From positions 1 through 59,621 of the forward strand of contig PBMX01000005.1 in assembly GCA_002722935.1 (NCBI GenBank): a DNA stretch of 59,621 nt, read 5' to 3'. A model generated the notes under the pieces. The model ran no database searches. It had not been told where the DNA came from and worked only from the letters and a program-made list of their open reading frames with translations. The DNA comes from Phycisphaerae bacterium (GTDB lineage: Bacteria > Planctomycetota > Phycisphaerae > Phycisphaerales > SM1A02). This document shows, piece by piece, positions 1 through 59,621 of the stretch; the first letter of the stretch is position 1, and each line of letters begins with the position of its first letter. Both the position numbers and the translations under genes were made by a program.

Positions 1-408
1 GAGGATGGCTTCGATTTCCAGGACCAGGGTGACAGCATCGCCGCCATCGTCTCACAACTCCAGCAGGACGTGGGCCCGTTGAAACGAAGCGTCGATCGAA
101 GTGGAGAGTTGATGCCTGGTCCAAGAGGGTTCGAGGAGGGGATGCTGCTGGTCTCCAGGAGAGGCCGACTTCTCCGGGGGAACCACGGGGCCTGGTTCTT
201 CGTATTCGATGCCGACTCACGTGGGCTCCTTGAACCACCGATGGTGCTCATGCCTTCATCGGCCCTTGAGAAACTCGAGCCGTGGGCACGGAAAACCGGA
301 ATGAATCAGCCGATCCTGATGAGCGGGCAGGTCTACTCATACAGGGGGCGGCATTTCCTGTTGCCGACCGCCTGGCGCGTCCCCGTGGAACGACCGAACC
401 TCAAGTAG
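1..408 (+). CDS. hypothetical protein, 5'-truncated by the window edge
   Basis: Frame 1 is open from base 1 (EDGFDFQDQGDSIAAIVSQLQQDVGPLKRS...) and joins the 70..408 ORF; stop at 406-408. Confidence 0.6.
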   Translation, partial: EDGFDFQDQGDSIAAIVSQLQQDVGPLKRSVDRSGELMPGPRGFEEGMLLVSRRGRLLRGNHGAWFFVFDADSRGLLEPPMVLMPSSALEKLEPWARKTGMNQPILMSGQVYSYRGRHFLLPTAWRVPVERPNLK

Positions 409-431
409 GTCATCCCGGAGACGGGTGGACA

Positions 432-920
432 TCACTGCGAATCGCCCGGTTCCATCATGGCGACGGAGGTCATCGATACCGAATCGATCGGTCGATCCCC
501 ACCATCGGTCTCCACCGCACCGATGGCCCTGACGACATCCAGTCCCTCCACGACCTGGCCGAATGCCGTGTACTGGTTGTCCAGGTGCCTGCAGTGTTCA
601 CGTCCAAGGCAGACGAAGAACTGGCTCCCGGCCGAATCCGGATCGCTTGATCGGGCCATCGACAACGTACCCTCGACGTGTTCACGGTCGTTGAACTCGT
701 TCTTGACGTTCCACCCCGGTCCTCCCATGCCAGTACCGTCGGGACAGCCTCCCTGGATGACGAACCCGGGAATGATCCGGTGGAAGATCAGGCCGTCGTA
801 GAACCCGTCCGAGGCCAGTTTGCTGAAGTTCTCGACGTGACCGGGCGCGACATCATCCCAGAGTTCCACGACGAGGTCTCCCATGGATGTCGTGATGGTC
901 GCCTTTGGATAACTGCTCAT
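432..920 (-). CDS. cyclophilin-type peptidyl-prolyl cis-trans isomerase
   Basis: Cyclophilin motifs FHRIIPGFVIQGGCPDGTGMGGPG, GTLSMARSSDPDSAGSQFFVCLG and YTAFGQVVEGLDVV. Confidence 0.95.
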   Translation of the reverse strand: MSSYPKATITTSMGDLVVELWDDVAPGHVENFSKLASDGFYDGLIFHRIIPGFVIQGGCPDGTGMGGPGWNVKNEFNDREHVEGTLSMARSSDPDSAGSQFFVCLGREHCRHLDNQYTAFGQVVEGLDVVRAIGAVETDGGDRPIDSVSMTSVAMMEPGDSQ

Positions 921-953
921 TTCCTGTTCCTTCCCGTATTGGTCATGGGTTGA

Positions 954-2456
954 TCAACTCCTGAGCGTGTCCACGAGACACTGGCGAACGGCCGCGGCAT
1001 CAGCCTGGCCCCCGCTTGCCTTCATGACATGCCCGACGAGGCGGCCGATGGCCGCATCCTTGCCTTCCGCGAAGTCCTTCGCAGCTTCCGGCTGCGCCTT
1101 GATCGCCTCCTCGACCCAGCCTGCAAGAGCCCCGGGGTCGTTTACCTGCAACAGTCCGCTGGATTCGGCGATGACATCCGCCGGCTCGTCCGAATCGCAG
1201 AGAAGTTCGAAGAGTTCATTGGCGGCCGTCGAGCCGATGGAGTCGGTCGACCTGAGTTCCATGATTCCTGCGAGCTGCTGGGGTGTGATCCCGAGTTCCT
1301 GGATCTCCGTGGCACGTTCATTGGCCACGCGGGCACCTGCATTCAAAAGCCACTTGGCTACCTCGGACCCCGGAACATCGTCCGGCGACACCTCGATGCA
1401 CTCCTCGAAGAACCGGCACAGATCACACTCGTCGACGATGGCGCGTGCATCCTTTTCCGGAAGCCCGTGCTCCTCCTCATACCTGGCTCGAAGCTGCATC
1501 GGAAGTTCAGGTATTCGTTCGGCCACTCGCTGCTTCCACTCCTCGTCGACGACGACCGGGATCAGGTCGGGCTCTGGAAAGTACCTGTAGTCATGGGCGT
1601 CTTCCTTCGATCTCTGGAGGAAGGTCGTACCCTTCTGGTCATCCCACCCCCGTGTCGACTTCATTCCCGCACCCATTTCAAGTCCATCCTGCTTCCAGGC
1701 CAGGACCTGTCGCTCCACCTCGTGCTCGATCGCACCGTGTACGGCCCGGAAGGAGTTGAGATTCTTGATCTCGGCGATGGGGGTCGCCACCTCGCGTCCA
1801 TCATCAAGAACGATGATGACATTGATGTTCGGTTCGAACCTCATGTGTCCACGCTGCATCACACCCTCGGTCACTCCGAGGAACCGGCAGATGTTTCTCA
1901 GTTCCTTGCCGAATGTCACCGCATCCTCGGCGCAGGTCAGGTCGGGCTCCGTCACGATTTCCAGCAGCGGCACCCCCGCCCTGTTGTAATCCACCAGGGA
2001 ACCTTCGTACTCCTCGCCACCGGGAAGTTCATGCCCGGTCTTTCCGGTGTCCTCCTCCAGGTGTGCCCTTGTGATCCCGACGATCGACGTCCCGCCCATC
2101 GCCGACGGGATTTCCAGGGAGCCGCCGACACAGATCGGCAGGTCGTACTGGCTGATCTGGTACCCCTTGGGCAGATCCGGATAGAAGTAGTTCTTCCGAT
2201 CCCACTTGCTCCAGGAGGAGACGCTTCCCCCGAGCGCCATGCCGACCATCATCGACATCTCGACAGCCTCGGAGTTCATCACCAGCAATGCACCAGGAAG
2301 TGCCAGCACGACGGGATCACACAGGCTGTTGGGCGGCGCCCCCCAGTTGTCCGGATGGGCGATGTTCGCCGATCGGGAGAACATCTTCGATCGCGTGGCC
2401 AGTTCCACATGGATCTCCATGCCGATCTTTGGGGTTGTCGAAACGATTTCAGCCAT
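954..2456 (-). CDS. gatB: Asp-tRNA(Asn)/Glu-tRNA(Gln) amidotransferase subunit B
   Basis: GatB motifs KIGMEIHVELATRSKMFS, DRKNYFYPDLPKGYQISQYD, DYNRAGVPLLEIVTEPD and DYRYFPEPDLIPV, with a GatB/YqeY C-terminal region. Confidence 0.97.
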   Translation of the reverse strand: MAEIVSTTPKIGMEIHVELATRSKMFSRSANIAHPDNWGAPPNSLCDPVVLALPGALLVMNSEAVEMSMMVGMALGGSVSSWSKWDRKNYFYPDLPKGYQISQYDLPICVGGSLEIPSAMGGTSIVGITRAHLEEDTGKTGHELPGGEEYEGSLVDYNRAGVPLLEIVTEPDLTCAEDAVTFGKELRNICRFLGVTEGVMQRGHMRFEPNINVIIVLDDGREVATPIAEIKNLNSFRAVHGAIEHEVERQVLAWKQDGLEMGAGMKSTRGWDDQKGTTFLQRSKEDAHDYRYFPEPDLIPVVVDEEWKQRVAERIPELPMQLRARYEEEHGLPEKDARAIVDECDLCRFFEECIEVSPDDVPGSEVAKWLLNAGARVANERATEIQELGITPQQLAGIMELRSTDSIGSTAANELFELLCDSDEPADVIAESSGLLQVNDPGALAGWVEEAIKAQPEAAKDFAEGKDAAIGRLVGHVMKASGGQADAAAVRQCLVDTLRS

Positions 2457-2529
2457 TCGAACCTGTCCTGGTCAACTGGATCCACCTGGTGAAACGGACG
2501 CCATTGGATGCACAGGGTACCATCCCCGC

Positions 2530-3063
2530 ATGCTTGATCGAACGAGTGTTGCCGAACGCATCTCGGAGGTCGCCGTCCTTCACGGCACGTTCACCCTCAG
2601 GAGCGGAAGGACCAGCACCTACTACATCGACAAGTATCGATTCTCCACCCAGCCGGACATTCTGGATGCACTCGGGCGGTTGTTCGCTGAACGGATACCC
2701 TCCGGCACGACGCTTCTCGCCGGAGCAGAACTCGGCGGAATTCCCCTGGTTACGGTCGCCTCGATGGCCTCCGGTCTTCCATGCCTGTTCATTCGAAATG
2801 CACGAAAGGACTATGGAACGGAGAAGGTCCACGAGGGAGCGCTTTCGAAAGATGACCAGGTCGTCATCCTCGAGGATGTCGCGACAACGGGGGGCCAGGT
2901 GCTCGAGGCGGCCAGGGACATCGAGGCGTCGGGAGCCGTCGTATCGAACATCATCGCCGTGGTCGACCGCGAGGAGGGGGCGAGGGAAGCCGTGGAAGAT
3001 GCTGGTTACGTGTTCGATGCTCTCTTCACGGTGTCGGACCTTGGAATCCGTTCGACGAGCTGA
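2530..3063 (+). CDS. pyrE: orotate phosphoribosyltransferase
   Basis: FTLRSGRTSTYYIDKYRF; PRPP-binding motif VVILEDVATTGGQVLEAA; likely ATG at 2530 inside the longer ORF. Confidence 0.9.
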   Translation: MLDRTSVAERISEVAVLHGTFTLRSGRTSTYYIDKYRFSTQPDILDALGRLFAERIPSGTTLLAGAELGGIPLVTVASMASGLPCLFIRNARKDYGTEKVHEGALSKDDQVVILEDVATTGGQVLEAARDIEASGAVVSNIIAVVDREEGAREAVEDAGYVFDALFTVSDLGIRSTS

Positions 3064-3078
3064 TCGACTTCCCGTGTT

Positions 3079-5586
3079 TCAGTCGTTCAGCATTCTGTCA
3101 CGGGCAAGTTCCAGTTCCAGAAGGTATTCCGCTCGCCGCTTGACCCACTTGGCCAGCGATTTGACCGATCGATCGGTTGATTCGAGCGCTCGCTGGAGAA
3201 TCGGGCTTTCAATGATGAGGATGTTGTCACGTTCATCGAGGAGCTTGATGAGCATGATCATCAGGACGAGGCGGTCATCACCCTTCGTTGCCTCTTCCTG
3301 AATGGACCGAAGATCCTTCGAAGAGTTCATGATTGAAAGAAACCACGCCTTCTGAACGGAATCCATCCGGTCGTAGGCGTCTAGTATCACCTCCACGCCA
3401 CCGTCCAGAATGTTCTGGGTGATCGGGTAACTCACCTGCATCCGGGTGTTGTCCTGGATGACGCTCGCGAGAAGGGCGAGATCCGAGATGTTTTCCGCCC
3501 TCAATACGCCATCGGTTGTGGAGGCGATGATGCCCGACACCCAGTCATCGTCGACGCGGATACCATCGACCCTTGTGGGAACCGGGGCAACCTCCGTCCC
3601 AAGGAGCCCGGGATAGAAGACCGTATTCCCGGCTGCGGTCTGGTTCCCTGCCTTGAAGTTCATGATCCCGGTGACCGTGACAGTTCCCCCGGGCAACGGA
3701 GAGAGATTCAGGATCCTCCCGACCCACGTCGATCGAAGATCGATCGAGACGGTCATCTTCTCGTGCGCCTCGAGTCTCAGGCGATGGCCCACATCGATGA
3801 CGAGCGGGCCGAACTTGATCTTGTCCATTCCGGCAATCTGTATCTCGGGCTGGAGAAGAACAAGTTCGTGGATCGGGCCCTCGGGGCTGACCGCCATCGG
3901 CATCGGTGTATTGTTGACGATCTCGATGTCGACGATGATCGGTTGATATGGTTGCAGATCACTGTCACCGAGGGACAGGGAGAAGGAGACCGCGAGTCGA
4001 GGATCGAGCGGATACCTGTCGACGGCCATCGGAATCGAGTTGACAAGCACCGTCATCGCAGCGGCTTCTTCGGTAGGCGGGAGCCTCGTGCCAAGAATGT
4101 CCTGCAGACGAAGGGCTGACCAGATGCCGATGAGTGTTCCAGGTGTTTCACGAGCAATGGACAGGTAGTTTCTTGCGGCATCCTGGAGTTGCCCCTGCTC
4201 CTGCTGTGCAACGGCAAGTCCGAGTCGGGCGGCGGGGTCCGCTTCGGCCAACGGCTCGAGAGCCGTTGTCGCATCACCCGGGAAGCCCTGTCGGAGGAGA
4301 ATCCAGCCGTCGAATCGAGCGCGGGCCTCTTCGCTCAACGCAGCGGCCTGCTGGGCTTTCTGAACGTGTTCCTCGGCTTCATCCGGGTTGTGGCCAAGCC
4401 AGAGCTGCAGCCAGGCGAGTTCGAGGATCGCGGATGCGAGGTCCCTCTGATCGGAATTGTCGTTCGACTGGAGAATGCTGATTGCATTGAGATAACTCTC
4501 CCGGGCGGAGGCCATCCCATCGGCCGCCGTATCGGCGTCGGAACTGGACGAAATGACCGCACGGACGGTCGCCAGGGTCGGCGTGATCGGCGCCTCCAGC
4601 CTTGCAAGTTCCAGCGGTGACAGTTCCGGTTTCTCCTCCCGGGTCATCGATCGATACAGCTCGTCGAGTTCATGCTGGCGGACCTGTATCAACGCAAGAG
4701 CCGACTCGCCGTCTCCCGCAGCCCACATGGAAACCGCAAGATCGGCGAGCAGGTCGTTCGAAGGCGGCTGGCTGTCGGCAACCATGTCGTCGATGGCAAG
4801 CGTGTACATCCGTCTGGCGGCTTCGTACGCCCCGTGCTGCATCAGCATGTTCGCGAGCACGGCCGGAGTCCCGGTATCCGACAGGTCCGAAAGGAGAAGG
4901 CTCACGAGCAGTTCGACGCTGGCGACAGGATCCGCAACTCTGGTCTGGAAATAACCCGCACCGACGGCCATGGCCTCGGCGTAGAAGGGGTCGAGTGTCA
5001 TCGATTCGCCCAGCAGTCGTGCAAATCCGTCCCTGTCACCCGTCTGCCTGTAGAGCATTGCGAGATTGAATGCCAACCTCGATGAGACCACCGGGCCCAG
5101 CGTCTCCTGATTCGACGGCTTCAGGAGGATCTCATATGACTTGATTCGATCTTCAGCGAGGTTGAACTGGTCAATGGCCATGACGAGCCGCCGCAATTGG
5201 GCCACCTGGTCGCCCGGGCTCAGTTCCAACAGGTGGTCGACGGAGTGTTCAATGAACGCTTCATCCTCCGTCAGGATCGCGATCTGGAGCTGCTTGTGGG
5301 CGATCTCGATATTGCCCGGATCAAGTCTGGTCGCCTCGGTGATGAAGATCCTTCCAGCCTCGATGGCTTCCGTGGAAACCGGTGAAACAGCGAGAACATC
5401 CGATGCGTACCGAAGCAGTTCCACCGAAAGGAGGTGGGCGGTCCTGGTATCCAGGGTCGGCGGCCCCTCCGCAACGGTTTCCGTGGCAACGGCTGGATCG
5501 ACTTCAGGGGCGTCCTGGATCGCGTTCGCCGACCCTCCCGACATGGCCAGGGCGAGGAATCCAGAAATCAGCGCTGTTCCTTGCAT
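3079..5586 (-). CDS. secreted protein with TPR-like repeats
   Basis: Long ORF (up to 867 aa); likely start MQGTALISGFLALAMSGGSANA, signal-peptide-like; helical TPR-like repeats such as ARNYLSIARETPGTLIGIWSALRL. Confidence 0.75.
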   Translation of the reverse strand: MQGTALISGFLALAMSGGSANAIQDAPEVDPAVATETVAEGPPTLDTRTAHLLSVELLRYASDVLAVSPVSTEAIEAGRIFITEATRLDPGNIEIAHKQLQIAILTEDEAFIEHSVDHLLELSPGDQVAQLRRLVMAIDQFNLAEDRIKSYEILLKPSNQETLGPVVSSRLAFNLAMLYRQTGDRDGFARLLGESMTLDPFYAEAMAVGAGYFQTRVADPVASVELLVSLLLSDLSDTGTPAVLANMLMQHGAYEAARRMYTLAIDDMVADSQPPSNDLLADLAVSMWAAGDGESALALIQVRQHELDELYRSMTREEKPELSPLELARLEAPITPTLATVRAVISSSSDADTAADGMASARESYLNAISILQSNDNSDQRDLASAILELAWLQLWLGHNPDEAEEHVQKAQQAAALSEEARARFDGWILLRQGFPGDATTALEPLAEADPAARLGLAVAQQEQGQLQDAARNYLSIARETPGTLIGIWSALRLQDILGTRLPPTEEAAAMTVLVNSIPMAVDRYPLDPRLAVSFSLSLGDSDLQPYQPIIVDIEIVNNTPMPMAVSPEGPIHELVLLQPEIQIAGMDKIKFGPLVIDVGHRLRLEAHEKMTVSIDLRSTWVGRILNLSPLPGGTVTVTGIMNFKAGNQTAAGNTVFYPGLLGTEVAPVPTRVDGIRVDDDWVSGIIASTTDGVLRAENISDLALLASVIQDNTRMQVSYPITQNILDGGVEVILDAYDRMDSVQKAWFLSIMNSSKDLRSIQEEATKGDDRLVLMIMLIKLLDERDNILIIESPILQRALESTDRSVKSLAKWVKRRAEYLLELELARDRMLND

Positions 5587-5819
5587 GTGGCCCTCGCGGG
5601 AAGGATGAACCATGTGGCGGGTCCGCTTCTGGGAGATGGTAGGCATCTGCATTGGGGCTGCCAACCAGATGGACCTCGACACGCCATGTTTCCCGGGGAT
5701 GGGAGGGTAATGAACCCCGGATCGTTGACACTCCCTGAGGCGACTGATACCGTTCCCTGTTCGATATCAACCGGAAATCTTCGGCCCGGAATCCAACGAA
5801 AAGACGGCATGGACTAGGC

Positions 5820-6905
5820 ATGGATCGAAAATCTGCATTCATAACCACATGGCTTACCTGCATGCTGGCCCTTGCGGGAGTGGGTGTTGGAGACGTCCCC
5901 ACTTCGCTTTCAGCCTACGTATCGCGGCCATCGCTTGATCAGCAGGACACGGCTGAGATCAGTGAGTACTCGGCCTACTACCTCGATCTTCTCGCCAATG
6001 GAGATCATGAAGCCGTCATGAAGGCTCGCGCCAAGCTCGTCGAGCCCATGAAGAACATCCGGGGGAATGCCAGTTCGGCCTTCAGGTCCACCTATGCGGA
6101 CAGTCTCATTCCCACGCTCGAGGACATTCTCGATGGTCCAGATGTGTACAGGGGTGTCAATGCGATCCAGATCGCGGGTTTCCTTGGAACGGATTCATCA
6201 ATTCGAATGCTTGAACAACGGGCAGCGGCCTCGAATGAACCCAACGCCTCCAGGAGACTCTGGGTCGCCATCGCAATACGTGAGTCGATGAACAATGGCG
6301 AACTCTCGCTTCGGAGTTTCAATGCCGCAGCCCGTGGGCTTGCCGAGGCGGCCGAAGAAGAAGATGACTGGCGTGTTCTGATGCGGCAGTTTGAAACTGT
6401 TTCAAACATGGTCAAATCGGGACGGAGCAGGGACGAGGGGGGCGAGGATCTCCGGGCCACCGGACGTGAACTCCAACTCAGAATGATGAAGGGCACCCTC
6501 GATCGAATCCTGGCAGCGGATGATGGTGAAACTGTCCACATCGAACTCATCCAGGCGCTTCGACCGAACATCTTCGACGTACAGCAGCAGTACCTTGATC
6601 CTGAACTCATGCAGTACAGGCGGGAAGTCGGGTTGAACATGGCTCCCCAGCTTGCGAGAGTCTATGACGTCATCCTGCTCCACGGCGATGCCCTCCGGAA
6701 CGATGAGGAGCTCAGTGATTGCTGTGGCTTGTCGCTTCGGCTCAGTGATGAAACCCTGAGGCTGATCGAAGCCGACCTGGGAAGCGACGAGGCACCTGAT
6801 CTGAAGCCGGAGCAGCTCTGGAAGGACAACGACACCGAGGCTCTCAGGGAAGGCAGGGAGGCCTGGAAGGCCATCCTGACGAAGTCGCCCTACAACGGTC
6901 GCTGA
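5820..6905 (+). CDS. hypothetical secreted protein
   Basis: 361-aa ORF with hydrophobic N-terminus (TTWLTCMLALAGVGVGDV), divergent from the TPR gene; no family recognised. Confidence 0.65.
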   Translation: MDRKSAFITTWLTCMLALAGVGVGDVPTSLSAYVSRPSLDQQDTAEISEYSAYYLDLLANGDHEAVMKARAKLVEPMKNIRGNASSAFRSTYADSLIPTLEDILDGPDVYRGVNAIQIAGFLGTDSSIRMLEQRAAASNEPNASRRLWVAIAIRESMNNGELSLRSFNAAARGLAEAAEEEDDWRVLMRQFETVSNMVKSGRSRDEGGEDLRATGRELQLRMMKGTLDRILAADDGETVHIELIQALRPNIFDVQQQYLDPELMQYRREVGLNMAPQLARVYDVILLHGDALRNDEELSDCCGLSLRLSDETLRLIEADLGSDEAPDLKPEQLWKDNDTEALREGREAWKAILTKSPYNGR

Positions 6906-7000
6906 GCCACAGATCCTCCATTGAATTGAACGATCGCCAGCCACGCTGGTCGACGTACCATGTAGACAGACCCCCGGAATGGATCCGGGAGTACGTTTCC

Positions 7001-8878
7001 ATGGATGGACTCATGCTGCGGCTCCTTCTACCTGCTTTCCTGTTCCTTGCGGCGATCCTCGGCATCGCACGATGTGATGGACAGGGTGACCGATCAGACC
7101 TTGTCATCGCCGGTGGAGGGGAAGTCTTCACCCTTGATCCACAGAGAATGAGCTACCTGCGTGACATGCGCATGGGGGGTGCTCTCTACGAAGGGCTGGT
7201 CCGACTCGACCTCGAAAACGGCGGATTCAAGCCGGCTGCAGCCTCGAGCTGGGAAACGAGCGACGATGGACTGACGTGGACGTTCCACCTACGACCGGAA
7301 TCGAGGTGGAGTGATGGATCCTCCGTGACCGCGCATGACTTCGCCTGGTCATGGCTTCGCCTGCTGGCACCGGATACTGCGGCGGACTATTCAAGCCTGT
7401 TCTTCATGATCAAGGGCTCACGCGCATTCTGGGAATGGAGGCAGGAGCAACTCGAGGAAGCAGTGACCGACGGCATCGTCGACGGCCCGGGGCTGTGGAT
7501 GGATGCGGAACGACGTTTCCGGGAAACCGTTGGAATCGAAGTGCTCGATGAGCACACGCTGAGACTGAATCTTGAATACCCGGTCCCCTGGCTCCTGGAC
7601 CTGCTTGCGTTCGCTCCCGCGGCTCCTGTTCACCGACCGACGGTCGAAGGATGGCCCGTGAATACGGAGGGGAGGAGTGTCGCCTGGCATGAAGTGGAAG
7701 CACCGCCATGGAACAGTCGCAGGTTCGTCGATTTCAACACGGAAACCGGTCGTCTCCAGCAGGACCATCGATGGGCGAGGCCTGGAACGCTCGTCGGGAA
7801 CGGTCCATACGTTCTGGAAGCATGGCGATACAAGCGGGACATGCGTTTGAAACGTTCCCCTACATGGCGGGATCCTGACGGGGTCCGGAACGACTCCATC
7901 ACGACCCTCGCCATCGAAGATCCGAACACGGCCGTACTCGCCTATGAATCAGGCTCGGTCGACTGGATCAATGGAGTGAACGTCGAGTACCGGGCAGACC
8001 TTGTCGAAATGGCCAGAACCGGACAGCGAAACGATGTTCACATCATTCCGGCATTCGCAACCGACTTCTTTTCCTTCAACTGCAGGCCACGACTGCCCGG
8101 GGGCGATCTGAACCCGTTCGCCGATCCGCTCGTAAGGCGAGCCTTCGCGAGGGCCGTCGACCGGGAAGTCATCGTCAACAACGTGACCAGACTCCGTGAG
8201 CCGGCGATTGCCACCCTCATACCACCAGGTTCGATACCCGGCTATGTCTCGCCCGAGGGCCTTGAGCACGACCCCGCACTCGCACGAAAGGATCTTGAGG
8301 AAGCCGGCTGGCTCGACCGGAACGAAGACGGGGTCCTCGAATCCGACGATGGAACTCCATTTCCGGTCGTCAACCTGCTCTACACGACGAACACCCCTCG
8401 ATACAAGCGAATGGCGATCGCTTTGCGGGAACAGTGGGAGCGAGTGCTAGGAGTGGAGATCGAACTCACTGGCAGGGACACGAAGTTCTACAAGAACGAT
8501 CTCCGTGAAGGAGATTTCATGATTGCTCGTGGAGCCTGGTACGGCGATTTCGGTGATCCGACCACCTTCCTTGAACTCTGTCGGTCAACCGACGGCAACA
8601 ACGATCGTGGGTTCGTGGATGAATACGTCGACCGGACACTCGATGCCGCCGCGATGGAGCAGGATCCCCGGGCCCGCATGGAGATGCTTTCGGAACTTGA
8701 ACGGTACCTCTTCCAGGAACAGTTGCCGATGGTTCCCATCTGCCAGATCGTGGATATCCACATGTACGACCCTGATCGCATCGAGGGCGTCAGCCACCAC
8801 CCGAGGCAGGTCCAGTCCCTCTGGAACATCAGGCAGATGCAGGAACGAGAAGCATTGGCCGGGGTTTCGGCCCCATGA
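7001..8878 (+). CDS. peptide/oligopeptide ABC transporter substrate-binding protein (SBP family 5)
   Basis: EVFTLDPQRMSYLRDMRMGGALYEGLVRLD, SSWETSDDGLTWTFHLRPESRWSDGSSVTAHDFAWSWLRLL, NGPYVLEAW; ATG at 7001 followed by a signal sequence. Confidence 0.93.
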   Translation: MDGLMLRLLLPAFLFLAAILGIARCDGQGDRSDLVIAGGGEVFTLDPQRMSYLRDMRMGGALYEGLVRLDLENGGFKPAAASSWETSDDGLTWTFHLRPESRWSDGSSVTAHDFAWSWLRLLAPDTAADYSSLFFMIKGSRAFWEWRQEQLEEAVTDGIVDGPGLWMDAERRFRETVGIEVLDEHTLRLNLEYPVPWLLDLLAFAPAAPVHRPTVEGWPVNTEGRSVAWHEVEAPPWNSRRFVDFNTETGRLQQDHRWARPGTLVGNGPYVLEAWRYKRDMRLKRSPTWRDPDGVRNDSITTLAIEDPNTAVLAYESGSVDWINGVNVEYRADLVEMARTGQRNDVHIIPAFATDFFSFNCRPRLPGGDLNPFADPLVRRAFARAVDREVIVNNVTRLREPAIATLIPPGSIPGYVSPEGLEHDPALARKDLEEAGWLDRNEDGVLESDDGTPFPVVNLLYTTNTPRYKRMAIALREQWERVLGVEIELTGRDTKFYKNDLREGDFMIARGAWYGDFGDPTTFLELCRSTDGNNDRGFVDEYVDRTLDAAAMEQDPRARMEMLSELERYLFQEQLPMVPICQIVDIHMYDPDRIEGVSHHPRQVQSLWNIRQMQEREALAGVSAP

Positions 8879-9858
8879 GACGCGACGGACTGCCACGCAT
8901 GGTGATCGCCCGGCTGCTGCAGTTGCCGCTGATCCTGCTGGCGATCTACACACTCACGTTCATGCTGGTCTGGATCATTCCAGGCAACCCCCTTGAAAAA
9001 CCGGAGGGTCGACGACCGCCCGTGGAAATCGTCGATGCGATGCAGGCTCGATACAACCTGGACGATCCTCTCGTCTTCTATGGTGACTACCTCTCCGGCG
9101 TCTCCGGCCTCGACTGGGTTCTTGGTGATCGTGAAGGACCGGTCATCGACTTCGGTCCGAGCCTTCGGCATGAGAACTGGACCGTCAACGAGATTCTCGC
9201 GGCCCAGTTGCCTGTCTCGATCCTCCTGGGACTTGCGGCAATCGGCCTGGCCTTCTTCATCGGGGTCGGAGCCGGCGTGCTTGGAGCCCTGCGACCCGGT
9301 TCACTGCTTGACCTGGGCTCCCTGCTTCTTGCGCTCGTGGGAATCAGCCTTCCGGCATTCGTCATCGGTACCGTTCTTCTCGTCGTGTTCGCCGTTCATC
9401 TGGGCTGGTTCCCCGTCGGTGGCTGGGGTGAGCCGGGACACGTCGTGCTTCCTGCCCTGGCCTTGAGCCTGCCCTTCGCCGCGTACATGGCCAGGTTGAC
9501 CCGATCCGGAATGCTCGAGGAACTTCAATCCGATCATGTTCGAACGGCCCGGGCCAAGGGCATGCCGGAATACACGGTGGTCCTGAAGCACGCCTTGAAG
9601 AATGCGCTGCTTCCCGTGCTCAGTTACCTGGGACCTGCAACCGCCGCGGCCATGACGGGGTCATTCGTCGTCGAGAAGGTCTTCGCCGTACCCGGGGTCG
9701 GCACCCATTTCGTCGATGCAGTGCTTGGAAAGGACATAACGCTGATCCTTGCCGTCGTACTGGTCTACTCGACCATGCTCGTGCTGCTGAACCTCTGTGT
9801 CGACGTGCTCTACAGGTGGATCGATCCGCGGATCGATGCCGACGGACTCGCCGCATGA
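8875..9858 (+). CDS. oligopeptide/dipeptide ABC transporter permease (OppB/DppB-like)
   Basis: Multi-TM ORF; EAA-loop-like HVRTARAKGMPEYTVVLKHALKNALLPVLSYLG; overlaps the upstream stop by ATGA. Confidence 0.93.
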   Translation: MRRDGLPRMVIARLLQLPLILLAIYTLTFMLVWIIPGNPLEKPEGRRPPVEIVDAMQARYNLDDPLVFYGDYLSGVSGLDWVLGDREGPVIDFGPSLRHENWTVNEILAAQLPVSILLGLAAIGLAFFIGVGAGVLGALRPGSLLDLGSLLLALVGISLPAFVIGTVLLVVFAVHLGWFPVGGWGEPGHVVLPALALSLPFAAYMARLTRSGMLEELQSDHVRTARAKGMPEYTVVLKHALKNALLPVLSYLGPATAAAMTGSFVVEKVFAVPGVGTHFVDAVLGKDITLILAVVLVYSTMLVLLNLCVDVLYRWIDPRIDADGLAA

Positions 9859-10715
9859 ATGACAAGAACGATCGGAAAAAACGCTCGAGGAACAGAAGCC
9901 TGGCTGGTTCAATCCTCTACATCCTGGTGATCACATGCCTGGTCTGGTGGTTCCTGGTTTCCTATTTCCAGGAGCGGTTCATCTTCCCGAGGTTCCTGGT
10001 CAATGCCAACGTTCCAGCGACCGCACCTGTCGATGTCGATGTGTTGATCGTCGGCGGAGATGCGAAGGTCGAGGCCTTCCTGCTGCCTGGGGCCGGGTCA
10101 TCGAGCTCCAACCCCGCTCCGATGATCGTGATACTCCACGGCAACGCGGAATTGATCGATGATCGTCTCGACATGGCTCGCAGGTTCGCGAGCCTCGGGT
10201 ACGCCGTGCTGCTGCCCGAGTACCGGGGATACGGAAGATCCGGGGGATCACCCGGACAGGAGGTCATCCGGGAAGATGTTCTGGAGGCGATCGAACGGGC
10301 GACGGCCAGGGCGGACGTCGACGGAGATCGGGTCGGGTACTACGGAGTCTCGATCGGGACCGCCGTCGCGGCCGATGTCGCTCTTCGCAGATCCCCCGCG
10401 TGCATGGTCTTCATCGTGCCTCCGGCGAGCATCAGCGGATTCGCGTGGAGCTTCGGAGCACCCCCGTTCCTCATCAGGCATCCATTCCGGACGGACCTGG
10501 CCCTCGCAGAGTTGTCCATGCCCATCCTGATCTGCTCGAACGCGCAGGATGAGGTCGTGCCCGCGGAACAGGCCCGCTCGCTACATGAAATTGCGGATAA
10601 CTCGACCCTCCTTGAATTCGAGGGACGGCACAACTTCCTGTTCGATGAATCGGAGGAGGATCGAAGGCGCACCTCGATCGAGGAGTTCTGCTCGAAGCAC
10701 CTGCTTCCTCCATGA
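9855..10715 (+). CDS. membrane-anchored alpha/beta hydrolase
   Basis: N-terminal TM segment; ILHGNAE, EYRGYGRSGGSPGQ, nucleophile elbow YYGVSIGTAVA, C-terminal GRHNFLF; ATGA overlap with the permease. Confidence 0.88.
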   Translation: MNDKNDRKKRSRNRSLAGSILYILVITCLVWWFLVSYFQERFIFPRFLVNANVPATAPVDVDVLIVGGDAKVEAFLLPGAGSSSSNPAPMIVILHGNAELIDDRLDMARRFASLGYAVLLPEYRGYGRSGGSPGQEVIREDVLEAIERATARADVDGDRVGYYGVSIGTAVAADVALRRSPACMVFIVPPASISGFAWSFGAPPFLIRHPFRTDLALAELSMPILICSNAQDEVVPAEQARSLHEIADNSTLLEFEGRHNFLFDESEEDRRRTSIEEFCSKHLLPP

Positions 10716-10723
10716 TGGAGGGT

Positions 10724-12088
<1,365 letters not shown>

Positions 12089-13015
12089 TCAGTCGATACC
12101 CAGTCGCCCCGCCAGGTCCCGTACGACATTGCTCATGTCGGCAAGCGCCTTCCCGGTTCGAGCCCCCGCATGCGGAAGCAGTGTCGCGTTGGCCAGGCCC
12201 AGAAGGGGGCAGGTGCCCGGTATCGGTTCCTCTGCATGTACATCCAGAACGGCACGCATCGCCGGGCATGCCTCGAGTCGCTCGGCCAGGGCATTCGCAT
12301 CGATGACAAAGCCCCTGGACGTGTTCACGAGGAGCACGTTCTCCTTCACGATCGACAACTCGGTGGCCCCGAGCAGGTCATGGTTCGCGTCACGACCGTC
12401 TACGTGGATCGAGAGCACGTCGGATGACGAGAGGAGCTCCTCAAGTGGTACCGGGCGAGCACCCTGTCGATCTTCTTCCGGGATATCGAGGAGATCGGTG
12501 TAGATCGTCTCGAACCCGATGGCTCCGGCGACCCTGCCGACCCCCCTGCCGATTCTTCCGTACCCGAGAATCCCGAGGCGAAGAGTGTCCATCTGTCTTG
12601 CCGCATGCCTGCTGGAACGCAGATCCGCCCATGCATCGGCATCGACCGCTTTCTGGATCGGAGTCCTCGGCCTGAGTTCGTTCGTGACAATCGCGATGAC
12701 GTACTCGACGACGGCCTGGGTGTTCGCATCGGGAGTTGAAAGAACCTCGATGTCCCGGTCCCTGCAGGCATCCTGGTCGATGTTGTCCAGGCCGACTCCG
12801 GCACGGGCCACGACCCTCAGGTCGGTCGCACATCGCAACATGGACTCGTCCACTCGTGTCGATGTGCGGACAATCAGACCTGCTGCGGCTGGAAGCAGCC
12901 TGTTGAACTCATCCGTCCCAGGTGAGCAGGCCACGAGTTCGACTCGACGCTCGAGCCATTCCTGCGCCTCGGTCGTGATCGGTTCCGCCAGTATGACGAT
13001 GGGTTTCCCTGCCAT
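12089..13015 (-). CDS. D-2-hydroxyacid dehydrogenase (phosphoglycerate dehydrogenase-like)
   Basis: ARAGVGLDNIDQDACRDRDIEVLSTPDANTQAVVEY; Rossmann motif LGYGRIGRGVGRVA; LLVNTSRGFVID; LLPHAGARTGKA. Confidence 0.9.
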   Translation of the reverse strand: MAGKPIVILAEPITTEAQEWLERRVELVACSPGTDEFNRLLPAAAGLIVRTSTRVDESMLRCATDLRVVARAGVGLDNIDQDACRDRDIEVLSTPDANTQAVVEYVIAIVTNELRPRTPIQKAVDADAWADLRSSRHAARQMDTLRLGILGYGRIGRGVGRVAGAIGFETIYTDLLDIPEEDRQGARPVPLEELLSSSDVLSIHVDGRDANHDLLGATELSIVKENVLLVNTSRGFVIDANALAERLEACPAMRAVLDVHAEEPIPGTCPLLGLANATLLPHAGARTGKALADMSNVVRDLAGRLGID

Positions 13016-13106
13016 GTGTGCATTATTGCAGCATGGCGAACGCAGGGTCCATGGGGCATCTGATAAGATCGGCGGTCCGCACCAGGGGCTTCATGGAGCC
13101 AGTCAC

Positions 13107-13718
13107 GTGTCAACGAATCACGCCCTGATCCTGATTGGATTCCAGAACGACTACTTCGCTCCGAACGGGGTGCTTCGCAACGTCATGGAAAATGGGGACC
13201 GGAACGACCAGGTCGTTTCACGGACGGTGTCCCTCATCAGGTCGCTCATGGATACCTCCGTGACGATGCTTGCCGCACCAATCATCTTTACCGACGACTA
13301 CAAGGAATTGAGGCAGGCAGACGGAATCCTGGCCGCCATCAAGGATTCGGGTGCCTTGCGGGAGGGGCGGGAGGGAGCAGGTGTCATCGATGAACTCCAC
13401 GAGTTCAGTGATCGGATCATCGAGGTTCCCGGCAAGCGTGGCCTCAACGCCTTCTCGAATACCACCCTTGCGCGTGAATTGATCAGCCACGACATCACGG
13501 ATGTGGCCATCGCAGGTGCTGGAACATCGATTTGGGTCGATTCAACCGGACGTACGGCGTACCAGATGGGGTACAGGGTGAACATCCTGGCTGATTGCAT
13601 TTCCGCTCGAACGAGCATGGAACAGGACATATTCTGCTCGAAGGTATTTCCAACCTATGCATCAGTTGTCGATTCGACGGCCTATCTGGAAAGCATCAGG
13701 CGGAACATGACCGGATGA
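13107..13718 (+). CDS. isochorismatase-fold protein, predicted catalytically inactive
   Basis: GTG at 13107: VSTNHALILIGFQNDYFAPNG...; C-terminal AGAGTSIWVDSTGRTAYQMGYRVNILADC aligns with the family G-x-T-x-x-C-V-x-x-T-x-R-x-A-x-x-x-G-Y signature, but Cys is Trp and the IDxQ Asp is Gly. Confidence 0.8.
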   Translation: MSTNHALILIGFQNDYFAPNGVLRNVMENGDRNDQVVSRTVSLIRSLMDTSVTMLAAPIIFTDDYKELRQADGILAAIKDSGALREGREGAGVIDELHEFSDRIIEVPGKRGLNAFSNTTLARELISHDITDVAIAGAGTSIWVDSTGRTAYQMGYRVNILADCISARTSMEQDIFCSKVFPTYASVVDSTAYLESIRRNMTG

Positions 13719-15163
13719 GCAGGCGAACATACAACCCGGAAGAGTTGGCTTCGACGATGCCTCCGGACATGCTTCCGACGCAGTCGGTCAGGCCGCTGAC
13801 GGGTCCTGATGTGTCCTGGCTCCTGGATGCGACGAGGAGAAAGGATTCGGAGTCCCCACTTCCCCCGCTACGACTCGGTGAAGACGAGGTCGATCTCGAC
13901 CTGGTCATCAAGGACATGGTCGGAGAGGGTGGCCTCGGGATGGTCTCCCTTGCGATGCAGTCGTGCCTCAACAGGAACGTTGCCGTCAAGCAGGCCAGGT
14001 CCGATCGCAGGAACACCGATGCCGAGATCCAACTTCGCAAGGAGGCCGAGTTGATGGGACAGCTCGAGCACCCCTCGATTCCGCCCATCCACGTCCTGGG
14101 GAGCGATTCGGAGGGTCACGCCGTCCTTGTCATGAAGTTCGTATCGGGGGATTCATGGGGCGATGTGCTCGACAGGGACATGAAGTTGACGAAGAACCGG
14201 GACGCTGAACGTGTGCACCTGAGAAAGCATCTGGAGATTCTCTGTCGAATCGGAGAAGCCCTCGCCTTCGCCCACGGTCGTCGAATCATCCACAGGGACA
14301 TCAAGCCGGACAACGTGGTCGTCGGAGAGTACGGAGAGGTCTACCTGATCGACTGGGGAATCGCCGCCGAGGTCGGGCAGGATGGTTGCTACAAGCCGAC
14401 CGGGTTCGCGGGAACACCCGCCTACGCAGCCCCGGAAATGCTTGATCGAGATGCAATGCTCGATGAGCGAACCGATGTCTACCTCCTTGGGTCCACCCTC
14501 TACCAGGTGGTGACCGGAGATGCCCCCCACCCGGGAAGCAGCGTGGCCGAAGTGTTCGATCACGTCGTTTCGAATCCGACACCGGACTCGATCCAACAGG
14601 CACCTCTTCCGCTTGCGGAGATCTGCATCAAGTCGATGGCCGAGGATCCTGCCGACCGGTACCAGAGTGTCAGGGAGATGCTCGAGGCGGTTCGTCACTT
14701 CATGGATCACGGCGATACGGCGGAACTCTTTGCCCGGAGCGCCGAGACGATGGTGGCCCTGAAAGCCCTGGTTGATTCACAGAAGGTCGACCCGGATCAG
14801 GTCGACACGCTCGGTCAGCGGTGTCGATACGACCTCGAACGGGTTCACCAGGCGTGGCCTGGAAATGATGATGTCACAACCATGTTGTCCGATTGCCTCC
14901 TGCTGCTCTGCGATCACGCGATCGAACAGAACCGTATCGGGGCCGCTCGAATGCTCCTGACCGAGCATAAGCAGATCGGAAAAGGCGACCCGGCGGACAT
15001 CTACAGGAGGCAGGACAGCATCGAGGATCTCGTGGACCAGATGATTTCCCAGAACGATGAACTTTCGGTCGGAATCCAGGTCTCGCTCGTCGAGCAGATT
15101 TCGGCGCTGTCCGCGGAATACGAGGATCTCAAGAAGGCATTCGACGATCTCAGGGGCGGGTGA
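13715..15163 (+). CDS. serine/threonine protein kinase with helical C-terminal region
   Basis: GEGGLGMVSLA, NVAVKQA, HRDIKPDNVVV, LIDWGIA (DWG in place of DFG), GTPAYAAPEM, ERTDVYLLGSTLYQVVTG; ATGA overlap with the isochorismatase-fold gene. Confidence 0.93.
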   Translation: MSRRTYNPEELASTMPPDMLPTQSVRPLTGPDVSWLLDATRRKDSESPLPPLRLGEDEVDLDLVIKDMVGEGGLGMVSLAMQSCLNRNVAVKQARSDRRNTDAEIQLRKEAELMGQLEHPSIPPIHVLGSDSEGHAVLVMKFVSGDSWGDVLDRDMKLTKNRDAERVHLRKHLEILCRIGEALAFAHGRRIIHRDIKPDNVVVGEYGEVYLIDWGIAAEVGQDGCYKPTGFAGTPAYAAPEMLDRDAMLDERTDVYLLGSTLYQVVTGDAPHPGSSVAEVFDHVVSNPTPDSIQQAPLPLAEICIKSMAEDPADRYQSVREMLEAVRHFMDHGDTAELFARSAETMVALKALVDSQKVDPDQVDTLGQRCRYDLERVHQAWPGNDDVTTMLSDCLLLLCDHAIEQNRIGAARMLLTEHKQIGKGDPADIYRRQDSIEDLVDQMISQNDELSVGIQVSLVEQISALSAEYEDLKKAFDDLRGG

Positions 15164-15181
15164 GAAGTCCGTGAAATGGTG

Positions 15182-16438
15182 TCAGGGGCAACTTCCCCAG
15201 GCACCGATGACCTCGATGAGGTCCAGCACGTCGACGACCGCATCGCCGTTGACATCCGCCATGCAGGATGGCTCGCAGTCGTCACAGGATCCTCCAGCCG
15301 TCCAGATTCCGCCCAGTTCAGCACAGGTGATCTCACTCAGCTGCGAGCAGCCCGTGCCCACGCAGCATGACCCGATTGAGGATGTGCAGGATTCACAGTC
15401 ACTGCCTTCGCCGAGCCAGATGGCGTCTTCCGAACCGACACAATCCTCCTCGACGACCTGACTGCAGTTCTCTCCAAAGCAACAGGCTCCCATCGAAGGT
15501 GACAACAGGGTGGAGTGATAGAAGCCCGCATCAAGATCAAGCACGCCATGGAGGCTGATCGGTGGTTGTGAAAGTCCATACTCCTCGCTGCCCCAGCATG
15601 CAATGGTTTCATCGGATTGAAGCACGAGGCTGTGAAGATGACCCGCCGCCACGACCGTGACGGAGCCCAGTTCGGCGGGTACATCGCATTGCCCACGGTT
15701 GTTTCGACCCCATGCCACGACCGATCCGTCATCGAGAAGTGCCAGAGAATGGTCGCCACCTGCGGAGAGATCGATGACGATGCCGATATCCGCCGGGACG
15801 TCACACTGGCCCATGTCGTTTCGTCCCCACGCCACGACGGTGCCGTCCCCGAGAAGTGCAAGGGAGTGATTGTTTCCGGCTGATACCTGCACAACGGTTG
15901 ACAGGGATGGTGGGCTGGATTGCCCGTAGGTGTTGCTTCCCCAGCAGGTCACGGACCCATCATCGCGAAGAGCGATGGAATGTCGCTCACCGCCGGAGAT
16001 CCCGATCACGTCTCCAAGTGAACCCGGGACATCGCATTGCCCATCGGTGTTCCATCCCCAGCAGACGACTGCTCCCGTCGACTTCAGCGCCATGGTGTGC
16101 CTGGAACCACAGGCTATTTCCACGACTCCGGCGAGGGCCGGCGGTACATCGCATTGCTGCTGGCTGTTGGAGCCCCAGCAGGTGACCCTGCCGTCACCCA
16201 GGAGGGCGGCAGTGTGGTATCCACCCGCCGCAACGGCCTCGACCGGCGGCATGTCCTCGGGCACATCGCACTGGCCATTGTTGTTCCTGCCCCAGCATGA
16301 AACGTCAGCACTCGCCATGGCGGGCGACAGCAGGATGATTACTCCAATGATTGATTGGAGGCGGTGAATTCGACTCATCACGTCCCCTCTTGGATTCCCC
16401 TTCAATCCAAAGAATCCGCCGAATCCGGAGCAAGTCAA
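15182..16438 (-). CDS. secreted RCC1-repeat protein with tandem Cys modules and dockerin-like C-terminus
   Basis: About seven repeats of (S/T/V)xWGxNxxGQCDVP...HSLALLxDGxV; two CC...C...GxxW...C..C modules; terminal ADVNGDAVVDVLDLIEVIGAWG; signal peptide MSRIHRLQSIIGVIILLSPAMASA. Confidence 0.88.
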   Translation of the reverse strand: MTCSGFGGFFGLKGNPRGDVMSRIHRLQSIIGVIILLSPAMASADVSCWGRNNNGQCDVPEDMPPVEAVAAGGYHTAALLGDGRVTCWGSNSQQQCDVPPALAGVVEIACGSRHTMALKSTGAVVCWGWNTDGQCDVPGSLGDVIGISGGERHSIALRDDGSVTCWGSNTYGQSSPPSLSTVVQVSAGNNHSLALLGDGTVVAWGRNDMGQCDVPADIGIVIDLSAGGDHSLALLDDGSVVAWGRNNRGQCDVPAELGSVTVVAAGHLHSLVLQSDETIACWGSEEYGLSQPPISLHGVLDLDAGFYHSTLLSPSMGACCFGENCSQVVEEDCVGSEDAIWLGEGSDCESCTSSIGSCCVGTGCSQLSEITCAELGGIWTAGGSCDDCEPSCMADVNGDAVVDVLDLIEVIGAWGSCP

Positions 16439-16454
16439 ATTAAAGTCGAGTGAA

Positions 16455-18278
16455 TTGGGTTTCCGGTACGACTGGCCTGCTCACATGCTGTTGTTCCTGT
16501 CAATATGGGACCCGAATCGATCCATTCCCCCGGCGAGTTCGGATGCGATCGAGGTGGGTTGCACCCTCCTGGAACCCGCTCCCTGTGTATTCTCTGTCAT
16601 CCCACCCGCGACCTCGACAACCACCGCCGATGCCACGCATGTCATTCCATGGCATTCCGGGGATCTCCATGAGTCCATCGATGGACTGGATGCATCCGAT
16701 CAACATGTTTCATTGATCGGGAGAGGCCGTTCGGCCGTGGTCTGGCGTATCGGTCGTGAAGATGAACAGGCGATTGCAAGAAAGGTCTTCCAGGGAGACC
16801 CGCTTGCCAATGCGCTTCACTGGATCGCCAGTGGTGCGTCGAATCCCTATGGATGGAATACCGATGCCGTCGACGCGGCGGTATGCAGGAGGCGCATTCT
16901 TGGACGACTGGTCAAGGTGTGGCTGGGTGACCGTGTTCGACTTCCGGCACTGTTGGGATCGGGGCAGGAAACGGAAACCGGGCGATGCTGGATCGACATG
17001 GAACTGATCAGGGGGCGCGGCCCACAACTCCGCCATGTCGATCAAGAAGATCAGGGTGCAGAGTCGTTGGAACTCTGGAACGACATCATGAAGCCGCTCC
17101 AGCGGCACCTCGCCTCATCCGGTTTCGACGGCCTCCCCTGGCAGGCTGGACTTGGACAGCCGGTCGCGATGAGCAACTTTCTTCGCGAGGACAACTCCGG
17201 TGGGTCGGGCGCTTCCTGGGTCTGGGTCGACCTGGAATCGGGTATCCCCGCGATTCTTCCGATGAATCCCTGGAGATTGCTCACCTACTACCTTCCCCGT
17301 TCGTTTCGACACGGACACCTCCTGTTCGACGATGTCAATGTCGACAGGCTCGAGTCCTACCTCAGGGATGAAGCCTCCAGGCTTGAAGCGGCCCTTGGCC
17401 GAAGCAGCTATCAGCAACTCCTGGATGACACGAGGCAACTCCGCGCATCCCAGGACCGGTGGCACCGGGCAGGAAGGCTCGAGCGGGGCATCGCGTGCTG
17501 GGTTGCTCGGGGACGGATCACCAATGAGGAGGCCTGCTGGTACCTGGAACGACCTGTTCACTGGATGGGAAGAATGGTTCGCGAGGTGTTCCATCGCGGA
17601 GTGAAGTGCTTCCCGCGTCTCGCTCGCTGGACCTGGTCATGGATCCGTCCGCGAAGACTGTTCCATGCCGCCGTCACATGCAGTCGCTTCATCTCATCCC
17701 AGCAATGGCGTGCACGATTCGCCCGTTCCGTCATCCGCCGGAGGATCAGGGCCTGGAAGCACAGGCGGCAGTTGTCCCCCGAGCAGGCAATGCGACTTTC
17801 GAAGCATGCACGAAGTGACGAGGCGGCCGACTACCTGACGGACTTCGGAATGCATGTGGCGATCAAGATCCCGGTGAAGATCACGGAGTGGGTCATCTTC
17901 CCGGCCCTCTTCGCGGCGGGGATGATCGGTGAACTGACCCTGGTGCTCGGCATCGCGCTCGGGGGCATGATTGCCCGGAGTCTCTACACGCTGTGGCGAA
18001 TGGGGCAGGCGTTCATGCGACGACGGGAACTTCCGTGGGTCGCCCTGGGAGTCGGAGCGCTTCCGATCGTCGGAAATGCCGCCTACCCGGCCCAGGTGCT
18101 CTGGACGAGTGGCCGACGCGACCACGACGTGGCAAGGTTCATTCTCGTGGACATCATTACTTCACTTGGGCGAAAGATGCCGGTGTGGGGTGGGCCGGAC
18201 ACGATGACCGAGCACTGGTTCAACAGGTGTTCAGCCCTGCCGCTTCGTTGGCTGAGCAGGCGAGGATCGGCCGGGTAG
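16455..18278 (+). CDS. kinase-like N-terminal domain fused to a C-terminal membrane domain
   Basis: Gly-rich loop-like SLIGRGRSAVVWRIG, possible Lys in ARKVF, WVWVDLESG resembling a metal-binding Asp motif; hydrophobic VIFPALFAAGMIGELTLVLGIALGGMIA. Confidence 0.6.
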   Translation: MGFRYDWPAHMLLFLSIWDPNRSIPPASSDAIEVGCTLLEPAPCVFSVIPPATSTTTADATHVIPWHSGDLHESIDGLDASDQHVSLIGRGRSAVVWRIGREDEQAIARKVFQGDPLANALHWIASGASNPYGWNTDAVDAAVCRRRILGRLVKVWLGDRVRLPALLGSGQETETGRCWIDMELIRGRGPQLRHVDQEDQGAESLELWNDIMKPLQRHLASSGFDGLPWQAGLGQPVAMSNFLREDNSGGSGASWVWVDLESGIPAILPMNPWRLLTYYLPRSFRHGHLLFDDVNVDRLESYLRDEASRLEAALGRSSYQQLLDDTRQLRASQDRWHRAGRLERGIACWVARGRITNEEACWYLERPVHWMGRMVREVFHRGVKCFPRLARWTWSWIRPRRLFHAAVTCSRFISSQQWRARFARSVIRRRIRAWKHRRQLSPEQAMRLSKHARSDEAADYLTDFGMHVAIKIPVKITEWVIFPALFAAGMIGELTLVLGIALGGMIARSLYTLWRMGQAFMRRRELPWVALGVGALPIVGNAAYPAQVLWTSGRRDHDVARFILVDIITSLGRKMPVWGGPDTMTEHWFNRCSALPLRWLSRRGSAG

Positions 18279-18291
18279 AGCAACTTCCGCG

Positions 18292-20004
18292 TCAGGCGTA
18301 GGAATGAAGTCCGCTGATCGTGAAGTTGATGACGATCCAGTTGAAGAGCATGACGACACACCCGATGACGGCGAGGATCGCGGTCCACAGCCCCTTGTCC
18401 CGGGTCTTCATCCGGACATGGACCAGGATGGCGTAGATCAGGAAGGTATTGAGGGCGAAGACTTCCTTCGGGTCCCAGCCCCAGGGGCGACCCCAGGAGT
18501 GGTCCGCCCAGATGGCGCCCATCACGAGGCCCGCCCACAGCAGGATGAAGGAGATCTCCACGAGGATCATGGTCGTACCGTCGAGCACGGCCCCGAAGCT
18601 CGTCCTGTCATCAAGGAGCGCCGCCTCCTGGCCCCTCCGACGGATGATGAGGGAACCGATGCCGCCTGAACCGACGTGTTCGACGACTCCCCTCGCACCG
18701 TTCATCCAACGCCAGCAACGAAGGAGCAGGTAGAGCCCGGCCGACACGGATGCCAGGAAGATCAGGACATAGGAGAAGATGATGACGTTCGTGTGGATGT
18801 ACAGCCACACGTCGTGCAGCACCGGCATGCGATTCGAGATATGCGGCGAGAGATGCAGCGGGTTGAAACTCGCCGCCATCAGGGCGAACATCGATGCAGT
18901 CGCCGCACCAAGCGCAAAGAGCGTTCGCATCCTCGTTCTTCGCAGCACGATCTCCATGAGAATCGCGAAACAGCCGCCAAACCAGGTCGAGGTCGTCACG
19001 GCTTCGAACATGTTCGTGTTCGGCCATCTTCCCGCCACGTACCACCTGAGCAGCAGCGCCAGGGTCTGCAGGAGGAAGGCGAATCCAAATACGCCAAGCC
19101 CGAGCCAGCGAGCACCCTTCCACCTGTAGACGATGCCCATCAGGAGCAGGATCACCGACAGGAGGTAGATCATCCATACCCAGGTGAAGCTCTTGAGCTT
19201 GAAGTACATGCTCTCGAGTTTCAGTCGTTCTTCCGACGGGTAGTCGATGAAGACCGACCGGCCCATGTTGGGAATCCAGTTGCCCAGATTCTCGACGGCC
19301 CCGTTGATGGCCTGAACATTGCCACTGGACCAGGCGGAGATGAGATCCCGCCATTGGGTGATGTAGGGATCCATGCCGGCTGCGCCTGGATCCGTACGCC
19401 TGAACGCCGCCTCGTACGTATCCATCGTCTGCCACGGATCGTCGAATGACGCGGTCATCGGGGGAATGATGAACAACTGCCGACGAATGACTCCCGGCTC
19501 AAGCAGGCTGAGGGCCGTGGTGATCGCATCGACCGGTCTTGCGAATCGGAGCACGTCCGTCCGCATCGCATCAAGCTGGCGACTGACCCCTGGTTCACGA
19601 AGGAGCGAGGGTCGTGCCAGGCCCGTTTCCATGAATGCCTTCGCCTCGTCGGGCGAGATCGAGCCGCTTTCCATCGCGGCATTGATGATCGCCTGGCGCA
19701 CAAGCTTCTTCTTGACGTAGATGACGGGCACATCCTCGTAGGCGCCCGGTCGGAAGGCGATGTCCAGGCACGTGTAGACCTCCGATTGCCCGTTGACGAG
19801 TCTCGGTCCGGTCACGTGCTGCATGAGAGACCTGGCGAAGGACTGGAACGACTTGAGCCTCCCGTCCTGCCAGACAGCCACCTTGTCCAGCGGCGAAAGA
19901 TCGACCTCCTGTTGGGTCGTGTCGACCACGACAGGGGGTGGGGAAGCCTGCACGGACGTGTGCAGGAAGATGCAGAGGATCATGGAAAGCAGCAGGCGCA
20001 TCAT
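18292..20004 (-). CDS. ccsA: cytochrome c biogenesis protein CcsA/ResC-like
   Basis: Multi-TM C-terminal half with GAIWADHSWGRPWGWDPKEVFALNTFLIYAI (tryptophan-rich heme motif) and terminal GLHSYA; long N-terminal extension. Confidence 0.92.
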   Translation of the reverse strand: MMRLLLSMILCIFLHTSVQASPPPVVVDTTQQEVDLSPLDKVAVWQDGRLKSFQSFARSLMQHVTGPRLVNGQSEVYTCLDIAFRPGAYEDVPVIYVKKKLVRQAIINAAMESGSISPDEAKAFMETGLARPSLLREPGVSRQLDAMRTDVLRFARPVDAITTALSLLEPGVIRRQLFIIPPMTASFDDPWQTMDTYEAAFRRTDPGAAGMDPYITQWRDLISAWSSGNVQAINGAVENLGNWIPNMGRSVFIDYPSEERLKLESMYFKLKSFTWVWMIYLLSVILLLMGIVYRWKGARWLGLGVFGFAFLLQTLALLLRWYVAGRWPNTNMFEAVTTSTWFGGCFAILMEIVLRRTRMRTLFALGAATASMFALMAASFNPLHLSPHISNRMPVLHDVWLYIHTNVIIFSYVLIFLASVSAGLYLLLRCWRWMNGARGVVEHVGSGGIGSLIIRRRGQEAALLDDRTSFGAVLDGTTMILVEISFILLWAGLVMGAIWADHSWGRPWGWDPKEVFALNTFLIYAILVHVRMKTRDKGLWTAILAVIGCVVMLFNWIVINFTISGLHSYA

Positions 20005-22457
20005 CCTTCACCACCTTCGGCCTTCATCTTGTATCCATGTTGAGCTGTCGCCTTGGCATGATCCTGCCGTCGTCGAATCAGGACCGGCTTGACATAGAAG
20101 GCGTAGAGCATGCCGAGCACCATGAGGGTGCCACCGGCCAACTGGGTCCAGACGCCATGACGATTGCCCACTCCCAGCACCGTGTAATTCAGGCCCAGGG
20201 AGCCTACATCGCCCTGGAAACGGGCGGGATCGGGTGGATCCCACTGGGACTGGAAGAACCAGTATCCATCTTCCTCCTGTGGGTTGTTGACGCTGACCGC
20301 CCGGGTCTTCATCGAGTCCCCGGTGCCGAAGCCGATCTGGCTGATCCAGTTGAGCACGCTGGAGGTGCTCCCCGTGAAACCACCGACATGGGAATCGATG
20401 GTGAAGCCTTCGAGCTGGATCGGTGTCGGAAGCGGATGACTCGCTCGCGAAAGAAGCAGCTGGATGGTCCTGTCGCCGGATACTTCTACGAGCGTCGGCT
20501 GGTAGATGAAACGCCGAAGCGTGTCCGTGGAAGATTCAAAGGGCCAGTGGTGGTAGGCGAGCCACGCCTCCGGTCCCTCACCCCCCTTGACCGGAATCTG
20601 TACCCGAATCATGGACAACTGGTTGCTCAGGCCCGGATCTCGTTGACGACGCGGAACGATCGCGGGCTTCGTGGTCGTGGTTGATCGGACGGAGTGAACC
20701 GTGGGCGTGACGAGAATTCCCGGAACAAGTTCGAGGTCCTCCCCTACCGCGACCTCCTGCATCACCGGAGGTTCGCCCGGCGACAGGGTCGTCAACAGTC
20801 GAAGTCGCTCTTCACCCGGACCGGATACGAAGAGCACCGGCGCAGCAGGACGAACCGGGGGCAGGTACTCCATCATGATGCGCTCATCAAGCGTCCGGCG
20901 CTGCTGGACATGATCCGAGTGAGCACTTCCCTCGGTGGAGAGTTCCAGATCGCCATTGAGCGTCGGGTCGTCGAAGACCCACCGCAACCAGCGTTCGCCG
21001 TCTCGTTCAAGTTCGACTCGTGCCATCGAAAGTACCCGGCCCTCGATCGACAGGTTGTCATCCTGTCGGAGGACCCGGTAGGAGTATGGAGTTCCCTCGA
21101 CTGGAGTCATCGACTCATCCGGTTGATCCAGGTTGCTGGGCTCGATCTCGACCACCTCGTTGACAGCGGATTCAGGGACCTCGATGCGAAGACGGGGTGG
21201 CGTGATCTCGAGCATGGCGTCCACGGCGGCTTCATCCTCGACATGGATGAAGCGCATCAGGCTCGGATCGGCATTCGAAAGGGATTGATCGAATGCATAC
21301 ATGTCGTACTTCTGGGTTCGACCGCTGTCGGTGGAGAACTGGACCCGGAGCAACGGGTAGACCTCGTCTCCCCCCGGCTCGGTTCTCATGCTGAGCTGAG
21401 CCGCCCTGAGATAGTCACTTACCCGAAGGGTCGTATCCGGTATCGGATCACCGGAAGAAGCCGGTGGGACCGGCGCATCCAGCGTTCCCAGTGCCGGGTG
21501 ATCCACGCCCGCGGGCCAGACATCACCTGGCGACATGATCGTGTCATTGAACCTGGGCAGTCCCGTCACGGGACGCTCGACCCAGGCGGTCCTGGGATGA
21601 ATGCTTCCATCCTGTGATACATCGACTTCACGCAACCAGATCGCGGTTGTTCCCATCAGGTAGAAGCGGTCGCGGACATCGGGCCCGATGGTGATGGTCA
21701 GGTCCGGCTCGATCGTGCGGGTCCCGTGAACCTTGATGGCACGTGCAAATGGTTGCGTCGGGTCGCCGCTGGACACGAGATCTTCCGTGTACTCGGGGTA
21801 CCCGAGGATCACCTGTCGCATGAAGCGTTGCCCGGGCTCCGGCCCCTGTACGCCGACCGTCACGGCGTACGCCCGCTTTCCCTTGTCATCCCCGGAAAGC
21901 AGTTCCCAATCCGGGTCGATCGATGCGATCCGGAACGACCAGGAATCCGCGCCCTCTCCGACCATGACGGCGTGCCCGGGCATGGCCAGCATTGACACGG
22001 GATCCTCTCCCGGAAGGGTGATCGTCAGGCGGGCACGCGCGATGGGGACATCACCCTCGACCTTCAGGCTGAAGTAGATCACCGAGCCGATCACCAGGAT
22101 GATGATCCCGGAGTGGATTCCCCAGACACCGAGGTTGACCGTGTTCAACGGGATTCGACGCAGCGTCGTCGTAACCAGCACGAGGCTGAACAGAGCCAGG
22201 AGTGCGTAGAACGGCCACCAGTGAAACCACTCGAACTCGGTCATCTCCAGGAGCGGTGATTCACGCAGCTGGTACCAGGTGGTCGGTTCCCACAGAGCCC
22301 AGTGCACCGGAAGGCCCGAGGAGCCGACCCCGCAGTAGATGAAGAGAAGGATCATCAGGACGATCCCCACCCGCACACTGGAGCACAGGTCCAGAAGGAG
22401 GGTAATCGGGTTCCTTGATGTTCCGGGTCGAGTCATCGGACTGGCAAGTCTAGGCAT
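20001..22457 (-). CDS. resB: ResB-like cytochrome c biogenesis protein
   Basis: N-terminal TMs LLDLCSSVRVGIVLMILLFIYCGVGS, GIHSGIIILVIGSVIYFSLKVEGDVP; C-terminal GVWTQLAGGTLMVLGMLYAFYVKPVLIRRR; directly upstream of ccsA. Confidence 0.85.
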   Translation of the reverse strand: MPRLASPMTRPGTSRNPITLLLDLCSSVRVGIVLMILLFIYCGVGSSGLPVHWALWEPTTWYQLRESPLLEMTEFEWFHWWPFYALLALFSLVLVTTTLRRIPLNTVNLGVWGIHSGIIILVIGSVIYFSLKVEGDVPIARARLTITLPGEDPVSMLAMPGHAVMVGEGADSWSFRIASIDPDWELLSGDDKGKRAYAVTVGVQGPEPGQRFMRQVILGYPEYTEDLVSSGDPTQPFARAIKVHGTRTIEPDLTITIGPDVRDRFYLMGTTAIWLREVDVSQDGSIHPRTAWVERPVTGLPRFNDTIMSPGDVWPAGVDHPALGTLDAPVPPASSGDPIPDTTLRVSDYLRAAQLSMRTEPGGDEVYPLLRVQFSTDSGRTQKYDMYAFDQSLSNADPSLMRFIHVEDEAAVDAMLEITPPRLRIEVPESAVNEVVEIEPSNLDQPDESMTPVEGTPYSYRVLRQDDNLSIEGRVLSMARVELERDGERWLRWVFDDPTLNGDLELSTEGSAHSDHVQQRRTLDERIMMEYLPPVRPAAPVLFVSGPGEERLRLLTTLSPGEPPVMQEVAVGEDLELVPGILVTPTVHSVRSTTTTKPAIVPRRQRDPGLSNQLSMIRVQIPVKGGEGPEAWLAYHHWPFESSTDTLRRFIYQPTLVEVSGDRTIQLLLSRASHPLPTPIQLEGFTIDSHVGGFTGSTSSVLNWISQIGFGTGDSMKTRAVSVNNPQEEDGYWFFQSQWDPPDPARFQGDVGSLGLNYTVLGVGNRHGVWTQLAGGTLMVLGMLYAFYVKPVLIRRRQDHAKATAQHGYKMKAEGGEG

Positions 22458-22493
22458 TCACGCGGGAGAGTCGAGCCGCAGACCGGGCGGGTG

Positions 22494-23354
22494 TCAGGAG
22501 GAGTGGTCGTAGACCCCGTGCCCCGTCTTGTTGCCAAGCCTGCCCTCTTCGACGAGTTCGACCAGGCGGGGGCTCGGGAGATACTTGTCGTCGCCGAGGC
22601 CTGCATGCATGACGAGCATGATGTCACGACAGACATCCAGCCCGATGTGGTCCGCAAGACGGAGGGGGCCCATCGGGAAGTTGCACCCGAGGGTCATGAT
22701 CGAGTCGATGGCCTCGGGCTCGGCCACCCCATCGCTCCAGGCGTGGAATGCCTCGTTGATCATGGGCATGAGAACGCGATTGCTCACGAACCCGGCGAAA
22801 TCGTTGGCTGGAATCGGGGTCTTGCCCATGGCCTCCGAGAGTTCGATGGTCCGGGCCGTGGTCTGCTCGCTGGTGGCCTTGCCCTTGATGACCTCGACGA
22901 GTTTCATGATCGGAACCGGGTTGAAGAAGTGCATCCCGATCACTCGATCCTCGGCTCCTGCAACCGCCGAAGCAAGTTCGGTTATCGAGATGGAGGACGT
23001 GTTCGTCGCAAGAACGACTTCATCACCGAAGGTCGAGTGCATCTCCTGGAAGAGCGACTTCTTCACGTCGATGTTCTCGGTGGCGGCCTCGACGACCCAG
23101 TCGGCATCGGATGCATCGGCCATGCTCGTGACGGCGACGATTCGCTCCTTCGCCGCATCCGCTTCATCCTGCGTCATGCGTTCCTTCTGCACGTTTCGAT
23201 CGAGTGTCCTGGCATGATAGGCCGCTGCGCGTTCCAACTGCTCGCTTGAAACGTCGATGAGGGCGACATCGAAACCTGATGAAGCAGCGACGAGGGCGAT
23301 TCCGCTGCCCATGGTTCCTGCACCGACAACCGCGACTTTTCGTACTTCGCTCAA
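22494..23354 (-). CDS. 3-hydroxyacyl-CoA (3-hydroxybutyryl-CoA) dehydrogenase
   Basis: VAVVGAGTMGSGIALVAASSGFDVALIDVS, ATNTSSISITELAS, VIGMHFFNPVPIMKLVEVI, FVSNRVLMPMINEA, GNKTGHGVYDHS. Confidence 0.95.
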   Translation of the reverse strand: MSEVRKVAVVGAGTMGSGIALVAASSGFDVALIDVSSEQLERAAAYHARTLDRNVQKERMTQDEADAAKERIVAVTSMADASDADWVVEAATENIDVKKSLFQEMHSTFGDEVVLATNTSSISITELASAVAGAEDRVIGMHFFNPVPIMKLVEVIKGKATSEQTTARTIELSEAMGKTPIPANDFAGFVSNRVLMPMINEAFHAWSDGVAEPEAIDSIMTLGCNFPMGPLRLADHIGLDVCRDIMLVMHAGLGDDKYLPSPRLVELVEEGRLGNKTGHGVYDHSS

Positions 23355-23390
23355 GGGTATACCTCTTCCAGCCCCGGGGGCTCGACAGGA

Positions 23391-24539
23391 TCAGCCATCA
23401 TTCCAGTTGGTCAGCTCGGGTCCCGTGTACTCGGCCAACGGCCTGATGATCCGATTGTTCCGGTGTTGTTCCATGATGTGGGCGCACCACCCTGTGATGC
23501 GACTGGCTACGAAGATCGGCGTGTACTGCGGAACCGGGATGCCCATGGCGTAGTACGTCATGCCGCAGGGGTAGTCCACGTTTGGGTGGATATTCTTCTC
23601 CTTGAGCATGATCTCCTGGACCTCATCGCCGAGGTCGAACCACTTCTTCGAGTCGGGGTTCTCCTGTTGGGCGTACTTCAGGCCCCAGTCGCGGAGGATC
23701 CCGGCGCGATGGTCGCCGTTCTTGTAGACGCGGTGGCCGAATCCCATCAACTTCTTCTTCGATTCGAACGCATCCTGCATCCAGGCTGCGGGCGTCTGTC
23801 CCTTCTCCACGGCTTCCATGATCTCGGCGAGCATGTCCATGGCCGCTTCGTTCGCTCCACCGTGCAGAGGTCCCTTCAAGGCGCCGATTGCGCCACAGAC
23901 GGCGGAATGCATGTCCGACATCGTTGAGGCGATGACCCGGGCCGTGAAGGTGCTTGCGTTGAAATCGTGCTCCGCATACAGAATCAGGGATACATCCATC
24001 ACCCTTGTCGCGATGTCACCGGGCTTGTTCCCCGTGATCGACCAGAGCAGGTTTGCCGCATGTGACAGGGAGGAGTCCGGGTCGACGGGGGCTCGGCCCT
24101 CGATGGCCGCCTGGCCGCAACCGATCACCGTGGGGATCTTCGCGGCAAGCCTGACCGACTTCCGGAGTTCGGCCTCGGGCGAGTTGTCCTCGCACTCGGG
24201 GTCGAGATGGGAAAGCAGGGAGACTCCTGTTCGGAGAATGCTCATCGGATGGGTATTCGGCGACTCGGAGACGATCCTCGCAATGGCATCCTTCGCCGTA
24301 CCGGGAATGTCCCGCTCGGCACACATGGTTGCTGAAAATTGTTCCAGTTCCTCCGCCGAAGGCTTGTGGCCGACCAGCAGCAGGTGCGCCACCTCCTCGA
24401 ACGTGGCGTTGGCCGCCAGGTCGGCGATTTCATAGCCTCGATAGATCAGGTGTGACTGCCCGACCGAGCAGATGGTTGTTTCACCGATCGTCTGGCCAGC
24501 GAGGCCTCGTGTATCGCGCTGTTTCGTCGTCGTCGCCAT
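23391..24539 (-). CDS. citrate/2-methylcitrate synthase
   Basis: GLAGQTIGETTICSVGQSHLIYRGYEIADLA, HDFNASTFTARVIASTMSDMHSAVCGAIGALKGPLHGGANE, GFGHRVYKNGDHRA, RITGWCAHIMEQ. Confidence 0.95.
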   Translation of the reverse strand: MATTTKQRDTRGLAGQTIGETTICSVGQSHLIYRGYEIADLAANATFEEVAHLLLVGHKPSAEELEQFSATMCAERDIPGTAKDAIARIVSESPNTHPMSILRTGVSLLSHLDPECEDNSPEAELRKSVRLAAKIPTVIGCGQAAIEGRAPVDPDSSLSHAANLLWSITGNKPGDIATRVMDVSLILYAEHDFNASTFTARVIASTMSDMHSAVCGAIGALKGPLHGGANEAAMDMLAEIMEAVEKGQTPAAWMQDAFESKKKLMGFGHRVYKNGDHRAGILRDWGLKYAQQENPDSKKWFDLGDEVQEIMLKEKNIHPNVDYPCGMTYYAMGIPVPQYTPIFVASRITGWCAHIMEQHRNNRIIRPLAEYTGPELTNWNDG

Positions 24540-24676
24540 GTCTGAAACGGCTCCTTCCAGGGGATCATCGATCCCGGTGCGTCATCACCCTGCGGGGGGT
24601 CGAAGATTGTAGTCGATCAGGACAACGGTGGTCCGCGGCCGAAACAGCGATCCCCGGATGCAGTGCAGGAAGAGGG

Positions 24677-26170
24677 CTAGAGATACTCTCCAACCTCGTC
24701 GATGACCGGGCCCAGGTATTTTTCATAGTTTCGCCAGCGGCCGTCGGATGTTGAATACATCTTCTTATTCACCTGGTCCGAACTGATTGTTCGTGCCACG
24801 TTGGTCGACTTGTGGAAATCAAGACACCCTGGTTCCCACTCGACATCAAGGAAGTCGATGATTCTCCGTGTTTCCTCGTCCTGGTTCTGGACAAGGGACT
24901 CGTAATGAAGCTCCATGATCGGGATGTCGAGGTGTTCAATCCAATGCTCCTGGAGTTTACGGCGGGCCACCCAGATCTTTCCGAACGTGGACAGGTCGGT
25001 CGTGTACCTGTGCCCGACGAGGAGGATTGGTGTCGTATGACAGGAAACCGCGTTGTCCAGTGGATGCCTGTAGAGCATGATGGCCCGGGAGTTTGGCATC
25101 ACCCTTGAGAGAAACCCAAGTTGGATCTGGAGCATCAGGGACTTGTTCGATGCGATCGTCGAGTCTCCGGCGAAATATGCGACCGCCTTCATGTAGATGT
25201 CGCCGAGTTTGTTGGCATCCCGGGCACGCATGTCGATCATCGACTTCGGCCACGGGAGAAGTGAGTTGGTGATCCTGGGCAGATCAAGTGTCATCTTTGA
25301 TGGTGTGGCCATCTCACCACCATTCGACACCGACGGGTGCATGCTCAGGATCTGCTCGAGCAGGGTCGTTCCACTCCTTGGCATGCCCACGATGAACAAT
25401 GGTGCCCACGGGTACTCCTTGTCCGCCTGCGCGATGCCCTCGATCACGGGACGTGTCATGAAAGAACGCATCTCATCGAGATCCTGAAGCATCTTCCTTC
25501 CATCCCACCCCTGGAAGTCCCTGTGAGCATGCTCCGCCGCCTCCCAGGCCAGGTCATACTCGCCCATCCTGTCATAGGCCTTGCAGATCATGAACCAGGC
25601 CTCCGCGGATGGCGAAAGGGCCTTCTCGTACTCGAATGAGTCCCTCATTTCGATGTACTGCTTGAATCGCTGCACCGCCTCCTCGTACTTCTTCTCCTGG
25701 ATGAGAACACGGGCCATGACGTATTCGACCATCGCCTTTTCTTCATCACCATCGGTCACGACTTCATCGATCGTGGCCTTGGCCAGTTCTATTTCGTTGA
25801 GTCGTTCATAGGTATCTGCGAGAGAAATGGCGGACACGTTCTTCCTGGCAGCGGGGACCAGCTTGATCAACCGCTTCCCTGCCTCGATTGCGCCCTCCTT
25901 GTCACCGGTGCCAAGCAGTACTCTTGGCATTCTCGATAAAACACGCTGTTGATCGGGCTGTTTCTCGAGAGCCTTGCTGTAGAGACGGTTCGCCTCGTTG
26001 AAATCGTTCAGCCCGAGGCATGTATCGCCAAGGAGGATCGGCAGGTTCTCGTTGCCTGGATCCTCCTCGATTGCTTCAAGAAGGCGACCGTACGCAAGGT
26101 GGTACAGATCCTTCTTGTTTAGATCAGCAATGATCTGTTCTATACTGGATTTTGGAGGATCCACGGGCAT
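24677..26170 (-). CDS. TPR-repeat sulfotransferase
   Basis: N-terminal TPR-like repeats; PAPS-loop APLFIVGMPRSGTTLLEQILSMHPSVSNGGEM and AIMLYRHPLDNAVSC. Confidence 0.92.
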   Translation of the reverse strand: MPVDPPKSSIEQIIADLNKKDLYHLAYGRLLEAIEEDPGNENLPILLGDTCLGLNDFNEANRLYSKALEKQPDQQRVLSRMPRVLLGTGDKEGAIEAGKRLIKLVPAARKNVSAISLADTYERLNEIELAKATIDEVVTDGDEEKAMVEYVMARVLIQEKKYEEAVQRFKQYIEMRDSFEYEKALSPSAEAWFMICKAYDRMGEYDLAWEAAEHAHRDFQGWDGRKMLQDLDEMRSFMTRPVIEGIAQADKEYPWAPLFIVGMPRSGTTLLEQILSMHPSVSNGGEMATPSKMTLDLPRITNSLLPWPKSMIDMRARDANKLGDIYMKAVAYFAGDSTIASNKSLMLQIQLGFLSRVMPNSRAIMLYRHPLDNAVSCHTTPILLVGHRYTTDLSTFGKIWVARRKLQEHWIEHLDIPIMELHYESLVQNQDEETRRIIDFLDVEWEPGCLDFHKSTNVARTISSDQVNKKMYSTSDGRWRNYEKYLGPVIDEVGEYL

Positions 26171-26234
26171 GAGGCCTATATCCTAACGGGATTGAACCTG
26201 TCCCTGTATCTGCACGGAGGAGGCTTGTTCCAAG

Positions 26235-27548
26235 TTGTCAAGCAACCCTGTAATCAACCCGGATGAGATTGGAATCGAGACAAACGACTCCGACTGGCCT
26301 GATGTCAGGATGGAGTTCACGGTTCCCGCTCATTGCGTCAAGCTGATCGTCGACCGACTTGAAAGCGAAGGCCAGAAGATCGAGGGTCCGAAACTCTACG
26401 ATCTCCTCGCCCATATCTGTTTCGAGGAAGCAGTCAGCCGACTTGATCTCGAGCCCATCTGGGGTCCTTCGATCATTCCGATGCAGAAGCCGATGGTTCT
26501 CAGGGAAGGTGAGGATTTCTGCTTCACGGGCTGCCTGGATGCCCGGCTGGACATAGAGTGGCCGGACTTCGGTGAACTGAAGATCGAGCGCCCGATCTTC
26601 GAGATCGATGATGCCCTGATCGACGCCGAATTGGAGGAGCAGGGCCTGGATATCGGCGAGTCTTCGCCGTCCAATGAACGACTTGTCCGCGGAGACGAGG
26701 CCACGGGCAGTCTCTGGATCGGGAATGCCGAGTCCGATGAGTGCTTCATCAACAGCACGGGGGTCACGATTCGAGTCCCCGCAGGAAATCGGCCGACACT
26801 CGTCGAAGGAATTCCAGTGCCGGAGTTGACCGGGAAGCTTCTTGGAGCAGGACCTGGGGATCATCTTGAAGTGGTGACGAATGCACCCACACTGGAGGGC
26901 ATGCCCGAGATCGCCGGGACGAAGCTGACCTGCCGATTCACGATCGACTCATGCCGACGGATCAAACCGGCAACGATCGATGAGATCGTCTCCTACTACG
27001 AGTGTCCGAATATCCAGGGGCTCCGGCTCCAGGTCTACCACTCGCTCGAGTTGAGATTTGAACGAGAACAGATGATTCAACTTACAGAGCATGTTCTTGG
27101 TCTTCTCATGGACATGCTTGAACTTCCGTACCCTGAACGTGTTCTGCTTGAAGAGGTCATGAGGCAGCAGAGGATGCAGTATGAAGCCATGAAGGATGAT
27201 GGGGTGGTCGAGGAAGATATCCGCAGCCAGCTTGAATCCTCCGAGGGCGCGGTTCGTAAACGGACTGAGCAGAAAATTCGACGGAAGATTCTCGTAAGCA
27301 TGTTGCAAAAACACTTCAAGGTGAATGTGGTCGAGCATCAGATCAACGAGTACATCCAGTTGCTTGCAAGCATGCGGGGAGAATCACCCGACCTGGTACG
27401 CAAGGAAATCGTCGACGGGAACCTGACGGAGCAGGTGGCGTTGAAATGCATTGAACGAGAAATCGTCCTGAGAATTCTTGAAGCCGCGCAGGTGATCGAT
27501 ACACCTGCAGACACACTTGGTTTCCACGGGAAACAAGCCGACGCATGA
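26235..27548 (+). CDS. trigger-factor-like chaperone lacking the N-terminal GFRxGK signature
   Basis: Middle region resembles the TF N-domain/PPIase boundary (ELKIERPIFEIDDALIDAELEEQGLDIGE) and a degenerate FKBP-like segment; C-terminal helices resemble the TF C-domain (LPYPERVLLEEVMRQQRMQYEAM... IREIVLRILEAAQVIDTP-like). Confidence 0.75.
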   Translation: MSSNPVINPDEIGIETNDSDWPDVRMEFTVPAHCVKLIVDRLESEGQKIEGPKLYDLLAHICFEEAVSRLDLEPIWGPSIIPMQKPMVLREGEDFCFTGCLDARLDIEWPDFGELKIERPIFEIDDALIDAELEEQGLDIGESSPSNERLVRGDEATGSLWIGNAESDECFINSTGVTIRVPAGNRPTLVEGIPVPELTGKLLGAGPGDHLEVVTNAPTLEGMPEIAGTKLTCRFTIDSCRRIKPATIDEIVSYYECPNIQGLRLQVYHSLELRFEREQMIQLTEHVLGLLMDMLELPYPERVLLEEVMRQQRMQYEAMKDDGVVEEDIRSQLESSEGAVRKRTEQKIRRKILVSMLQKHFKVNVVEHQINEYIQLLASMRGESPDLVRKEIVDGNLTEQVALKCIEREIVLRILEAAQVIDTPADTLGFHGKQADA

Positions 27549-28948
27549 ATGGTGGACGGACATTCATCTTCATACTGCTCCTGATCCCGGTGCTTGGGAG
27601 TGGATGTGAAAGACACATCGATCCTCCAGAGCCTCAATACGACCAGTTGGATCCACTCGTTGCCGAGTTGATAGAGACCTCCACTGCAACCGTGCGAGAG
27701 CATCCTGGTTCGCCCGAGGCGTGGGATGACCTGGGCATGGCCTACTTCGCCAACGGGTTGTCCGACCTTGCGATCCAGGCCTTTGATGCATCGATCGAAC
27801 TGAATCCATTCCGTCCCCAGTCCCAGTACCTCAGGGGATTGTGCAAGATGGACACCTTCGACATGCCCGGTGCCCTTGTGGATCTTCAGTCAGCCGTGCT
27901 GCTTGCTCCCAATGAGCCTCACCCGCGGTGGAGAGCTGCATGGGTCGCCATGGAAAGTGGAAACCTCCCGGTGGCGATTGATTTGTCGGACGCAGCCCTG
28001 GAGATCGCTCCTGACGACAGCAACTCCATTCGTGTGAGATCACGCCTGTACCTCGCCTCGGCTGAACCGGAAGCGGGAATCCAACTGCTTCTCCCGCTGG
28101 TCGAGAAGAAGGGTGAAGACAAGCATGTTCTCTGGTTGTATGCACGCCTGCTCCGAGCGGCCGGCCGGGTGGAAGAGGCGAAAATCTATGCCGAGGCGGC
28201 GGGTACATCCACACCTGTCTACTCTGATCCCTGGGCCGAAGTGGCGTTGCAGAGGAAGACCGGTCGCACGAAGGAACTCCGGTTCGTGCTGCAACTCATC
28301 GCATCGGATCGGGTGGATGTCGCTGAAGATCGCCTGTCCAGACTCAGGCGGTATTTCCCGGATGACAGGGACGTCGTATTGATAGAGGGCATCATCCTTT
28401 CCCGCCGGGGTGGGCTGCTCGACGCTCTTGATGTCTTTGAACAACTGTCCGAACAATACCCGGACTGGGCGTCTCCGAGGCATCGAGCCGCTGTAGCACT
28501 GATCGGTGAAAACAAGGACCTCTCGGGACTCAGTTCCCAGACCCTTGAGCAGGCACAGGCCTTGCTCGAGGAAGTCGTTGAACTCGACCCGACCATGACG
28601 AAGGCGAGGGCGCAGTTGACCCAGATTCTCGTGAAACAGGGGGAATGGGATGGTGTCAGGGATCATCTCGAGATCTGCATTGAGCAGCAGCCGCTGTCCC
28701 CTGTGCACAGGAGCAATCTGGCTGCCGCCCTCTTGAAGCTCGGCAGGGGTGATGAGTGCCTTGGAGTACTGGATGACACACGAGATCTGTTCAGGAAAGA
28801 GTCGGTTCGATCGCTTGTAATTCGGATCGATGCACTGGTCTCGCTGGGAAGACTGGAAGAGGCCAAGGTCGTCTTCCGTCAACTTTCGGGCCAGGTGCCG
28901 AATCATCCCGCCATTCGCCGGCTTCAACCCGCATTTGGAGATCCATAG
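27545..28948 (+). CDS. TPR-repeat lipoprotein
   Basis: Lipobox-like ILLLIPVLGSGC near the N-terminus; repeats such as PEAWDDLGMAYFANGLSDLAIQAFDASIELNP; ATGA overlap with the upstream gene. Confidence 0.88.
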   Translation: MNGGRTFIFILLLIPVLGSGCERHIDPPEPQYDQLDPLVAELIETSTATVREHPGSPEAWDDLGMAYFANGLSDLAIQAFDASIELNPFRPQSQYLRGLCKMDTFDMPGALVDLQSAVLLAPNEPHPRWRAAWVAMESGNLPVAIDLSDAALEIAPDDSNSIRVRSRLYLASAEPEAGIQLLLPLVEKKGEDKHVLWLYARLLRAAGRVEEAKIYAEAAGTSTPVYSDPWAEVALQRKTGRTKELRFVLQLIASDRVDVAEDRLSRLRRYFPDDRDVVLIEGIILSRRGGLLDALDVFEQLSEQYPDWASPRHRAAVALIGENKDLSGLSSQTLEQAQALLEEVVELDPTMTKARAQLTQILVKQGEWDGVRDHLEICIEQQPLSPVHRSNLAAALLKLGRGDECLGVLDDTRDLFRKESVRSLVIRIDALVSLGRLEEAKVVFRQLSGQVPNHPAIRRLQPAFGDP

Positions 28949-28950
28949 CC

Positions 28951-30618
28951 TTGAACAGGTACTTCATGACTTGTATCGCCTGCTCCATGCTCGGGATCCA
29001 TGGGTGCAGTGACACATCCAGCCATGAAGATGGTGCAAGCCGGGCACCCCGGGAAACCTGGTTCGAGGAGCAGTTGGATGCCAGAGGGGTCGTATTCCAC
29101 CTCGACACAGAGATGAGCGAGCATTACTGGATGCCGGAAATCATGGTTGGTGGTGGAGCTGCCATCGACTTCAATGATGATGGTTGGCAGGACATCTACC
29201 TTCTCCAGGCAAGTGGAGCCGGTGGCAACAGGTTGTATCAGAACATGGGGGATGGCATGTTCAAGGATGTGACCGAGGGAAGCGGTGCTGCGGACACCGG
29301 ATACGGGTCGGGGGTCGCTACCGGAGATGTCGATGGTGATGGGGATATGGACATGTACATCACGAACCTCGGCCAGGATGTGCTCCTGGTGAACGAGGGT
29401 GGAGGGCGATTCAGGGATGTCACTCTCGAGCGAGGCCTTGGTGATGATGGATGGGGGTCAAGCGCCTCCTTCTTCGATGCTGACGGTGATGGTGATCTCG
29501 ATCTCTATGTGTGTCGGTACTCGATCTGGTCGGCGGAGAAGGCTGTTCCCTGTCGGGGAGTCGATCCCGATGGAGGACGTGCCTTCGGCTACTGCAAACC
29601 AAACAGGTATCCAACATCGACGGATCTCTTCTACCTGAATGACGGAAACGGGACGTTCGAACCCGCAAGTGTTTCAAGCGGCATAGAAACCCGGGAAGGA
29701 TATGGTCTTGGTGTCGCGGCGAGCGACTTCGATGGCGATGGAGATCTTGATGTCTTTGTTGCCAATGACACGACTCCGGACAGCCTGTGGATGAACTCGG
29801 GCAGCGGGGTCTTCACGGAATCGGGGTTCGAGTGGGCCTGCGACCGTGACAGCAGCGGCCTGGCGAAGGCCGGGATGGGTGTGGTCGTCGCCGATCTCGA
29901 TGATGACGGGGCCCTCGATCTGCTTGTGTGCAACATCAAGGGAGAAACGGATTCACTGTATCTCAATACAGGGACGGGTTTCAGGGATGTGACCTCGCAA
30001 GCGGGACTCTCCGGTCCGAGTTTCGGGTACACGAGATTCGGTCTTGGTCTTGTTGATTTCAACAACGATGAACGTCTCGACTACTTCGCCGCCAATGGCG
30101 CGGTCAATGCCGATCCGGCCATCAGGGAGGGTGACGCATTCGCTCAGGACAACCTGCTGCTGAAAGGAAGATCGGATCGTCTCGGTTTCGACACCATCAA
30201 GGACTCGGGTGGAGTCGCGTCACTGGAGCCCAGAACAAGCCGTGGAGCGATCTTCGCGGACTTCGACAATGATGGTGGGGTCGATGTTCTCGTCATCAAC
30301 AGGAATGAGAAGCCACGTCTCCTGATGAACACCGTCGTCGATCGAGGAAACTGGATTCTCGTCGATGTACGAAATGAAACCGGAGCCCCGTCCCTTGGAA
30401 CCCGGGTGGAGGTCCACCTTGAGGATCGAGTACGGACGGGAATCACCAGGACGGATTCAAGCTACCTCACCGCCAACGACCACCGTCTTCATTTCGGCCT
30501 TGGAAATGTCGATCGGATTCCTTCCATCAGCATCACCTGGCCTGATGGGTCCGAATCGCGGCTTGAGGGTGTTGAAGTAAACACGATTCTGAGGGTGAAT
30601 CACCCCGGCGGGGAATGA
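28951..30618 (+). CDS. CRTAC1-type protein: FG-GAP/VCBS repeats plus ASPIC/UnbV C-terminal domain
   Basis: About seven Ca-binding-like DxDxDG motifs (DVDGDGDMDMYI, DADGDGDLDLYV, DFDGDGDLDVFV, DFDNDGGVDVLV); C-terminal GTRVEVHLEDRVRTGI...HFGLGNVDRIPSISITWPDGS; likely TTG start. Confidence 0.93.
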   Translation: MNRYFMTCIACSMLGIHGCSDTSSHEDGASRAPRETWFEEQLDARGVVFHLDTEMSEHYWMPEIMVGGGAAIDFNDDGWQDIYLLQASGAGGNRLYQNMGDGMFKDVTEGSGAADTGYGSGVATGDVDGDGDMDMYITNLGQDVLLVNEGGGRFRDVTLERGLGDDGWGSSASFFDADGDGDLDLYVCRYSIWSAEKAVPCRGVDPDGGRAFGYCKPNRYPTSTDLFYLNDGNGTFEPASVSSGIETREGYGLGVAASDFDGDGDLDVFVANDTTPDSLWMNSGSGVFTESGFEWACDRDSSGLAKAGMGVVVADLDDDGALDLLVCNIKGETDSLYLNTGTGFRDVTSQAGLSGPSFGYTRFGLGLVDFNNDERLDYFAANGAVNADPAIREGDAFAQDNLLLKGRSDRLGFDTIKDSGGVASLEPRTSRGAIFADFDNDGGVDVLVINRNEKPRLLMNTVVDRGNWILVDVRNETGAPSLGTRVEVHLEDRVRTGITRTDSSYLTANDHRLHFGLGNVDRIPSISITWPDGSESRLEGVEVNTILRVNHPGGE

Positions 30619-30622
30619 TGCC

Positions 30623-32269
30623 TCAGCGATCCTGGATCATGCCCAGGACCTTTCTGTCTCCCGGATATCGCTCGAGAAACGATGTGGCCAACACGTCGAA
30701 TTGATCCCACTCACCCAGGGCCTGGAGAATGCGAAGTCTCAGGACAGACTGGCCGCGGTTTCGCAGGTCCTGCCCGATGGAGCCCATGTAGATCATGGCA
30801 TCGTTCGGCCTGTTGTTGTCCAAGTGAAACTGGGCCGCATTCGTCTGGTCGTCCGGAATAGTCGCCTGGCACTCCACCGCCTTCGATATGGCTTCCATTC
30901 CCTTTTCTTCCAGGCCTGCTTTCAGGCAGAGGCGACCATAGGTGCCTTTCGCGGTTTCGATCTTGAGTTCCTCCGGTTGCAGTGAATCAAGCAGTTCCAC
31001 CACTCCATCGATACTTCGCTGTATTTCAACCAGTGCACGTGCGACCCTGGTGACGGGAAGGTCGGGGAATTCGCGAACCAGCGTGTTGGTGGCCTCGATG
31101 AGATCCTCATGCATCGAGAGACGTTCCAGTGAAAGGATGTTCCACCAATGATCGACCGGGAGTCTCCTGATCTGCAGCAGGGTGGCGGAACATCGTTGCA
31201 ACTCCTCCCAGGCTTGTTTTCGGTACGCCTCCAGAGCGAGTTCCTGGAATCGACGGGACAGGAGAACGAGATTCTGTTCACGCTCTCCCGTCTTAGAATC
31301 CCCTTCCGGCATTTCAAGGACTCGTTTGACGATGTCATCCCAGTCCACCGGGTCTTCCTTCACGCCCGGCAAAGCGAAACCGGTTTCGGTCTCGAGCCGG
31401 GGCAACTTCATGAACCTCCAGCCCGGGGTGTGTGAGCCGGGTGGATGTGGAATGCCCATGAGAAGCCTGATCGCCGAGCCGATCGATCGCAGGTCGATCC
31501 CGGCCTTCACTTCTTCAACCAGGTACTCGCCTCCGGCAAGCGAGAGCGTCCAGGCTTGGCCTCCTCCTTCACAATCGGCCCTGTGTACGACCAGAACCAT
31601 GCAGGAGGCGGGGGTTCGAGCCACCAGTTCCTCGACCTGCTGCTCGATGTAGGAGTTCAGTTCCGGCGCGTTCTTTATCTGCTCCGGCAATCGAAGGTTC
31701 ACCGCAAGGAGGTCTGGCTGGTCCGCTTGATCAAGCCGAGCTCTGGCCTCATCAAGAACGAGTTGCAGTCGGGAAATGACACGGGTCGAAGCTTCCATGG
31801 TGGGAGAAGCATGGGAATCTCCCAACACGCGCTCCATGAGCGCCTTGTCGAGCGGGCGAGCCTCCATCATCTCTGAACACTCCATTGGTGATATGGATCG
31901 GTGAAGAGACCCGTCGCCATCCGTTCCCGTCCAGTCGAGCAGGGTGCAATTCAGCCCCGCTGCAGTCGCATCCTCCCAGAAGGAGGGAAAGAGGCGATCA
32001 CCGTGGTGGAATGGCCGCCTCTGGAGTGTCCCTGGATCGATCATCACATTCGTGATGATCCCGTGCGAAGAGATGCCGACACCTGTGGAAATAGTCGTCA
32101 TGACGGCTGGAAGTTGTTTGTAGTTCACACGAATGGGTACGTGGAGAACAGGACGTTTCGCCAACAAGCTCGTGTCAGTGGACAGAACCGGTCCCTGTGA
32201 GAAAAGGATCAGGACACGGGCTCCCCTGTGATCGGCATCAACTTCATTTGTCGATACTTGATCAACCAT
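30623..32269 (-). CDS. type I phosphodiesterase/alkaline-phosphatase-like protein with C-terminal TPR-like region
   Basis: PAVMTTISTGVGISSHGIITNVMIDP...RLFPSFWEDATAAGLNCTLLDWTGTDGD resembles the family; N-terminal metal-site Asp and DHG motif not visible; start placed at MVDQVSTNE because the upstream extension overlaps the prpB-like gene. Confidence 0.65.
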   Translation of the reverse strand: MVDQVSTNEVDADHRGARVLILFSQGPVLSTDTSLLAKRPVLHVPIRVNYKQLPAVMTTISTGVGISSHGIITNVMIDPGTLQRRPFHHGDRLFPSFWEDATAAGLNCTLLDWTGTDGDGSLHRSISPMECSEMMEARPLDKALMERVLGDSHASPTMEASTRVISRLQLVLDEARARLDQADQPDLLAVNLRLPEQIKNAPELNSYIEQQVEELVARTPASCMVLVVHRADCEGGGQAWTLSLAGGEYLVEEVKAGIDLRSIGSAIRLLMGIPHPPGSHTPGWRFMKLPRLETETGFALPGVKEDPVDWDDIVKRVLEMPEGDSKTGEREQNLVLLSRRFQELALEAYRKQAWEELQRCSATLLQIRRLPVDHWWNILSLERLSMHEDLIEATNTLVREFPDLPVTRVARALVEIQRSIDGVVELLDSLQPEELKIETAKGTYGRLCLKAGLEEKGMEAISKAVECQATIPDDQTNAAQFHLDNNRPNDAMIYMGSIGQDLRNRGQSVLRLRILQALGEWDQFDVLATSFLERYPGDRKVLGMIQDR

Positions 32270-33149
32270 CTGGATCTCTATCAGCCTGCGTTGTACCGGG
32301 GGACTCCCATGGTTCACTCGGGACGTAGTCCAACAGGTCGTAGAGATCCTTCCTGGACTGCATTGAATCAAGGATTCCCTCGACCGATCCGCTGTCATGC
32401 AGGTGTCGCAAAGCCGGGACGATGGCCCCCATCGCGATCCGCTGGGTGGTGACGGGATGGATGACAAGCTGGTAGTGCATCTCCGCGAAACGACTGACCG
32501 GGATGATGGGTGTCTTCCCGAACTCCGTCATGTTCGCCATGAGCAGCCCGGGGCAGCCATCGGCGAATGTGGCGAACTCCTCCTCACTCTGGAGTCCCTC
32601 AGGGAAGATCATGTCCGCCCCGGCGTCCCTGTAGGCGTTGGCGCGTTCAATCGCCGAATCAATACCCTCGATGGACCTGGCATCGGTACGGGCGATGAGG
32701 AGGAAGTCGGGGTCGGGTTTGGCGGCAGAGGCGGCCCCAACCTTCGCCACCATGTCCGCGGTTGGAACGACCTCTTTGCCATCAAGGTGGCCACACCGCT
32801 TCGGGAACACCTGGTCTTCGATGTGCAGTCCTGCAGCGCCGGCCTCGTCGTATTCGACGACGGTCCGCGCCACCATGTCCAGGTCACCGAAGCCGGTGTC
32901 GGCATCCGCTATGACCGGCAACCGGCTGGCCTCGACGACCCGTCTGATCGTCCTGGTGAAATCGGAGAGTGACAACAGGCCGATGTCCGGTACCCCGGCC
33001 GTGTTCGCGGTGGCTCCACCAGACACGTAGACGGCCTTGAACCCGGCCTGGCGGACCGCTCGTGCCACCAGCGCAGTAAAGGCCCCGGGACAGGAAACCG
33101 TCCCTTCCTTCATGGCGTCTCTGAGTTCTCGTGCGGGATGCTGGGCCAT
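32262..33149 (-). CDS. prpB: isocitrate lyase/PEP mutase family, methylisocitrate lyase-like
   Basis: YVSGGATANTAGVPDIGLLSLSDF, PVIADADTGFGD, AGLHIEDQVFPKRCGHLDGKEVV (KRCGH), LIARTDARSIEGIDSAIERANAY. Confidence 0.93.
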   Translation of the reverse strand: MAQHPARELRDAMKEGTVSCPGAFTALVARAVRQAGFKAVYVSGGATANTAGVPDIGLLSLSDFTRTIRRVVEASRLPVIADADTGFGDLDMVARTVVEYDEAGAAGLHIEDQVFPKRCGHLDGKEVVPTADMVAKVGAASAAKPDPDFLLIARTDARSIEGIDSAIERANAYRDAGADMIFPEGLQSEEEFATFADGCPGLLMANMTEFGKTPIIPVSRFAEMHYQLVIHPVTTQRIAMGAIVPALRHLHDSGSVEGILDSMQSRKDLYDLLDYVPSEPWESPGTTQADRDPDG

Positions 33150-33176
33150 CGAGATGACCTCATTCTACCCCGTGGC

Positions 33177-34487
33177 TTACCACGCGTCGTGGATGGCGGC
33201 GCCCGGGTAGTACCAGGCGAGGATCTCCTTCCAGGAATGACCCTCCTTCGCCATGGCCTGGGCTCCATACTGGCAGAGCCCGACCCCGTGACCGAATCCA
33301 TGACCATCCAGTGCGACTCTCCCGCGGACGTTCGTTCCACCCGACCAGCCTGACCAGAGCAGCTTCGATGGATCCGATCCTGAACCACGGCCCTCGTAAT
33401 TCGCCCCCAGGAAGAATGTTTCGCACGAGATGGTCGCCGTCCTGCCTTTGCGATCGTGGATACGGAGCCGGGTTGGGCGACCATGCCTGTTGGATTCCGC
33501 GGTTTCCACGCGATCAACCGTCGTGAGGCGTGAAAGATCATCATCCGAGATACGGCGGCCATAGGCGGCCAGGCGGCGACCCAGTCCTCGTGCGGATCGG
33601 TCGATCGTCCAGGTGAACAACGGTGAAGATCGGCAGGCATCCTCTCCATCGTGCCCTTGGAGTGGTGGGATGTCGTTGATCGGTGAGGGGCCGATTCCAT
33701 CGACTGCCGTCGCAGCCAATCCACCACAACAACTGGAGAAGTACCCCGGAACAAGTCCACCATCCCACGAAAGGACCATGCCTGTGGTTGAAGCAACAGC
33801 TTCCGCCGCCGTGCGATGGTCGACGTCACCGTGATACGCCTGTGAAGCAGGCCCGTCCACGACGTCGTAATGTCGTCTCGAGTTCTGTTGGATCTCCATG
33901 CAGACGAATGAGCGTGCGGCGATGCATTGCGCCTCGAAACAGGCTGGGTTCCAGTCCGCATAGAGTTCGGCTGCAAGCACGCCTGGAAGATAGGATTCGA
34001 CATTGATGTGTTCGATGAGATCCCAGGATGTTTCACCCCTGGATTCAACCGGAACACAACGTAGAACTCCCGTGTATCGCCTGTTCTTCTCTTCGGAATG
34101 AAGGATGATGGGTTGGCTCGAGGAGATCTCGATTGCTTCGTTCACCGGAGGCGACAACGCCTTTGTTCCTGTTGAGCCGTGGATGGTCCACCCATCGGAG
34201 GATCGGATCACCTCGACCGGCCCCGTGACATCGTGCGCAACCCGCCCCCATGAGACGGTCATCACCTGATTCTCGTTTCCAAGCCGTACAGATCGATCGC
34301 GGCCATCGACCCGTTCGAGTCGCACACGAACCTCCGGCTCGGAATCCGGGAGGGCAAGTCCATGGTGAACCACGGTCCCGGTGTCCTGCCGTGTTTCGGG
34401 GGTGGGTGGCGTGGAGTCACTGCATCCTGAAACCAGGATTGCAGCAAGAAGCCAGAAATGTCGGACTCTATGGGTCAGGTTCGCCAA
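33177..34487 (-). CDS. SpoIID/LytB domain lipoprotein
   Basis: Lipobox-like WLLAAILVSGCSD; VESYLPGVLAAELYADWNPACFEAQCIAARSF, FSSCCGG, GHGVGLCQYGAQAMAKEGHSWKEILAWYYPGAAI. Confidence 0.93.
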   Translation of the reverse strand: MANLTHRVRHFWLLAAILVSGCSDSTPPTPETRQDTGTVVHHGLALPDSEPEVRVRLERVDGRDRSVRLGNENQVMTVSWGRVAHDVTGPVEVIRSSDGWTIHGSTGTKALSPPVNEAIEISSSQPIILHSEEKNRRYTGVLRCVPVESRGETSWDLIEHINVESYLPGVLAAELYADWNPACFEAQCIAARSFVCMEIQQNSRRHYDVVDGPASQAYHGDVDHRTAAEAVASTTGMVLSWDGGLVPGYFSSCCGGLAATAVDGIGPSPINDIPPLQGHDGEDACRSSPLFTWTIDRSARGLGRRLAAYGRRISDDDLSRLTTVDRVETAESNRHGRPTRLRIHDRKGRTATISCETFFLGANYEGRGSGSDPSKLLWSGWSGGTNVRGRVALDGHGFGHGVGLCQYGAQAMAKEGHSWKEILAWYYPGAAIHDAW

Positions 34488-34488
34488 C

Positions 34489-35424
34489 TCAGTCGAGATT
34501 TCGGAGTGACAGGCCGAAGTGGGCCAGTTTTTCCTTCACCTCGTCGAGACTCGTGGCACCGAAGTTCTTGACGCCCATGAGTTCAGCCTCCGTCCGGGTG
34601 GCGAGATCTCCAACCGTCTGGACACCGAGCAGTTGGAGCGCCTTCCTGGATCGAACCGAGAAGTCCAGTTGTGACATGGGCTTGTTGAGAACAGCCTCGG
34701 AAGCCTGCCCCTTGAGTTCCTGGAGAATCTCGTCTCGAACACGCGTGTAGTGCGTCTCGAGGTTCTGCCCGAGGCGAAGTCCCTTCATGGTGAGCATCTT
34801 CTTGATCTCGACCAGTGAAGTCTCCCCGAAATTCTTGTAGCTCAACAGCTCGGATTCGGAGACCTTCAGGAGATCGCCGAGTGTTCGGATCTGCATCTTC
34901 TTGAGGCAGTTGCGAGCGCGGACGGACAGCTCGAAGTCGGTGACCGGTGTATCGAGAAGCGCGTTGTGCTTCGCCATGTCTCGAGCCTGTTCCTCGTCGT
35001 AGTACATGTCGCGGGAGGAAAGCACATCCTTCATGAACAGGCGGGCCCGTTCATGGTTCGGATTCGTGTCGAGAATCTGCTTGAGACACTTTTCCGCAGC
35101 GTTGAAATCGCCGTGGTCCTCGTGGATGACGGCAAGGTTCAACAGGGCGTTGAGGTGGGGTCGCTCCGTCGACCTGGTGATCTGGAGGTAGATGTTCATC
35201 GCCTGTTCTTCCTCACCGGCGAGATCCAGGAGGTAGGCGAGTTTGAAGAGGATGGTCGGGTGGTTCTGGGACTCGGCCTGGAGATACTCGACGGCGCCGT
35301 TCCGGTCGCCATCCTTGTCCATGGCGACCGCCTTCTCAAGGATGCGTTCAACCTCGCTCTCCGTCAGGGACGAAGATCCGTCACCGATGACCGTGTCAAG
35401 CCCGTTACTGCTCTGCTCAAACAA
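34489..35424 (-). CDS. TPR protein with two C-terminal RNA polymerase alpha-CTD-like modules
   Basis: Two alpha-CTD-like units: TPVTDFELSVRARNCLKKMQIRTLGDLLKVSESELLSYKNFGETSLVEIKKML and KPMSQLDFSVRSRKALQLLGVQTVGDLATRTEAELMGVKNFGATSLDEVKEKL; TTG start at 35424 preceded by AGGAGG. Confidence 0.88.
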   Translation of the reverse strand: MFEQSSNGLDTVIGDGSSSLTESEVERILEKAVAMDKDGDRNGAVEYLQAESQNHPTILFKLAYLLDLAGEEEQAMNIYLQITRSTERPHLNALLNLAVIHEDHGDFNAAEKCLKQILDTNPNHERARLFMKDVLSSRDMYYDEEQARDMAKHNALLDTPVTDFELSVRARNCLKKMQIRTLGDLLKVSESELLSYKNFGETSLVEIKKMLTMKGLRLGQNLETHYTRVRDEILQELKGQASEAVLNKPMSQLDFSVRSRKALQLLGVQTVGDLATRTEAELMGVKNFGATSLDEVKEKLAHFGLSLRNLD

Positions 35425-35568
35425 CGTTGCTCCTCCTGTGTGATTCGAGCCATTCAGTGTACCCCGACCGTCCGTTCCCCACAATCCAGTGACATCATGG
35501 TCGCCTTCAGGAGTCCGGATCGCGGATTGCAGGACTCCACCTAGAATCATCGTGAAAGGTCTCAGGAC

Positions 35569-36555
35569 ATGATCCACCTCCCATGCGGTATTCCCGGCCA
35601 CGTCGTTCCCCGACCTCTTCGAGCCCGGGGTGGCCTCGTCCACAACACGCGTCTGTTGCTCTTCCTGGCCTGCTCGATGGCGATTCTCTTCGTGGTCTCC
35701 GGGTGCGGCACGAACCAGGGAAGCAGGATGAAACCCGAGGCGGTCCGCGACTCCGTCACCATCCATGCACCGGGAGAGGACGCGATCACATGGGAAGAGT
35801 TCATCGATGCCGCGGGCCGCGCGGACGTCGTCGTGCTCGGGGAGATGCATGATGATCACGTAGGACACCTCGTTCAACGAGCCGTCGTCGAGGACCTGGT
35901 ATCCCGTTCATCGAATGTCGTGGTGGCCATGGAAATGCTTGAACGGGATGAACAGATTCTCGTGGACGACTATCGCGACGGTCTCATCAGTGCCGAGGTG
36001 TTCGCAAGCAGGACCGGTTCCTCCGCGTGGGCGGGTGAAGGAAGCTGGGTCGACTGGTACCAGCCAATCATCGATGCCGCACACGCAGGAGGAGGAAGGG
36101 TGATCGCGGCGAACGCGCCGAGGCGATATGTGCGAGTCGCCAGACAGGATGGATGGGAACGCCTTGCGGAACTCCCCGATGAACGGAGGATGTTCGTCGA
36201 GTGGCCCGATCCACCTATCCGGGGTGACTACTACGAACGGTTTCGCGGCCTGATGAACGATCATGGTGAAGATGAGGAGATGGACGAGATCGCCGACTCG
36301 TTCTTCCGGTCCCAGCAGACCTGGGATGCCACGATGGCTGGATCCGTCGCCATGCACCACCCAAGGGGTGGAACAACCATTCTTCTCGTGGGGCAGTTCC
36401 ACTCGAACAATGACGGGGGGACGGTGCAGATGCTGCGGCGCCTGATGCCCCGGGCATCGATCCTCGTCGTATGTCTCAGAGCTGATCAGGATGATCCGCC
36501 CGACGACCCTCCACCAGCCGACCTGGTCGTAGAAACCTGGACCGAGGCGCGTTGA
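35569..36555 (+). CDS. ChaN-family lipoprotein
   Basis: VVLGEMHDDHVGHLVQRAVVEDLV, VVVAMEMLERDEQILVDDY, YQPIIDAAHAGGGRVIAANAPRRYVRVA; lipobox-like FVVSGCG. Confidence 0.88.
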   Translation: MIHLPCGIPGHVVPRPLRARGGLVHNTRLLLFLACSMAILFVVSGCGTNQGSRMKPEAVRDSVTIHAPGEDAITWEEFIDAAGRADVVVLGEMHDDHVGHLVQRAVVEDLVSRSSNVVVAMEMLERDEQILVDDYRDGLISAEVFASRTGSSAWAGEGSWVDWYQPIIDAAHAGGGRVIAANAPRRYVRVARQDGWERLAELPDERRMFVEWPDPPIRGDYYERFRGLMNDHGEDEEMDEIADSFFRSQQTWDATMAGSVAMHHPRGGTTILLVGQFHSNNDGGTVQMLRRLMPRASILVVCLRADQDDPPDDPPPADLVVETWTEAR

Positions 36556-37508
36556 AGCCGGTCGCGGATGGCGTCCCACTCGACGCCATCGGGTGGTCGT
36601 TGAAATAGGATCCTGTCCGGCCCGGTTTCATCGAGCGTGCGAAGGGATGAATAGAGAGCCTTGGCGCAGGTGTTGGGATCGGGATCGAGGATGATGACGT
36701 TCCCGGCGGGCGCCGTTCCTCCAAGCAGAATCGCTCCGACATGTTCATCAGTCGTCTCCAGCCGCTTCTCTATCGAGGCCCGGTCGAGTAGTTCCAGTGG
36801 CGCGTGGGTGGCGTAGTGTGATGCAGTGGTTCCCGGCGAAGCCCCCTGCACTTCGGTGGGGTGAAATGTCGCCACTTCCATGACCTCGGCCAGGTCATCA
36901 CTGGTGAGAACCCCGGGTCGAAGAATCCGCGGGTCGGAACCCGAAAGATCAAGGACTGTCGATTCAATTCCGACGTCACAGGTTCCACCATCGAGAATGA
37001 GGAGGTCATCCGCCTCCTGCACATCCCTGTAGTCCATGAGGACATGATCGGCGCATGTGGGAGACACTGCCCCGGACCGGTTGGCGGATGGTGCTGAAAC
37101 CGGGCCTCCGAACCGCTCAAGGAGAGATCGTGCAACCGGGTGCGATGGACATCGAACCGCAAGAGTCGAACGTCCTCCTGAGGCGATTGAAGGTACCGAT
37201 TCATGACGACGGAGGATGAGCGTCAAGGGGCCGGGCCAGAAACGATCTGCGAGATCGGCACAAAGATCGTTCCAGCCGTGGACGATGCTGCTGGCTTCCG
37301 TGGCACCGGTGACATGGGCAATGAGCGGGTTGTCGCCCGGCCTTCCCTTGAGCCTGTAGATCTTCTCGATCGCCACCATGTCGACCGTGGATCCAGCCAG
37401 GCCGTACACGGTTTCAGTCGGCAGTACGACCAGGTCGCCACGCGCAAGTCGATCAGCAGCGGCCTGGAGAGCTTCGTCACCTGGCTGGACGATGCGGGGA
37501 CCGGTCAT
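36486..37508 (-). CDS. L-threonylcarbamoyladenylate synthase (TsaC/Sua5)
   Basis: GDLVVLPTETVYGLAGSTVDMVAIEKIYRLKGRPGDNPLIAHV, RFWPGPLTLILRR, APSANRSGAVSPT, GIESTVLDLSGSDPRILRPG; long Sua5-type C-terminal region. Confidence 0.96.
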   Translation of the reverse strand: MTGPRIVQPGDEALQAAADRLARGDLVVLPTETVYGLAGSTVDMVAIEKIYRLKGRPGDNPLIAHVTGATEASSIVHGWNDLCADLADRFWPGPLTLILRRHESVPSIASGGRSTLAVRCPSHPVARSLLERFGGPVSAPSANRSGAVSPTCADHVLMDYRDVQEADDLLILDGGTCDVGIESTVLDLSGSDPRILRPGVLTSDDLAEVMEVATFHPTEVQGASPGTTASHYATHAPLELLDRASIEKRLETTDEHVGAILLGGTAPAGNVIILDPDPNTCAKALYSSLRTLDETGPDRILFQRPPDGVEWDAIRDRLQRASVQVSTTRSAGGGSSGGSS

Positions 37509-39328
37509 CGGGTTGGCGGGGAGTCGGGTTCCAGGACGGATCCCCAGCTTGAATGTTCATCAAGCATCTCGATGCCGATCTGGTGCATGTCGAGAATGAT
37601 CCCCATCGACTGGTACAGTTCGGCGACCGACGTGTTGTAACTCACGATGGCCTGGAACTCATTCGACCTGGCGGTCGCCAACTGCGCCTGTGTCGAGAAG
37701 AGCAGGTTCAGGAATGTCGGGGTCAGGCTTGCCAGGGTGTCCCGCTCCACCTCCAGGGCACGGAGGGATTCAGCCGTCGCAAGCCTGGCCGTCCGTGTGG
37801 AGGAGATGAGTTCGGCGTTGTCCATCACCTCTCGCAGGTTCGTCTTCACATCGAGAATGGTCGCCTGGATCGCCCGGCGATAATCGATCATCGAGGCGGA
37901 TCGTTCCAGTCTGGCCTGCCTGTACCCCGCTTCGGCCGCCCGGTTGCCGAGTGGATACTGGAATGCGAGCCCCAGGACGTAGGAGATGAAATCTCCACCA
38001 TAGGTTCGATCCATGCCCTGTCCGAATTCGTCGGACATGCCCGTCGTGGTCACCTGAGCCTGAAAATCCAGTTCAGGCAACCTCGCGTTGTCGGCGACCA
38101 GTTCATTTATCCGAGCGATGTCGATCTGGAAGATCGAATTGCGGACATCGGGACGCATCGAAATCGCCGTGAGCAGTGATTCCCTGAAATCGATCTCGAT
38201 CGGTGTATTCACCATTTCATCGATCGGAGCGAGAACCGTTTCGCCTGCAAGTGGATACCTCGGATCGTTCATGAGCACCTTCAACTGGTCTGACGCCTCC
38301 TTGACCGCCTGTTGAAAGTTGATGACATCCGATGCCCGTTGTTCGACTGTCGCCACCGCCTGCGCCCAGTCGGCGAGGCTTGCATCGAAGTTTCGTCGGC
38401 GATCGATCATGTCCCGCAGTTCGACACTTGCTTCGACAAGCCACTCCTGGATGGCGAGGCTTCTCCAGGCGAAGGCGAGGTTCCAGTAGGCCGTCTCGGT
38501 CGCGGTCACGGTATCGATGAGTTCCTGACGAAGTGTTTCGATCGACTCCTGTTCCACCTTCCTGGCGATCGCGACCTGGGCAAGTGTGACCTTGTCGCCA
38601 AACCCCCTGAGAAGTGGTTGGGAGAAATCGAGACTCAGGGAAGGTTGCCAGTAGGGATTCGGGGAGAAGGTGAACCCGGACGAGGAATTGTCCTGATACT
38701 GGAAATCATGGCTGACGGACACCTCGCCATCGGTAGTCAAGGCCTTGCTCAGGCTGACCTGAGCATCGTTGTTCCTGATGCTTGTCGCGGTCGGGTTCAG
38801 GTCGACCGGCGAGGACCCCCCTGTGATGTTGTTGAGGGCCGCGATGCTGGATGTCTGGTTCGGGGTTCTGGTCTTGGTGAAGGTGTAACCTGCTCCAAGG
38901 ACGACGTCGAAGACTGCTTCCGCCTGGATGACTTCCTCTCGCTGGATTGCCGGTTGAAGCCTTGCGGATTGAAGGTTCAGGTTGTTCAGAAGCGATGCGG
39001 AGACCGCATCCTGCAGGACCAGAGGTATCTGCCGCTGGGGATCTCCATGGAGATCCATTCCCAGGTCCAGGTCGATGTCCGACCCCTCTGGAACCGGTGT
39101 CAGCCCCTCGAGTTCCTCCAGTCGATGGGACAATGCCCGCTCGACCTCGCTCGAACGAGGCTCAGTACCGATTTCAGTCTGCCATGTGTTGACCGTCGAC
39201 AGTTCCCTGTCGATGACGCCCTGGAGGTGGGTATCGAGGACCGGGCCCGCCGAGGGGCTGTCCAGGGGGGAACTGCAGCCTGGAATGACCAGCAGCAGCA
39301 GTGGTATTGACTTCAGTCCAGTCCTCAT
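37505..39328 (-). CDS. TolC-family outer membrane efflux protein
   Basis: Long helical repeats, SLDFSQPLLRGFGDKVTLAQVAIARKVEQ, LGLAFQYPLGNRAAEAGYRQARLERS; lipobox-like LLLVIPGCSS; start at MRTGLKSIPLL. Confidence 0.92.
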   Translation of the reverse strand: MRTGLKSIPLLLLVIPGCSSPLDSPSAGPVLDTHLQGVIDRELSTVNTWQTEIGTEPRSSEVERALSHRLEELEGLTPVPEGSDIDLDLGMDLHGDPQRQIPLVLQDAVSASLLNNLNLQSARLQPAIQREEVIQAEAVFDVVLGAGYTFTKTRTPNQTSSIAALNNITGGSSPVDLNPTATSIRNNDAQVSLSKALTTDGEVSVSHDFQYQDNSSSGFTFSPNPYWQPSLSLDFSQPLLRGFGDKVTLAQVAIARKVEQESIETLRQELIDTVTATETAYWNLAFAWRSLAIQEWLVEASVELRDMIDRRRNFDASLADWAQAVATVEQRASDVINFQQAVKEASDQLKVLMNDPRYPLAGETVLAPIDEMVNTPIEIDFRESLLTAISMRPDVRNSIFQIDIARINELVADNARLPELDFQAQVTTTGMSDEFGQGMDRTYGGDFISYVLGLAFQYPLGNRAAEAGYRQARLERSASMIDYRRAIQATILDVKTNLREVMDNAELISSTRTARLATAESLRALEVERDTLASLTPTFLNLLFSTQAQLATARSNEFQAIVSYNTSVAELYQSMGIILDMHQIGIEMLDEHSSWGSVLEPDSPPTR

Positions 39329-39504
39329 CAGACCTCCGGATCGACCTCGTGGAAAGGTGGGACACGGTACCACGTCATGAATGGGGTTGCATGGTTGCTT
39401 GCCTGTGGGGTCAACTGCCGATAGTCTTAATGAGGCCTCGCAGGATGCGATGGATGCGATCCAGGGGCCCATATACACGAAGCCTGTGGCACAAGGAGGT
39501 TCCC

Positions 39505-40896
39505 ATGGTTCGTCGCTCGACAGTATTCATCTCATGTTCCCTCGTGGCTCTTGCAGCCTCCGCTGTTGCTGCGGAAACGGCCTGGTACACCGTCACCGGT
39601 GAGGATGTCCATGTCCGCTGTGGAGCAGACAGCAGTTACTACGCTTTCACCACGGTTGAAACGGGGAGCCGTGTGCTCGTCAAGGGTGAAAAGTTGAACT
39701 GGGCCCGGGTCGTGGCGACTGGATCGAATTTCGAAGATGCATGGGGATACGTCAAGTACCCCGCGTCTGAAACCGGTCGGTTCACGGTTTCGGCCGATGG
39801 TTCCACCGGAAACACGATGGGAGCCACTCCCGTTCTCGCACCGAACATGAATGCCGACGACCTTGCCCACTCCTGGCGCCAGTTGTGCATTCTTCCACGA
39901 GGTGAATCGCTCACGATCCTCGAAACCTCCACGGTTCAGGAAGATGGCCTGCATGCCGTGCCACACACCGTTCACAAGGTACTCCTGCCGGAACAGGCCG
40001 AAGGTTGGATCAACATGGCCGACCTCGAAGCCGTCATCAACGAGCCTGTGACCACTGAAAGGGAAGAACTGGACAGGACACCGGAAATGCTCGGGGAAAC
40101 GCCGGTTGAAGAGACCCTTCTGATGGAAGCCGTTGATGAAGTGGTGATTGAATCCACGAACGACGATGTCGCCAGCAACAGTGGGCCTGAAGCAGGTGAG
40201 ATGGTGTGGAACATGCCGAGTGCAACGGGTGATGATTTCATCGACTCGATCTTCGTTGAATGGATCAATCACGCCCAGGAGGAGGAGATCCTTGAGAACA
40301 TCGAGGAGGAGATGATGGCCGAGGCCATGGAACTCGATGTGGTTGAAGTCGAATTGACCCGACTCCAGCAACTCGAGTTGACCTATGAAGGAATGGCGAT
40401 CGCCGACCTTGATGAGGAGGAAATAGTCTGTCTTCACGAGGAGTACCTGGTCGCAGCCGAGGAGGAGGAGGACCCTGTCCGCGCCGAGTTCGCCCGGATG
40501 AGGGCGAGGCAGATCGAGATCTACGCCACCCTCGTCGAACAGAATGGAACAATCGGCGGTCTTGTGGAACAGATCGACAACTCGACCCGGATGGCTGGTG
40601 AACGTGAACTTGCAATCGCGAATACCGGGGATTACGAGGTGGTAGGTCGACTGGAGGCTTCAGCCGTCTTCGATGGGTCCGAGCGGCCCAAGCTCTACCG
40701 GATTCGTGACTCGAAGACGGGTCGTACCATCGCATACCTGCGACCGGAAGAGATGGCGATCGCTTCGACGATGCTGGGCCAGCATGTCGGAATCATGGGC
40801 CTGCTCTCCTATGACCCCGCCCTGGAGGTGAACATCGTCCAGGCGGCCCGGGTCGACCTCCTTGCTTCCAACACGGCGCACGTATCGGTAGACTGA
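39505..40896 (+). CDS. secreted SH3-like domain protein with acidic C-terminal region
   Basis: AAGGAGGT then ATG at 39505; signal peptide MVRRSTVFISCSLVALAASAVAA; SH3b-like WYTVTGEDVHVRCGADSSYYAFTTVETGSRVLVKGEKLNWARV; Glu-rich segment. Confidence 0.75.
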   Translation: MVRRSTVFISCSLVALAASAVAAETAWYTVTGEDVHVRCGADSSYYAFTTVETGSRVLVKGEKLNWARVVATGSNFEDAWGYVKYPASETGRFTVSADGSTGNTMGATPVLAPNMNADDLAHSWRQLCILPRGESLTILETSTVQEDGLHAVPHTVHKVLLPEQAEGWINMADLEAVINEPVTTEREELDRTPEMLGETPVEETLLMEAVDEVVIESTNDDVASNSGPEAGEMVWNMPSATGDDFIDSIFVEWINHAQEEEILENIEEEMMAEAMELDVVEVELTRLQQLELTYEGMAIADLDEEEIVCLHEEYLVAAEEEEDPVRAEFARMRARQIEIYATLVEQNGTIGGLVEQIDNSTRMAGERELAIANTGDYEVVGRLEASAVFDGSERPKLYRIRDSKTGRTIAYLRPEEMAIASTMLGQHVGIMGLLSYDPALEVNIVQAARVDLLASNTAHVSVD

Positions 40897-40916
40897 TTGG
40901 ACAGCGGTTGATCGCT

Positions 40917-40989
40917 GGGGCATTAGCTCAATTGGGAGAGCGCCGCCTTTGCAAGGCGGAGGTTATCGGTTCGAGCCCGATATGCTCCA
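40917..40989 (+). tRNA. tRNA-Ala (anticodon TGC)
   Basis: Cloverleaf read by eye: acceptor GGGGCAT/ATGCTCC including the G3:U70 alanine identity pair, D arm GCTCAATTGGGAGAGC, anticodon arm CCGCC-TTTGCAA-GGCGG, T arm ATCGG-TTCGAGC-CCGAT; CCA not encoded. Confidence 0.97.
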
Positions 40990-41021
40990 TTGAAGGATTG
41001 ATTTCCTGAATGGAGGGTGGA

Positions 41022-41171
41022 ATGGACAAGGCGGCTCGAAGATCGTGGGTGATTCTCGGCATCATCTTCGCGGTGTTCATGGTCGGCCTGTTCATGGTGT
41101 CCTTCTGGGGTGGGCCATACCAGTCGGACAGTTCCTGGCGGCATGAAGAGCCTCCAGCCTTTCCCGGGTAG
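41022..41171 (+). CDS. 49-aa predicted single-pass membrane protein (below ORF-track cutoff)
   Basis: GGAGG upstream of ATG at 41022; MDKAARRSWVILGIIFAVFMVGLFMVSFWGGPYQSDSSWRHEEPPAFPG, stop TAG at 41169-41171; basic N-terminus then one hydrophobic helix. Confidence 0.55.
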   Translation: MDKAARRSWVILGIIFAVFMVGLFMVSFWGGPYQSDSSWRHEEPPAFPG

Positions 41172-41181
41172 TTCCAGGTTT

Positions 41182-41955
41182 TCAACCGGATCCATCGCGA
41201 AGGTATACGTCGTACCGGACCTGTTTCCCGGAAATACTGTGTGTCGGCTCCATCCCGAGGAACTCGGCGCCGTCCGCTCTCTTGACCACGACTCGTTTCG
41301 CAACATTGATGGCCATGGTGAGAAGTTCCTCTGCATCGGAATCATGCCCGACGATTCGACGCAGGATCTGCGCCGGTTTTCTCGGGAGCGCTTTGGGTGG
41401 TTTCTTCGGATTGAACATCGGATCCATGTAGATGACGGTTGGTGGTGGATCCAGGCCCGGAATGGTCTCAAGTGCATCAGCCTGTACGACCCGGAGGCGA
41501 CCACCCAGTGCTTTGTTCATCCTGGGATCGATGATGGCTCGTTCCAGAGCCTCCTGGAGCAGTACCTGGACCAGGGGAGACCGTTCAATGGCAAGAACGT
41601 CATATCCCATGCAGGCGAGCAGGGCTGCATCATGTCCGAACCCGGCGGTCGCATCCACGACCAACCCGTTCGCGGAACCCATCGATCGGGCCAGGGGTTG
41701 TGATTTCGACAGGTTGCCTCCCCCCACCCGTGTATCGATGGTGGTGAAATCGACCCTGTTGCCTCTTCGAACACAGTCGTGATCCCAGAGTTCGATGGCG
41801 TCTTCCAGAAGAACAAGGCGAAATGAATCTCGGGGCGGTCTTCCCGGCCTGAGCACCTCGACACCGAGCATTCGCGCCAGAGTCCGTGCCTCATCGCTCC
41901 GCGATGCAACCCGTGTTTCGACTCCCTGCAATCCAGGCACCCCTGCTTCGACCAT
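41182..41955 (-). CDS. RsmJ-like class I SAM-dependent methyltransferase
   Basis: VVDATAGFGHDAALLACMGYDVLAIERSPLVQVLLQEALERA, VIYMDPMFNPKKPPKALPRKPAQILRRIVGHDSDAEELL, AKRVVVKRA. Confidence 0.88.
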   Translation of the reverse strand: MVEAGVPGLQGVETRVASRSDEARTLARMLGVEVLRPGRPPRDSFRLVLLEDAIELWDHDCVRRGNRVDFTTIDTRVGGGNLSKSQPLARSMGSANGLVVDATAGFGHDAALLACMGYDVLAIERSPLVQVLLQEALERAIIDPRMNKALGGRLRVVQADALETIPGLDPPPTVIYMDPMFNPKKPPKALPRKPAQILRRIVGHDSDAEELLTMAINVAKRVVVKRADGAEFLGMEPTHSISGKQVRYDVYLRDGSG

Positions 41956-41975
41956 GGATGTACTCTACACCGGTC

Positions 41976-42362
41976 ATGCGACCGACAACACTGATCCTGA
42001 TCCTGCTCATGGTTCTTCCATCCTGCGCGAGCGGAAGACAAAATCCACCAAGGCCCGCGGTGATCAATCACGTCGTCTTCTTCAAGTTGATCGAGGTGGA
42101 GGATGTCGAACTTCTCCAGGTGGAATGTGACAGGGATATCGCCTCGATCCCCGGGGTCGTCTCCTACTGGTGTGGTCGTCATGGAGATTTCGGTCGGTCA
42201 ACCGTTGATGGTGAGTACGACCTCGGTCTCTATGTCGGGTTCAACTCCGCTTCCGACTACGCTGCATACGTCGATCACCCGAATCACGTTGCGCTTGTGA
42301 AGAAGTGGAAGCCGAGGTTCGAGTGGATCCGGGTGCACGATATCGTGGATGAATCTCCCTGA
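41976..42362 (+). CDS. Dabb (stress-responsive alpha/beta barrel) lipoprotein
   Basis: Lipobox-like LILILLMVLPSCAS; INHVVFFKLIE...IPGVVSYWCGRHGDFGRSTVDGEYDLGLYVGFNSASDYAAYVDHPNHVALVKKW. Confidence 0.85.
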   Translation: MRPTTLILILLMVLPSCASGRQNPPRPAVINHVVFFKLIEVEDVELLQVECDRDIASIPGVVSYWCGRHGDFGRSTVDGEYDLGLYVGFNSASDYAAYVDHPNHVALVKKWKPRFEWIRVHDIVDESP

Positions 42363-42391
42363 AACATGGGTGTCGGCTACACTGTGCGGCC

Positions 42392-43234
42392 ATGTCAAGA
42401 CGACCGACAAAGAAGAAAAAAGGCAAAAAGGGCAGGGGTTGGATGACCGCAAAGAAGGCGGATGTCCTCGATCTCTACGAGCGATCGGTGCAGGAACCCG
42501 AAAGTGAGATCGATGTCATTGACCAGATTTGGCAGGAGCAGCGTGGGCGGTTGGCGAGTTCGATGCGTGAGGATTTCTGTGGAACAGCCGCCATCGCCGT
42601 GGAGTGGGTCAAGAGACGTGAAGACAACACATCCACAGGTGTCGATCTCGACAAGGCCACCCTTGATTGGATCAGGTCGCGGTTGCCGGATCGTCTTGAT
42701 GAACGACAAAACTCCCGCCTGGAGCTCATAGAGGGTGATGTCCTCGCCTGCTCCACTGATCCCGTCGACATGACGTTGGCGACCAACTTCAGTTATTTCA
42801 TCTTCAAGACGAGGGAGGAGGTCCTGAACTATTTCAGGATCGTCCATGCCGGGCTCGTCGAGGACGGCCTGTTCATTCTCGATGCCTATGGGGGGAGTGA
42901 TTCCTACCTGGAGATGACCGAGGACCGTGATCTTGATGGGTTCATCTACACCTGGGACCAGCACTTCTATGATCCCGTGACAAGTGATGTGGTCAACCAC
43001 ATCCACTTCAAGTTCCCGGATGGAACCAAGATCAAGAAGGCCTTCACCTACGAGTGGAGACTCTGGACCCTCCCTGAAATCAAGGAACTTCTCATCGAGG
43101 CCGGGTTCCAGAAGGCTGTGGTCTACTGGGAGGGAACCGAGGACGATACGGGTGAGGGTGATGGAAACTGGGCCGAGTCCGAGCGGGGTGAGGCCTGCGA
43201 GGGGTGGGTCGCCTACATCGTCGGGATACGGTGA
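42392..43234 (+). CDS. class I SAM-dependent methyltransferase
   Basis: REDFCGTAAIAVEWVKR, TGVDLDKATLDWIRSR, ATNFSYFIFKTREEVLNYFRIVHAGLVEDGLFILDAYGG; Lys-rich N-terminus. Confidence 0.8.
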   Translation: MSRRPTKKKKGKKGRGWMTAKKADVLDLYERSVQEPESEIDVIDQIWQEQRGRLASSMREDFCGTAAIAVEWVKRREDNTSTGVDLDKATLDWIRSRLPDRLDERQNSRLELIEGDVLACSTDPVDMTLATNFSYFIFKTREEVLNYFRIVHAGLVEDGLFILDAYGGSDSYLEMTEDRDLDGFIYTWDQHFYDPVTSDVVNHIHFKFPDGTKIKKAFTYEWRLWTLPEIKELLIEAGFQKAVVYWEGTEDDTGEGDGNWAESERGEACEGWVAYIVGIR

Positions 43235-43244
43235 GGATCCGACC

Positions 43245-44231
43245 ATGACCCTGATCGATGGAATCGAAGTCGACACCGCATTGGTGGAGCAACTTGGTCT
43301 ATCGCTCGAAGATGTCGTATCGATCTTCGATCGCCAACTCCAGGGTGAACACCCTCCCATCAACGAGCTTTGTGGGCGGATCGAGGAATACAGGGGGAAG
43401 ATGCTTCGCCCGACCCTCGTTCTTCTTTCCGGTCTCGTCGTCGAAGGGGGTCGGTTGGGGAATGAGCACAGTGTTGCGGCAGCGGTCGTGGAGATGATCC
43501 ACATGGCCACCCTTGTGCATGATGATGTGCTTGACGAAGCCGAGATGCGGAGACGGGGTCGGACGATCAACAGCCTTCATGGAAACGAAATGGCGGTCAT
43601 GCTCGGTGACTACCTGATCTCGAACGCCTTCCACCTCTGCTCGACCCTTGAACAACCATGGGTCTCCCTGGAACTTGGATCCGTGACGAATACTCTTTGT
43701 GAGGGTGAGTTGATCCAGTTGTTCAACAGGAACAACACCTGCCTGGACCTGGCCACATACATGACCATCGTCGAGAAGAAGACGGCATCCCTGATCGGGG
43801 CGTCCTGTCGGCTTGGATCGAAACTGTCCGGTTCAAGTGAGGATGTCGCGGGATGCCTCGAGCGGTTCGGAAGAAAGAGTGGGGTTGCATTCCAGATCAC
43901 GGATGATGTGCTCGACCTGACCGGGGAACAGGAGGTCGTGGGCAAATCCGTTGGCAGGGATCTTGAGAAGGGAAAACTGACCCTTCCCATGATCCTCGGG
44001 CTCGGTCATGCCGAGGATGTGGTCCAGGAGGCCACCAGGGTGAAGATCGATGCAAGGGACCTGGTCGGTCTCAGGGCCGTACTTGATGAATCCGGGAGCA
44101 TCGAGCAGTCGATCGGAATCGCCTCAAAACTGGTATCGGAGGCGAAGGCTGAACTTGCCGGTCTCCCTGAATCACCGTCGAGGGAAATGCTCTGCATGCT
44201 TGCCGATGGAATTCTCGATCGTAAATTCTGA
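43245..44231 (+). CDS. polyprenyl synthetase family protein
   Basis: YRGKMLRPTLVLLSG, first Asp-rich motif LVHDDVLDEAEMRRRGRT, second Asp-rich motif FQITDDVLDLTGEQEVVGKSVGRDLEKGKLTLPMI. Confidence 0.95.
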   Translation: MTLIDGIEVDTALVEQLGLSLEDVVSIFDRQLQGEHPPINELCGRIEEYRGKMLRPTLVLLSGLVVEGGRLGNEHSVAAAVVEMIHMATLVHDDVLDEAEMRRRGRTINSLHGNEMAVMLGDYLISNAFHLCSTLEQPWVSLELGSVTNTLCEGELIQLFNRNNTCLDLATYMTIVEKKTASLIGASCRLGSKLSGSSEDVAGCLERFGRKSGVAFQITDDVLDLTGEQEVVGKSVGRDLEKGKLTLPMILGLGHAEDVVQEATRVKIDARDLVGLRAVLDESGSIEQSIGIASKLVSEAKAELAGLPESPSREMLCMLADGILDRKF

Positions 44232-44237
44232 AATCGA

Positions 44238-44546
44238 TCAGGCTGCCTTGCCCTGGTTGCACAGGGTGAGAAGGTGATCGATTCGTTCGATGCACCCGTT
44301 GACCCTGGCCACGGCGGTTTCCTGTGTCGCATCGAGAATCGGGATCGATGAGATGATCGTTTCACGCTCATCGGAGGACACACACCCCTCATCGATGATC
44401 CGTTCCACATGTGAAACATCGACCTGGTCCCAGGTGGTGAGCCACCTCTGGAGACGGATCACCTGATTGTCCACCAGTTCATCGAGAATGTGGAGAATCG
44501 CATCCGGTCGATTTCCCCCCGAGATGTATCCATGTTCTCTCGTCAT
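44238..44546 (-). CDS. hypothetical small protein
   Basis: ORF from MTREHGYISGGNRPDAILHILDELVDNQV; no family recognised; opposite strand to neighbours. Confidence 0.55.
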   Translation of the reverse strand: MTREHGYISGGNRPDAILHILDELVDNQVIRLQRWLTTWDQVDVSHVERIIDEGCVSSDERETIISSIPILDATQETAVARVNGCIERIDHLLTLCNQGKAA

Positions 44547-44739
44547 GTTCCCGGTATCGGGGAATACCGGTGTTTTCTCTCGTTGAAATCGTGTTGTGTC
44601 GGAATTCGTTCCGGAAATCCATCGGGGTTTCTTCTTATCGGGCCGTACCACGCCCAACTTGTCGGCCGGTGCCGTGGGTCATAGCATGCTCTTCTTGTTT
44701 GTCCCGGTGGGGTGAAAGCCCGACCGCAGGAGATTCCCG

Positions 44740-45645
44740 ATGTTGCCAAAGCGTCCACCCCGTGATCATCGGGTGGGGTTCATCTACTCGCCGCCCTGGA
44801 GAATCCAGGGGATCAGCGTAGGAGGTGAGCAGACCATCATTCAGGTACCCGAACTCGGTGTGAATTTCGACATCGGGTTGTGTCCGAGGATCGCACTTGC
44901 AGCGGATTTCACCGCCCTGAGTCATGGTCACATGGACCATGTCGCCGGACTCCCCTACTGGTTCAGCCAGCGAACTTTCATGAAAATGTCGCCGGGAACC
45001 TGTTTCTGTCATCCTGAAACAGCCAAACCCCTGCAGGACATGATGGGTGGCTGGGTTGATGTCGAGAATCAGGCCACCCCCCACCGGATCGTCCCGCTGG
45101 CCCCCGGTGAAAGCCATCAAATCAAACCCTCCATATCCCTTCTGGCCCTCCAGGCGAGGCACACGGTTCCAGCTCTGTCCTTCGTCGCCGTGGAAAAAAG
45201 AAGCAAGTTGAAACAGGAATTCGCGGGCCTGAGCCAGTCGGAGCTCAGGGGTATCAGGAATGGTGGGACCGAAATCACCTACACCGTCGACATACCGCTC
45301 GTGGCTTATTCGGGTGATACCGAAATGAACCCAAGTCTAGTTTCCACAGAGTTTTGTGAGTCGAAGGTGGTGATCACGGAGTGTACGTTTTTCGAGGATG
45401 ATCACCGTGAGCGGGCGAAGGTCGGGAAGCACCTGCATATCCATCAACTGAAGGATCTGTTGTCATCATGGAAGGCGGAGACCGTCGTTCTCGCCCACAT
45501 GTCAAGGCGGTCTTCCCTGGAAGTCATCAGGAAGATCCTGAAGGATACGCTTGGAGACGAGGCGTCCAGGGTGTGTCTGTTGATGGACCATTATGAGAAT
45601 CGAAATCGATATGAAGAGCAGTCCCGGAAGCTGGAAACTTCGTAG
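44740..45645 (+). CDS. metallo-beta-lactamase-fold hydrolase (ribonuclease Z-like)
   Basis: ALSHGHMDHVAGLPYWFSQR (HxHxDH), AYSGDTEMNPSLV, VVITECTFFEDDHRERAKVGKHLHIHQLKDLL, VLAHMSRR. Confidence 0.88.
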   Translation: MLPKRPPRDHRVGFIYSPPWRIQGISVGGEQTIIQVPELGVNFDIGLCPRIALAADFTALSHGHMDHVAGLPYWFSQRTFMKMSPGTCFCHPETAKPLQDMMGGWVDVENQATPHRIVPLAPGESHQIKPSISLLALQARHTVPALSFVAVEKRSKLKQEFAGLSQSELRGIRNGGTEITYTVDIPLVAYSGDTEMNPSLVSTEFCESKVVITECTFFEDDHRERAKVGKHLHIHQLKDLLSSWKAETVVLAHMSRRSSLEVIRKILKDTLGDEASRVCLLMDHYENRNRYEEQSRKLETS

Positions 45646-45672
45646 AACTTTCCTTCATGGATTGAAAGTTCT
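45644..45672 (+). terminator. hairpin immediately downstream of the MBL-fold gene, possible terminator or mRNA-stabilising stem
   Basis: Perfect 9-bp inverted repeat AGAACTTTC / GAAAGTTCT with 11-nt loop, overlapping the stop codon; no T-tract follows, so function is uncertain. Confidence 0.35.
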
Positions 45673-45880
45673 GGTTGACGATGACAATCCCGAAACGTAG
45701 TTTGTGGGAGTTGCCTGTTACCAGTGACCCTTGAGGGTGATCCGGCGGGAGGGAAATACGGGCAACGGTGGTTCGGGGGAAGGGGAGGATGACCACCCAG
45801 GAGGGGATAGGTCATGTGCAGCGGCAGGATGCCGAAGATGGTGTCGATCCGACCAAACCGGAATGGTGGACTGACCGCAC

Positions 45881-47248
45881 ATGGCAACCTGCAACATGAA
45901 CATGATGGAAAAGCTGCTCGCGTTCATTCGTGAGGATGATCCGAGTGCTTGTCGTCATTGGTTCGAGGATATTCAACCCGTCGATTGCGTTGATGGTGTG
46001 TTGACCCTCTTCATCGACGAACCTGTTCGTCTCAAGTACCTGGAACGTTGTTGCAGTGAACACTTCAACAAGGCGGCCCGTTCTTCGTTCAAGGGTGTGG
46101 AAACGGTTCGATTCGTCGATGAACACAAACCGGGAGCCCGCCTGGTCGAACATGAAACCACCTCGGGTGGGTTCACACATTCGGGCTTCGAGGAAGACAT
46201 GCTCCTCAGTCCAAACCATACCTTCGACAATTTCGTCGTGGGTCCGGACAACAGGCTTGCACATGCGGCTTCCGTTGCCGTATCGAAGAAACCTGCGCTC
46301 GCCTACAACCCCCTCTTCATCCATGGTGGCGTCGGTCTCGGAAAGACACACCTCCTCCAGGCCATCTGCAGGACCTCCATCGAGAATCATCCATCACTTC
46401 GCATCTACTACACCTCATGCAATGGATTCATGACCCAGTTCCTGGACGCCGTCCAGGAGGGAAGCCTGTCCTCCTTCAGGCACAGGTTCCGGTCATATGA
46501 CCTGCTGGTCATCGACGATATTCACGACCTCTCGAAGAGGGGCCCCTCCCAGGAGGAGTTCTTCCACACCTTCAACAGCCTTTATCAGGCTGGAAGGCAG
46601 ATTGTCCTCAGTTCAGACGCCCCGCCAAACGACATACCCGACCTCGAGGAACGGCTCATCAGCCGCTTCAACTGTGGCCTGGTCGCCAATATCGAGCGAC
46701 CCTGCTATGAAACCAGGGTTGCGATCATCAGGAGCAAGGCCCGAATCCGGAACCTGACCCTCCCTGATGACGTCGCAAGTTACATAGCCGCCAAGATCGA
46801 TTCCAACATCCGTGAGATCGAGGGCGCCATCACGAAACTTGAGGGTTTGTCCCTGATCAACAATTCACCCCTGAATCTCGCGTTGGCGAAGAAGGCCATT
46901 GGCGAGGGTTCCAGGGTGGGTGGTGAAAACCAGTTGAACATCCAGGGGATCATCGAAGCGATTACGAGCTATTTCGATCTCAAGCTCGCAGACCTGTTGT
47001 CAAAACGAAGGAACAAGTCCATCGCGCTTCCAAGGCAGATCGGCATGTACCTTGCTCGAAAGCACACCAGATTCAGTCTCGAGGAGATTGGCGGATATTT
47101 CGGTGGTCGAGATCACACCACCGTGATGCACGCCGTCCGTACGATCGATCAACGACGCAGCAGCGACGCCCGTCTTGACAAGGATCTCATTCGTCTCGAA
47201 GAGGTCCTCATCGGGAACGAGATCGAAACAGCCAGCCACCTGGTCTGA
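45881..47248 (+). CDS. dnaA: chromosomal replication initiator protein DnaA
   Basis: TFDNFVVGPDNRLAHAA, Walker A GGVGLGKTHLLQAI, LLVIDDIHDL, LEERLISRFNCGLVANIERP, NIREIEGAITKLEGLS, DnaA signature GGRDHTTVMHAVRTI. Confidence 0.96.
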   Translation: MATCNMNMMEKLLAFIREDDPSACRHWFEDIQPVDCVDGVLTLFIDEPVRLKYLERCCSEHFNKAARSSFKGVETVRFVDEHKPGARLVEHETTSGGFTHSGFEEDMLLSPNHTFDNFVVGPDNRLAHAASVAVSKKPALAYNPLFIHGGVGLGKTHLLQAICRTSIENHPSLRIYYTSCNGFMTQFLDAVQEGSLSSFRHRFRSYDLLVIDDIHDLSKRGPSQEEFFHTFNSLYQAGRQIVLSSDAPPNDIPDLEERLISRFNCGLVANIERPCYETRVAIIRSKARIRNLTLPDDVASYIAAKIDSNIREIEGAITKLEGLSLINNSPLNLALAKKAIGEGSRVGGENQLNIQGIIEAITSYFDLKLADLLSKRRNKSIALPRQIGMYLARKHTRFSLEEIGGYFGGRDHTTVMHAVRTIDQRRSSDARLDKDLIRLEEVLIGNEIETASHLV

Positions 47249-47599
47249 AACAATCCCGGATCTTTCCGTTGACGACACGCGGGTATGCTGTCTGCTCCTG
47301 TCGTTTCACGCCTGGAGATCGTGGGAGCATCGACGAAATGGAGCTGGATTCATCCGGATGCCGGATCCCGTGAAATGAAACGGACAGCTCAAACGACAGG
47401 TTGTTCAACGACGTCTGCTGTAGAAACACCTTTAATTCAGCGGTCAATCAGGTGGCTCCGGTTTGATCCACAAACAGGGGTCCTTTAGACATGAGAAGAA
47501 GAGGAATTAATTCAATTCACCCTTTTCTTCCGTGGAGAACCCTGCGACTCGGACCCCTGAACGAGGGGTATACTTCAGTCCTTGTTCATGGAGGCCGGC

Positions 47600-48622
47600 A
47601 TGGATACACAGGTCATGGAAACGGCGGATCGGATCCGGAAAGAGGTCCAATCGGTCGTCGTCGGTCAGGATGAGGTCATCGATGAACTCATTCTCTGCCT
47701 GTTCTGTGGTGGGCATTCGCTGCTGATCGGGGTTCCGGGACTCGCCAAGACCCTCCTGGTTTCGACGATCGCCAGGACCCTCAGCCTCGAATTCTCCAGG
47801 ATCCAGTTCACCCCGGATCTCATGCCCTCGGACATGACGGGCACCGAGGTCATGGAGGAGGACAAGGCCACCGGAAACAGATCCATGAGGTTCGTACGGG
47901 GTCCGGTGTTCGCCAACCTCGTTCTCGCGGATGAAATCAACAGGACTCCACCCAAGACCCAGGCAGCCCTGCTTGAAGCCATGCAGGAACAACAGGTAAC
48001 AGCCGGGGGAAACAAACATCTTCTTCCCAGGCCCTTCTTCGTGCTGGCGACACAGAATCCAATCGAGCAGGAAGGAACCTACCCCCTTCCGGAAGCCCAG
48101 CTGGATCGATTCATGTTCAACACCAGGATTTCATATCCAACCAGCCAGGAGGAGCATGAAATCGTCCTCAGGACGACATCGGCCACCGAGCCGGAGGTCA
48201 ACCCCGTCATAGATGGTTCGAAAGTGCTCGAGATCCAGGATCTTGTTCGACAGGTTCCCATCGCTCCCCAGGTCGTGGACTACGCCCTCAGGATCGTTCG
48301 TGGTACCAGGGTGGGAGAAGAAGACTCTTCGGTGCCTGATTTCATGCAGCAGTACATCCGCTGGGGTGCGGGTCCAAGGGCGAGCCAGTACCTCGTTCTC
48401 GCTGCGAAGGGGAAGGCGATCCTCAGGGGCTCGTCGGTCGTCGACTTCTCCGACATTCGATCCGTGACGCACCCGGTACTCAGGCACAGGATCCTCCGGA
48501 ACTTCAACGCCGAGGCCGACGGTGTCCAGGTGGATGAACTCATCAACCAGCTTCTTGATTGGGTTGATGAAGACGGAACGGATCCGGAAACGGCGCGGCG
48601 CCTGGACAGGGTCATGCACTAG
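47600..48622 (+). CDS. MoxR-family AAA+ ATPase
   Basis: VVVGQDEVIDELILCLFCGGHSLLIGVPGLAKTLLV, FTPDLMPSDMTGTEV, ADEINRTPPKTQAALLEAMQEQQVT, ATQNPIEQEGTYPLPEAQLDRFMF; GGAGG upstream of ATG 47600. Confidence 0.95.
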   Translation: MDTQVMETADRIRKEVQSVVVGQDEVIDELILCLFCGGHSLLIGVPGLAKTLLVSTIARTLSLEFSRIQFTPDLMPSDMTGTEVMEEDKATGNRSMRFVRGPVFANLVLADEINRTPPKTQAALLEAMQEQQVTAGGNKHLLPRPFFVLATQNPIEQEGTYPLPEAQLDRFMFNTRISYPTSQEEHEIVLRTTSATEPEVNPVIDGSKVLEIQDLVRQVPIAPQVVDYALRIVRGTRVGEEDSSVPDFMQQYIRWGAGPRASQYLVLAAKGKAILRGSSVVDFSDIRSVTHPVLRHRILRNFNAEADGVQVDELINQLLDWVDEDGTDPETARRLDRVMH

Positions 48623-48650
48623 TCACTGGTTCAGGGTCAGGTGAATCGTC

Positions 48651-49637
48651 GTGAAGAATCCCGCTCAATCTTCAGGAATCCAGAAGGCTGAATCCTACCT
48701 TGCCCCGGAAACGCTCCTGCAGCTCTCATCGTTCGAACTCCGGGCAAAGATGATCGTCGAAGGAATACGAAGTGGTCTTCATGCATCCCCTCACCAGGGG
48801 ATGTCCGTTGAATTCAACCAACATCGCACATACACACCGGGGGATGACCTCCGGCATCTCGATTGGAAGGTCTATGGAAGATCCGATCGGTTGACTGTCA
48901 AGCAGTATGAACAGGAAACAACCCTTGATGTTCTGCTTCTCGTGGACTGCTCGGCATCCATGAAATTCGGAACTCTTGAACCGAAGAGTGGGTGGGGAGG
49001 AACGGACGGGAGCAGATCATCGAGCCGCTGGACCAAGTTCGATCATGCCACCGCGACGGCAGCAGCTCTGGCATGGATGGCTCTTCAGAATACGGATCGG
49101 GTCGGAGTACACCTGTTCGCAGAAGGACTCCAGCATTCCCTGAACCAGAGAAGTACCGAACAGCAATGGAGACAGGTGGTTTCCCTTCTTTCAAGACAGG
49201 CGATCGAGGGAGGTACGGATTTCAACACTTCGATCGACCAGATTCTGTCCCTCGTTTCAAACAGGTCTCTGTTCATCATTCTTTCCGACTTTCTCGAGAA
49301 CCCCGGGGTTCTTCGTTCCGTGTTCGCGAAATTCCTTCACAAGCGACACGATCTCCTCTGCATCCAGGTCCTGGACAATGAGGAAATCGAGTTCAACAAC
49401 CAGGATCCAACATCCTTTCTCGACCTGGAGAGTGAAACGGAGATCAAACTGGATCCGACTCTGATCAGGGATTCATACAGGGAGTCGCTTCGAAATCATG
49501 AGGCGGAATTGAGACGTGGTCTCGTGGATCATGGTTTCGATTTCATTCAGATGAACTCCCACGATCCAGTTGGTCCCGCCCTCGCCAGATCGGCATCTCG
49601 AAGAAGAGAGTGGTTGAAGAATCGGCATGCCGGGTGA
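48651..49637 (+). CDS. DUF58 domain protein
   Basis: RSGLHASPHQGMSVEFNQHRTYTPGDDLRHLDWKVYGRSDRLTVKQYEQETTLDVLLLVDCSASM. Confidence 0.93.
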   Translation: MKNPAQSSGIQKAESYLAPETLLQLSSFELRAKMIVEGIRSGLHASPHQGMSVEFNQHRTYTPGDDLRHLDWKVYGRSDRLTVKQYEQETTLDVLLLVDCSASMKFGTLEPKSGWGGTDGSRSSSRWTKFDHATATAAALAWMALQNTDRVGVHLFAEGLQHSLNQRSTEQQWRQVVSLLSRQAIEGGTDFNTSIDQILSLVSNRSLFIILSDFLENPGVLRSVFAKFLHKRHDLLCIQVLDNEEIEFNNQDPTSFLDLESETEIKLDPTLIRDSYRESLRNHEAELRRGLVDHGFDFIQMNSHDPVGPALARSASRRREWLKNRHAG

Positions 49638-51765
49638 TCTGGCATTCATCCTGATATCACCATGGATGGCCGTTGCCGGGGCCGTCGGCGTGTCAATACC
49701 ACTGTTGATCCATCTTCTCTTCCGTCGCAGAAGAAAACCCGTGAAATGGGCCGCGATGCTCTTCCTGGAGGAGGCCTGGTCATCGAGAAGAAAACGAATC
49801 CGGTTGGAGCAGATGATCCTTCTGTTCATCCGCTGTGCGATCCCTGTTCTTCTGGGGTTGGCCCTCGCCCAACCGGTCCTCGACGGTTCCAGGCTGTTGC
49901 CGGGATCAGGAAGATCGATCCACCTGATCATTGACGACGGTGTTGTTTCAAACACGACGAATTCCAGTGGTCAACGTGATTTCGACATTCACATCGAACG
50001 GGCTACCTCAATTCTTGAGTCCCTCAAACCGGGTGACCGGGCGGTCGTGACCCTCACCACCGATCCAAAGTCCACACAGGCCGGCGCCACCGATGTGGGA
50101 ACAACCATGAACTGGTTGAAGACGATCTCTCCATCTGAACAGCCATCCAGAATTCCGGATGCTCTCATGAAGGTGCGTGATGAACTGGTCGAGTCCGAAT
50201 CTCCGGGATCGAGCGAGGTGTATCTCCTGAGTTCATTCAGGGAGGGTGGATTCGATCCGGACATCGATCATGAAACGGAATTCCCCGAGGGTGTATCCCT
50301 CTCGTATTCAGGGCCATTCGAAGAACACACGGAAAACACGAGAATCAACAGGCTCGAACCACTTCGAAACATCCGAATAGAACGTTCTTCGGCAAACGAT
50401 CCCTCGATCGATCGAACGATCATGATCGAACTGGAGAGGGATGGAAACATGCTTCCTGGAACATCCATGCGCCTGAACACGATCATCGGATCCTGGAACG
50501 ACTCTCGAACCATTACATGGGAAAAAGGCGAATCCACGAAGACGGTCGGAATGGAACTTCCGAATGAGGTGGACGTATCCAACGGTATCAAGGCTCATGT
50601 CGAATCCGATGACTCGATGAGCATCGATGATTCCAGGTACCTGGCCCTGGAATCAAGTGAAGCAATCCATGTTCTCCTTCTGGATCGACCCGGAGAAGAC
50701 AACAGGGTGTTCGAATCCAGGTCGAACCCGGGTGCTGGACGTTGGATTCAATACGCTCTGCAACCCGGTTCGAAATCCACCTACAGGATTCTGGAAATGG
50801 ATCCATCGGTTTTTCAAATGGTCGACCTTCATGATGTGGATGTCGTCATTCTCACGAGGCCGGACCTGGTTGACCGGACATCGGGATCCTGGATTCGAAC
50901 CCACCTCGATTCCGGTGGACTGGTCCTTGTGACACCCCCGGAATCCCTGTCGACACATGAATGGGTTGCATCAACCTCTTCACAACTGGGGCTTTCATGG
51001 AACGCTTCCATGGAACCGAGAATCCATGATCCATCCACATCACTTGCCATGCCGACCGACCCGGTGAACACCGGTTCACCACTGGAATTGATTTCCGCCG
51101 AGCTTCCAGCACTCCTGGAAACCACACAGGTTCATCAATCACTTGAAATGAAGAACATTGAATCCGCAAACGTGCTCCTTACCCTCGAGGATGGATCACC
51201 CGCGATCATTTCAGGTGGATCCCGCGGTGTGTTTCCCGGGAACGTGATTTTCATGACCTTTCCACCTTCGATGAACTGGACGGATATGCCGACCAGGCCG
51301 TTGATGGTCCCCTTGTTTCATGAACTGATTCGGGGAGGATTGTCCTCCGCACGGAAATCCTCCTCTGGATTTGTTGGAGAGTTCGTCGACGCTGGACATG
51401 GTGTGGTTTCGATATCCAATGATGGGGTTCGTATTCCCATCATCGAGGAAACGGGCACGACTTCCACTTCCATTCCAAACCGTGGCTTGTGGACGATGTT
51501 CGACAACCGGGGGGCGGCCGTAGGGCAGCTCGCGCTGAATACACGTCCGGGATCCACGGATACGACTCCCGGGGATCCGGAAACAGTATCCAACTGGCTT
51601 GGAGGTGAGTGGACCCGGTTGGAATCCGATTCAACACGGACCGCGAGCCATGGAAACCACCCCTCTCTCGTTTTTCCACTTCTGCTCATCCTCGCGATCC
51701 TCGTGATTCTCGAGACGGTGATGGGCAGGATGTTCACCAGGTCCATCCATTCTGGAGTCGGTTGA
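49627..51765 (+). CDS. BatA-domain (aerotolerance-type) membrane protein
   Basis: N-terminal PLLIHLLFRRRRKPVKWAAMLFLEEAWSSRRKRIRLEQMILLFIRCAIPVLLGLALAQPVL; C-terminal TM LVFPLLLILAILVILETVMGRMF. Confidence 0.88.
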   Translation: MPGDLAFILISPWMAVAGAVGVSIPLLIHLLFRRRRKPVKWAAMLFLEEAWSSRRKRIRLEQMILLFIRCAIPVLLGLALAQPVLDGSRLLPGSGRSIHLIIDDGVVSNTTNSSGQRDFDIHIERATSILESLKPGDRAVVTLTTDPKSTQAGATDVGTTMNWLKTISPSEQPSRIPDALMKVRDELVESESPGSSEVYLLSSFREGGFDPDIDHETEFPEGVSLSYSGPFEEHTENTRINRLEPLRNIRIERSSANDPSIDRTIMIELERDGNMLPGTSMRLNTIIGSWNDSRTITWEKGESTKTVGMELPNEVDVSNGIKAHVESDDSMSIDDSRYLALESSEAIHVLLLDRPGEDNRVFESRSNPGAGRWIQYALQPGSKSTYRILEMDPSVFQMVDLHDVDVVILTRPDLVDRTSGSWIRTHLDSGGLVLVTPPESLSTHEWVASTSSQLGLSWNASMEPRIHDPSTSLAMPTDPVNTGSPLELISAELPALLETTQVHQSLEMKNIESANVLLTLEDGSPAIISGGSRGVFPGNVIFMTFPPSMNWTDMPTRPLMVPLFHELIRGGLSSARKSSSGFVGEFVDAGHGVVSISNDGVRIPIIEETGTTSTSIPNRGLWTMFDNRGAAVGQLALNTRPGSTDTTPGDPETVSNWLGGEWTRLESDSTRTASHGNHPSLVFPLLLILAILVILETVMGRMFTRSIHSGVG

Positions 51766-51766
51766 G

Positions 51767-54055
51767 ATGAGACTGTTGTTCCCGGTTTCCACGATCGGCG
51801 GTTCAAGTGAGTTGGGGTTTGAATATCCCCTCCCCGCATGGGCGATCGTTCTGGCGCTCGTCGGGTGTTGCATGATGGGCTGGTGGACATATTCACGTCT
51901 GCATGCTTCGGATGGATGGAAAATGGTGTTGGGCTCCCTTCGATCCCTTCTTTTTGCATCGATCCTGCTTCTCCTTCTGGGTCCACTGATCACCACCTCC
52001 TTCATGCATCACACCAGCGACAGGGTGCTTGTTCTCGTTGACAGAAGCGAGTCGATGCTGGTCGAGGATGTGGATAACGAAGAAGGTTCATCAACCCGCG
52101 ATGGACAGGCGGAAGACATTCTCGACATGTACCAGGAGATCTGGAACCGGATAGGAGTGAACAGATCCATCAACTGGTTCGGATTTCATGGTCACGTATT
52201 CTCTCTGGATCCAGGCGGACTTCCAACCCCGGAACTCGACGCACCGGGCGGTTCCAGGACCGACCTTGCAACCGCTCTTCAACATGTGTTGATGAGAACT
52301 GACCGAGAACCACTCAGTTCCATCATTCTCCTGTCAGATGGCAGGTCGACGACACCCCACCCACCGGATTTCCTTTCGACACTTCGAGAATCGGGAATCC
52401 CGGTCTTCTCCATACCACTTGGATCCGCATCGACACGTGGAGATGCATCCATCCGAACAATCAAGGCACCCGGTGTAGCGTATGACAACGACATGGTTCC
52501 CGTGAACGTCGAAGTGTCACTGCCGGGAGGAATCATGAATCCCGTTTCCGGGTCCATACTTCTTGTGGATGATGGAACCGGAACAGTGCTCGACCGGGTA
52601 CCGATCCAGGAAACGACGGGTGATGGAGAAGTCGTCGATCACACACTTGTCGGAACCCCGACCATGACAGGCAGATCGACCTGGCGGGTCGTGCTTGAAC
52701 TCGATGAACCGGATCTCATCACCAGGAACAATGAACAGGTGATGGAAATAGATCTCGTGGACCAGCCGCTGCGGGTGCTTTACATCGAGGGCCGTCCACG
52801 ATGGGAATACAGGTACTTGAAGAACCTCCTTCTTCGAGAGGAGACGATCGAGAGTTCAACCATGCTTCTCTCGGCGGACCGGGATTTCGCACAGGAGGGT
52901 GATCGACGCATCTCAAGGCTGCCGTCGAACATGGATGAACTTGAATACTGGGACGTGTTGATCCTCGGGGATCTTCATTCATCCTCACTTACTTCACAGC
53001 AATCCCAAGCCATCATCGACCTCGTCACTTCAGGTCGACTGTCCGTCATGTGGATCGGCGGAGAACGATGGACACCTTCTTCATGGGGAGGATCCGGACT
53101 CGTGGATCTGCTTCCATTCACAGCACCGTTCCAACCACTGGAATCAAACAGGCTTTCACATGTCCGCGTGCTGGAACCCGCTTCTCGACTTGGATTGTTC
53201 CGGATCGAACACCACGGGGGGGATGTAGCTGACGAACTCTATGACCCGTCCGTATCCTGGACCGGATTCCAATGGATGCAACGGTTCGATCCAAGACAGA
53301 TCAAACCGACGACCGAACTCTTCGCAGTTCTGCAGGAGTCCGAGGATGGTCCATCGTTTCCACTGGTCATGTCGATGCAGTTTGGTTCCGGGAGTGTCGC
53401 CTACATCACATCGGACGAGTTCTGGAGATGGAGGCATGGCCATGGAGAACGACTGTACGAGCAGTTCTGGATTCAACTGCTTCGGGTACTTGGCAGGAGT
53501 CGTGACATGGTTGATTCTTCCGGAGTCAGATTCACGGTTTCACCGGTGGATGCCAGGGTTGGACAACCAGTCCGATTCGATCTGGAGATATTCGATACAA
53601 CCCTTCTGGAGGAAATGGGGGATGTCCTTACCCTCCTGATGAGTGGCGAAAATGGCACCCCCGGGGGGCAGGTTGAACTACGCAGGATCTCTCAGGAGGA
53701 CAATGAATATCAGGGTTTCTGGATACCACTGGACCCGGGTACCGTGGAAGCCCACCTCGAGCTCGCAGGGCTTGACCAGGCAATTTTCGAGACATTCACA
53801 GTGGCAGATCCCGGGGATGAGATGAATGTCCCTGCGGCGGATCACGGGGCCTTGGAGACGTTGTCACGCGTTTCCGGGGGGAGGATCATCCAGCCTGGAG
53901 AAGTCAACAACCTTCCAGAGCTGGTTCCAGACCGCTCCATCACGACCGTTGAAACCAGGAATTTTCCTCTCTGGGACTCTCCATGGCTCTTTCTCGTTCC
54001 AATGACTCTCCTGGCCCTTGAGTGGTTGGGCCGCCGTTATCTTCGATTGGCCTGA
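51767..54055 (+). CDS. VWA-domain membrane protein
   Basis: Two N-terminal TMs; MIDAS-like RVLVLVDRSESMLVED; SSIILLSDGRSTT; C-terminal WLFLVPMTLLALEWLGRRYLRLA. Confidence 0.85.
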   Translation: MRLLFPVSTIGGSSELGFEYPLPAWAIVLALVGCCMMGWWTYSRLHASDGWKMVLGSLRSLLFASILLLLLGPLITTSFMHHTSDRVLVLVDRSESMLVEDVDNEEGSSTRDGQAEDILDMYQEIWNRIGVNRSINWFGFHGHVFSLDPGGLPTPELDAPGGSRTDLATALQHVLMRTDREPLSSIILLSDGRSTTPHPPDFLSTLRESGIPVFSIPLGSASTRGDASIRTIKAPGVAYDNDMVPVNVEVSLPGGIMNPVSGSILLVDDGTGTVLDRVPIQETTGDGEVVDHTLVGTPTMTGRSTWRVVLELDEPDLITRNNEQVMEIDLVDQPLRVLYIEGRPRWEYRYLKNLLLREETIESSTMLLSADRDFAQEGDRRISRLPSNMDELEYWDVLILGDLHSSSLTSQQSQAIIDLVTSGRLSVMWIGGERWTPSSWGGSGLVDLLPFTAPFQPLESNRLSHVRVLEPASRLGLFRIEHHGGDVADELYDPSVSWTGFQWMQRFDPRQIKPTTELFAVLQESEDGPSFPLVMSMQFGSGSVAYITSDEFWRWRHGHGERLYEQFWIQLLRVLGRSRDMVDSSGVRFTVSPVDARVGQPVRFDLEIFDTTLLEEMGDVLTLLMSGENGTPGGQVELRRISQEDNEYQGFWIPLDPGTVEAHLELAGLDQAIFETFTVADPGDEMNVPAADHGALETLSRVSGGRIIQPGEVNNLPELVPDRSITTVETRNFPLWDSPWLFLVPMTLLALEWLGRRYLRLA

Positions 54056-54080
54056 GTCCAAGGAAAACCCGACAAACCCA

Positions 54081-57000
54081 ATGGCCCCGGACGGTTCTGG
54101 GGTGGAGAATGAACTGATGCGGGAGTTTGCCCACACCCTCGACCATGCCCGGAAACTGGCACGACGCCTGGTTCTCACCAGGGCCGTCGGCCTGTTTCTC
54201 TCCATGGTGATACCCGCATTTCTACTTCTGGTCGCACTGGACTGGCTCTGGAGATTTCCAACCGGAATCAGACACCTGTTTCTGGTGGCCTGGTTGTTCC
54301 TGTTCTGTCTCCTGTTCCTGAAGATCCTGTTTCCCATCAGGAATTTCGACCCATCAAGAGTGTCGATCGCCCACAGGCTCGAGCGGTCTCATCCATCTCT
54401 CCGTGGCCGTTGCGTACCCATCGTCGGTCTTGGTGAAACAGATCACATGGCCCCCGAAGCCATGGAAGAGGTTGGACATCTCATCTCAGGAAGTCATGTA
54501 CGAAGAGCGATGAAAATGGGACCCTCATCTGGTTGGCTTGTTCTCGGCCTCGGGTTCCTGATCTCGACCATCATGGTTTCGGTCATTCTTCCATCGACAA
54601 TGTCGACAGGTTCGACACGCCTCTTTCTCCCATGGATCGATGCAAGGTGGCCTGCCCGGACCGCGGTTGAATCCCTGATGAACCTCTCATCCGAAAGTGT
54701 CCACGGCCGTGGGATCCCCATGCTTCTCCGTGCCAGGAACAAGACACCCGGAGCACCCTCGGGTGAAGTCTGGGTTTCATATCGTGTACTTGGTTCAGAG
54801 GATGACCAATGGCGAACCGAGCTGCTCACGGATCAGGGTGAAGGTATTCATGAACGCGTCGTGTCGACGACGGGGAGCAGGATTGAATTCAGTTTTCACA
54901 CTGAGGATGCGGTTACCGATCAACAGTCCTGTGAACTGCTTCAACTCCCGGAAATCACATCAGCTCACCTCGACACCACCCCCCCATCACACCTGTCATC
55001 CAGGATTGCATCCAGAAGCATGGATATGAGGCATGATGGACGATTCGAGAATACGACCGACTCCTCCATTCTGGAGGGGTCCCGTGTGAAACTTGAACTC
55101 ACGACAAACAGGCCCATCCCGTACCCGGAGCCGTCGAAGATCCAGGAATGGATGACGGATATTCTCGGGTGGTCGGGTGATCCACGACCCGACATCGTCT
55201 TCAACGAGATCGACCCGGGATCATTCGTCGTCCAATGGACAATGGGTGATCCGGTTCGCCTTGTCGTGCAACCACGCGATTCACATGGACTTCGGGCACG
55301 TTCCCCATGGGTCGTTTCACTCGATTCCCACCCCGACAGACTGCCGACCGTGGCGATCGTGAATCCACCCGGCGATCTTTCCGTACTTCCAACGGCAACC
55401 ATCCCCCTTTCTTCGACCGGTTCGGATGACATCGGGCTTTCCACGCTCGGGTTCGAACTTCACCCGGACACCCCGGCTCTCCACCCGGGTTCAGCCAGTT
55501 CAACATGGCAACACTCCATCACCGTCGAAGGTACATCAGGCTCCCTTGAACATGAACTGGACCTGGGCGCGCTTGAACCGGGGATCGGAACCATCCTGTA
55601 CCTGCATGCCACAGCAACCGATCTTCATCGGGATGAACACGGAACGGGCCGGATCCTTCACTCATCACCAAGGAGGATCCAGGTTGTCGACGACACAACC
55701 TTCATGTCGATGCTGCGTCAACGACTCACCCTGCTTGAACAGCGGATTCGCCAACTCGATGAACGACAGGCTGCCCTGCAACGACTGGTCAGGACGGGAT
55801 CGTGGACCCGGGAAGACCGGCGTGAACAGGCTTCGATCTCCAGATCCATCAACGAGCAGGAATCGATCCTCGATGGAATCTGGACTGAACTGGAGATGAA
55901 CCGGGCCTCCGATGAACGGATGGAATCACTGTTGACCATTTCAGGAGATTCGATCGACCGGGCAGCCTCATCTTCACACGCCGCAACGATCGCGATGGAA
56001 TCGGACTCGGATCCGGCCACGGTCCTTCAGGAACAGGAGACCGTTAGGTTCGAACTTCAGGAACTGGTGGCCATTCTCAGTGAGGATGAGGAATCCTGGG
56101 TCGTCATTCAGCGACTTGAACACCTCATGGAGGCCCAGGCCGATCTCCAGGGAAGAACAGCGGCTGCCGGTGAAGACATCCTCGGCCTGTCGAGGAATGA
56201 ACTTCCAGAGGACCAGGTCGATGCCATCGACGACCTGGCGGGTGAACACCTCTCCTTGATTGAAAATGCCGCGTCCCTGCTCGAAGCACTCCAACGGCAG
56301 GCGGGAACCCTTGCCGGCATGGGTGACGACGAGTCCGATTCAATGGAGCGGGCTCTGGACATCGTTGAAGATTCCAAACTCGCAGAGGAGATCCAGAACG
56401 CCACCAGAGCGATCACCGAGGCGAGAATCGAATCGGCGGTCCAGTCGCAGCAACAGGTACTCGACGCATTGAATGCCGCCCGCTCCGCAATGGAATCATC
56501 GACAGAAGGTGGTGTTCGTGAACTGGCCCGTCGATTCGAGGAGATGAAAAAGGCCGTAGAGAGACTGGTTTCCTTCCAACGCAATGAACTTCTCTCCCTC
56601 GATTCTCTCTTGGCCGGATCTCCGGTCGATGACCTCGACATTTCCATGATCCGCCTCCGGACCAACACCTTGTCGGTTGCCGACGACATGAGGCGTACCG
56701 GACCACAGGCAAGGCCAGCGGCCAGCGCCCTGGACATGGCGGCCGGTGCTCAAGGAAGCGCTGTTCTTTCTCTTCGTTCCGAACCATTTGATGGTGAGGG
56801 TGCGAGGGTCCACGAGGAACGTTCCCTCGACCACCTCGAGTCGGTGCTGTCATCCCTGGCCTCCATGGCGGAGGAGGCCAGGTCACAGGCCGAGGCTCGT
56901 GAGCGAAAGGATCTTTCATCCAGGTACAAGGCCCTCGCGGAGCGTGAAGTGGATCTCTACCGATCGACGATCGATCTTGAAGGGGTGGTGGTCGACCGAA

Positions 57001-58184
57001 GGGTGAGATTCGATCTGCGAAAACTCTCCAGGATCCAGGAGGAAATTCGTCTTGAACTGGCGGAGATTCTTTCCACAACACCACAACTGGAAGATGCGGT
57101 GATCTTCACACATGCGCACCAGCTCATCGACGAACTGGGCACGGGTGTACGGGACTCGTTGGCATCCGGAACGGTTGACACAACAACACTTCTCCAGGAG
57201 CAGTCGATCATCCGCCACCTCAAGGGATTGGCCGAATCCCTCAGACAGTCCACCGATGAACCCGGGTTCAGTTCATCCCGTTCCACCAGTGGCGCTTCAT
57301 CCAGCCAGGGCGGCGGGGAACGACCACTTGTTCCTCCTGTCGCGGAATTGCAACTCCTTCGAAGCATGCAGGAGGGGATCCTCCTGAACACGGAGCAGGT
57401 CAACTCCACCCCCAACCTCGAAACAACAGGTCGAGCCGAGCTCCTGGAACACCTGGCATTCCAACAGGATGCACTCGCCGGACTTGGAATCGACATGCTC
57501 AGGAAACTTCAGGAAGCCGACCAGGGAACCATCGATGTTCAGCAACCGGATTCTCCCACCATGCCTCCCCCGGGGTGGCTTCCGTTTGAATCACCGATCC
57601 CATCCGAGCCCCTCGTGGAAGATGAGGAGTGGCCCGACCTGGATAACCTGCTCGATCTCCAACCGGAGGGCGAAGAAGAACGGTTCGAAGATATTCCCCC
57701 AACCGCTTCGGGTGATGAGGAGCAGACACCACTTCACTCCGCGATCGACTGCATGCGAAGAGCGGCGCAGCGACTGGATGCCGGCGAGGGAGGACTTGAA
57801 ACCCAACGGGTGCAGAAGGAGGTGATTGCACACCTTGATGCCCTTTTGGAAATGGCCAGTCGCCAACGGGAATCCGCGCAGGGTCAAGGCTCAAGTGACT
57901 CATCCCAGGCATCTGATCCATCATCCAGTTCTGAAACTCAACAGGTTGGATCGGATGATTCTTCACCCGGAGCTGGCCAGAACCCAGGGGAAGCATTCCC
58001 TCCACCCGCCCGGGAAGAGATGCTTGGTGGAACCATCGAGGAGCTTGGAAGCGAGTGGGGAATGTTGCCCGAACGGGTTCGTGAAATGCTTCATCAGGGC
58101 CGCCGGGAACGGTATTCGGTGATCTACGAGCGGATGACTGCCGAGTACTACAGGAAGCTTGCCGAGGAGGCGGGCCGTGAATAG
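54081..58184 (+). CDS. large membrane-anchored coiled-coil protein (DUF4175-like)
   Basis: Two N-terminal TMs (LFLSMVIPAFLLLVALDWLWRF, LFLVAWLFLFCLLFLKILFPI), long Gln/Glu/Arg-rich helical region, low-complexity Ser/Gln-rich C-terminus; ATG at 54081 is a likely start. Confidence 0.8.
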   Translation: MAPDGSGVENELMREFAHTLDHARKLARRLVLTRAVGLFLSMVIPAFLLLVALDWLWRFPTGIRHLFLVAWLFLFCLLFLKILFPIRNFDPSRVSIAHRLERSHPSLRGRCVPIVGLGETDHMAPEAMEEVGHLISGSHVRRAMKMGPSSGWLVLGLGFLISTIMVSVILPSTMSTGSTRLFLPWIDARWPARTAVESLMNLSSESVHGRGIPMLLRARNKTPGAPSGEVWVSYRVLGSEDDQWRTELLTDQGEGIHERVVSTTGSRIEFSFHTEDAVTDQQSCELLQLPEITSAHLDTTPPSHLSSRIASRSMDMRHDGRFENTTDSSILEGSRVKLELTTNRPIPYPEPSKIQEWMTDILGWSGDPRPDIVFNEIDPGSFVVQWTMGDPVRLVVQPRDSHGLRARSPWVVSLDSHPDRLPTVAIVNPPGDLSVLPTATIPLSSTGSDDIGLSTLGFELHPDTPALHPGSASSTWQHSITVEGTSGSLEHELDLGALEPGIGTILYLHATATDLHRDEHGTGRILHSSPRRIQVVDDTTFMSMLRQRLTLLEQRIRQLDERQAALQRLVRTGSWTREDRREQASISRSINEQESILDGIWTELEMNRASDERMESLLTISGDSIDRAASSSHAATIAMESDSDPATVLQEQETVRFELQELVAILSEDEESWVVIQRLEHLMEAQADLQGRTAAAGEDILGLSRNELPEDQVDAIDDLAGEHLSLIENAASLLEALQRQAGTLAGMGDDESDSMERALDIVEDSKLAEEIQNATRAITEARIESAVQSQQQVLDALNAARSAMESSTEGGVRELARRFEEMKKAVERLVSFQRNELLSLDSLLAGSPVDDLDISMIRLRTNTLSVADDMRRTGPQARPAASALDMAAGAQGSAVLSLRSEPFDGEGARVHEERSLDHLESVLSSLASMAEEARSQAEARERKDLSSRYKALAEREVDLYRSTIDLEGVVVDRRVRFDLRKLSRIQEEIRLELAEILSTTPQLEDAVIFTHAHQLIDELGTGVRDSLASGTVDTTTLLQEQSIIRHLKGLAESLRQSTDEPGFSSSRSTSGASSSQGGGERPLVPPVAELQLLRSMQEGILLNTEQVNSTPNLETTGRAELLEHLAFQQDALAGLGIDMLRKLQEADQGTIDVQQPDSPTMPPPGWLPFESPIPSEPLVEDEEWPDLDNLLDLQPEGEEERFEDIPPTASGDEEQTPLHSAIDCMRRAAQRLDAGEGGLETQRVQKEVIAHLDALLEMASRQRESAQGQGSSDSSQASDPSSSSETQQVGSDDSSPGAGQNPGEAFPPPAREEMLGGTIEELGSEWGMLPERVREMLHQGRRERYSVIYERMTAEYYRKLAEEAGRE

Positions 58185-59256
58185 GTTGATTCCGATTCTC
58201 GTTTTGGTATTCCTTCACTGCGCGGTATCGGCACAGGAGAAGGAACCCACAGCGATCCCGGCCGAACCTCTCACTGTGAATACCACCGGCTCACAGGGTG
58301 CGGAGAACTCTCCTACGAAAGACGAGATAACAACCGAGTTGAATGATTCGATCACACGAGGCCTGGAATACCTTGCCGGTCAACAGGTCGAGGACGGCTC
58401 CTTTGGAAGGGGGCGGTTCGCCAATCATGTCGGAATCACATCACTTGCAACGATCGCCTTCATGTCGGACGGGAATGTTCCAGGCCGAGGAAAGTATGCC
58501 CGGCAAGTGGAGCGAGGCGTCGATTTCATCCTGGCTCACGCGACCGAGACCGGCCTGATAGCGGCCGACACTTCCCATGGACCGATGTATGGACATGGTT
58601 TCGCCACCCTGCTGCTTGGCGAGGTCTACGGCATGACCGAGAAGGACGACCAGATACGCCTGGCCCTGGAAAAGGCCGTTGAACTCATCGTGCGGACCCA
58701 GAACGACGAGGGTGGCTGGAGATACCAGCCCATTCCATCAGATGCCGATGTCTCGGTGACGATCTGCCAGGTGATGGCTCTGAGAAGCGCCAGGAACGCA
58801 GGCATCAAGGTGCCGGCCGAAACAATCGATCGTGCGATCGACTACGTCAAGGAATGCCAGAACGAGGATGGAGGTTGGAGATACATGCTCCGAACCGGTT
58901 CGTCTGCGTGGCCCAGGACAGCCGCGGGAGTCGCCAGTCTCTTCTACGCCGGAGTCCACAGGGATGAGTCCATCGAGAAGGGGTTGAACTACCTCGAGGA
59001 AGCGGCGACTCCGGGTCGTGGAAATGTTCGACAATCACACTACTACTACGGGCAGTACTACGCGGTTCAGGCCATGTACATGGCGGGTGGCGAACGCTGG
59101 ATCCGCTGGTGGCCCGCGATTCGAGAGGAATTGATTAACAGGCAGTCAAGCAACGGTGGTTGGCTCGATCACCATGTCGGTGGTGCATATGCATCCTCCA
59201 TGGCCCTGATCATTCTCCAGATGCCCAAGCGATATCTTCCGATCTTCCAACGATGA
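58177..59256 (+). CDS. secreted prenyltransferase/squalene-oxidase-repeat protein
   Basis: GTG at 58177 overlapping the upstream stop; signal peptide; QW-like repeats QQVEDGSFGRGRFANHVGITSLA, QNDEGGWRYQPIPSDADVSVTICQVMALRSARNAGI, QNEDGGWRYMLR, SSNGGWLDHHVGGAYASSMALIILQ. Confidence 0.9.
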   Translation: MNRLIPILVLVFLHCAVSAQEKEPTAIPAEPLTVNTTGSQGAENSPTKDEITTELNDSITRGLEYLAGQQVEDGSFGRGRFANHVGITSLATIAFMSDGNVPGRGKYARQVERGVDFILAHATETGLIAADTSHGPMYGHGFATLLLGEVYGMTEKDDQIRLALEKAVELIVRTQNDEGGWRYQPIPSDADVSVTICQVMALRSARNAGIKVPAETIDRAIDYVKECQNEDGGWRYMLRTGSSAWPRTAAGVASLFYAGVHRDESIEKGLNYLEEAATPGRGNVRQSHYYYGQYYAVQAMYMAGGERWIRWWPAIREELINRQSSNGGWLDHHVGGAYASSMALIILQMPKRYLPIFQR

Positions 59257-59621
59257 TTCGATTCACACTGATCCTTGCAACCCTCCATGTCTCGGCCTCA
59301 TTCGCCGCGGCCAGTTCACTGTTCATCCTCGTGAAGACGGATGGACAACCCGAACCAGTGCAGTTGATGTCGATGGATCGAAACCAGGTCGAGATCCTGG
59401 TGCCGGGAGAAGGTCATGAGGATTTAACCAGGGATGAATGTCTGGCACTCCTGCGACCCGAACCCCTCAGGCCACCGGGTTTCGTTTCATGGATCCAGCT
59501 TCACGATGGGCAGGTGTTCATCGGGAAGTTGGCGCCGTCATCATCAAGTACCACGATCCACTGGAATCATCCATGGATGGGGATGCTGGAAATACCACTT
59601 GAACAGGTCGACAAGATCAGG
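59253..59621 (+). CDS. hypothetical secreted protein, 3'-truncated by the window edge
   Basis: ATG at 59253 (ATGA overlap): MIRFTLILATLHVSASFAAASSLFILVKTDGQPEPVQLMSMDRNQVEIL... open to the end. Confidence 0.65.
   Translation, partial: MIRFTLILATLHVSASFAAASSLFILVKTDGQPEPVQLMSMDRNQVEILVPGEGHEDLTRDECLALLRPEPLRPPGFVSWIQLHDGQVFIGKLAPSSSSTTIHWNHPWMGMLEIPLEQVDKIR

Follow-up and report, generated by a model that had tools for sequence, protein, structure and literature searches.

PncA, biuret hydrolase, RutB, and N-carbamoylsarcosine amidase share the isochorismatase superfamily fold. All are active Asp/Lys/Cys hydrolases, and we know of none that partners a protein kinase. Isochorismatases of the EntB/PhzD type use a catalytic Asp and do not need the Cys. 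By analogy, the closest precedent for a regulatory protein of this fold is CrcA (PA1677) of Pseudomonas aeruginosa, which has Ser in place of the nucleophilic Cys and acts by binding a regulator (PMC10213629). Its other two active-site residues are reported to be conserved (PMC10213629). The likeness drawn here comes from that description: CrcA binds Crc, and the protein considered below is proposed to bind a kinase. In the literature covered, from which subscription papers were mostly absent, we found no description of a kinase-linked isochorismatase-fold family of the kind presented below.

The gene pair studied lies on the forward strand of a 59,621-nucleotide stretch of DNA from a Phycisphaerae bacterium (contig PBMX01000005.1), referred to in full as the window. 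The upstream gene (13107..13718) has a GTG start and encodes an isochorismatase-fold pseudoenzyme of 203 amino acids, here called Iso. The downstream gene (13715..15163) encodes a Ser/Thr protein kinase of 482 amino acids (PF00069, 130.6 bits). As the earlier note had proposed, the Iso stop codon overlaps the kinase start as ATGA (13715..13718), exactly in coordinates and frames; relatives have overlaps or short gaps. The pair is syntenic in a sister genome (G001), with 77% identity for Iso and 79% for the kinase, and a gap of 40 bp before the kinase gene. Between the two pairs, dN/dS is 0.15 in iso and 0.10 in the kinase gene. Since these are low, and the pair is conserved, decay of either gene looks unlikely. 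No second PF00857 gene was found in the window organism's genome, which is 65% complete. Further along the window are genes for an RCC1-repeat protein (15182-16438), whose C-terminal end resembles a dockerin on visual inspection, and for a 607-residue product with no Pfam match (16455-18278). The latter is conserved in G001, and its N-terminal part is, by eye, somewhat like a kinase glycine loop.

The predicted Iso fold is intact, as had been claimed. PF00857 matches at 90.9 bits (cut-off 27) over nearly the full length of the model, and the AlphaFold2 prediction is confident (pLDDT 93.7). The best match to this model in the PDB, found with Foldseek, is 3kl2 from Streptomyces avermitilis (TM 0.88, 31% identity). 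Proteins of the 3kl2 type are also the nearest outgroup in our tree. Aligned to 3kl2, which itself has Glu/Lys/Cys at the catalytic positions, and to members with the usual Asp, Iso reads Gly11/Lys110/Trp143. The same G/K/W is retained in G001. Hence, Iso belongs to PF00857 by fold and domain, without the Asp/Lys/Cys triad of the hydrolases above. With Gly11 at the Asp position, it is not a true isochorismatase of the EntB/PhzD type either. The earlier note had read Asp to Gly, Cys to Trp, and a retained Lys, and the alignment agrees; an intact triad was sought elsewhere in the alignment and none was found. In PncA of M. tuberculosis, activity is absent or very low after either the conservative Asp8Glu change or Cys138Ala (PMC3025910). 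Given the G/K/W triad and these mutant losses, we consider the window protein probably catalytically dead.

The two losses need to be told apart. The change from Cys to Trp is peculiar to the window's genus, while Asp to Gly is common to a whole clade. At position 11 (codon 13137..13139), Gly is found in 132/132 clade members, a set selected by that very residue, and D or E in 18/20 outgroup sequences. At position 143 (13533..13535), 129/132 have the nucleophilic Cys, and Trp occurs only in genomes G000 and G001, where the neighbouring Val139 is also changed, to Gly or Ser. The triad Lys110 (13434..13436) is Lys in 119/132 and Arg in 11/132. Two residues are characteristic of the clade. Ser141 (13527..13529), two positions before the nucleophile, is found in 122/132 and replaces D/N/E (D/N/E/H/Q in the outgroup). 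Arg168 (13608..13610) is found in 130/132, and the outgroup has no conserved Arg at this point. A clade-specific Cys177 is also kept in Iso. Note that most of the clade retains the full G/K/C/R set, and that Iso retains Lys110, Ser141, and Arg168. This loss of acidic residues and gain of basic ones suggests that the old active site of the clade could hold an anionic ligand. In Iso, Trp143 could fill the pocket, and ligand sensing may have been lost. Clade members that keep the Cys may have residual or different chemistry.

Strong Iso homologues occur in about ten genera among 181 genomes of the window's family. The gene directly downstream encodes a Ser/Thr kinase in five genera (g1, g18, g34, g35, and g55). 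In three others (g13, g6, and g54), its product is a histidine kinase. Neither is near iso in g22. Overlaps between iso and the kinase gene are often 4 bp in this family. Three Phycisphaerales loci (L018, L056, and L059) have iso with no kinase or helix of the type described below nearby. Several genomes with a Ser/Thr kinase have two tandem iso genes upstream of it. The second copies in L015, L052, L054, L055, L058, and L063 have lost pocket residues and are still conserved. Those of g34 and g55 lack the Cys and R168, and mostly the Lys; in the two pairs measured, second copies are under purifying selection. They are perhaps hetero-oligomer partners.

A scan of the wider collection found 80 iso loci, with examples in Cyanobacteriota, Pseudomonadota, Verrucomicrobiota, Acidobacteriota, Actinomycetota, and Myxococcota. 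The scan used alignment A3, alignment A1 being too diverse for this. In the 69 loci tallied, the same-strand neighbour of iso is a histidine kinase gene in 63 and a Ser/Thr kinase gene in one, with many ATGA overlaps. The rest comprise a fusion (L138), a Ser/Thr kinase gene upstream (L117), a locus near a contig end (L098), and two with histidine kinases on the opposite strand (L089 and L125). In three verrucomicrobial loci, a helix-bearing histidine kinase is encoded on the opposite strand at a distance of 2-3 kb (L087:4199-6478, L089:8597-10207, and L099:7821-9269). The fusion, from Desulfogranum mediterraneum, is a single protein with the order iso-PAS-PAS-HisKA-HATPase-REC. Note that one A3 scan pattern contains the Gly, which biases the scan's counts of this residue. 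Hence, all PF00857 genes of eight genomes were examined. Here, 8/8 Gly-type genes are coupled or fused to a kinase, compared with 0/16 others directly adjoining one (Fisher p 1.4e-6). Similarly, no kinase was detected alongside three 3kl2-type genes (L183, L184, and an Embleya relative), unlike the Gly-type. We conclude that the kinase-coupled Gly-type clade spans several phyla, and that Iso has its Gly, R168, adjacent kinase gene, and docking-type helix. The earlier note had suggested a functional tie between a pseudoenzyme-like partner and the kinase, to be abandoned if homologues did not neighbour one. Nearly every clade member is kinase-adjacent, so this pairing stands.

The window kinase is a Hanks-type Ser/Thr kinase (PF00069), with a catalytic domain at residues 66-316 (13910..14662). 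The Lys, alpha-C Glu, HRD Asp, Asn, DxG Asp, and APE Glu are present in 20/20 Iso-coupled Ser/Thr kinases; in the window kinase, DFG reads DWG. The best NCBIfam match of the window kinase is NF033483, of the PknB type, and both have a full catalytic set. The score of 182.5 bits is far below the equivalog cut-off of 450 and, unlike PknB-type kinases, the window protein has no detected PASTA domain. Instead, there is a C-terminal helical region (14663..15052) followed by the docking-type helix; the AlphaFold2 model of residues 312-482 is all helical (pLDDT 84.9). Towards the N-terminus is a motif, LASTxPPDxxPTxTxRP (13745..13795), conserved in many Phycisphaerales partners. Clear matches to it were found solely in the Iso-coupled kinase, in 5/7 genomes.

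Ten histidine kinase partners of Iso proteins contain, by Pfam, PAS, HisKA, and HATPase domains, often with REC and Hpt. Genes for REC-EAL or REC-GGDEF proteins lie downstream of some of these pairs (L100:8985-10280, L113:4264-5478, and L104:8075-9712), which hints at c-di-GMP output in the histidine kinase branch. In several phyla, a carbamoyltransferase and methyltransferase protein of ~1260 residues is encoded near iso and its histidine kinase gene (L088:8445-12224, L138:1816-5691, and 12 further loci). This hints at a carbamoyl-type signal in the same branch. Though found in 14 loci, the protein was rejected as a general partner, since a search of nine genomes from the window's family detected no PF16861.

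Common to the Iso-coupled histidine kinases is a segment at the N-terminus, immediately before PAS, that reads (E/D)LHxQIQYRLxExL. In the L138 fusion, it directly follows the isochorismatase domain. A 25-residue query made from this helix gave one match per genome in five genomes, always in the Iso-coupled kinase, with a weak match in G578 (E 0.14). In the fetched loci, 76/79 helix matches are within 500 bp of iso, a count from a model trained on 51 of those same kinases. The helix was not detected in some histidine kinase partners (L017, L173, and L182). Turning to the window kinase, a profile match to this N-terminal helix marks residues 447-472 (15053..15130) as a putative docking site for Iso, with the sequence NDELSVGIQVSLVEQISALSAEYEDL. 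Corresponding C-terminal helices of Ser/Thr kinases read NELSTQIQYKLMEELQ in L158/L159 (25 bits), DEISTQIQYRL in L160, DELSTQVQHALLDRL in L121, and DELSVGIQVSLVEQI in the window. As a single sequence, the window helix scores 3.0 bits, and 2000 shuffles reach 9.3. The profile of the window's Ser/Thr kinase clade scores 32.3 against the histidine kinase helix profile. In comparison, 200 column shuffles gave at most 15.2. Elsewhere in these histidine kinases, the best unrelated stretch scored 13.6, and paralogous Ser/Thr kinases gave 9.8. The match is significant solely as a family profile. In the AlphaFold2 model of the C-terminus, the motif lies within a single long helix, preceded by several others. 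On the profile evidence, the putative docking helix of the histidine kinases appears to be present in the window Ser/Thr kinase too.

In the tree, the main Gly clade branches apart from 3kl2 and from the members with Glu (support 99/100); L182, a long-branched Gly-type sequence with a histidine kinase, falls outside it. The Iso-coupled Ser/Thr kinases form one clade with four Myxococcota paralogues (100/99). Many separate origins of the coupling to Ser/Thr kinases were considered and set aside: the AU test does not reject a single clade, either for the Phycisphaerales set (p 0.588) or with L158-L160 included (p 0.462). The iso neighbour in G208 (L216:343-2940) encodes one 866-residue protein with the order STK-helix-HisKA-HATPase-REC; the search for further such intermediates in the order of G208 took in 2 genomes. 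This protein suggests that a Ser/Thr kinase joined in front of the helix and histidine kinase, and that the histidine kinase was lost later.

Our preferred reading, to which we assign a probability of roughly two in three, is that Iso is a catalytically dead subunit, docked to its kinase through this helix and governing what the kinase puts out, the Ser/Thr kinase form being derived from the histidine kinase form. In the common form, Iso would act with a PAS histidine kinase that has the helix, also written ELHxQIQYRLIExL, just before PAS. Docked on this dedicated helix, the protein would set kinase output, probably in response to a small ligand, likely an anion, held in the former active site. 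Physical docking we infer from the shared helix; the ligand, and the direction of any effect on kinase activity, are likewise presumed. A Ser/Thr kinase would have replaced the histidine kinase as the partner of Iso in part of the Planctomycetota and Myxococcota. The simplest route would be fusion of a Ser/Thr kinase ahead of the helix and histidine kinase, then loss of the histidine kinase part, with the helix remaining at the Ser/Thr kinase C-terminus. If this presumed order and direction of steps is right, the window pair is a derived form, with its pocket changed further by the replacement of Cys with Trp.

Other explanations share parts of this evidence. Iso could be a pure scaffold: bound to the kinase, it would determine where the kinase lies or how it assembles, and no ligand would be sensed in the window organism. 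The replacement of Cys by a Trp that could fill the pocket, the neighbouring change of Val139 in G000 and G001, and the purifying selection on g34 and g55 second copies that lack the Cys, R168, and mostly the Lys would all fit. We nevertheless think this unlikely, because Iso retains Lys110, Ser141, and Arg168, and most clade members keep the whole G/K/C/R set. It is improbable that Iso is an enzyme of altered chemistry, with the kinase reporting or regulating turnover. The Lys and Cys do persist in most relatives, and Iso has the clade-specific Cys177. However, neither the Cys mechanism nor the Asp-dependent one of isochorismatases has all its required residues in Iso, and the two PncA mutants are nearly inactive (PMC3025910).

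The earlier note also raised phosphorylation of Iso by the kinase, and the operon-like layout with an intact Ser/Thr kinase would suit this. Because the usual partner of the family is a histidine kinase, this is no general explanation, and the helix common to both kinds of kinase argues rather for docking; we judge phosphorylation very improbable. Finally, unrelated genes can share operons, and a few orphan iso genes exist, so the two genes might be neighbours by chance with no functional link. We give this almost no weight. The pairing with kinases in several phyla, the naturally fused L138 protein, a helix specific to Iso partners, and the contrast of 8/8 with 0/16 genes argue strongly against it.

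The docking subunit that we favour may be part of something larger, although we hold this at a little below even odds. Dead isochorismatase-fold sensors of an anionic, perhaps carbamoyl-type, metabolite would form a widespread and undescribed class of kinase input. One portable helix would connect them to two unrelated kinase superfamilies, and the living STK-helix-HK intermediate would record the handover. If so, kinases of several phyla use a metabolic-enzyme fold as a dedicated input subunit, and a single accessory sensor has passed between histidine and Ser/Thr kinases with its docking helix kept. The helix makes the docking idea directly testable. It would also give a likely role to proteins that a superfamily match alone would label as cysteine hydrolases.
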